NCBI GenBank assembly: GCA_013044385.1
Contig: JABEUN010000073.1
Coordinates: 1-35,079, forward strand
Source of the DNA: Acidimicrobiaceae bacterium
GTDB lineage: Bacteria; Actinomycetota; Acidimicrobiia; Acidimicrobiales; Acidimicrobiaceae
Direction of reading: 5' to 3'
DNA: 35,079 bases
The notes under the pieces are model-generated. The model did not search any database, was not told the origin of the DNA, and saw nothing but the letters and a program-made list of their open reading frames with translations. Within the stretch, counting starts at the first letter, position 1. Each line of letters begins with the position of its first letter. A program made the position numbers and the translations under genes. Below, piece by piece: positions 1-35,079 of this stretch.

Positions 1-361
1 TAGTCAAATCGGGGTTCGTAAATTGCCAGAATTGACCCTCCAACCTCTGAAAGATCGAGAGCATTGATTCGCCTGCTCGGAAGTGGACGTGCATGGTAGG
101 TGCCTAATCTTCCAAAGGGTTACCTTCTATTATGAGGCGTTCACTTTTCACCGTCGAAAGTGTTCAGTTTTCAGGCGTTGTCGACAGCTTTGAGTTGTTC
201 AGGACGAAGTGGATCTCCAGCTCCTTGTCAGCTGCGGGTTGATGAACTCCAAGTAGAAGGCGGCCAATTTTTTGGAAGTGTTGAACCCAGATGCTCTGGA
301 GCAGGTGTCCACTTACCACGTTCATCGTCGAAAATAGCGAGGCCTTGTCGTCTCCCATCTT
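1..361 (-). pseudogene. Degenerate IS630-type transposase remnant
   Basis: Read on the minus strand in one frame, this stretch resembles the catalytic half of IS630/Tc1-type DDE transposases but is full of damage. From about 358 downward it reads SLFSTMNVVSGHLLQSIW, matching the family's 'LFAALNVATG' region. It then reads ELEIHFVLNNSKLSTTPE, matching the family's 'LDIHLVLDNYATHKTPE' block, with the catalytic Asp replaced by Asn. After in-frame stops at 164-166 and 104-106, the same frame resumes as MHVHF followed by a decayed version of the 'SWLN.VERFF' block, and runs off the window at base 1. No terminal repeats or target duplication are visible, so this is a fragment and not a mobile element. 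The call rests on recognising motif order by eye; the function is dead if the call is right. Confidence 0.5.
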
Positions 362-719
362 TAGGGGTGTTGACTACTGAGTACCTTCAAAGATCTGCAA
401 CTTGGGCACAATTAGCGAAAGTGAATACCTCGACCCAGTGACAAATGCCAGACACGGTCGATCCCGTTGCATTGGAATAACCGTGTGAATATCTGCGCCT
501 TGTCATGATTCACACCCACCATTTTGGCCGATCTATTTTTCTACCACGCCTCGAGCCGCAAACACCAAGAGCGGGCGCACAGAACCGGACAGGACTGAAA
601 GATCCTGCCAAGTCGAGCGCTCGTAAATGGTCATAGACAAGGCGGCGAGGCGACAGTGTTGACCATGTGGCTATTTTGTCCAGCTAGGCACTTTAACTGA
701 TGGACAGCTAGCGTGAGGA
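362..719. other. Intergenic stretch without recognisable content
   Basis: I find no convincing coding sequence, RNA gene or repeat array here. Frames on both strands are short and have no protein-like motif. Near the right end, at 675-712, the sequence holds TGTCCA and TGGACA about 20 bases apart, with CAGCTAG repeated in both halves. This is a weak inverted and direct repeat just downstream of the minus-strand gene that ends at 720. It has no T-tract, so I do not call it a terminator. Together with the transposase remnant, the region looks like decayed sequence. Confidence 0.5.
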
Positions 720-941
720 TCAATCGGTTGCTGCCAGATCCACCTCTAAGATCAGTTTTGTGCCCTCAAGTCGAGCCGTTGCATCGCCGACGATAGCGAA
801 ATCCATGTAATCGAGCTGTGCTCTCTCGATGAGGGCCTTTCGTTCATCGGCTTCTACAGGAGGAAGCGTTCTCCGCTTGACGGCCTCCGCCCTCTCCCTG
901 AATCTCTCGATCATCTTGTCTGGGTCGAAGTCCTCTGCCAC
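720..941 (-). CDS. Small conserved-looking hypothetical protein; 5' end uncertain
   Basis: Minus-strand protein of 73 residues if it starts at the GTG at 939-941. It is charged, with an N-terminal amphipathic stretch (FDPDKMIERFRERAE), a central ERAQLDYMDFA segment and a hydrophobic end (LILEVDL). I do not know its function. The frame stays open upstream of the GTG to about 1118 and still reads like protein (for example KAANSVWRQRF and APISFRSV), but has no ATG, GTG or TTG there. The GTG also has no well-spaced ribosome site. Either the true start is non-canonical further upstream, or the 5' end has been damaged. The gene is divergent from the small plus-strand gene at 1138. Confidence 0.6.
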   Translation of the reverse strand: MAEDFDPDKMIERFRERAEAVKRRTLPPVEADERKALIERAQLDYMDFAIVGDATARLEGTKLILEVDLAATD

Positions 942-1137
942 ACTCCGAAAGCTAATGGGAGCGATGGCCGGATCAGCCCGTCCAGCTTGGAATCTTTGCC
1001 TCCAGACGCTGTTTGCTGCCTTATGAGATAGTTCGATCTTTGGTAGTTGGACGAGACTGAACCCACTGAGTATTACAGATGTCCAGTAGGTGGTTAGAAT
1101 TAGCAGCCAGAGTAGACGTTACCATCAGGAGTCGCCC

Positions 1138-1344
1138 GTGAAAAAGGGTCGCCATCGCAGATATGAAGAGGCCAGGAAGGCCAAAATGGGACCGACGGTC
1201 GCCAAGAAGCGCTGCGTTGAATGCGGCGGAGACGATGAAAATGGCCATGCTTCTTGGTGTCTGGCAGCTGTAGAGGAGTTTGAGTACTCAGAGTATGCCG
1301 ATGAGCGTCATATTGTTGAAGGTGCGAAGGACGATGACTCCTGA
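1138..1344 (+). CDS. Small zinc-ribbon-like hypothetical protein
   Basis: A 68-residue protein starting at GTG 1138, chosen because AGGAG lies six bases upstream. A longer frame from 1090 lacks such a site. The N-terminus is very basic (KKGRHRRYEEARKAK). The middle holds CVECGGDDENGHASWC, a CxxC...HxxxC pattern that could bind zinc. The C-terminal third is acidic, ending in DDD. I do not recognise a named family. The basic start plus a small Cys/His knuckle would fit nucleic-acid or ribosome contact, but that is inference from composition only. Confidence 0.6.
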   Translation: MKKGRHRRYEEARKAKMGPTVAKKRCVECGGDDENGHASWCLAAVEEFEYSEYADERHIVEGAKDDDS

Positions 1345-1426
1345 ACTATCTCAGGTCCTGACGCCAATCCGAAGTTGAGGTTTCCCGAATAGGCTTGGGG
1401 CGCTCGTTCGAACTAGGGGATTCAAT

Positions 1427-2218
1427 TTGTTGCGCGGATTCGCGTCCGGAAAGATCTTTGGTGAATATCGACCAGGCAGAGGTGCGCTGATCGTCTTTCT
1501 GCATGGATGGGCCAGGACTAGTGAGGACTTTATAGCAGTCACAAGCCAACTGGTAGACGGGCTAGAGGGCTCAGATAGGCCCGTTCCTGCGATGCTGAGC
1601 CTCGATCTACCGGGATTCGGAGCCTCGCCTCCGCCTACACAAGCTATTGGATCAGATTGGTATGCGGAGATGACTGCGGAATCCGTTGAGTCGGTATGTC
1701 GGGAAATCGGTACTTCAGAGGTTCATCTTGTGGGTCATTCTCTTGGCGGACGGGTGATAGCGCACTACGCAGCTGCCGGCCGGTGGCCGATGAGCTCGGT
1801 TATTTTCGCAGGTGCTCCGCTGCTCCGCCTCAGTGCGCAATCTCCAGTATCTGCCAAACTCCGCTTTGCAAAGGCTTTGGCAAAGTATGGCTTGGTCTCA
1901 GAGTCAAGACTCGACGGGCTAAGGGATAAGTCCGGCTCTCCGGATTACCGGGCTACATCGGGGGTAATGAGATCTGTCTTTGTCACGCTGGTGAATGAGG
2001 ACTATAGGTCGTACCTAGCCAAGATCGAAGTTCCCACACTCTTTGTCTCCGGTAGCAACGACACAGCCGTCCCACCCAAGGTGGCTGAGCTGGCTTCCGA
2101 ATTAGTTTCGAACTCCCGAACCGTGGTCCTTGATGGAGTGGACCACTTCATTCCGACGCACGCGCCCGACCGTTTGGCACGACTCGTTGCAAACCACATC
2201 CTTGGAGCCGAACTATGA
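1427..2218 (+). CDS. Alpha/beta-fold hydrolase
   Basis: A 263-residue alpha/beta hydrolase, probably a serine esterase or amidase; the substrate cannot be told from sequence. The oxyanion-hole HGW is at residues 26-28. The nucleophile elbow GHSLGG is at 103-108 with Ser105. The likely acid is Asp212 in SGSNDTAVPP and the base is His240 in VDHFIPTH, so the triad is complete and in the right order. The TTG start at 1427 follows AGGGGA at good spacing. There is no signal peptide. Its stop overlaps the start of the Mur ligase gene (ATGA, 2215-2218), so the two are almost surely translated together. A role linked to peptide or cell-wall metabolism is inferred from this coupling only. Confidence 0.85.
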   Translation: MLRGFASGKIFGEYRPGRGALIVFLHGWARTSEDFIAVTSQLVDGLEGSDRPVPAMLSLDLPGFGASPPPTQAIGSDWYAEMTAESVESVCREIGTSEVHLVGHSLGGRVIAHYAAAGRWPMSSVIFAGAPLLRLSAQSPVSAKLRFAKALAKYGLVSESRLDGLRDKSGSPDYRATSGVMRSVFVTLVNEDYRSYLAKIEVPTLFVSGSNDTAVPPKVAELASELVSNSRTVVLDGVDHFIPTHAPDRLARLVANHILGAEL

Positions 2219-3798
2219 GTGTTCTGGATCAGTCACTGGTAAGTGTTATATCCATCGTTGGCCTTCTCCTTGGGAGTCCGCGCTGGTTACGTGTTGCTCA
2301 ACGTGAACACTACGTGGCAGGCATGACCACAAAGTTTGCGCTGAGATGGTGGACCCTGATCGATAAGCCGGCTAACCCAGTTAGCTTCGTCCTTGCCGTA
2401 GTCGCCTCCGAGCTGACCATCAGACACGAGCTAAATCTGTATGACCTCCTAGGTCTGGCAGCCTTAACTGCACTCGTGGCCGTTTACTTTCCACTTGGCC
2501 TGAGCCTCAAAGGCAGAACCTCGAAGCTCGAATGGACTAAACGCCTCAAGCGGATAGCGGTTCTCTCCTATTTGCTGGTACTGGCTCTGACCACCATTGG
2601 GCTGACTTTACACATCGGACCCCTCTTCGCTGGACTTCTTGCGATGGGGTATCCCATGATCATCGATCTCGCGGTAGCGATACTGAAGCCATATGAGGAG
2701 GTGGCCGCCAGGAGGTTCGTCGAAACGGCAGCCAAGAAGCTCGCAAGCCTTGCCCCGAGGGTTGTCGCTGTGACGGGATCTTTCGGCAAGACGACCACAA
2801 AAGGCTATATAGCTTCTCTCTGCTCATCGACAATGGTAACGGTCGCCTCCCCAGCATCATTCAACAACCGTGCTGGTTTGTCGCGAGCGATAAACGAGAA
2901 TTTGACCACTGGAACAGAGCTCTTTGTGGCGGAGATGGGGGCATACAGGGTAGGTGAGATCGAATCTTTGGTCGGTTGGATCAGGCCCGAGATCTCCGTG
3001 ATCACTGCTCTCGGTCCTGTCCATCTGGAGAGATTTGGGTCTGAAGACCAGATTCTCAAGGCTAAAAGCGAGATCGTAAAGGGTGCAAAAGTAGTTGTTC
3101 TCTGTGTGGACTACCCCAAACTGGAGTTGCTTGCCAACGAGTTGGAGGCCGCTGGAGTCCGAGTCTGGCGCTGTTCTGCCGGAGACTTTAGAGCGGAAGT
3201 ATGCGTGAAATCCGACGAGGAAGGGGGTCTGGTGGTCTACTACTCGCAACGTCGTATTGGATACTTGCCCCGTCAGGAGCTGTCTTCGGGGAATATAGCT
3301 TGCGCAACAGCCGTCGCGCTCGAACTGGGCATTTCGGAAGAGACCATAGCGCGACAGCTATTTGAGCTGAAGCCTCCGCCACACCGGCTCACCACAACAG
3401 TCGTCGAAAACTCTGGCATTTTCGTTCTGGACGACACCTATAACTCGAATCCGACTGGAGCTAAGCACGCCCTATCCGTTCTGGCTGAAAAGGAGGGTGC
3501 GATCAATAGGGTGGTGGTGACTCCGGGAATGGTTGAACTTGGCTACAAGCAGTACAGCGAGAACTACAAGCTGGGCCAGAATATCGCTGAGGTGGCCACC
3601 CACCTAGTCATCGTTGGAAAGACCAATAAGCGGGCTCTCCAGTCCGGAGCGTTCGACAGATCCAAGACAGAAGGCGCGAAGCTCAAAAAAGTGATTGATG
3701 TCTCGACGCGCGAGGATGCGGTGCGATGGGTGCGTGAGAATCTGCACAGTGGGGATGTCGTCCTATATGAAAATGACCTCCCCGACCACTTCGCCTGA
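2215..3798 (+). CDS. Mur ligase family protein (MurF-like) with N-terminal membrane domain
   Basis: A 527-residue protein. Residues 1-160 hold about five hydrophobic segments (near 7-22, 56-68, 78-97, 113-131 and 135-158), so it should sit in the membrane. A Mur ligase core follows: ATP-binding TGSFGKTTTK at 187-196, SFNNRAGLS at 215-223, the acidic AEMGA at 239-243, His270, a KAKSEI segment at 282-287 matching the usual carbamylated-lysine site, and the MurF-type DDTYNSNP at 406-413. Mur ligases join an amino acid or dipeptide to a UDP-sugar peptide using ATP. MurF adds D-Ala-D-Ala. Here the soluble UDP-substrate domain is absent and the membrane domain takes its place, so a lipid-linked acceptor or another peptide substrate is possible. 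The gene overlaps the hydrolase upstream, and a D-Ala-D-Ala-type ligase lies downstream. It could be the housekeeping MurF or a specialised paralogue. Confidence 0.85.
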   Translation: MSVLDQSLVSVISIVGLLLGSPRWLRVAQREHYVAGMTTKFALRWWTLIDKPANPVSFVLAVVASELTIRHELNLYDLLGLAALTALVAVYFPLGLSLKGRTSKLEWTKRLKRIAVLSYLLVLALTTIGLTLHIGPLFAGLLAMGYPMIIDLAVAILKPYEEVAARRFVETAAKKLASLAPRVVAVTGSFGKTTTKGYIASLCSSTMVTVASPASFNNRAGLSRAINENLTTGTELFVAEMGAYRVGEIESLVGWIRPEISVITALGPVHLERFGSEDQILKAKSEIVKGAKVVVLCVDYPKLELLANELEAAGVRVWRCSAGDFRAEVCVKSDEEGGLVVYYSQRRIGYLPRQELSSGNIACATAVALELGISEETIARQLFELKPPPHRLTTTVVENSGIFVLDDTYNSNPTGAKHALSVLAEKEGAINRVVVTPGMVELGYKQYSENYKLGQNIAEVATHLVIVGKTNKRALQSGAFDRSKTEGAKLKKVIDVSTREDAVRWVRENLHSGDVVLYENDLPDHFA

Positions 3799-3833
3799 GT
3801 GCTCTACATCTTTACTAGGGTCGGCTTGGTTGG

Positions 3834-3894
3834 TCGGCGGCGGCCGAACATTGATTTAGGCTCGTGGTGTTGCTAGTCCGGGTCGTACCGGACT
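3834..3894 (+). other. Two small hairpins between Mur ligase and Ddl-like genes
   Basis: The 130-base gap holds two perfect inverted repeats. The first is TCGGC at 3834-3838 paired with GCCGA at 3843-3847. The second is AGTCCGG at 3875-3881 paired with CCGGACT at 3888-3894, with a six-base loop. Neither is followed by a T-tract, so they do not look like intrinsic terminators. They may mark an RNA processing site or a weak operator between the two genes; the sequence does not decide. Confidence 0.35.
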
Positions 3895-3931
3895 GATCCA
3901 TTGTCGATAGAAGTTTGGTAGGTGTTTGCGA

Positions 3932-5044
3932 ATGAGACAGGTGGGCATTGTCTTCGGCGGACCGTCTCCGGAGCATGATATTAGCATTCTCACCGGGTTG
4001 CAGGCCGCAAGAGCACTCCGCAGTACTGGGGTTCAGGTTCACGGGCTGTTCTGGAACAAGTCGGGTGAGTGGTTTTTGGTGGATCCCCTTAAGGAGGCAC
4101 AGGCATTTGCTAACGAGAGACCCGATGGCGGCCAAAGCCTGTATCTCAGGCTCGGCTCCGAGCCCGGATTTTATCCACCGGCGGGGCGTCTCGGAAGGGC
4201 CAAGCCGATCGAACTGGAGGCAGTGGTAAACGCTTGTCACGGCGGTCCTGGTGAGGATGGTTCACTCCAGGCGGTCCTTGACCAGGCTGGAATCGCTTAC
4301 ACCGGTCCGAGTGCACGGACCGCAAGTCTGGGAATGGATAAGCTCGCATTTTACGGTGTGGTCGCCCAGGCAGGGCTTCCAGCACTTCAACGTGTTCTCC
4401 TCGACCGGTCCACTTCAGAGGTACCATTTGATCCGCCTTTCATTGTCAAGCCGCGTTTCGGTGGCTCCTCGATAGGTATTGAAGTGGTCAGCGATCTGCC
4501 GACTGCGCAGATGCGTTTGGGGGCCAATGTGCACTTAAGGGCTGGGGCGGTGCTCGAGCCCTACAGGCCTGACCTGTTCGACATCCAGATTGCTGCACGC
4601 AACTATCCTGGGTTCGAACTCTCAGCAATCGAACGCCCGCTTCGAAAAGGTGTTTCGAAGGAGATACTCAGTTATTCGGACAAGTACATAGCCGGTGAAG
4701 GTATGTCCACTGCCCCACGTGAGCTCCCTGCGGCGGTGTCCAATGAGTTTGCCGAGCGCTTGAGGTCCTATGCGAAGACAGTTGCAGGTTTGGTTGGCAT
4801 TAGGGGCATTATGCGTTTTGACTTCATGGCCGGGGCTGATGAGCAGCTCTACGTCAATGAGGTCAACACCATTCCAGGCTCGCTAAGTCACTACCTCTGG
4901 ATAGATCCTAAAGTGGCGTTTGAAAAGCTGTTGTCACAGATGATCGAGGAGGCCCTAGAGGTTCCGAGCTTCAGTCCGGTCGTGGCAGGGGCTGACGGAT
5001 CGGTGCTGCGATCAGCATCATCAATTGCAGCGAAGCTCGCTTAA
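3932..5044 (+). CDS. D-alanine--D-alanine ligase family ATP-grasp enzyme
   Basis: A 370-residue ATP-grasp ligase of the D-Ala-D-Ala ligase type, which joins two amino acids through an acyl-phosphate. It shows the N-terminal GGPSPEHDIS (residues 9-18), ACHGGPGEDG (101-110), IVKPRFGGSSIG (171-182), and the metal-binding end RFDF (295-298) plus VNEVNTIPGS (308-317). Asp297, Glu310 and Asn312 keep the spacing of the E. coli DdlB magnesium ligands. The last block reads IPGSLSHYLW where many Ddl enzymes have LPGFT, so the second-substrate pocket may differ. ATG 3932 is chosen over TTG 3926 because AGGTG lies seven bases before it. It follows the Mur ligase after 133 bases and probably supplies the dipeptide that enzyme uses. 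Confidence 0.85.
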   Translation: MRQVGIVFGGPSPEHDISILTGLQAARALRSTGVQVHGLFWNKSGEWFLVDPLKEAQAFANERPDGGQSLYLRLGSEPGFYPPAGRLGRAKPIELEAVVNACHGGPGEDGSLQAVLDQAGIAYTGPSARTASLGMDKLAFYGVVAQAGLPALQRVLLDRSTSEVPFDPPFIVKPRFGGSSIGIEVVSDLPTAQMRLGANVHLRAGAVLEPYRPDLFDIQIAARNYPGFELSAIERPLRKGVSKEILSYSDKYIAGEGMSTAPRELPAAVSNEFAERLRSYAKTVAGLVGIRGIMRFDFMAGADEQLYVNEVNTIPGSLSHYLWIDPKVAFEKLLSQMIEEALEVPSFSPVVAGADGSVLRSASSIAAKLA

Positions 5045-5101
5045 TTTTTGTGCCGATTGTATTCGCAGATCGAGTCGTGACCGGGACCTAGATTCAGTGA
5101 C

Positions 5102-5728
5102 ATGACAAGCTTCATGGACCGGATCCTGTCTCCCAGTGAGAACCTTGTGGAAGAGGTGCGGACACATTGGTGGGAGATGGCTAGTTCTAGCCTGATCTTA
5201 CTGGTGACCGTTTTGGTGGTATTGGCACTGGAGCTGGGTTCACTTCTAACCGGGAGCGTCGGATTCCTCGTTGGGTCGGGGGCAATACTACTTAGTCTCA
5301 TCTTTTGGGTTGTTCATTACGTGAAGTGGAGGACCAAATACCTGCTGCTCACCGACCGGAGAGTTGTTGTTGTAACTGGCGTGATCGCCCACCGGACCAA
5401 CGAGATTCCGATAAATAGGATCACGGACATAAGGTGTGACCAAGGTGTGCTTGGCAGGATACTGAACTTCGGTTCTATAAATATCCAAAGTGCCGGGGCC
5501 GAAGGAACCGAGGGGATTGGCAATGTGTCAGCACCGTTCGAGCTTAGGAATAGGATCAACGCTCTATCTGAGATGAGTAGCACATCCGAGGCATTAGCTG
5601 GCCGAACAGGTTCGACTAACGACGCATCAGATGCTGTCGAGGCGCTCGAGAGGCTGGCGAGACTCTATCAAGCCGACCTTATCTCCAAGGACGATTACAT
5701 CAAGATGAAGTCGAAATTGATTGGTTGA
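5102..5728 (+). CDS. Membrane protein with bacterial PH domain and C-terminal SHOCT motif
   Basis: A 208-residue protein. Two hydrophobic helices (about 29-48 and 52-72) are followed by a bacterial PH-like (DUF304/bPH2) domain at about 78-155, recognisable from YLLLTDRRVVVVTG, the EIPINRITDI strand and the GRILNFGSINIQS segment. The last 29 residues (EALERLARLYQADLIS...) match the SHOCT short C-terminal helix pair, often found as an oligomerisation tail. Proteins of this layout are membrane-anchored and of mostly unknown function. The region at 160-178, between PH and SHOCT, is low in hydrophobics and likely a linker. The ribosome site before ATG 5102 is weak, and ATG 5114 is an alternative start. 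Confidence 0.8.
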   Translation: MTSFMDRILSPSENLVEEVRTHWWEMASSSLILLVTVLVVLALELGSLLTGSVGFLVGSGAILLSLIFWVVHYVKWRTKYLLLTDRRVVVVTGVIAHRTNEIPINRITDIRCDQGVLGRILNFGSINIQSAGAEGTEGIGNVSAPFELRNRINALSEMSSTSEALAGRTGSTNDASDAVEALERLARLYQADLISKDDYIKMKSKLIG

Positions 5729-5800
5729 CTTTAGATCCTGATCTGTCACAACTTTGAACATGCGGTAGTTTCGAACTGACGACCAATTCCGGGGGATTAC

Positions 5801-6673
5801 TTGGAGACAGCTGCTGTAAACGGAATCGAAATCTGTTTCGACACCGTGGGCGATGAGTCAGATCCGGCCGTTCTCTTGATAATGGGACTCGGCGGACAGT
5901 TGATTGTCTGGGACGATTCGATCTGTGACGATCTGGCAGATCGGGGGTTTTTTGTCATCCGATTCGACAACCGGGATGTCGGGCTCTCCTCTCACTTTGA
6001 TTCTCTCGGTGCTCCGAATCTGATAGAGATCTTCATGGGTGCCTATGATAAAGCACCGTACCGTCTCGCAGATATGGCGGCTGACACAGTCGGGCTCCTA
6101 GAGTACCTCTCATTGTCGGCCGCTCACATTGTCGGAGTTTCGATGGGCGGAATGATAGCTCAACAGATAGCCATAGATCATCCCGAGGTCGTACTTAGCC
6201 TTGCTTCGATAATGTCGACCACGGGCGACCGGTCTGTAGGACAAACCCGGCCGGAGATAATCGCTGCATTGGCAAGCGGGTTACCAACCACATTTGACGA
6301 ACAGATCGAGAAGCAGATCACGATGGCAGAACTACTCAGCTCTCCGGGGTATGGATTTGACCCCTCATATGCGCTTGACAAGGCGATGCGATCCATAGAC
6401 AGGGCGAACCACCCAGTGGGGACACTCAGGCAACTTGCGGCAATCTTCGCCTCGGGTGACCGGACAAGTGCCTTGGGGAAGGTCGCAGTACCGACGGTTG
6501 TGATACACGGCGATTCAGATCCGCTGATTGATATTTCCGGCGGAAGAGCAACTGCAGCAGCCGTCCCAGGTGCAAGGTTCGTGGAGATTTCAGGAATGGG
6601 ACACGAGATTCCGCCAATCGTCTGGCCGAGGATCAGGGATGAGATCCTAAATAACATTGCATCTAGAGGCTGA
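5801..6673 (+). CDS. Alpha/beta-fold hydrolase
   Basis: A 290-residue hydrolase of the alpha/beta superfamily, closest by eye to the methylesterase/RdmC-like group. It has the oxyanion segment MGLGGQLIVWDD (28-39), the FDNRDVGLSS motif (55-64) typical of that group, the nucleophile elbow GVSMGGM with Ser114, Asp240 in HGDSDPL, and His268 in GMGHEIP, so the triad is complete. The TTG start at 5801 follows GGGGGA. The gene lies 57 bases before a family III CoA-transferase, a pairing that would fit breakdown or activation of an acyl substrate, but no substrate can be named. It is unrelated in detail to the first hydrolase at 1427. Confidence 0.85.
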   Translation: METAAVNGIEICFDTVGDESDPAVLLIMGLGGQLIVWDDSICDDLADRGFFVIRFDNRDVGLSSHFDSLGAPNLIEIFMGAYDKAPYRLADMAADTVGLLEYLSLSAAHIVGVSMGGMIAQQIAIDHPEVVLSLASIMSTTGDRSVGQTRPEIIAALASGLPTTFDEQIEKQITMAELLSSPGYGFDPSYALDKAMRSIDRANHPVGTLRQLAAIFASGDRTSALGKVAVPTVVIHGDSDPLIDISGGRATAAAVPGARFVEISGMGHEIPPIVWPRIRDEILNNIASRG

Positions 6674-6729
6674 CTGAGATCCGGCCTCCCGGATTCTATT
6701 GGTATTGCAGATAGTAGAAAGGTCCCAGT

Positions 6730-7890
6730 ATGGGCCCGTTGTCGGGTTTTCGGGTAGTAGAAATGGCTGGAATCGGACCGTGCCCATTTGCTGGGATGAT
6801 CCTCTCGGACCTCGGTGCAGACGTGATCCGAGTAGATCGACCGCGATTCGGCGAGTCCGTTGCCGCTGGCGCAGCTTCGAAGAAGGAGGTGCTCGGACGC
6901 GGAAAGAGGTCGATTGCAATTGATCTCAAAGATGAGCGGGGTCGCGTTGCAGTGGAGCGACTCATTCTGACGGCTGACGCGGTGATAGAGGGATTCCGTC
7001 CTGGGGTGATGGAGCGCTTGGGACTGGATCCTAGGGCGCTTTTAGAGAAGAAACCATCTCTCGTTGTGGGGAGGATGACGGGTTTCGGCCAGGCTGGTCC
7101 CTACGCCGATAGGGCTGGTCATGATATCAACTACATCTCTTTCTCGGGAGTCCTGTCACAGATAGGGAGGGAGGGATCTTCCCCAACACTTCCGCTGAAC
7201 CTAGTCGGTGACTTCGGTGGGGGTGGGATGCTCTTGGTGGTCGGAGTTCTCGCTGGGCTACTCAGGGCAAAGACTAACGGTATTGGCGACATCGTAGACG
7301 CATCTATGGTTGACGGCTCGTCGCTGCTGGCGGCAATGATCCATGGATTTGTCGCCGAAGGCATGTGGCAGGAGAGCAGGGGAACAAACCTGCTCGACGG
7401 TGGAGCACCGTTTTACGATGTGTACGAAACTAGCGATGGAGGCTACATCTCCATTGGCGCACTCGAACCACAGTTTTATCTAGAACTCCTCGATCTTCTC
7501 GCCCTTTCAGACCATCCAGCCTTCAAACGGCAGTACGACAGGAGTAATTGGCCGGAGATGCGGAGGGTTTTTTCGGTTGCCTTTCTGAGTGCGACTCGGG
7601 CAGAGTGGGAGAGTCGGGCCGAAGGACGAGACTGTTGTTTGACTCCGGTACTCGGACTAACAGAAGCACCAGAGCACCCGAACAACCTGCACAGGAATAG
7701 CTTTGTGACCGTTGAGGGGGTGCGACAACCAGCGCCAGCCCCCCGATTCGAGTCGAACTTGGATCGGACGCCTGAACCTGCGCCCTTGGTCGGAGCAGAC
7801 ACTGAAGCGCTACTACAGGATCTCGGCTACACTTCGAAGCAGATCGATGGCTTGCTATCCGCGAAGGTCTGTTTCCGACCAGTGAGGTAG
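6730..7890 (+). CDS. Family III CoA-transferase / alpha-methylacyl-CoA racemase-like
   Basis: A 386-residue member of the CaiB/BaiF (family III) fold. The best match by eye is alpha-methylacyl-CoA racemase, which inverts the 2-methyl centre of branched acyl-CoA. His131 in AGHDINY and Asp161 in NLVGDFGGGG have the 30-residue spacing of the catalytic His/Asp pair of the mycobacterial racemase. Other family marks are FAGMILSDLGADVIRVD (20-36), GRGKRSIAIDLK (57-68) and VDASMVDGSSLL. The length is typical. The sequence cannot separate racemase from CoA-transferase activity with certainty. The stop is only three bases before the VirD4-like gene, so the two share a transcript. Confidence 0.85.
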   Translation: MGPLSGFRVVEMAGIGPCPFAGMILSDLGADVIRVDRPRFGESVAAGAASKKEVLGRGKRSIAIDLKDERGRVAVERLILTADAVIEGFRPGVMERLGLDPRALLEKKPSLVVGRMTGFGQAGPYADRAGHDINYISFSGVLSQIGREGSSPTLPLNLVGDFGGGGMLLVVGVLAGLLRAKTNGIGDIVDASMVDGSSLLAAMIHGFVAEGMWQESRGTNLLDGGAPFYDVYETSDGGYISIGALEPQFYLELLDLLALSDHPAFKRQYDRSNWPEMRRVFSVAFLSATRAEWESRAEGRDCCLTPVLGLTEAPEHPNNLHRNSFVTVEGVRQPAPAPRFESNLDRTPEPAPLVGADTEALLQDLGYTSKQIDGLLSAKVCFRPVR

Positions 7891-7893
7891 CTA

Positions 7894-9147
7894 TTGATCT
7901 TTCTTGGCGAGGCCAATTCGGGGCCGGTATTCGCGCAGCCGGAGTCCAACCTCCTTGTCCTTGGCCCGCCAAGGTCTGGTAAGACTACGTCCGTCATAAT
8001 CCCGAATCTTCTTCTGCACCAAGGGCCGGCTGTAGTCACGTCGACCAAGTCTGACGTGCTCAAGGCGACTCTTTCCAGACGGACTCAGGTGGGACCCGTC
8101 TATCTATTCGACCCGACGGGCAGCGTTGTGGCCCCAGTGGGTGTGATCCCGGTTCGATGGTCACCGGTGGTTGCAGCACCCACCCTCGAAAGTGCCATCG
8201 CTGTAGCAGACAACATTGTGGATGTAGCACTCGGACGAGGCTACGGAGAAGGTTCACATTGGGCAGAGCGCGCAAAAGCCATGCTGGCCCCCGTACTGCT
8301 AGCAGTCAATCTTTCTGGCGGAGATATGCGCGATGTTGTTGGCGGCATCGACGAGAGGGACCTTCTTCGCTTCGGTGATTCGTTGGAACGAAACAGTGAA
8401 CTGAGAGCGCTGCAGATTCTGTCGGGTCTTCACCAGACGGAAACCAGAGAACTTTCCGGGATCTTCTCGACTTGTTCAGGAGCGCTGGCCGCCTATCGGT
8501 CGAGGGTTGCGGTCGAGAGTTCAGTGAAGCCGAACTTCTCGGCGAAAGAGTTCCTCGATGCAAAGGGGACCCTGTTCATTATCTCCTCGTCGTCGGCCCA
8601 AAGGACAGTTGCACCAGTAATTGTCAGTATTCTCGATCAGATTAGAATTGAGCGGTATAGAAGGAGTCAAGAAACAACCGATTCTGGCGACGGACCACTA
8701 CTGCTGGCGCTGGATGAATTGACGAATATAGCTCCAATTCCCGACCTTGCGTCGATACTGTCCGAGGGGGTTAGCCAAGGAGTAACCACGATCGGATGCC
8801 TGCAGGACCTATCTCAGGCGAGATCTCGTTGGGGAAGCGCATCGTCTGGATTTCTCACCCTCTTTGGCACCACACTGCTACTTCCTGGAGTGGCAGACTC
8901 TATGACCCTTGGTGCCATATCTGAAGTATCGGGGACACGTATGGTGCGTGAGTCGCAGCATAGCTATGACACATCGATCTCTTTACGGCGTCGGTCAACC
9001 ATCTCGGTTCGATTGGTGGAGAGGAAGGTGCTAACCCAAGGCGAATTGTCCCAGATTCCGATGGGAAGCGCTCTGGTATTTGATTGGCGATCGCCGCCAG
9101 GTTCGGTGAGTCTTAAGCCGTTCCGGGCTCGTGAAGCCGGAGAATAG
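7894..9147 (+). CDS. VirD4/TraG-like P-loop ATPase, soluble and orphan
   Basis: A 417-residue ATPase of the VirD4/TraG coupling-protein family, which in conjugation and type IV secretion feeds DNA or protein to a membrane channel. Walker A is GPPRSGKT at residues 24-31. TSTKSDVL follows at about 49-56. Walker B is LLLALDEL near 268-275, followed by TNIAPIPDL. GCLQDLSQ near 300-307 fits the conserved Gln-containing motif of this fold. VirD4 proteins normally have two N-terminal membrane helices, but here Walker A starts 24 residues in and no such helices exist. No relaxase, VirB or other transfer gene is near. TTG 7894 has GAGG upstream. It may be a housekeeping or export ATPase that lost its conjugative context; its partner is unknown. 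Confidence 0.8.
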   Translation: MIFLGEANSGPVFAQPESNLLVLGPPRSGKTTSVIIPNLLLHQGPAVVTSTKSDVLKATLSRRTQVGPVYLFDPTGSVVAPVGVIPVRWSPVVAAPTLESAIAVADNIVDVALGRGYGEGSHWAERAKAMLAPVLLAVNLSGGDMRDVVGGIDERDLLRFGDSLERNSELRALQILSGLHQTETRELSGIFSTCSGALAAYRSRVAVESSVKPNFSAKEFLDAKGTLFIISSSSAQRTVAPVIVSILDQIRIERYRRSQETTDSGDGPLLLALDELTNIAPIPDLASILSEGVSQGVTTIGCLQDLSQARSRWGSASSGFLTLFGTTLLLPGVADSMTLGAISEVSGTRMVRESQHSYDTSISLRRRSTISVRLVERKVLTQGELSQIPMGSALVFDWRSPPGSVSLKPFRAREAGE

Positions 9148-9267
9148 CAGGCAGAACAGCGGCATTGTAATAGTGAGACAGATGCTGAATTCGACTATTT
9201 GTCTCTAGTTGGATGACTATCAACCGCCACGTGGTCAGTCGGTTAGGCCATAGACGTCCCTGAAAGG

Positions 9268-9501
9268 TTAGGTGAACTCGGTGACCGGGCAGGTGAGCGT
9301 ACGGGTCACGCCGGGGACTACTTGAATCGACTCCACCACGGTCTTTCCGATACCGTCTATATCGTCGGCATCCACCAGTGCGACTATGTCGTACGGTCCT
9401 ATGACACCGTCAACTCGAAGGACCTGTGAGATTGACCGTACGGATGCGAGAACCTTAGCGGAGGAGCCGATCTCGGTCTGGACTAGAACGTATGCTTGCA
9501 A
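9268..9501 (-). CDS. Stand-alone Lrp/AsnC ligand-binding (RAM) domain protein
   Basis: A 77-residue protein equal to the C-terminal ligand-binding domain of Lrp/AsnC regulators, without the DNA-binding helix-turn-helix. The pattern AYVLVQTEIGS at the start, VDGVIGPYDIVALVDADD in the middle and VPGVTRTLTCPV at the end follows the beta-alpha-beta-beta-alpha-beta RAM fold, including the GxYD segment next to the effector site. The TTG start at 9501 is supported by AGGTAG seven bases before it. Such single-domain proteins occur in actinobacteria and may sense amino acids or assemble with full-length Lrp proteins. No regulated gene can be named from here. Confidence 0.85.
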   Translation of the reverse strand: MQAYVLVQTEIGSSAKVLASVRSISQVLRVDGVIGPYDIVALVDADDIDGIGKTVVESIQVVPGVTRTLTCPVTEFT

Positions 9502-9668
9502 TTCACTACCTTGGCTAGGGTGGGCGTCACAGTGTCAAACTAGCGCCGACTACCACTGAGTAGCAGAGTTTACGGCTTTTTCAACGATAACTTGTAGGAA
9601 TTCGTCCGGTTATCAGCACACTCTCATTCATCTTCAAGATCGATCATTCGAATGGTTGAGTTGTAGGG

Positions 9669-9821
9669 ATGCTTCAGATCGGATTAAAAGTTGGAATGCA
9701 CAAAGAGCTACGGCGGAATCGGATCGGTTATAGGTTGGACAAGTACGGCAGGCGGGCCAGGTGGTGTGACTCTGACGAGTTGGATACCTTGAGCAGAAAG
9801 CGGGCGGTATGGGCGGCGTAG
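9669..9821 (+). CDS. Possible small basic ORF, low support
   Basis: A 50-codon frame, too short for standard gene calls, in an otherwise empty 300-base gap. It encodes a basic, arginine-rich peptide (KELRRNRIGYRLDKYGRRAR) with an acidic segment (WCDSDELD) and ends 13 bases inside the next gene, a layout common for coupled genes. ATG 9669 has no properly spaced ribosome site, and the internal ATG at 9696 has none either. Without comparison to relatives I cannot tell whether it is translated. The rest of the gap (9502-9668) shows nothing I recognise beyond the likely promoter area of the minus-strand Lrp-like gene. Confidence 0.22.
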   Translation: MLQIGLKVGMHKELRRNRIGYRLDKYGRRARWCDSDELDTLSRKRAVWAA

Positions 9822-10111
9822 AGCTGGATACTGATGCGGCAATCGTGGTACTTCAGAGGATCCGTGAACATCTAGCCTGGCCGTCAACTAGGCGCCTGGA
9901 CTATGGCGACGCTTACGCGTCGGCCAGAGTCGTCGCCCATTTAGTTGCCATGCTCGACCACGAGCCGGGCTACTTAGATCCGAAGGACCAACTTTTTGTT
10001 TTTACGGCGGTCACGCATTTGGATAGGGGTTATTGCTGTCACAACCTATGCAGGCACTGCCCCTATGTAAATGGCCCGAGGAGGCCGTCATGGTTCGCCA
10101 TCGGAGGGTAG
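9809..10111 (+). CDS. DUF5522-like cysteine-motif protein
   Basis: A 100-residue protein. The C-terminal half, FVFTAVTHLDRGYCCHNLC followed by RHCPY (residues about 68-91), matches the short DUF5522-type motif 'FT..HL.RG.CC...CRHCPY', which has conserved cysteines and a histidine and is presumed to bind metal. The first 60 residues are a helical-looking segment (IVVLQRIREHLAW, ASARVVAHLVAMLDHEPGY) that I do not recognise. The function of the family is unknown. The ribosome site before ATG 9809 is poor (GCGGGCGG), and a possible small ORF upstream overlaps the start. It converges on thiL, whose 3' end lies 35 bases away. Confidence 0.65.
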   Translation: MGGVELDTDAAIVVLQRIREHLAWPSTRRLDYGDAYASARVVAHLVAMLDHEPGYLDPKDQLFVFTAVTHLDRGYCCHNLCRHCPYVNGPRRPSWFAIGG

Positions 10112-10146
10112 GGGGGTGCTTCTCAGTGTATGGCCCACCGTGTGCT

Positions 10147-11082
10147 TCAGTGGAGGTAACCCTTTGGCGTGCAAAGCTCGCCGTAAAGGGTTCTCGACCC
10201 AACGTCGGCGACGATACGACCAATCGTCGTTGGAGGTAGAAGACCTTCCTCAGAGAAAGTGCGAGCCACCAATTGTGGATCGTCTGTCGTAAAAAGTAGC
10301 TCGTAATCTTCGCCACCAGACAGTGCATCATCTAGGGTTGCTCCCGCTGCAATAGGGACCTCACTCAAGTCGAAGCCGACGCCAGAAGCGTCACACAACC
10401 TCCAGAGGTCTATCAGGAGCCCGTCGGAGATGTCTATGGCGGCACGGGTTCCGATCCGGCCGAGAGCCTCTCCCTCTCTAACTCTTGCTACTGGGAAGAG
10501 GTGGCGGTTCGCGAGGGAGGTCTCCATCTCATTTTGAGGTTGACCGCTTTGAAGGACCTTCAGTCCTGCTTGCGATCCCCCAAGTGGTCCAGTGACCATG
10601 ATGGTCTCACCGGCAAGTGCACAACTGCGAAGCATTGCAGATCGGTTATTGATGCCGAAAGCAGTTACAGATACCGTCAGGGTGTTCGACGCCGAAAGGT
10701 CTCCTCCAATTACGGCTATTCCGTATGTCTCGGCCGCACTCTTGATGCCAGCGAGAAGATCGAGCAGGTCCAAGGACTTTGGGGCAGCAATGGTAACGGT
10801 TGCAAAGAGTGGAGTGGAACTCATTGCGGCCAGATCGGAGATATTCACAGCGATTGCCTTGAATCCGACAGCCCGTAATGGGAAATATTCAAGGTCGAAG
10901 TGGACGTTTTCGGTTATCAGGTCCGCGCATATGGAGTATCTATTTTCTTGGAGTTCGACCACTGCTGCATCGTCTCCAGGTCCGATCTCCACCATCGCAA
11001 GGCCTGGACCACTGCCGATGGATGGCCCATGTGTCAAAAGCCCTAGTAGATCGGCCTCGTTCCATCCTTCGGACAAAGACAC
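10147..11082 (-). CDS. thiL: Thiamine-monophosphate kinase
   Basis: A 311-residue ThiL, which phosphorylates thiamine phosphate to the cofactor thiamine diphosphate using ATP. Family marks are GPGDDAAVV at 34-42, the ADLITENVHFD metal/substrate segment (53-63), NISDLAAMSS (80-89), IGGDLSAS, TGPLGGSQAGL, AIDISDGLLIDL and the late GGEDYELLF block. The length is typical for the family. The GTG start at 11082 has GGGAGG only three bases upstream, so the TTG two codons inside (11074-11076) is better spaced and may be the true start. The gene is alone on the minus strand and divergent from pckG across 160 bases. No TPP riboswitch is seen. Confidence 0.93.
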   Translation of the reverse strand: MSLSEGWNEADLLGLLTHGPSIGSGPGLAMVEIGPGDDAAVVELQENRYSICADLITENVHFDLEYFPLRAVGFKAIAVNISDLAAMSSTPLFATVTIAAPKSLDLLDLLAGIKSAAETYGIAVIGGDLSASNTLTVSVTAFGINNRSAMLRSCALAGETIMVTGPLGGSQAGLKVLQSGQPQNEMETSLANRHLFPVARVREGEALGRIGTRAAIDISDGLLIDLWRLCDASGVGFDLSEVPIAAGATLDDALSGGEDYELLFTTDDPQLVARTFSEEGLLPPTTIGRIVADVGSRTLYGELCTPKGYLH

Positions 11083-11201
11083 GAACCTCCCGCTTTGGAC
11101 TTCCGACTGATGGACTTTACCGTCGAGACGGGGTCATGGGGTGCTGCCCGCTCAAACATTTTTGTAGACTAGCGCCACTCCGATCGCCTACCATGTACAG
11201 A

Positions 11202-11214
11202 GCATTTTAAATGC
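11202..11214 (+). promoter_or_regulatory. AT-rich palindrome upstream of pckG
   Basis: GCATTTTAAATGC is a perfect 13-base palindrome, followed by GTTTTTATT, starting 41 bases before the pckG ATG and ending 15 bases before its AGGAGG site. It could be an operator for a dimeric regulator, or a small hairpin in the mRNA leader acting as an attenuator. The short stem argues against a strong terminator. No factor can be assigned from the sequence. Confidence 0.3.
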
Positions 11215-11242
11215 GTTTTTATTCTCGCAGGAGGGACGCCGC

Positions 11243-13045
11243 ATGGCTGAGGTAGGTACCCGAAACAAGAAGTTGATCGACTGGGTAAACCAGATCGTTG
11301 AACTGTGCACTCCGTCCAGCGTTCACTGGTGTGACGGATCTGAGAAGGAACGCAGTGAGTTGATATCACTTCTGGTTGGGGCCGGAACCATGCGACCACT
11401 AAATCCCGAACTTCGGCCAGACTCCTACTGGGCCGGATCAGACCCGCGTGATGTCGCCAGAGTCGAGGACCGTACGTTCATCTGCTCCGTCCTGCAGGAG
11501 GATGCTGGACCTACGAACAACTGGCGAGATCCGGTCGAGATGCGCGAAACTCTCGGGGGCCTGTTCAAAGGTTCCATGAAGGGTCGGACCCTTTACGTAG
11601 TTCCATTCTCTATGGGTCCGATAGGCTCGCCCTTCTCATTGGTCGGTGTTGAGTTGACGGACTCTCCCTATGTGGTGCTCAGCATGGGGATAATGGCCAG
11701 GATGGGGCAGGAAGTCTTTGATGCTCTTGGCGAAGATGGAGAGTTCGTTCCGGCGGTCCATTCGGTAGGGGCCCCGCTAGCCGATGGTCAAGCGGATGTT
11801 TCATGGCCATGCAACCCCGATAATCGCTATATCGTGCACTATCCTGAGACAAGAGAGATCTGGTCCTACGGTTCTGGATACGGAGGGAATGCACTGCTTG
11901 GAAAGAAGTGCTTGGCGCTGCGGATCGCATCTGTGATAGCACACGACGAGGGCTGGTTGGCTGAACACATGCTCATCCTCAAGCTGGTCTCTCCGAAAGG
12001 GGACGTCAAGTACATAGCCGGCGCTTTCCCTTCAGCGTGTGGTAAGACGAATCTGGCGATGGTAGTTCCTAGCCTGCCCGGCTGGAAGGTTGAGACAGTT
12101 GGTGACGATATATGTTGGATGCGTTTCGGGTCCGATGGTCGCCTTTGGGCAGTCAACCCCGAGGCCGGATTCTTCGGCGTTGCACCCGGCACATCCGTGC
12201 GCACTAATCCAAACGCCCTAGCCACCCTACATTCGAGCACCATCTTCACCAACACTGCACTTACCCCTGACGGAGACGTCTGGTGGGAGGGTTTGACCGA
12301 GGAGATACCGGAGGGCCTTATCGATTGGAAAGGCAATCCCTGGAGTCCTGAGCTCGGGACTCCGGCATCTCATCCGAATGCACGCTTCACAGTGGCGGTC
12401 GAGAACGGGCCGTCCATCGCTTCGGAGTGGACCGACACAGCTGGTGTGCCGATCTCGGCCATCCTGTTTGGCGGACGCAGAGCAGGCTTGGTTCCGTTGG
12501 TCACAGAGGCCCGCAACTGGGAACACGGAGTATTTCTCGGCTCGGTGTTGGCCTCTGAAACCACCGCTGCTGCTGACGGCAAGGTCGGTAACCTTCGCCG
12601 AGATCCATTTGCAATGCTTCCGTTCTGCGGTTACAACATGGCTGACTACTTTTCGCACTGGCTCGAAACTGCCGCAGGGCGAGATCAGTCGCTCCTTCCC
12701 AAGATTTTCCTAGTCAACTGGTTCAGGAAGGGTGAGGATGGCAAGTTCCTGTGGCCTGGATACGGAGAGAATGCCAGGGTACTTGAGTGGATATCTAGAA
12801 GACTCGACGGCGAGGCGTTGGCAAACGATGTGCCTCTCGGTTTAGTACCTCGTGTGGAGGACCTGAATGTCGTAGGTTTGGATCTGGAGCCGGCAAAGTT
12901 GGCCGAACTGTTTGCTATTGATTCAGACCTACTTAATGCAGAGGTCGATTCCATCCACGAGCACTACGCCCAGTTCGGCGACAAGTTGCCAGAGGAGCTG
13001 GGGTTCCAATTGGCCGACCTTGCTAGAAGGGCTTCTGACCGCTAA
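11243..13045 (+). CDS. pckG: Phosphoenolpyruvate carboxykinase (GTP)
   Basis: A 600-residue GTP-dependent PEP carboxykinase, which interconverts oxaloacetate plus GTP with PEP, CO2 and GDP at the entry to gluconeogenesis. The nucleotide-binding P-loop with its reactive cysteine is [12 protein letters not shown] (262-273). [10 protein letters not shown] (287-296) is the metal-binding kinase-2 region. The substrate loop [12 protein letters not shown] (212-223) and [10 protein letters not shown] (73-82) are also present. The length and all motifs fit the GTP class and exclude the ATP class. A strong AGGAGG lies nine bases before ATG 11243. The gene ends in a clear hairpin terminator at 13070, so it is probably a single-gene transcript. 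A palindrome at 11202 may control it. Confidence 0.97.
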
Positions 13046-13069
13046 GCGGTAGGGACGGAACGAAAAGAC

Positions 13070-13112
13070 GAAGGAGGGGAGTTCAGAACACGAACTCCCC
13101 TCCTTCTGTATT
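13070..13112 (+). terminator. Strong intrinsic terminator after pckG, possibly bidirectional
   Basis: GAAGGAGGGGAGTTC at 13070-13084 pairs perfectly with GAACTCCCCTCCTTC at 13092-13106 around a seven-base loop, followed by TGTATTTT. The 15-pair GC-rich stem with a T-rich tail ends the pckG transcript. On the other strand the same stem is followed by GTCTTTTCG, so it could also stop the convergent secreted-protein gene that ends at 13142. Confidence 0.92.
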
Positions 13113-13141
13113 TTGCCAGGCGCCCAAATGGGGGTTGCTAG

Positions 13142-14137
13142 CTAGGCCGTGGTTGCTTGGTTCTGAAGAGGCTGTCCACCACCTGCTCCGGGCAAGAATG
13201 CACCAGGTCCATCTGATCGGACGTTTGGAGCTAGCCCGACTTCGGTAGCAGTTATGTCCGTTCCAGATAGGGTACCTTCGACCATCACTTGCGATCCAGA
13301 TGTCAAGCTGGACAGACTGGCTGTCGTTGACCCCATCGCCCGATAGGTGGTCGACGTGTTGACAGTCACCGTGTAGGCAGTCCCAGATGGGTCGGTCAGG
13401 GTGAAGCCAGTCGCCGTCAAATTCGATATAGTACCCTCATACTTAGGTAGCATGACGTCGATAGAGGTAGCATTCAGTTGCGTATGGTCGGTAGCGATGC
13501 TTCCATAGGCAACCACTTGCTGTCCCACGGTGACGGTATCGTTACTAGTAGATGTTCCACCGCCCACCGAATAAGTCGTGGATCCCGAGAGGTCGATAGT
13601 CCGGTAGAAGCCCTCGCGGTCCTGAATCACAATCGAGGAGGAGTCGGCGCTTATTACTTTGCCGGCGAGCGTTGGTACTTCGATGTACACTGCTCCTGCA
13701 GTTACTGATGTTGAGGATGCATTGGGGACCTGTCCGGCAGCGAACACTGGCATTACCGATACTGTCTCACCGACTGTTACCGAAGTCGGATGGACCGTTG
13801 TGCCAGCCTCGTCATAGGTCGTGGCCGACGAAGTGATGACGTTGGTTGTACCGGCCTGGCTGGTAAGGGTGAATCCATTTGAGGTGATGCTCGCGACAGT
13901 ACCGGCGAGTCCTCTCATCATGGGACCTCCCGGACCCCGTCCTCCGAACGCCCAAGGCTGACTTGGTGATGTCTGGGCTGAGGCCGCCACTGTGGCCCCG
14001 GTGCTGCTTGTCGAGCTCGCTAACGTCGTGTTGGTTGATGCTGAGGCAATACCGTAGGCTCCAGCAGACAGTCCAACAGCCATTGCCGTTGTATAGATGA
14101 CCTTCTTGGCTGAACCCAGCTTGATGTATCTCTTCAT
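13142..14137 (-). CDS. Secreted protein with three DUF5666-like tandem repeats
   Basis: A 331-residue exported protein. A basic start (MKRYIKLGSAKK), a hydrophobic core (VIYTTAMAVGLSAGAYGI) and a likely cut after ASA near residue 33 make a signal peptide. A Ser/Thr/Ala-rich linker and a GGRGPGGPMM stretch follow. Then come three similar beta-rich repeats of about 75 residues (roughly 76-155, 156-231 and 232-304). Each opens like G.V.....GFTLT, holds a ...TTY... strand and ends with a VTVG..V.V segment. This matches the DUF5666 type of small beta-barrel repeat. Its function is not known; it may be a surface or matrix protein. AAGGAG lies eight bases before ATG 14137. There is no membrane anchor or sortase signal at the C-terminus. 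Confidence 0.75.
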   Translation of the reverse strand: MKRYIKLGSAKKVIYTTAMAVGLSAGAYGIASASTNTTLASSTSSTGATVAASAQTSPSQPWAFGGRGPGGPMMRGLAGTVASITSNGFTLTSQAGTTNVITSSATTYDEAGTTVHPTSVTVGETVSVMPVFAAGQVPNASSTSVTAGAVYIEVPTLAGKVISADSSSIVIQDREGFYRTIDLSGSTTYSVGGGTSTSNDTVTVGQQVVAYGSIATDHTQLNATSIDVMLPKYEGTISNLTATGFTLTDPSGTAYTVTVNTSTTYRAMGSTTASLSSLTSGSQVMVEGTLSGTDITATEVGLAPNVRSDGPGAFLPGAGGGQPLQNQATTA

Positions 14138-14334
14138 TATCCGAACTCCTTGTCGTCCAGGCTCGTGTCCCTGGTGTCTTCAGGTGACGCTTGCATTGTG
14201 ACTGAACGACCTTGGTGCATTGTCCGATAATCCTCCACAATCCCGGGGAAATCAGAGATTACAGCTGCAAATGCCAACAGCGCAGTAGTCAGTCCCGGCT
14301 GACATGACAGATTGACGTGCGATTTCGTACTTGC

Positions 14335-15363
14335 TCAGTGTTCCCGAACGATGCAACAAGTTTCACTGCAAATTCGGGAAGCTCTGGTCATACCTGGATA
14401 AGTTGGCGCCTCGAATTCTTCATCGAGCTCCTCCTCTACCAGATCAGCAATCATCTTGGTGAAAGAGTCCGAATGTGATGCGGTCGGGAGTCGGAGAATG
14501 GAGAGTCCTAGTTCAGTAGCGGTGCTTTTGGCGAGCACGTCGAGATCGTAGACGACCTCCATGTGATCAGAGACGAACCCGATCGGAACCACTACCACCG
14601 CCTCGATTCCATCTGCGGCGATTTTGCGAATTACGTCATTGACATCGGGCTCAAGCCATGGCTGTGATGGTGGGCCGCTTCGAGATTGAAATGCGAGTGA
14701 GACGTTTTCAGCTCGACCCGCATTCCTTACCGCCTGAGAGATCGCAGATGCGACCTCTCCAAGCTGACTGCGATAGTCACATACCGCTGCCATAGATTCC
14801 GGGATGGAGTGCGCAGTGCACAATACTGCAGCGGCTTTTTCCCCAGCGATTCCATCTAGGGCATCAAGTGTCACTTTTATCAATGGCTCGATGAAGCCCG
14901 GATGCGAATAGAAATGCCGGAGCTTGAAAAATTCTAGACTGCGACCAGAGGCCTCTACCAGCTCGGATGCGCGGGCAAGATCTTCACGATACTGGCGGCA
15001 TCCCGAGTAGGAACCGTATGCGGAGGTCGCAAGGACTAGCGCCTTCGAGATGCCGAGGTCGGCCATCTCACTTGCAACCTCATCTAAGTATGGTGCCCAG
15101 TTTCGGTTTGCGAAGAATAGTGGGAGATCAATGCCGCGTCTTGCGAGTTCCAATCTGGTTCTGGACATCAACTCCAGGTTCTGACCATTTATGGGACTCT
15201 TGCCACCGAACATCAGGTACTGGTCGGCCACCTGAGCGAGACGTTCTTTAGGTATGTTCCTCCCACGGGTCACATTTTCCAAGAAGGGCACGACCTCCTC
15301 CGGTCCATTAGGACCGCCAAAGGAGAGCCAAACTATGGCATCATATTTTCGTGAACCGTTCAG
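14335..15363 (-). CDS. hemH: Ferrochelatase, apparent CTG start
   Basis: Inserts ferrous iron into a porphyrin; in actinobacteria the substrate is usually coproporphyrin III (CpfC). From CTG 15363 the protein is 342 residues. The conserved N-terminus YDAIVWLSFGGP (7-18) lies upstream of the first usual start, GTG 15291, so a call there would cut 24 residues. AGGG sits seven bases before the CTG, and rpmB's stop lies four codons earlier in the same frame. The catalytic His185 (CTAHSIPES) and Glu269 (SDHMEVVYDLD) are present. Cys122 in YSGCRQYRED and the C-terminal CSETCC match the cysteine set that holds a [2Fe-2S] cluster in actinobacterial enzymes. It is probably co-transcribed with rpmB. 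The family call is secure; the exact start is inference. Confidence 0.9.
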   Translation of the reverse strand: MNGSRKYDAIVWLSFGGPNGPEEVVPFLENVTRGRNIPKERLAQVADQYLMFGGKSPINGQNLELMSRTRLELARRGIDLPLFFANRNWAPYLDEVASEMADLGISKALVLATSAYGSYSGCRQYREDLARASELVEASGRSLEFFKLRHFYSHPGFIEPLIKVTLDALDGIAGEKAAAVLCTAHSIPESMAAVCDYRSQLGEVASAISQAVRNAGRAENVSLAFQSRSGPPSQPWLEPDVNDVIRKIAADGIEAVVVVPIGFVSDHMEVVYDLDVLAKSTATELGLSILRLPTASHSDSFTKMIADLVEEELDEEFEAPTYPGMTRASRICSETCCIVREH

Positions 15364-15372
15364 GTTAGAGCC

Positions 15373-15564
15373 CTAAACAGCCTTGGTAACTTTCCCGGCT
15401 TTGATGCAGGAGGTGCAGACGTGGATCCTCTTTGGTGAGCCGTCCACCAGCGCTTTTACCCTCTGGATGTTTGGATTGAACCTCTTCTTATTCCTTCGGT
15501 GGGAATGAGACAGGCTCATCCCAAAGAAGGGCTTCTTACCACAAAGTTGACATACCGCTGCCAT
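15373..15564 (-). CDS. rpmB: 50S ribosomal protein L28
   Basis: A 63-residue L28, a protein of the large ribosomal subunit. CQLCG near the start and CTSC near the end form the four-cysteine zinc site of the C+ form, which bacteria often pair with a zinc-free copy used in zinc shortage. SHSHRRNKKRFNPNIQRV is the typical core. The ribosome site before ATG 15564 is weak (GAAGTGG). The gene is divergent from the DAK2-domain kinase and is followed at once by ferrochelatase in the same frame after its TAG. Confidence 0.95.
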   Translation of the reverse strand: MAAVCQLCGKKPFFGMSLSHSHRRNKKRFNPNIQRVKALVDGSPKRIHVCTSCIKAGKVTKAV

Positions 15565-15672
15565 GACACCACTTCACAAACTAATTGAGCCGTCTAGGGC
15601 TATATCAGATCAGAGATACTAGTTGCCCCCAAGGGCGGTCCAAACCACCTCGGGCAAACTACCATCTCTCTG

Positions 15673-17352
15673 ATGGTTAACGCCCAAAGTGACACCAATA
15701 CATTTCTTGCCGCTTCAATGCAAGGATTTGCCGACTCTCTTGCACTTCACAGGTCGGAAATTGACAGGTTGAACGTTTTCCCAGTTCCCGATGGTGATAC
15801 TGGTACGAACATGGCTCTGACGCTGCAAAGTGTCGTCCAGCATCTTGCGGCCGCCGATCCCGGAGACCTCTACTCGGTCACCAAGGCGGTCTCCCTCGGC
15901 TCTTTACTTGGAGCACGGGGAAACTCTGGAGTCATCCTTTCTCAGCTACTCAAGGGCCTCGCAGAGAGTTTTGGTGCTTCGGAAGGGTTCCTCACGGGAC
16001 AACTTATCGCGGAGGGACTTTCAAAAGGTAGCGAATATGCCGATGCGGCAGTCTTGCGCCCTAAAGAGGGGACAATATTGACCGTCAGTAGGGCTGCTGC
16101 GGCTGCAGCTGTGCAGGCAGCACGGGCTAGGGACGAAGTCAGCTATGTGCTCGAGACCGCCCTTATTGAGGCGAGGTTCGCTTTGGAGGCGACGACCTCG
16201 CAGCTGGAGCAGCTGGCCAAGGCGGGTGTCGTCGACTCAGGTGCAGCCGGTTTTCTGTTTCTTTTGGAGGCGATGCTTTTGGAGGCATCCGGTGGACCTC
16301 TAGCGGATGCCTATACAGATAGGCCCTGGTTGAGAAGGGCGGCCGAGCTTGGAGGACCAATTGTCAAGGCCGAAGCTGACGAGTCCGGTCTGCACGGAGA
16401 GGATGACCTTCGATACGAGGTTATGTTCCTGCTGGAAGCGACTCAGGACACAGTGGAGGCGATGAAAGAGGTCTGGGCGGGCCTTGGTGATTCCATTGTG
16501 GTTGTCGGAGTCGACGGGACCTACAACTGCCACATCCACACCGACGAAATTGGCGATTCGATAGAGGCTGGCATTGAGGCCGGTCATGTCCGTGAAATCC
16601 GTGTCACGGACCTTCGAGAGCAGGTGCAGGAGGAGAGGTGGGTCATTGAAGCCGGACCTTCCAACATCGAGGTTGATGGAAATCAGAACCTGCTAGTCAA
16701 TACCGGCGTGGTGGCGGTTGCAAACGGGGACGGCTTAAAGCGAATCTTCCGATCCATGAGGGTGAGCCAAGTGGTTATGGGTGGGCAGTCGATGAATCCG
16801 TCGACTGAAGAGATTCTCGAGGCGATCAACTCGTGTAGAGCGTCTTCAGTAATTGTATTACCGAACAACTCCAACATCATCTCTTCAGCCCAGGTGGCCG
16901 GTGAGTTGGCGAACCGCAATGTCCAGGTGATATCGACGACGAATGTACTTGAGGGCCTCACCGCCTTGATGGAGTACGATCCGGACGCCGACCTGGACGA
17001 GAACGTCAAATCTATGTCGGACGTTGCGTCCAGACTCAGAGCAGGTGAGGTGACAACCGCCGTCCGAGATTCCGATGGTCCAGCCGGGCCTATTTTGGCT
17101 GGTGAATGGATAGGGCTGAGTCAGTCTGGGATCGAGGTGAGTGGTACCGATCTGGCTCGGGTTGTCTGTGACTTAATCGACCGCTTGATGGACGACCACC
17201 GTGAGATCGTAACCCTTATAGAAGGAGACGGTTCGTCGCCGGCAGTGACCCGCTCAATTAGGGAGTGGATGACCGAAGGATTTCCGGACGTTATCGTTGA
17301 AGTCCACAGCGGCGGGCAACCGCTATACCCTTACCTTGTAGGAGTAGAGTGA
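15673..17352 (+). CDS. DAK2-domain fatty acid kinase-type protein (FakA/YloV-like)
   Basis: A 559-residue protein of the DAK2/YloV family. In firmicutes the member FakA phosphorylates fatty acids bound to FakB, making acyl-phosphate for PlsX/PlsY lipid synthesis. The N-terminal DhaL-type kinase domain has NVFPVPDGDTGTNM (34-47), whose aspartates bind magnesium and ATP, and LGARGNSGVILSQLL. A middle domain carries NCHIHTD, and the C-terminal domain carries LPNNSNIISSA. No FakB partner is in the window, though plsX and acpP lie downstream. No clear ribosome site precedes ATG 15673, so the transcript may start very near it. The order DAK2-recG-rsmD-coaD is common in Gram-positive bacteria. Confidence 0.85.
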   Translation: MVNAQSDTNTFLAASMQGFADSLALHRSEIDRLNVFPVPDGDTGTNMALTLQSVVQHLAAADPGDLYSVTKAVSLGSLLGARGNSGVILSQLLKGLAESFGASEGFLTGQLIAEGLSKGSEYADAAVLRPKEGTILTVSRAAAAAAVQAARARDEVSYVLETALIEARFALEATTSQLEQLAKAGVVDSGAAGFLFLLEAMLLEASGGPLADAYTDRPWLRRAAELGGPIVKAEADESGLHGEDDLRYEVMFLLEATQDTVEAMKEVWAGLGDSIVVVGVDGTYNCHIHTDEIGDSIEAGIEAGHVREIRVTDLREQVQEERWVIEAGPSNIEVDGNQNLLVNTGVVAVANGDGLKRIFRSMRVSQVVMGGQSMNPSTEEILEAINSCRASSVIVLPNNSNIISSAQVAGELANRNVQVISTTNVLEGLTALMEYDPDADLDENVKSMSDVASRLRAGEVTTAVRDSDGPAGPILAGEWIGLSQSGIEVSGTDLARVVCDLIDRLMDDHREIVTLIEGDGSSPAVTRSIREWMTEGFPDVIVEVHSGGQPLYPYLVGVE

Positions 17353-17419
17353 CGCTGGATCGAAGATTTTCCTTGGAGCCGTCCGTGCTGGGCTGTGAGT
17401 TTGGAAGGCGTGAAGATAC

Positions 17420-19579
17420 ATGGCCAGATCGCTCGTTTCGCTCGATCGCATCGAGGTGGGGCGGCTCAAAGGTATTGGCGCAAGGCGATCCGACGTCCTT
17501 GCTAAAGTCGGCTTAAAAACGGTCTATGACCTCATCAGCTACTACCCGCGACGATATGTGGATAGGACCAACCAGCGCAAAATAGCTGAAATCGCCGTCG
17601 GTGAGGAAGCGATGCTCTTAGGCAGGGTCACCCGGATTGCGACGAGGCGATTGAAGGGTGGTCGGGTAATCGTGAACGCGATATTTGTCGACTCAACCGG
17701 CATCGTGGACCTAGTCTTTTTCAACCAGCCCTACAGGGAGCGCCAACTACAAGGTGCCGACGACGTGGCACTGTTCGGCAAGGTCGAGAATTACAGAGGT
17801 CGTCTGCAGATGACGAATCCCCTGGTCGATCTCATCGGAGATAGGACTGGGCGGATAGTCCCCATCTATCCGCAGTCGGCTTCAAGCGGTCTCCTCACAC
17901 GGGATGTCGCCCGCTTTCTCGCAGAGGCGTTGGAACGAATCGGTGAAATGGAGGATCCAGTCCCTGATCAGGTGGTATCGCGCCTCGGTCTGTTGGACAG
18001 ATGGAGCGCATATCAGAAGATCCACATGCCCGAACAGCCAAAAGACTCCTTTTCGGCGCGGTCTCGACTTGCATTTGATGAACTGCTGAGAATTCAACTC
18101 TTGCTTGTTTCGGAGAAGGTGAAGCGGGAGGCGACCGCAAAGGGATTCAGCCACGACGTCGCCCCCTTTCAGATCGGAAATGGTACGCTCGCCTCCGATT
18201 TGATAGAGGCACTGCCATTTGCACTGACCCCTTCACAGAGGCAGGTACTCTCCGAGATTGCAAGCGATATGTCGTCCCCCATTCCAATGCACCGCTTGCT
18301 TCAAGGTGACGTGGGGTCGGGTAAGACTATCGTTGCGCTGGTATCGATGCTCTTTTCCGTCCAGGGTGGACATCAGAGCGCTCTTTTGGCGCCGACCACC
18401 GTCCTGGCAGAGCAACATTTTCAGTCGATCTCCGCCCAGATCGAAGACCTACTGACTGCCTCAGCTTCCGATCGATCATGGTCCCTCTTTGGTGACGATC
18501 GAAAATTGAAGGTCGAACTGCTCACTGGATCAACTCCGTTGGCGCTCAGACGGCGAATCCTGCTTGAGTTGGCTGGTGGGGAGATCGACATCCTGATAGG
18601 TACGCATGCTCTTTTGGGCGAGGGTGTCGCATTCTCATCCCTTGGATTGGTGGTCGTCGATGAGCAACACCGCTTTGGCGTAGAGCAGAGGTCGCTCATC
18701 AAGGAGCGAGAGCGGTCCAATAGCGGCTTAGAGCCCGATGTTCTGGTGATGACTGCCACACCGATACCCAGATCCGCGGCCATGACAGTCTTCGGTGACC
18801 TCGATATCTCGGTCGTAAATGAACTCCCGCCGGGCCGAACCAGAATTGAAACATTCTGGCTTCGCGGAGAGTCCGGCGCCGAACAAGCATGGAGTGAGGT
18901 TAAAGCGGAGGTCGCTAGAGGTGGGCAGGCCTATGTTGTATGCCCGTTGGTGGACGAGTCGGAAAGGCTCGAAGCGGCGTCTGCGGTGGCAAAATACGAG
19001 GAGTTGTCCGCGGGTAGCCTTGAAGGACTGCGACTGGGACTAGTCCATGGGCAGATGAAGCCGACGGAAAAGGCGTCGGTGATGGATCGCTTCAGGGATG
19101 CTGAACTGGACGTTTTGGTTGCCACAACGGTCATAGAGGTGGGGGTTGACGTCCCAAATGCTGCGACGATCGTAATACTCGACGCTGATCGATTCGGCAT
19201 TGCGCAGTTACATCAACTCAGGGGGCGAGTTGGTAGGGGAAGTAGGGCCTCCAAATGCCTTCTGGTTTCTAACTCCGACGACGATTCCAATTCGGGAGAA
19301 CGACTCAAGGCGATGGTCGAGTCGACCGACGGGTTCTATCTTGCTGAGAGAGACCTCGCTATTCGCGGGGCTGGTGAACTAATGGGCACCAGACAGCGAG
19401 GACGGACCGATCTAAAGTTGGCTTCCCTCGCAACAGATAAGGAGTTGGTCGAGTCCGCACGCAGGGTTGCCATCGAACTCGTGGGGGATGATTACAAGCT
19501 CACGGAGTACCCCATGCTCGTCGAAGAGCTCTTACACCTTGTTGGTGAGGACGAAATCGCAAATCTCTTCAGGGGTTAA
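17420..19579 (+). CDS. recG: ATP-dependent DNA helicase RecG
   Basis: A 719-residue RecG, which reverses stalled replication forks and branch-migrates Holliday junctions. The N-terminal wedge/OB domain runs to about residue 260 (LKGIGARRSDVLAKVG, then ISYYPRRYVDR). The helicase core holds Walker A GDVGSGKT near 296-303, DEQHRFG near 413-419, the TATPIPR motif, HGQMKPTEK and the QLRGRVGRG motif VI near 598-606. The C-terminal GTRQRGRTDLKLASL segment is also typical. The length is normal. It follows the DAK2 gene after 67 bases, with a GGAAGG stretch 13 to 18 bases before ATG 17420. Confidence 0.97.
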   Translation: MARSLVSLDRIEVGRLKGIGARRSDVLAKVGLKTVYDLISYYPRRYVDRTNQRKIAEIAVGEEAMLLGRVTRIATRRLKGGRVIVNAIFVDSTGIVDLVFFNQPYRERQLQGADDVALFGKVENYRGRLQMTNPLVDLIGDRTGRIVPIYPQSASSGLLTRDVARFLAEALERIGEMEDPVPDQVVSRLGLLDRWSAYQKIHMPEQPKDSFSARSRLAFDELLRIQLLLVSEKVKREATAKGFSHDVAPFQIGNGTLASDLIEALPFALTPSQRQVLSEIASDMSSPIPMHRLLQGDVGSGKTIVALVSMLFSVQGGHQSALLAPTTVLAEQHFQSISAQIEDLLTASASDRSWSLFGDDRKLKVELLTGSTPLALRRRILLELAGGEIDILIGTHALLGEGVAFSSLGLVVVDEQHRFGVEQRSLIKERERSNSGLEPDVLVMTATPIPRSAAMTVFGDLDISVVNELPPGRTRIETFWLRGESGAEQAWSEVKAEVARGGQAYVVCPLVDESERLEAASAVAKYEELSAGSLEGLRLGLVHGQMKPTEKASVMDRFRDAELDVLVATTVIEVGVDVPNAATIVILDADRFGIAQLHQLRGRVGRGSRASKCLLVSNSDDDSNSGERLKAMVESTDGFYLAERDLAIRGAGELMGTRQRGRTDLKLASLATDKELVESARRVAIELVGDDYKLTEYPMLVEELLHLVGEDEIANLFRG

Positions 19580-19651
19580 GCCGCTTCGATTAGTGATTCA
19601 GACGTGGAGTCTCTCCTGCTGTTCGTGTTTCGGCCACTTACCGCCCTCCGA

Positions 19652-20245
19652 ATGGGTAGTGTTCATAGGGTGAGGGTGCTTTCCGGTGCTTATAAGGGTA
19701 GGAAGATCAAAGCCCCTTCTAGCAAGAGCACGCGTCCTACCTCCGCAAGGGTCAAAAAGTCGCTCTTCGATATGCTTGAGGCGCGTGCTGATCTGCACGG
19801 CTTCAGTGTCCTTGACCTGTTCGCTGGTTCTGGTGCGCTGGGTATTGAGGCGATATCCAGGGGTGCAACTGAGGTGATCTTCGTTGACAATGCCTCGCGC
19901 ACCCTGAAGGAGAACATGGACCTGATAAGGGCAGACACTGCAGATGTAAGAGTCGTTCGGAATGACGCACTCGCCTACTTGAAGTCAGCAGCAGCTGGGG
20001 GAGTGCTTTTTGATCTGATTTTCCTCGACCCCCCTTACGCATTCAGTAACTGGCCAGAACTGCTCCAACTCTCCAGCAAGTTGTTGTCCGAAGAGTCTTA
20101 CTTGGTCATTGAGAGCGACCAGGAGGTCCAGCTTCCCGATAGTCTTCGTCTGGAGAAATTAAAGAGTTATGGTTCGACGGTCGTGATGATTGCAGCTCCA
20201 GCTCAGATGGCTTCTGATGAGCACAGATTCGAGGAGGATCGTTGA
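19652..20245 (+). CDS. rsmD: 16S rRNA (guanine966-N2)-methyltransferase RsmD
   Basis: Methylates G966 of 16S rRNA using SAM. RVLSGAYKGRKIKAP is the usual N-terminus. The RPTSARVKKSLFDML segment, SAM-binding LDLFAGSGALGIEA and the catalytic LDPPY complete the family pattern. The start is unclear: an open frame begins at GTG 19604, but its first residues are not family-like. ATG 19652 or GTG 19670 fit homologues better, and neither has a good ribosome site. I list ATG 19652 (197 residues). The stop overlaps the TTG start of coaD, so the two genes are coupled. Confidence 0.92.
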   Translation: MGSVHRVRVLSGAYKGRKIKAPSSKSTRPTSARVKKSLFDMLEARADLHGFSVLDLFAGSGALGIEAISRGATEVIFVDNASRTLKENMDLIRADTADVRVVRNDALAYLKSAAAGGVLFDLIFLDPPYAFSNWPELLQLSSKLLSEESYLVIESDQEVQLPDSLRLEKLKSYGSTVVMIAAPAQMASDEHRFEEDR

Positions 20246-20721
20246 TCAAGGCGCTCTACCCGGGGTCTTTCGATCCTTTTCACAACGGTCACGTTGAAAT
20301 TGTTGAACGTGCGGCCGCACTATATGACGTTGTTGTAGTCGCTGCGATGAGAAATCCACAGAAAGCTGGGCCGCTCTTTTCGCTCGAGGAGCGGAAGGAG
20401 ATGATCGAATCTGCGATCAGCCACGTCCATAACGTAGAGGTTGTGTCCCTTTCCACTTTGGTTGTGGATCTGGCTCGGGCCCTTGGGGCTGGTGTGATTG
20501 TTAGAGGATTGAGGGTGGTCTCGGACTTTGAGGCCGAACTTCAGATGGCCCAGATGAACAGGAGACTCTCCGGCATTGACACGGTGTTCATCCCGACCTC
20601 GGCCGAATTCTCCTTCTTGGCGTCGAAACTTCTGAGAGAGGTCTCTAGCTTCGGTGGGGACGTTTCCAGTATGGTACCAAAGGTGGTTGCCGATGCGCTC
20701 AACGCGAAATACGGACGATAG
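20242..20721 (+). CDS. coaD: Phosphopantetheine adenylyltransferase
   Basis: A 159-residue CoaD, which transfers AMP from ATP to 4'-phosphopantetheine in the fourth step of coenzyme A synthesis. The nucleotidyltransferase signature YPGSFDPFHNGH is at residues 6-17. VRGLRVVSDFEAELQMA and the C-terminal EFSFLASKLLRE complete the usual pattern, and the length is standard. The start is TTG 20242, supported by GAGGAGG just upstream within the end of rsmD. The last 29 bases overlap the next gene. Confidence 0.97.
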   Translation: MIKALYPGSFDPFHNGHVEIVERAAALYDVVVVAAMRNPQKAGPLFSLEERKEMIESAISHVHNVEVVSLSTLVVDLARALGAGVIVRGLRVVSDFEAELQMAQMNRRLSGIDTVFIPTSAEFSFLASKLLREVSSFGGDVSSMVPKVVADALNAKYGR

Positions 20722-21340
20722 CGACGAAGCGTTCCCGGATGAGTCGTTGGACTCCCAGTCGGGGTTAGCAGAGACGGACCTGGAGGGAATAATCTCGAGC
20801 CTGACGGAGATGGTCAGTCAAGCAAAGTCGGTTCCGCTTTCGTCGTCGGTTCTCGTTTCGAAAGAAGATGTGCTCGAAATGCTAGACCTAGCCAGGGTCA
20901 GCATACCCCAGGAGCTCAAGCGGGCGCAGTGGATGCTTAGGGAGAGGCAGGAGTTTCTGGACAGGGTGCAGCTTGAAGCAGACGAGATCCTTGAGTCAGC
21001 ACGCGCCAGGGCCGAGAGGTTGGTAGCTAAGACCGAGATTGTTAGGCAGGCGAATATGACGGCGTCGCACCTAATCCAAAGCGCTAAAGAGGATGCGTCC
21101 AAGCTCAAGCTTGAAGCTCAGGACTATGCTGATCAGCGCCTTGCGTCACTCGAGATCGTTCTCGAGCGAACCCTAAAGACTGTTCGATCGGGTCGGAACA
21201 GATTGATGCCCCCACTAAATGATCCAGATGTAGAGGATTCGATTGGCCGAGTGTCCAAGTCCAGCGTGGTTGGATCTCCGGAAATAGATGCATTCTTCGA
21301 TCAAGATACAAAACTTGGCAGGAGTGATGTCGATGGCTAG
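20693..21340 (+). CDS. SepIVA/DivIVA-like coiled-coil protein
   Basis: A 215-residue protein rich in Ala, Glu, Arg and Leu with a long helical, probably coiled-coil, middle (about 70-150: LRERQEFLDRVQLEADEIL, RARAERLVAKTE). An acidic, disordered-looking start and a polar tail flank it. The segment SKEDVLEMLDLARVSIPQEL resembles the corresponding part of mycobacterial SepIVA, an essential DivIVA-type septation factor. The neighbours agree: in mycobacteria sepIVA also precedes the DUF177 gene and rnc. So a role at the division site or growing pole is a reasonable inference. ATG 20693 is chosen because AAGG lies nine bases before it; the open frame reaches up to 20654. It overlaps coaD and the next gene. 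Confidence 0.72.
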   Translation: MRSTRNTDDSDEAFPDESLDSQSGLAETDLEGIISSLTEMVSQAKSVPLSSSVLVSKEDVLEMLDLARVSIPQELKRAQWMLRERQEFLDRVQLEADEILESARARAERLVAKTEIVRQANMTASHLIQSAKEDASKLKLEAQDYADQRLASLEIVLERTLKTVRSGRNRLMPPLNDPDVEDSIGRVSKSSVVGSPEIDAFFDQDTKLGRSDVDG

Positions 21341-21866
21341 GAAGTTCTCCTTTGGTGCGACCCGATTGATGAGGACACCCTCGGAGACTCGCGTATTTGA
21401 TGAGGCAGACACCTTGGAGGGCCTCTTTGTCACGTCCTCGAGGGTTGAATCTGATGAACCTATCTCCGTGGTCGGGATTGCCGAATCGGTCCACGAGGGT
21501 ATTCTCGTGAAGGCGAAGCTCAAGACTAGGTGGCATGGAGAGTGTGTCAGGTGCCTAGGCGAGGCAAGCGGTGAAATTGACGTTTCCGTCATTGAGCTGT
21601 TCGAACAGGGTGCAGATCCGGAAGGAGAGACGTACCATTTCGACGGTGATGTGATAGATATGGTTGAGATGATTCGCGATAACGTGGTGCTCGAGCTCCC
21701 CATAGCGCCCCTCTGTAGTGTCAATTGCAAGGGACTGTGCCAGTACTGTGGAGCTGACCTGAACCACGGACGTTGCGAGTGCGACATGGCACCAAAGGAT
21801 CCCCGTTGGCAGACGCTGGAAACTTTGCGACACGAGGGGTCCGAAAGTGCTGGCAATGCCGACTGA
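21333..21866 (+). CDS. DUF177 (YceD-like) protein
   Basis: A 177-residue DUF177 protein, conserved next to rpmF across bacteria and linked in E. coli and plants to 23S rRNA accumulation. The cysteine pairs GECVRCLGEA and CSVNCKGLCQYCGADLNHGRC are the family's metal-binding-like signature. The intervening part is acidic (FEQGADPEGE, FDGDVIDMVEMIRD). ATG 21333 is chosen because GGAG lies eight bases upstream; an open frame extends to 21288 but is not needed. It overlaps the SepIVA-like gene by eight bases and precedes rpmF by 103 bases. Confidence 0.92.
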   Translation: MARKFSFGATRLMRTPSETRVFDEADTLEGLFVTSSRVESDEPISVVGIAESVHEGILVKAKLKTRWHGECVRCLGEASGEIDVSVIELFEQGADPEGETYHFDGDVIDMVEMIRDNVVLELPIAPLCSVNCKGLCQYCGADLNHGRCECDMAPKDPRWQTLETLRHEGSESAGNAD

Positions 21867-21969
21867 AGGTCATTTTCATCCTCATGTGGTCCGGCCTGAG
21901 CATATTCTCGATTAGCCTGTAGCGGCGCACAGGATCTACCTGTCGATTTTTTTCACTTAGTGAGTAGAG

Positions 21970-22149
21970 ATGGCTGTTCCAAAGCGAAAGACCTCTAAGG
22001 CAAAAGGCGCTAGTCGCAAGGCGAGCGCCTGGGTATTGAATGTGCCATCGAGGAGCGTTTGTCCTTCCTGCCGCGTGTCGAAGAGGCCGCACCACGTATG
22101 CCCAAACTGTGGATGGTATAAGGGCCGTCAGGCAGTAGAGGTCGGCTAG
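21970..22149 (+). CDS. rpmF: 50S ribosomal protein L32
   Basis: A 59-residue L32 of the large ribosomal subunit. It starts [18 protein letters not shown] and has two cysteine pairs, CPSC and CPNCG, that form the zinc site of the C+ form. [11 protein letters not shown] is the usual tail. The gene lies between DUF177 and plsX as in many bacteria. The ribosome site is weak (GTGAG, then GTAGAG, directly before ATG 21970). Confidence 0.97.
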
Positions 22150-22152
22150 TTC

Positions 22153-23139
22153 TTGACCACAGCTGTAGCGGTTGATGTTGAAGGTGGCGATAGGGCACCG
22201 GCCTCGATCGTCGCGGGAATTGAATTGGCGCTCGAGAGGCTCGATGTAAAGATCTTGGCCGTGGGCCGCGCTGAATCTCTGGCGCTGTTGGGGGACCACC
22301 CGCGACTAGAGCGAATTGAGACGACAGAGGTCATCGGCATGGACGAGGAGCCGGCCTCTTCGGTAAGGACGAAGAGAGACTCGTCGCTTGTGCGTTGCGC
22401 CGAACTGGTGAGAGACAAGGCTGCTGATGCAACTTTCTCAGCAGGCAACACTGGTGCCGCAATGGCGTCGGCATTGTTCAAGCTAGGACGGATCTCCCGC
22501 GTATCCAGACCTGCCATTGTAACGCCAATTCCAGTTCCAGGTTCTACCCCGACCGCACTGTTGGATTCAGGTGCCAATGCGGAATGCTCGCCGGCATGGC
22601 TGGTCCAGTTCGCGGTAATGGGAACTGTGTACGCTCAAGAGAGGCTCGGCATCCAGAATCCCCGTGTTGGACTCCTCTCGATAGGCGAGGAGAAGTCCAA
22701 AGGTAACTCGCTGGTCAAAGAGGCACATGAGCTGCTAGTTAATGCCTCCGGTATCAACTTCATAGGGAACGTCGAAGGACGTGACGTGATGAGCGACACT
22801 GTGGACGTGGTTGTTGCTGATGGTTTCGTTGGAAACGTGGTGCTAAAGACGCTTGAAGGTGCTATGCGGACAGCAGCCAAAGCGGTGCTCGATTCCTTGG
22901 CGGCCGGTGAGGGTGGCCAGGAGTTCGCCGATCGGGCACTTGTCAAATTAATGCCCCTACTTGGCCAACTGAGCGCTGACACATATGGCGGTGCAGCACT
23001 ATTGGGGGTCGACGGACTCTCGCTTATTGGGCACGGATCGTCCGGACCTGATGCGGTATTGAATGCGATTTTGACTGCCGTCGGTCTTGCCGAACACGAC
23101 CTCGTTGGTCGAATTCGTGCCGCAATTGCATCGGCGTAG
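22153..23139 (+). CDS. plsX: Phosphate acyltransferase PlsX
   Basis: A 328-residue PlsX, which converts acyl-ACP and phosphate to acyl-phosphate for the first step of phosphatidic acid synthesis. The N-terminal AVDVEGGDRAPASIVAGI (5-22) corresponds to the family's 'AVDAMGGDNAP' and differs at a few positions. FSAGNTGAAMASAL, LLSIGEEKSKGNSLVKEA, NFIGNVEGRDV and VVADGFVGNVVLKTLEG are standard blocks. The start is TTG 22153, three bases after the rpmF stop, with GAGG eleven bases upstream inside rpmF. It is followed by acpP, which carries its acyl substrate. Confidence 0.95.
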   Translation: MTTAVAVDVEGGDRAPASIVAGIELALERLDVKILAVGRAESLALLGDHPRLERIETTEVIGMDEEPASSVRTKRDSSLVRCAELVRDKAADATFSAGNTGAAMASALFKLGRISRVSRPAIVTPIPVPGSTPTALLDSGANAECSPAWLVQFAVMGTVYAQERLGIQNPRVGLLSIGEEKSKGNSLVKEAHELLVNASGINFIGNVEGRDVMSDTVDVVVADGFVGNVVLKTLEGAMRTAAKAVLDSLAAGEGGQEFADRALVKLMPLLGQLSADTYGGAALLGVDGLSLIGHGSSGPDAVLNAILTAVGLAEHDLVGRIRAAIASA

Positions 23140-23199
23140 TATCTTTATCTAGCGGCCGGATTAGATTCCCGGACAACTATCCAGAAGAGGAAACTTTAG

Positions 23200-23475
23200 A
23201 TGAGCGACTTGTCAAGGGCTGAGATCTTTGATCTGATTCGAGATCAGCTAGCCGATATCTTGGAGATCGACCCGTCCAAGGTGACCGAAAACTCCTCGTT
23301 CACCGACGATCTGGATGCTGACTCCCTTGCGCTGATAGAGCTGGTGGAAGCTATCGAAGAGGAGTTCTCCAAAGGAGACCATACCTTCAGAATTGAAGAC
23401 GAGGAACTCGAGGAGTTAAAAACGGTACGTGACTCGGTGGACTATGTCGCCGAGAAGCTTGGAGTGTCCCGTTAG
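23200..23475 (+). CDS. acpP: Acyl carrier protein
   Basis: A 91-residue acidic ACP that carries growing fatty acids on a 4'-phosphopantetheine arm. The attachment site is Ser42 in DLDADSLAL, preceded by the usual SSFTDDL. It is somewhat longer than the E. coli protein, with an insertion-like EEFSKGDHTFRIEDEELEEL segment typical of actinobacterial ACPs. AGAGGA lies upstream of ATG 23200 at good spacing. It sits between plsX and rnc, the usual bacterial order. Confidence 0.96.
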   Translation: MSDLSRAEIFDLIRDQLADILEIDPSKVTENSSFTDDLDADSLALIELVEAIEEEFSKGDHTFRIEDEELEELKTVRDSVDYVAEKLGVSR

Positions 23476-23527
23476 AGCCTGAAGGCCCGTTTCTGACCGG
23501 AAGATTGAAACTTTATGGGGTGGGGCA

Positions 23528-24229
23528 TTGAAGCAGGACGGACATGGGATGGGCGGCCCCCTTTGGGAGGTTCTCCCCCTTGAGTTGGTGAGTTCTGATC
23601 TGTTCAGACTCGCCTTTACCCATAGGTCATCCACATCAGAGAAGCCCGGGGTCGATTCAAACGAGCGACTGGAGTTTCTGGGTGACGCAGTGCTCCAGCT
23701 AGTTGTCTCCGAGTATCTGTTCTCAGCTCTTGACTCTTATCAGGAGGGTGTGCTGACCAAGATTAGAGCGACGGTTGTCAATTCCAGGACATTGGGTGAG
23801 GTGGCCGCATCGCTTGGGGTTGGCGATCTCATCGAGATGTCAAAAGGTGAGGAGGCTTCCGGCGGTCGGATGAAGGGCTCGATCCTTGCCGACGCCCTGG
23901 AGGCGATTTTTGGAGCATGCTATCTTGTGCTCGGTCTAAAGGGCGCAAAGGCGGTGATAGTGAGCCTTCTGGGAAGTCAACTGGAGGCTGCAGTCGCTTC
24001 TCCGTACTTCACCTCCGACTATAAATCAGCGCTGCAGGAACGGCTGGCTAGGACTGGTGATCTACCGGTCTATGAAACTTCGTGGGAGGGACCAGACCAT
24101 CAAAGGGTCTTCTTTTCAACCGTGCGGGTCAACTCCAAAACGCTCGGGCGCGGTTCTGGCGAATCGAAGAAGCTTGCCCAGCAAGATGCTGCACGTGCGA
24201 CACTTGAGGCTCTGGACGAGTCCACCTAA
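23528..24229 (+). CDS. rnc: Ribonuclease III
   Basis: A 233-residue RNase III that cuts double-stranded RNA, including rRNA precursors. The signature NERLEFLGDAVLQLVVSEYLF sits at about residues 45-65 and carries the catalytic Glu and Asp. DALEAIFGACYL near 121-132 holds the second acidic pair. The C-terminal third is a double-stranded RNA binding domain (DYKSALQERLAR to KKLAQQDAARATLEAL). The TTG start at 23528 follows GGGGTGGGG. The stop overlaps the mutM start (TAATG), so the two genes are coupled. Confidence 0.96.
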   Translation: MKQDGHGMGGPLWEVLPLELVSSDLFRLAFTHRSSTSEKPGVDSNERLEFLGDAVLQLVVSEYLFSALDSYQEGVLTKIRATVVNSRTLGEVAASLGVGDLIEMSKGEEASGGRMKGSILADALEAIFGACYLVLGLKGAKAVIVSLLGSQLEAAVASPYFTSDYKSALQERLARTGDLPVYETSWEGPDHQRVFFSTVRVNSKTLGRGSGESKKLAQQDAARATLEALDEST

Positions 24230-25149
24230 TGCCGGAGCTTCCAGAGGTCGAGACAGTTCGGTCTGATCTAGCCAGACTGGCCTGTGGTGATGAAGTGGTG
24301 GAGGTCAAGGTCAACGAGAACCGCGTGTTCAGAGATGACCCGTCGGGGGGTCGTGATCTAGTGCAAATGGAGGGACAGTTCGTCTCCGCTGTGATGAGGT
24401 GGGGGAAATACCTGATCCTGCTTGTCTCCCCGGACCAGAACTATAGACCCGTCCAACAGTTTGGTCGCTCGATCATACCCTCCGTTGACTGGTCGGACCA
24501 TGCGGTGACCGCAGTGCTCCTCCACTTGGGCATGTCTGGTCAGATACTCCTCCTTGGCGATAGAGCGGAGGACCCACGTCATCTTCATTTGACCATTGGG
24601 CTAAGTAGTGGGACACGCATTGGATTCGCAGACACACGAACCTTCGGTCGAGTCTTAGTCTCCTCCGGAATGGGCGCCGGACCTTTGAACGAGATTCGGC
24701 ATCTCGGTGCAGATCCGATCCAAGATCCCTGTGGTGCAGATCTGGCTTTCGATCGTACCTCCGGTTCAGTATCTCCCATAAAGGCGCAACTGCTCGATCA
24801 GGGCAGGATCTGCGGTGTGGGAAACATGTACGCGGACGAGATCCTCATCCGTGCGAAAGTGCATCCAAGGACTCCAGGTACCAACCTTTCAAATAGGGAT
24901 ATCTCGGCATTAAAGCGCTCGGTATATCGAGTTTTTGAGGAGGCGATCTCGCTTAGAGGCTCCTCTCTCAAAGACATGACTTACAAAGACGTCTCTGGGC
25001 AGCCCGGAATGTTTCAGGAGCGACACCTTGCTTACGCGAGGGCCGGTCGACCATGCTTAATTTGTGGCGACTCCATAGTCAAAGAGCGCTTTCAGAATCG
25101 TTATTCGCACTTCTGCCCGAACTGTCAAAAGTTGGGTCCATGCGACTAG
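24229..25149 (+). CDS. mutM: Formamidopyrimidine-DNA glycosylase
   Basis: A 306-residue Fpg/MutM that removes 8-oxoguanine and ring-opened purines and nicks the abasic site. The N-terminal PELPEVETV supplies the catalytic proline and glutamate. MRWGKYLILL and LHLGMSGQ give the conserved lysine and DNA-contact regions. A four-cysteine zinc finger at the end (CLICG near 277 and CPNCQ near 299) binds the lesion strand. The helix-two-turn-helix core (GVGNMYADEILIRA) is intact. It is a little longer than the usual 270-290 residues because of small insertions. The protein is coupled to rnc. Confidence 0.96.
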   Translation: MPELPEVETVRSDLARLACGDEVVEVKVNENRVFRDDPSGGRDLVQMEGQFVSAVMRWGKYLILLVSPDQNYRPVQQFGRSIIPSVDWSDHAVTAVLLHLGMSGQILLLGDRAEDPRHLHLTIGLSSGTRIGFADTRTFGRVLVSSGMGAGPLNEIRHLGADPIQDPCGADLAFDRTSGSVSPIKAQLLDQGRICGVGNMYADEILIRAKVHPRTPGTNLSNRDISALKRSVYRVFEEAISLRGSSLKDMTYKDVSGQPGMFQERHLAYARAGRPCLICGDSIVKERFQNRYSHFCPNCQKLGPCD

Positions 25150-25159
25150 GGGGAGACAT

Positions 25160-28100
25160 TTGTACCTGAAGAGCCTCACGATCAAGGGCTTCAAGTCGTT
25201 CGCTGAGACGACGAAGATACAACTATCCCCTGGTGTCACGGTGGTTGTGGGTCCAAATGGATCGGGAAAGTCAAACATTGTTGACTCAATTGTTTGGGTC
25301 CTAGGCGCCCAAGGTCCGAGGAGCCTTCGCTCCCAGAAGATGGAGGATGTAATCTTCGCCGGGAGCAACAATCGAGCTGGACTCGGAAGAGCCGAGGTGA
25401 CCCTCGTCATCGACAATTCCGACGGGACGCTTCCAATCCCCGCTGCAGAGGTGGCTATCACCAGAAGTCTGTCCCGTTCGGGCGAGTCCGACTATTCGAT
25501 CAATGGATCTCCCGCCAGACTGGTTGACCTTGTGGATCTATTGGCAGATGCCCACGTGGGCAGGAGTCAGCACGTGATCATCGGTCAGGGACAGATCGAC
25601 CAGATGTTAAGCGCTCGACCCGAGGAACGTAGAGCCATCATCGAGGAGGCGGCGGGGGTCCACAAGTTCCGAAGGAGAAAAGAGCGGGCCGATAGAAGAT
25701 TGGCAACATCGGACGGAGACGTTGAGAGGGCTTCTGATGTACTCCGGGAGGTGCGTAGGCAGGTCAAGCCGATCGAGAAACAGGCAGAAGCGTTCCTGAG
25801 ACATAGAGAGCTGACCACTCGTCAGGCTGAGTTGCAGGCCTATCTCGCAGGTGTGACATTGAATAGAGAAAGAGCTCAGCTCGAGGAGGCGAAAAAGGAA
25901 GCTTCTGAGCTCAAAATTTCCGTCGAGAGGATTCGAGAGCGGGCGAGAATGGTGGAACAGGAGGTCGAACTCCAGCTGCCGCCGATTACCTCAGTGGAGA
26001 CCGAGATTTCGGGTCGTCGGCTCGAGGAACTTCACATGCGTTTGGCCGTCGTAGAGGCGAAGACTGGCGAAAGGAAACGATCTATAAGTCAGAGGCTCGC
26101 AGATCTTGCCCTCTCCTCGGAAATGGAGCGGAGCAGGCAGAGGACGGTTCGAGCCAAGCAGGAGCTGTCAGAGGTCATCGAGGCGGGCGAAACATTGATC
26201 GAAGAGCAGGATGCCTACTTGTCAGCAGAGCAGGAGTTGTCCGAATCGAAGGTGGATGTAGGACACCTCACTCAGTTACGCCTTGATCACTCAGAGACTT
26301 CGTCAACCCACGCCAGACTTCTGGCAGATATTTCTGGTCAGAAGGCTTCGCTCGTGGAACGCCGACTCTATCTGTCTGAACTGGAAGCGAGGATCGCTCG
26401 AGTAAGGGAAGAGTTGGCACAGATCGAGTTGGAACTCGAGTCTCTCTCTAGTGAAACGCCCGAGGCGGGTGAACATGCGGATCGAGCTCTGGTGGATTTG
26501 ACCGACGCACTTGGAAGACAAGAGGAGTTGGTTGGGAATTTACGGGTACAGATGTCGGAGACAAAGGCGGAAGCGGCCGCAGCAGCGGCGAGGGTGAAGG
26601 CACTTGAAGCTGTCCTTGGAGAACAGCGTCGAAGAATTAGTCTTGACTCGTTGGCAGATATGACCGGCGTGATCGGCGGTTTATTCGAGCTCGTCGGTGC
26701 GCAGAGTGGATATGAAAGGGCTTTGGAGGCAGCGCTCGGCCCGCTCAGCTCGGCGATTATGACCACGGGGATCGAGTCAGCGATGGACGTGCGCTCCTAT
26801 TTTGCCGGACAAGGTCATAGTTTTGTAGCACTTTTCGATTTAGAGTACTTGGAGTCAGAAGGTGTCGAAGGTAGTTTGAACCTGCCTGGTGAGCCACTCG
26901 CCAGCAAGTTGATCTTCGCTGATCCGAGAGCCAAGGCCGCAGTCTTGAGGCATTGTAGAAGTATTCGGGTAGTGGATGATTTAGAGCAAGCAGTCGTTGC
27001 CGCTACTCGACATAGAGAGCTTCAGTATGTGACAAAGGTCGGTGAGCTGGTCAACTACCAGTCACTAATTCTTCCCGGTAGTGATGTATCGCTTCCGCTT
27101 TCGGAGCTGCTGGAGTCACGAGGGTATTCCGAGGCGGCTGAGCAAAAATTGGCAACTCTCGTCATCGTGTGCAGTGAGGCTGAGCAGTCCCTCGCCGAAC
27201 TGAGGTCCAAGGAGAAGGAGGCTTCCACACTCCTTGCGAGACTCAATTCGGAGAGTGCTAGGCGTTCGGGAAGGCTCTTAGATGCAGAAGCTCAACGGGT
27301 GAGACTTGCCCGTGAACTGGATGAGCTGGTGACTGCACTTGCGAAGAGTCAAGAGGATGTAGGGTTCCGGCAGGAAAGGCTCGAGCTCATCGAGGCCGAG
27401 TGCGGAATCCACCTAGAGAGACTGTCGGCCCTGGCGGAGGAGTTGGTGATTCTTGAGGAGCACAATTCAACGTATCTGAGTCGGCGGACTGCGGTTGAAA
27501 CTTTGAAAGCCGAGATCCGAAATCGTGCCGCATCTCTGGAGGAACGAAAAAAGGCGGCGGAACGCCATCTGGCCGAGATGATTCAAGCCGAAACTGAACT
27601 TGCGGACCTACTTTCTCTTCAGGACACCGAGCGAGAAGAACTCAAGGTGGAACTCGGCTTAATCGATTCGAAGATCAACAAGATCAACCAGATTTCCGGT
27701 CTACTCAAGTCGACCATGGCTATGCAGCAGGGGCTAAATGCGACCGTGGTAGCGATGATTGATGCCAGACTCGCCCAAGAGCGGAGACTGTCGGAGACTA
27801 GGGCGAAGCTGTCTGAGGAGCTAGCACAGGCGACTAGCCGGATGCACGAGGTCGATCTTCTCGTGACGGAGTCGCGGACTCGATACACATCTACGCTCGA
27901 GAGATATATACGTGATCTTCAAATGACAGAGGCCCAACTTCTGTCTGCGCCGCTCCCGGCAGTCTCTTCGTCACTCGGCGCAGAAGCGCAGTTGTCCGAA
28001 CTGGAGGCAGAGCTTTCCAGGCTCGGGCCTGTCAATCCACACGCTGCATCGGAGTTGGAGGAGGCCCAGGCGAGGATCGGATTCTTAGAGGGTCAACTAG

Positions 28101-28648
28101 AGGACATACGATTCTCCAGACGAGAACTTGCTAAGGTCGCCTCTCAGATCGAACGTGAAATGCGGAGTGTCTTCATGGTCGCGCTCGAAGACGTGAACCG
28201 GTCGTTTCAGGCGATCTTCTCCCAGCTCTTTCCAGGAGGATCAGCCACGGTTGTCCTACTGGACACGGAGAATCCGCTTCAATCAGGAGTCGACTTCGAA
28301 CTTTCAATTCCAGCCAAGAAGGTCCGCCGCATGTCTTTGCTCTCGGGTGGTGAACGCTCAATGGTGGCACTTGCGTTTCTCTTTGCCATCTTCCAGTCGA
28401 GACCCGCACCTTTTGTCATCCTCGATGAGGTTGAGGCCGCTCTCGACGATAAGAACCTAGCCCGTTTTCTCGGGCTGCTTGAGCACTTCCGAACGACGGC
28501 CCAGCTTCTGGTGATTAGTCACCAGAAGAGGACTATGGAGGTAGCTGATGTCCTTCTTGGAGCAACCATGGACAAGAGTGGTACGACCAAGGTGGTGCGC
28601 GAAGAGATATCAAAGCGCCTACCTCTTGCTATCAGAACAGCCGAGTAG
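25160..28648 (+). CDS. smc: Chromosome segregation protein SMC
   Basis: A 1162-residue SMC ATPase that organises and compacts the chromosome with ScpA and ScpB (not in this window). The N-terminal head has Walker A GPNGSGKSNIVD near 31-42 and the IIGQGQID region. Two long coiled coils flank a hinge at about 495-660 (GVIGGLFELVGAQSGYERAL to LPGSDVSLPLSELLE). The C-terminal head has the LLSGGERSMVALAFLFAIFQ signature near 1058-1077 and Walker B FVILDEVEAALDD. The TTG start at 25160 follows GGGGGA. It lies ten bases after mutM and is the largest gene in the window. Confidence 0.97.
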   Translation: MYLKSLTIKGFKSFAETTKIQLSPGVTVVVGPNGSGKSNIVDSIVWVLGAQGPRSLRSQKMEDVIFAGSNNRAGLGRAEVTLVIDNSDGTLPIPAAEVAITRSLSRSGESDYSINGSPARLVDLVDLLADAHVGRSQHVIIGQGQIDQMLSARPEERRAIIEEAAGVHKFRRRKERADRRLATSDGDVERASDVLREVRRQVKPIEKQAEAFLRHRELTTRQAELQAYLAGVTLNRERAQLEEAKKEASELKISVERIRERARMVEQEVELQLPPITSVETEISGRRLEELHMRLAVVEAKTGERKRSISQRLADLALSSEMERSRQRTVRAKQELSEVIEAGETLIEEQDAYLSAEQELSESKVDVGHLTQLRLDHSETSSTHARLLADISGQKASLVERRLYLSELEARIARVREELAQIELELESLSSETPEAGEHADRALVDLTDALGRQEELVGNLRVQMSETKAEAAAAAARVKALEAVLGEQRRRISLDSLADMTGVIGGLFELVGAQSGYERALEAALGPLSSAIMTTGIESAMDVRSYFAGQGHSFVALFDLEYLESEGVEGSLNLPGEPLASKLIFADPRAKAAVLRHCRSIRVVDDLEQAVVAATRHRELQYVTKVGELVNYQSLILPGSDVSLPLSELLESRGYSEAAEQKLATLVIVCSEAEQSLAELRSKEKEASTLLARLNSESARRSGRLLDAEAQRVRLARELDELVTALAKSQEDVGFRQERLELIEAECGIHLERLSALAEELVILEEHNSTYLSRRTAVETLKAEIRNRAASLEERKKAAERHLAEMIQAETELADLLSLQDTEREELKVELGLIDSKINKINQISGLLKSTMAMQQGLNATVVAMIDARLAQERRLSETRAKLSEELAQATSRMHEVDLLVTESRTRYTSTLERYIRDLQMTEAQLLSAPLPAVSSSLGAEAQLSELEAELSRLGPVNPHAASELEEAQARIGFLEGQLEDIRFSRRELAKVASQIEREMRSVFMVALEDVNRSFQAIFSQLFPGGSATVVLLDTENPLQSGVDFELSIPAKKVRRMSLLSGGERSMVALAFLFAIFQSRPAPFVILDEVEAALDDKNLARFLGLLEHFRTTAQLLVISHQKRTMEVADVLLGATMDKSGTTKVVREEISKRLPLAIRTAE

Positions 28649-28801
28649 TCGGTGATGGGACTATTGCCCGTCGCCACCAAATTCCTTCGAGATTTGCAGA
28701 GCGAAGCTCTTTCACTCAAATTAGCAGTACATGGTTTAGGAGTTTTAAGGTTGCCGGCTCGAAGCTAACCTCTTTACAACCAGCTCCTATGATCTAGGTC
28801 C

Positions 28802-29893
28802 ATGCACGTCGTTCTACTTGTGTTCGTCTATTTGATCGCAGTCGCAATTGTTGCCACAGGGGGTGTGCTGATTGCTAGACAGAGATCGGCACGAGTAAGA
28901 GTCGGAAAAGGAATCGGCGTCGACTCGATTGCGGAACCTAGCGGTTCGTCCGTCCCTCCTCCAGCCGAGACCGCCTTGGAAGAGACACCGGTTCCACTCT
29001 CTTCGGGTATGGCCAGGACTCGAGGGGTTGTTGGGGCAGCGCTTGCCAGAATGCGACTTCGTGGAGGTCTCGATGAGGCCTTTTGGAGTGAGATGGAGGA
29101 GACTCTTCTCCTCGCCGATCTGGGGCTTGTCATCACGAGTGAATTGGTGGCCGAGACCCGTCAGAAGTACAGGATGACCGGACTTAACTCCTCGGTTGAA
29201 GCAATTGAACTCCTCAGAGCGACGATGCTTTCAACCATGATGGACGTTGATAGGACATTAAATCTGGACGGCGACCCGCCAAGTGTTATTTTGCTCATCG
29301 GCGTTAATGGTGCGGGGAAAACTACTACTATCGGGAAGTTGGCGAAGTACTTCGCAGATGAAGGTAGGGCAGTAGTCTTAGCGGCTGGAGACACATTCAG
29401 AGCTGCTGCCTCAGATCAGCTGGATACTTGGGCGAGTCGAGCGGGTGTAGAGATTGTCAAAGGTGCTCCCGGTGGTGACCCCGCTGCTGTTGTCTTTGAT
29501 GCCGCCTCCAAGGCCAGCGCCAAGGGTGCTCAAATCGTCATCGCTGACACGGCGGGTCGGCTGCAGACCAGTTCGAATCTAATGGAGGAGTTGAAGAAGA
29601 TCCGGCGTGTTACGGACCGGGCGCCTGGAACACTTACGGAGGTGCTCCTGGTCATCGACGCCACTACGGGACAGAACGGATTAGTGCAGGCTAAGTCTTT
29701 TACTGAGGCCGCCGGTACTACAGGTGTTGTTCTCACCAAACTCGATGGGTCGGCCAAGGGTGGCGTCGCATACGCTATCGAGAAGGAGCTAGGGATTCCT
29801 ATCAAATTCGTGGGTACGGGTGAGGGAATTGCAGACCTTGTGCCGTTCGATCCGGTTACCTACGTTGACGAGATTTGCGGATTTGGGAGTTAG
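28802..29893 (+). CDS. ftsY: Signal recognition particle receptor FtsY
   Basis: A 363-residue SRP receptor that docks ribosome-SRP complexes at the membrane. A hydrophobic N-terminal helix (residues 2-25) anchors it, as in actinobacterial FtsY, followed by a proline-rich linker. The NG domain begins near residue 75 and holds GVNGAGKTTTIGKLA (about 166-180), DTFRAAASDQL, IADTAGRLQ and TKLDGSAKGG. The upstream 153-base gap has TTGCCG and TACAAC spaced like a weak promoter, but I do not press that. Its partner ffh follows after 86 bases. Confidence 0.96.
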   Translation: MHVVLLVFVYLIAVAIVATGGVLIARQRSARVRVGKGIGVDSIAEPSGSSVPPPAETALEETPVPLSSGMARTRGVVGAALARMRLRGGLDEAFWSEMEETLLLADLGLVITSELVAETRQKYRMTGLNSSVEAIELLRATMLSTMMDVDRTLNLDGDPPSVILLIGVNGAGKTTTIGKLAKYFADEGRAVVLAAGDTFRAAASDQLDTWASRAGVEIVKGAPGGDPAAVVFDAASKASAKGAQIVIADTAGRLQTSSNLMEELKKIRRVTDRAPGTLTEVLLVIDATTGQNGLVQAKSFTEAAGTTGVVLTKLDGSAKGGVAYAIEKELGIPIKFVGTGEGIADLVPFDPVTYVDEICGFGS

Positions 29894-29979
29894 CTCCACT
29901 CAATATTCTGTTCGGTGACCAGAGATCGACCGGAGTTTAAACGCCGATTTCGGCCCGATCTAAAGTTCAAGGAGATCTG

Positions 29980-31329
29980 ATGTTTGACGGACTCGGTTCA
30001 AGGCTCGAGACTGCCCTCGGTAGGATCAGGGGTAAGGCTCGACTCTCGGCCGCTGATGTTGATCTCGCCCTTGGCGAGATCAGAGCAGCCCTGCTGGAGG
30101 CGGACGTCGCTGTTCCGGTTATTAACGGATTCGTCGAGCGGATCAGAGAAGCCGCTGTTGGGGTACAGGCATCCAAGGCACTCTCCCCGGGCCAACAGGT
30201 CATAAAAGCCGTTAACGCCGAGCTGGTTAGAGCACTTGGTGGTGATGGATTCAAGATCACTTTTGCATCCAGACCGCCAACAGTAATACTTCTTGCAGGT
30301 TTGCAAGGAGCCGGAAAGACAACAACTGCTGCGAAGCTTGCACTCTATTTCAGGCGTCAGGGGCGAAGCCCCTTTCTAATTGCCGCTGACCTTCAGCGCC
30401 CAGCTGCAGTCGAGCAGTTGAGGCTGCTTGGGGAGAAGGCATCGGTACCGGTGTACTCAGCTCCGACCGATCCCGTATCTGTGGCCAAATCTGGAATCGA
30501 GGAAGCTAAGCGGGTCGGCCGCGACGTTGTCATTATTGACACAGCAGGTCGATTGGCGATTGACGAAGCTCTCATGGACGAGATCTCGTCTATCTCTGAG
30601 GGTGTCTCCCCCCATTACACGATGCTTGTGGTGGACGCGATGATGGGGCAGGATTCGGTGCGAACAGCCACGGCGTTTCACGAGAGACTCTCGTTGGACG
30701 CAGTGATCATGTCAAAACTTGACGGTGATGCGAGAGGTGGAGCTGCACTTTCGGTCAAGGAGGTCGTCGGCAAGCCGATTGCCTTCGGGTCCACCGGTGA
30801 GAAGTTGGAAGATTTTGACCTCTTTTATCCCGATAGGATGGCCAACCGTATCCTAGGTATGGGGGACGTGCTCTCTTTGATCGAACAGGCCGAGAGGACA
30901 ATCGACGAGGAGGTTGCAAAAAAGGGAGCCGCCAGATTGATGGATGGGCAGTTCGATCTGGATGATTTTCTAGAGCAGCTGCGGCAGGTACGAAAGATGG
31001 GTCCGCTCAAAGGTTTGATGGGAATGCTTCCTGGCATTCCAAGGGAATTGAAAGGTGTTGACATTGATGAAAAAGAGATTGGCAGAATAGAGGCTATCAT
31101 CTCGTCAATGACCGTGGCTGAACGTAGGAACCCGAAACTGATAGATGGATCCCGCCGTCAGAGGATTGCAGTTGGTTCGGGTGTGAGCACTGCGCAAGTT
31201 TCTGGCCTTCTGAAACAGTTCGGCGAGATGCAGAAGATGGTGAGGTCCATGGGGATTGGACCTGCATCTGCCACCAAGAAGCAGCGGGTGAAGGCGAGTC
31301 AGAAGAAAGGGAGACGAAACAAGCGCTAG
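29980..31329 (+). CDS. ffh: Signal recognition particle protein Ffh
   Basis: A 449-residue SRP54 homologue that binds signal sequences and 4.5S RNA. The NG GTPase domain holds GLQGAGKTTTAAKLA near 106-120, DLQRPAAVEQL, IIDTAGR and SKLDGDARGGAAL. The methionine-rich M domain (from about 310) carries SRRQRIAVGSG, the RNA-binding motif, and ends in a basic tail (KKQRVKASQKKGRRNKR). AAGGAG lies six bases before ATG 29980. A six-pair hairpin (CAGAGA/TCTCTG) right after the stop, at 31330-31346, has no T-tract, so the transcript may continue into rpsP. No SRP RNA gene is seen nearby. Confidence 0.97.
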   Translation: MFDGLGSRLETALGRIRGKARLSAADVDLALGEIRAALLEADVAVPVINGFVERIREAAVGVQASKALSPGQQVIKAVNAELVRALGGDGFKITFASRPPTVILLAGLQGAGKTTTAAKLALYFRRQGRSPFLIAADLQRPAAVEQLRLLGEKASVPVYSAPTDPVSVAKSGIEEAKRVGRDVVIIDTAGRLAIDEALMDEISSISEGVSPHYTMLVVDAMMGQDSVRTATAFHERLSLDAVIMSKLDGDARGGAALSVKEVVGKPIAFGSTGEKLEDFDLFYPDRMANRILGMGDVLSLIEQAERTIDEEVAKKGAARLMDGQFDLDDFLEQLRQVRKMGPLKGLMGMLPGIPRELKGVDIDEKEIGRIEAIISSMTVAERRNPKLIDGSRRQRIAVGSGVSTAQVSGLLKQFGEMQKMVRSMGIGPASATKKQRVKASQKKGRRNKR

Positions 31330-31448
31330 GCAGAGAGATCGTCTCTGGCTGTTAGACTAACCGTGCTCAAGATCGGGCTATAGGTCTGATCATTTTTCAA
31401 GTTTCATACTCTTCGGTGTGCGCCGAAAGAATACAGCGAGGTAATCAA

Positions 31449-31718
31449 GTGGCAGTCAAGCTTCGGCTCATGCGAACTGGCAAGAAGAAGCAGCCTTCGT
31501 ACAGGGTGATCGCGACAGAAAGTTCATCGCCGCGCGATGGTCGTTTTATCGAGATAATTGGCCACTATTCGCCAAGGTCGGAACCGTCAGAGGTTGTCAT
31601 TGACAACGAGAAGGCGGTCAAGTGGCTAAAGGTGGGAGCTCAGCCTTCTGAGACGGTGAGGAAACTCCTGCAGATTTCTGGTGCTTGGGCAGACTTCAAG
31701 CCGGCATCCAAGGCCTAA
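31449..31718 (+). CDS. rpsP: 30S ribosomal protein S16
   Basis: An 89-residue S16. GTG 31449 is chosen because the protein then starts MAVKLRLMRTGKKKQPSYRV as in the family, with GAGG seven bases upstream; an open frame reaches up to 31416. The core (PRDGRFIEIIGHYSPRSEP) is standard. A small hairpin, TTCGG/CCGAA, lies at about 31411-31428 in the leader. It opens the ribosome-maturation operon: rpsP, KH protein, rimM, trmD and rplS. Confidence 0.96.
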   Translation: MAVKLRLMRTGKKKQPSYRVIATESSSPRDGRFIEIIGHYSPRSEPSEVVIDNEKAVKWLKVGAQPSETVRKLLQISGAWADFKPASKA

Positions 31719-31720
31719 TC

Positions 31721-32008
31721 ATGAGCGATGAGCAGGACTATAACGCTGTAGAGTCAGAACCCACTCAGACCATCAACCTTCTCACCTATCTCGGGAACGC
31801 TTTGGTATCCGCCGATGGAGAAGTAGAGGTCGAGTGGTCCCGTTCCGGCTCTGCTGTGAAACTCACACTCTACGTACCTTCTCCGGACATGGGTAAGGTC
31901 ATCGGCAAAGGTGGAAGGATCGCCAATGCCATCAGGAGTCTGGTGAGAGTTGCCGGCGCCAAAGAGGGCGTCGAAACTACTGTTGAGTTCTCCGACACGA
32001 GGCAGTAG
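31721..32008 (+). CDS. KH-domain RNA-binding protein (KhpA-like)
   Basis: A 95-residue protein with a single KH domain. The GxxG loop is in GKVIGKGGRIANAIRSLVRV. The usual KhpA protein is about 75-80 residues. This one has an acidic extension of about 15 residues (SDEQDYNAVESEPTQ) at the N-terminus. KhpA works with KhpB as an RNA chaperone pair tied to cell-shape control in Gram-positive bacteria. ATG 31721 is chosen because AAGG lies seven bases upstream. It follows rpsP by two bases. Its TAG is in the same frame as rimM. Confidence 0.92.
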   Translation: MSDEQDYNAVESEPTQTINLLTYLGNALVSADGEVEVEWSRSGSAVKLTLYVPSPDMGKVIGKGGRIANAIRSLVRVAGAKEGVETTVEFSDTRQ

Positions 32009-32035
32009 ACGCTGTCCATCGAGGGTGAGGGCGCT

Positions 32036-32503
32036 CTGGCCGAGGTCGCTCGAATCGTAAAGCCCCATGGCGTGAGGGGCGAAGTAAGTGTCGTGATGAT
32101 CTCTAATGTGCCTGACAGGCTCGTCAGCGGTGTAAAAGTTTTCCTTCGTGGGGCCGGTCTGTCGGAATGGCGCAGCGTTACATCGGTGAAAGGTACTCCC
32201 GAGTTCCCGATTGTACTCTTTGAAGGCGTTAGTAGCAGGGATCAAGCCGACCGTTTGAGGAATGTGGTCGTGCTGTCTGAGGCCGTTCCGATAGATGGAG
32301 AGATACTGATCTCCCAGTTGATTGGGTCGGAAGTGGTTGACCTGTCCGGCCGAGCTTGGGGACGGGTTGTTTCAGTGGAGGCGAATCCCGCAGCGGATCT
32401 GCTGGTAACTGATTTGAGCAAATACATACCGTCAGTGTTCATAATTGACTACCTCGAGGGCGTGGTTAGGATCGATCCGCCTGAGGGCCTGTTCGACCTT
32501 TAA
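32036..32503 (+). CDS. rimM: Ribosome maturation factor RimM, apparent CTG start
   Basis: A 30S assembly factor that binds S19 and helps mature the 16S head. The family N-terminus EVARIVKPHGVRGEV lies mainly upstream of the first usual start, GTG 32072, so a call there would cut the conserved part. Upstream in frame there is only CTG at 32036, preceded by GAGGG four bases away, CTG at 32012, preceded by GAGG nine bases away, and then the KH gene's TAG. I use CTG 32036 (155 residues), which also matches the N-terminal length of mycobacterial RimM. The PRC-barrel-like C-terminal half (LISQLIGSEVVDL to GVVRIDPPEGLFDL) is complete. Family identity is secure; the start is inference. Confidence 0.88.
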   Translation: MAEVARIVKPHGVRGEVSVVMISNVPDRLVSGVKVFLRGAGLSEWRSVTSVKGTPEFPIVLFEGVSSRDQADRLRNVVVLSEAVPIDGEILISQLIGSEVVDLSGRAWGRVVSVEANPAADLLVTDLSKYIPSVFIIDYLEGVVRIDPPEGLFDL

Positions 32504-32540
32504 CTGGCTTAGGGATCTTGGCACGTAAGCGGGGTTGATG

Positions 32541-33302
32541 ATGAGAATCGATGTCTTCACCATCTTTCCGGGCTTGATTGACAACTACATCGCCGAGACG
32601 GTAGTGGCTAGGGCACTTAGGGAAGGGCTATTCTCGCTGGGCGTCCACGACATTAGGTCTATGGCACTTGACGTGCACAGGTCGGTCGATGACTCACCAT
32701 TTGGCGGTGGTGCGGGCATGTTGATGAAATGCCAGCCCATTTTTGATTCGGTGGAGGCGGCCGATCCACCGAGACCCATATATCTGCTTTCTCCCTCGGG
32801 TAGGGTTTTTGATCAGAGGTTCGCCGAAGAGTTGGCGCAGTTGGATGGCTTCTCATTGATTGCGGGACGTTACGAAGGATTCGATGCTCGCATCGAAGAG
32901 CATCTGGCTGATGGCGCAATTAGCATCGGTGACTTCGTGCTCGCTGGTGGCGAGTTGGCAGCGTTGTGCGTCATAGAGTCAGTCGTGAGGCTTATTCCCG
33001 GTGCGCTCGGTAATCAGGAGTCGGTTTCAGAGGAGAGCTTTGCAACCGGACTGCTTGAGTATCCCCAGTACACCAGACCCCAGAGCTTCCGGAATTACGA
33101 AGTGCCAAGTGTCCTTATCGGAGGCAACCACAAGTTGATCGCTGACTGGCGTCTTGCTCAATCTCTCGCTAGGACTCTCCAGATACGTCCTGACCTGATC
33201 GAGAAAAGGGGCGGCCTCACAGCTAGAGAGGCTGAGGTTCTCAAGATCCACGGCTATGCTTGGATGGTCGAAGAAGAGACTGAAAGTTTCGAGGATCCAT
33301 GA
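32541..33302 (+). CDS. trmD: tRNA (guanine37-N1)-methyltransferase TrmD
   Basis: Methylates G37 next to the anticodon in tRNAs with G36, which prevents frameshifting. [10 protein letters not shown] is the typical start, so the ATG at 32541 is preferred over ATG 32538 and TTG 32535. The trefoil-knot SAM-binding region is seen in [19 protein letters not shown] and [29 protein letters not shown] and SGNHKLI-like [11 protein letters not shown] are the family's substrate motifs. The length, about 253 residues, is normal. The stop overlaps the rplS ATG. Confidence 0.97.
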
Positions 33303-33640
33303 ACCCAACCGATCTAGTAGATAGAGATTCTTTCCGGGATGATGTCCCTGCGTTTGCCCCTGGAGATACCTTGAAGGTGCACGTAAGGGTGGTTGAGGGT
33401 AGCCGCGAGAGGGTCCAAATATTCCAGGGCGTGGTCATCAGGCGTCAAGGTGGCGGAATCGCCGAGTCATTCACTGTACGCAAGGTGAGTTTCGGCGTTG
33501 GTGTAGAGCGTACTTTTCCTCTTCACACGCCCGTCGTTTCCAAGATCGAAGTCGTCACCCGGGGCGATGTCCGGCGTGCCAAGCTCTACTATCTGCGTGA
33601 CAGGGTAGGCAAGGCAGCAAAGATCAAGGAGAAGAGATAG
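33299..33640 (+). CDS. rplS: 50S ribosomal protein L19
   Basis: A 113-residue L19, located at the interface of the two ribosomal subunits. [22 protein letters not shown] and [12 protein letters not shown] are the standard core, and [21 protein letters not shown] follows. The basic tail ([12 protein letters not shown]) is typical. ATG 33299 overlaps the trmD stop (ATGA), so the two are translationally coupled. The signal peptidase and RNase HII genes that often follow rplS in actinobacteria are absent here. Confidence 0.97.
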
Positions 33641-33679
33641 GTCTAGGCGTGGGAGAACTCTCTTGCGCTCATTGTGCCA

Positions 33680-33717
33680 GTGAGAGTGGATCTCTCTCAC
33701 CTCACTTGGTCCCAAGT
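33680..33717 (+). promoter_or_regulatory. Two adjacent hairpins before the DUF2469 gene
   Basis: GTGAGAG at 33680-33686 pairs with CTCTCAC at 33694-33700. ACTTGG at 33704-33709 pairs with CCAAGT at 33712-33717 around a two-base TC. The second stem ends on the first base of the TTG start codon. There is no T-tract, so this is not an ordinary terminator for rplS. It might affect translation start or processing of the mRNA. It may also be chance in a 76-base gap. Confidence 0.35.
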
Positions 33718-34013
33718 TGAGCGCCGAGGATCTTGAAAGGTTCGAGACTGAGGTTGAGCTTGCGCTCTATCAGGAGTACAAGGCCGTATTGTCGCTCTTC
33801 AAATACGTGGTGGAGACTGAACGTAGGTTCTATTTGGCAAACCATGTAGAAGTTGAGCCTCGAGGACCTCAGGGTGGGGTTGATTACATGGTGATCAAGT
33901 TACGTGATGCCTGGGTTTGGGATATGTATAGACCGGTGCGATTCATCAGTGAGGCTCAGGTCATCACCCATAGAGACGTCAACATTGAGGTGCTCCCTGA
34001 GGCCGAGGTTTAA
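33717..34013 (+). CDS. DUF2469 family protein
   Basis: A 98-residue protein of DUF2469, an actinobacterial family that includes mycobacterial Rv2901c. The whole length fits: SAEDLERFETEVELALYQEYK at the start, KYVVETERRFYLANHVEVEPR in the middle and a WVWDMYRPVRFI segment near the end. It is strongly acidic. The function is not known; its regular place beside rplS suggests a link to ribosome or envelope genes. TTG 33717 is chosen from the family N-terminus; no ribosome site is visible. Confidence 0.9.
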   Translation: MSAEDLERFETEVELALYQEYKAVLSLFKYVVETERRFYLANHVEVEPRGPQGGVDYMVIKLRDAWVWDMYRPVRFISEAQVITHRDVNIEVLPEAEV

Positions 34014-34061
34014 GCTGACCCATGCGTCGTTGGATTGGTTAATTTGTGTTAGTACAAAGCC

Positions 34062-35079
34062 TTGCCTGAACCTTTAGAACTAGACGGCGCTACCTCTGCG
34101 GTGCACCTGGGCCGGGAGCAGAAAGTGATCCCGGGTGTCAATCCGCCCATTTCGATGAGCACAACGTATGCGGCCACCGAGGCCATTTCCTATGCTCGAT
34201 CGGACAATTCCACCTGGAGAGCATTCGAAGAGATAGTTGGCGCTCTGGAGGGCGGAGAAGCGATTGCGTTCTCGTCCGGCCAAGCTGCTACGGCAGCCGT
34301 CTTGTCACTGCTTCGTTCGGACTCCCATCTTGGACTCATTTCTGACTGCTACACCGGAACACGTCTGTTGGCTGAGTCGCTGGATTCTAGAGGTGCGTTT
34401 CGCCTGAGGTTTGTGAATCCGGAGCAGGCCATAAGGGCGGAGTCAATACGTGACGAACTCAGGCCTAACACTCCGCTGGCCCAAGAAGTGACCGAGATGT
34501 TTTGGTTGGAGTCCCCATCTAACCCGATGTTGAGGATTTATCCCATAGCTGAATGGGCAGCAGCGAGAGACCAAGTCCCAGGATCGCTTCTGGTTGTGGA
34601 CAACACCATCGCATCCCCGGTACTCCAGCGGCCACTCGATTTAGGGGCTGATCTGGTGGTGCACTCGGCATCGAAGATTCTCTCCGGCCACTCAGACGTG
34701 ATCATGGGTGTTGTTGTGGCCCGAGACAAGGGTCTGGCTGACGGAATTCGCGACCTAAGGACGCTCAGTGGTTCGATTCCTGGACAGTTCGAGAGCTACT
34801 TGGCCGTGAGGGGGATTCGGACTCTGTATGTACGACTTGAGCGTTCCCAAGAAAATGCGATCGAACTGGCCAAACGTTTGGTAAATCGAATTGGCAGAGA
34901 GCGGATCTACTTTCCAGGACTCAGGGGCAGTGCTGAGGGATTTCAAAGTCAGATGAGTGGACCTGGCTACATGATAAGTGTGGACCTCGGTTCCGAAGTT
35001 GATGCAGAGCTTTTCTGTAAGAGCTTGACGCTTGCAACCTATGCGACATCGCTTGGTGGAGTCGAGACCTTGGTGGAGA
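34062..35079 (+). CDS. Cys/Met-metabolism PLP-dependent enzyme, partial (cut by window end)
   Basis: The first 339 codons of a trans-sulfuration enzyme of the cystathionine gamma-synthase/lyase family, which makes or breaks C-S bonds in cysteine and methionine metabolism. STTYAATEAISYARSDNST and FEEIVGALEGGEAIAFSSGQAA match the family's start. The PLP lysine is Lys205 in VVHSASKILSGHSD, with VVDNTIASPVLQRPL just before. SGSIPGQFESYLAVRGIRTL is also typical. The usual 'YSRSGNPT' reads YARSDNST. It starts at TTG 34062 without a ribosome site, and the 3' end lies beyond the window. The sequence cannot distinguish synthase from lyase activity. Confidence 0.88.
   Translation, partial: MPEPLELDGATSAVHLGREQKVIPGVNPPISMSTTYAATEAISYARSDNSTWRAFEEIVGALEGGEAIAFSSGQAATAAVLSLLRSDSHLGLISDCYTGTRLLAESLDSRGAFRLRFVNPEQAIRAESIRDELRPNTPLAQEVTEMFWLESPSNPMLRIYPIAEWAAARDQVPGSLLVVDNTIASPVLQRPLDLGADLVVHSASKILSGHSDVIMGVVVARDKGLADGIRDLRTLSGSIPGQFESYLAVRGIRTLYVRLERSQENAIELAKRLVNRIGRERIYFPGLRGSAEGFQSQMSGPGYMISVDLGSEVDAELFCKSLTLATYATSLGGVETLVE

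Follow-up and report, generated by a model that had tools for sequence, protein, structure and literature searches.

As taught, the D-Ala-D-Ala-adding step of cell-wall synthesis does not vary: it is a soluble reaction with UDP-MurNAc-tripeptide as the acceptor. MurT, which together with GatD forms the lipid II amidating complex, is a Mur ligase that lacks the N-terminal domain and acts on lipid II at the membrane. In D-Ala-D-Ala ligases (Ddl) of known structure, a motif Ser (Ser281 in E. coli DdlB) contributes to binding the carboxylate of the second D-Ala. Campylobacter jejuni has a gene cluster for MurF (Cj0795c), for the alpha/beta hydrolase Cj0796c and for Ddl (Cj0798c); Cj0796c, of unknown function, could not be deleted and is probably essential, and when it was expressed from a second site, about 1/10 of the transformants formed filaments (PMC5530802). 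The Km of the Helicobacter pylori Ddl for the second D-Ala was 627 mM, the highest concentration tested, and those of four other Ddls were 0.07-5 mM (PMC6899670, Table 3).

The window analyzed here, a whole stretch of 35,079 nucleotides from an Acidimicrobiaceae bacterium, carries a three-gene module consisting of a hydrolase (ABH), a MurF-type ligase (TM-MurF) and a variant Ddl (Ddl').

1427..2218, forward strand: alpha/beta hydrolase ABH, triad Ser105-Asp212-His240; its stop overlaps the TM-MurF start by 4 bases
2215..3798, forward strand: TM-MurF, a predicted membrane-embedded MurF-type ligase of 527 aa with an ATG start, the reading frame being as the initial annotation described it
3926..5044, forward strand: Ddl', a variant D-Ala-D-Ala ligase and the only Ddl of the genome

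TM-MurF resembles MurT in having no UDP-binding N-domain and in being encoded next to a partner enzyme, but MurT has no membrane domain and its partner is a glutaminase instead of an alpha/beta hydrolase. The MurT_C domain (PF08353) was not found in TM-MurF by Pfam; it is present in the MurT of the same genome, which also lacks the N-domain and lies beside GatD on another contig (C52). No PgsB/CapB model was among the NCBIfam matches of TM-MurF, the neighbors of which are ABH and Ddl. The same three gene types are grouped in C. jejuni, and the H. pylori Ddl (PDB 2pvp) carries the PGSLxxYL signature of Ddl'. However, the module in Campylobacterota is annotated as an ordinary MurF and Ddl, and the likeness seen here is one of gene types and Ddl signature. 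In the open-access literature searched, we found neither a membrane MurF nor a joint MurF/Ddl switch described. The module suggests that an essential cell-wall step exists in a variant that has not been described.

Domain architecture of the ligase

The following features were assigned within TM-MurF.

2215..2751, forward strand: predicted membrane domain, residues 1-179, replacing the UDP-MurNAc-binding N-domain (AF2 helices, hydropathy, positive-inside count)
2299..2313, forward strand: QxxxY signature of the membrane domain (Q29, Y33), invariant in 70 sequences; predicted cytosolic face
2488..2553, forward strand: cationic loop KxLxxTxRxxR, with T108 and R110 conserved in ~90% of the homologues; predicted cytosolic face
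2773..2802, forward strand: P-loop TGSFGKTTTK (homologue alignment)
3058..3075, forward strand: KAKSEI, with Lys as K284 (85/88)
3430..3453, forward strand: DDTYNSNP, C-terminal domain motif (homologue alignment)
3763..3786, forward strand: C-terminal signature LYENDLPD, where classic MurF has VKGSR (homologue alignment)

The initial annotation had proposed that a MurF-type core is joined to a hydrophobic domain standing in place of the UDP-substrate domain, and both parts of this description hold. Pfam detected Mur_ligase_M at residues 186-327 and Mur_ligase_C at residues 396-517, with no match for the N-terminal Mur domain. The best NCBIfam model was murF (TIGR01143), the match to which begins only at model position 63 and reaches 199 bits, under the curated cut-off of 288.6. 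The central and C-terminal domains were present in 70/70 aligned homologues and the N-terminal domain (PF01225) in 0/70, although the absence of PF01225 alone is weak evidence, since this model gives just 20-23 bits or no match at all with classic MurFs from the same order. The AF2 model, a prediction from the alignment of 70 homologues with a pLDDT of 93.1 and a pTM of 0.88, is stronger evidence for the loss of the N-domain: residues 1-179 are modeled as helices only (3-30, 37-46, 53-67, 75-91, 109-131, 135-144 and 146-179), and residues 180-527 as a Mur ligase fold.

According to hydropathy analysis, most of the 80-odd homologues have three to five hydrophobic segments. With the ligase placed in the cytosol, the loops on the predicted cytosolic side hold about 5 Lys and Arg residues each, and those outside fewer than 0.4. 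This family-wide pattern in the membrane domain is well beyond chance. Three patescibacterial homologues (L095, L099 and L104) have a shorter membrane domain of ~140 residues with two or three segments; in L095 and L099 the upstream gene is still ABH.

The motifs TGSFGKTTTK, KAKSEI and DDTYNSNP are all kept in TM-MurF and its homologues, in which the catalytic residues E240 and H270 are invariant (88/88) and the GK of the P-loop is nearly so (87/88); the Lys of KAKSEI is the one carbamylated in classic Mur ligases. The closest PDB relatives are MurF enzymes, with structural matches of Z 29-39. The Foldseek and VIA matches of the whole model come mostly from the ligase core and are thus silent on the novelty of the membrane fold. 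TM-MurF thus shares with the classic enzyme (TIGR01143) its central and C-terminal domains, the P-loop, the carbamylated-Lys motif and DDTYNSNP, and is likewise the sole MurF of its genome, but differs from it in the membrane domain and in having a constant hydrolase partner. Two further motifs differ as well, VKGSR being replaced by ENDLPD and GDMLELG by TPGMVELG. With a membrane domain apparently standing where the UDP-substrate domain would be, the acceptor could plausibly be membrane-bound.

Replacement of the classic MurF within the order

The genome of the window is 95% complete and encodes seven proteins with Mur_ligase_M: MurC, MurD and MurE of the dcw cluster, a second MurE, MurT, FolC and TM-MurF. 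The dcw cluster is ordered rsmH-ftsL-PBP-murE-mraY-murD-ftsW-murG-murC-murB-ftsZ, with no murF between murE and mraY, and no second MurF was detected among all frames of the genome scored. The initial annotation had reasoned that the lack of an ordinary murF, together with a normal substrate pocket, would make TM-MurF the housekeeping enzyme on a membrane tether. The former was found, yet the predicted protein has no normal UDP pocket either. TM-MurF is very probably the housekeeping MurF, taking the place of the classic one. The second MurE, full-length and encoded outside the dcw cluster (G000:C10; L010:4569-6065, reverse strand), has DNPG where the dcw MurE has DNPR, and may therefore add a different amino acid.

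We classified the MurFs of 118 genomes of the order by their model matches, not by reading each N-terminus: as classic if the match covered the whole of TIGR01143 or was a fragment beginning at position 1, and as TM type if it started at model position ~58-65, as in most, or was a contig-edge fragment. By this assignment, 61 genomes have a classic MurF, 41 have the TM type only and none has both (Fisher p ~1e-29 to 2e-29, uncorrected for kinship; the p-values of the 118-genome comparison include ~1e-26, likewise uncorrected). The remaining 16 had no MurF match at the strict threshold, and 12 of these encode ABH. A relative assembled as a single contig (G010, 99% complete) has the TM type only. 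Because at least five families (f14, f16, f34, f44 and f47) contain both kinds, the exchange happened repeatedly. In three relatives with a classic MurF (L108, L109 and L110), murF is likewise separate from the dcw cluster and has a canonical Ddl gene facing it or at its side, so the exchange of the MurF/Ddl pair took place at a comparable position.

Partner enzymes and the proposed reaction

ABH lies directly upstream of TM-MurF, usually with a 4-base overlap (ATGA), in Acidimicrobiia, Chloroflexi, Rhodobacteraceae, Gammaproteobacteria, Bacilli and Patescibacteria. A serine-hydrolase fold is supported by AF2 and Foldseek; the nucleophile elbow is GHSLGG, the triad residues S105, D212 and H240 are invariant in 77/77 sequences, and Y79, D173, Y174 and E191 are >90% conserved. 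Judged by sequence, the ABHs of the module are one orthologous family. Fold and sequence searches did not single out a function for ABH; they matched generic esterases, haloperoxidases and C-C hydrolases only, with proline iminopeptidase lower. Among the 118 genomes, an ABH profile scored at least 160 bits in 40/41 genomes with TM-MurF versus 1/61 with a classic MurF, the single exception (G079) being 6% contaminated; the next-best scores were ~127 bits. In two genomes (G093 and G139), ABH and TM-MurF are on separate contigs, so their association is more than linkage. Co-occurrence on other contigs and the single family with its invariant triad rule out ABH as a random operon neighbor.

Ddl' matches PF01820 and PF07478 (ATP-grasp) and scores 178 bits against TIGR01205, below the cut-off of 246. 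Residues E16, H17, K175, S181, S182, K253 and Y254 are invariant in its family. Compared with canonical Ddls, the ATP-grasp and the residues of the first D-Ala site (E16, the KY of the omega loop and GSS) are kept, but the second-substrate motif is changed.

4859..4900, forward strand: Ddl' signature ENxIPGSLxxYLW; the canonical PGFTPxSMYP with its D-Ala2-binding Ser is missing

The Ddl motif follows the MurF type: in 40 genomes, PGFTPxSMYP was found in 20/20 with a classic MurF and PGS/A...LW in 20/20 with TM-MurF. Ddls encoded near a classic MurF in the same order have NTIPGFTPxSMYP, and ENxxPGSLxxYLW or a similar sequence is present in the linked Ddl of every phylum having one. The best PDB match of Ddl' is the H. 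pylori Ddl 2pvp, with the same variant motif NPIPGSLANYLF. Pairwise distances of the ligase core correlate with those of Ddl (0.97) and of ABH (0.89).

At the level of sequence, the domain swap, the sole copy, the exclusion within the order, the co-occurrence with ABH and the matching Ddl switch are established; the lipid-linked acceptor and a non-standard dipeptide are what we infer. With modest confidence, we favor a reading in which a membrane-embedded TM-MurF, with ABH and Ddl', carries out the D-Ala-D-Ala-adding step on a lipid-linked acceptor. MurE would make UDP-MurNAc-tripeptide as usual, and MraY, perhaps also MurG, would load the tripeptide on the lipid carrier. The conserved cytosolic loops of the membrane domain would bind the lipid-linked head group, and TM-MurF would add the dipeptide to the lipid-linked tripeptide at the cytosolic face of the membrane, much as MurT acts on lipid II. 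ABH may process an intermediate formed during this step, trimming, unmasking or proofreading it, and Ddl' would probably be poor with free D-Ala as its second substrate, or would need partners to use it. Since both the second-substrate motif of the Ddl and the C-terminal motif of the ligase are changed, the incoming dipeptide, or its handling, may differ.

Throughout the clade, the UDP-binding domain is gone and a conserved membrane domain has been acquired, and TM-MurF has repeatedly been swapped in as a unit with a hydrolase and a Ddl whose substrate site is altered. If this reading is true, a membrane-stage variant of peptidoglycan precursor assembly exists, Cj0796c and the kinetic anomaly of the H. 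pylori Ddl acquire testable roles, and TM-MurF is an enzyme target unlike the MurF of inhibitor screens.

A tethered but ordinary MurF is possible but rather unlikely: the enzyme would still join UDP-MurNAc-tripeptide and D-Ala-D-Ala, the membrane domain would place it by MraY for channeling, and ABH would be a loosely related accessory. The intact ligase core and catalytic residues, the presence of MraY and MurG in the genome, and the annotation of the H. pylori Ddl as making D-Ala-D-Ala are in line with this. However, the UDP-binding domain appears to be gone in every member instead of merely being extended by an anchor, an ABH with an invariant triad accompanies TM-MurF even when the genes are not adjacent, and the second-substrate site of the Ddl changes in parallel.

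Another reading, which we regard as doubtful, places the novelty in the dipeptide: Ddl' would join D-Ala to another amine, such as a D-Ala ester, TM-MurF would ligate the product, and ABH would hydrolyze the mask to leave a normal pentapeptide end. The loss of the canonical motif in all linked Ddls, the Km of 627 mM in H. pylori (PMC6899670), the ENDLPD signature of the ligase and the esterase-like character of ABH with its invariant triad would all fit such a masked product. Yet ABH also accompanies TM-MurF in Patescibacteria without Ddl and is thus not tied to Ddl', and the poor kinetics of the H. pylori enzyme could be an in vitro artifact or reflect the need for a partner protein.

A ligase for a non-peptidoglycan polymer, such as a capsule-like amide polymer, or for a wall modification has precedents in Mur-type ligases with other substrates (CapB/PgsB, CphA and MurT), but we reject this reading as highly improbable because TM-MurF is the one MurF of genomes that encode PBPs and a full dcw cluster, excludes the classic MurF, is linked to Ddl, and lies within dcw-type clusters in a Chloroflexi-labeled MAG (L062) and in Patescibacteria.

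The lipid-linked reading can be widened, tentatively and at a level we consider unlikely, to a second stem route spanning phyla, in which the tripeptide would be loaded on the lipid first, TM-MurF would add a dipeptide made by a Ddl for which free D-Ala is not a substrate, and ABH would finish or unmask the product, with the same module operating in Campylobacter and Helicobacter. If true, such a route would explain why the H. pylori Ddl has such poor kinetics and why Cj0796c is probably essential.

Phylogeny and distribution of the module

In a ligase-core tree, from which the membrane domain was left out, 42 TM-MurFs fall into a single clade (SH-aLRT 98) next to the classic MurFs, and the two group together against MurC/D/E with a support of 98. 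The clade splits into a patescibacterial branch and the rest. Beyond the order, TM-MurF occurs in Rhodobacteraceae, Gammaproteobacteria, Chloroflexi, Bacilli, Calditrichota and Patescibacteria; the gammaproteobacterial sequences fall among those of Rhodobacteraceae, which suggests transfer. The cultured Pelagimonas phthalicica (DSM 26923) has murE and mraY 218 bp apart with no murF between them, and the module elsewhere in its genome; as far as the analysis went, it and Pacificibacter marinus have TM-MurF alone. Beyond the order the two kinds of MurF can coexist: both were found in a Chloroflexi MAG (G043) and in three Patescibacteria (G198, G207 and G216).

Some Patescibacteria have the gene order ABH, TM-MurF, DegT-type aminotransferase, FemAB, MraY, FtsW, MurG; the aminotransferase and FemAB lie between TM-MurF and mraY in L078, L081 and L097. 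No recognizable Ddl was found in 15 patescibacterial genomes of this ABH/TM-MurF/DegT/FemAB/MraY type, which makes ABH a more constant partner of TM-MurF than Ddl. We dropped the generalization that all Patescibacteria with TM-MurF are without Ddl, since several in the phylum have one, some of them adjacent. The TM-MurF of L062 nests within Acidimicrobiia, so that its bin label may be wrong; its module lies inside a dcw-type cluster of FtsW, MurG, MurB, ABH, TM-MurF, Ddl, FtsQ and FtsA.

A plasmid search gave no full-length match to TM-MurF, and an IMG/VR scan gave one partial ligase match. Three fecal records labeled 'Bacteriophage sp.' were also matched, two from human feces with ABH/TM-MurF/Ddl' (L167, MT835658.1; L168, MT835503.1) and one with a classic murF in a dcw cluster. 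Given these genes, the records look like bacterial contigs, and a phage-borne TM-MurF was rejected; human gut bacteria therefore also appear to have the module.

Elsewhere in the window, a TraG/TraD-type conjugative coupling protein (7894-9147) is encoded amid ordinary metabolic genes and is conserved beside CaiB in two relatives of the same genus (L043 and L045).
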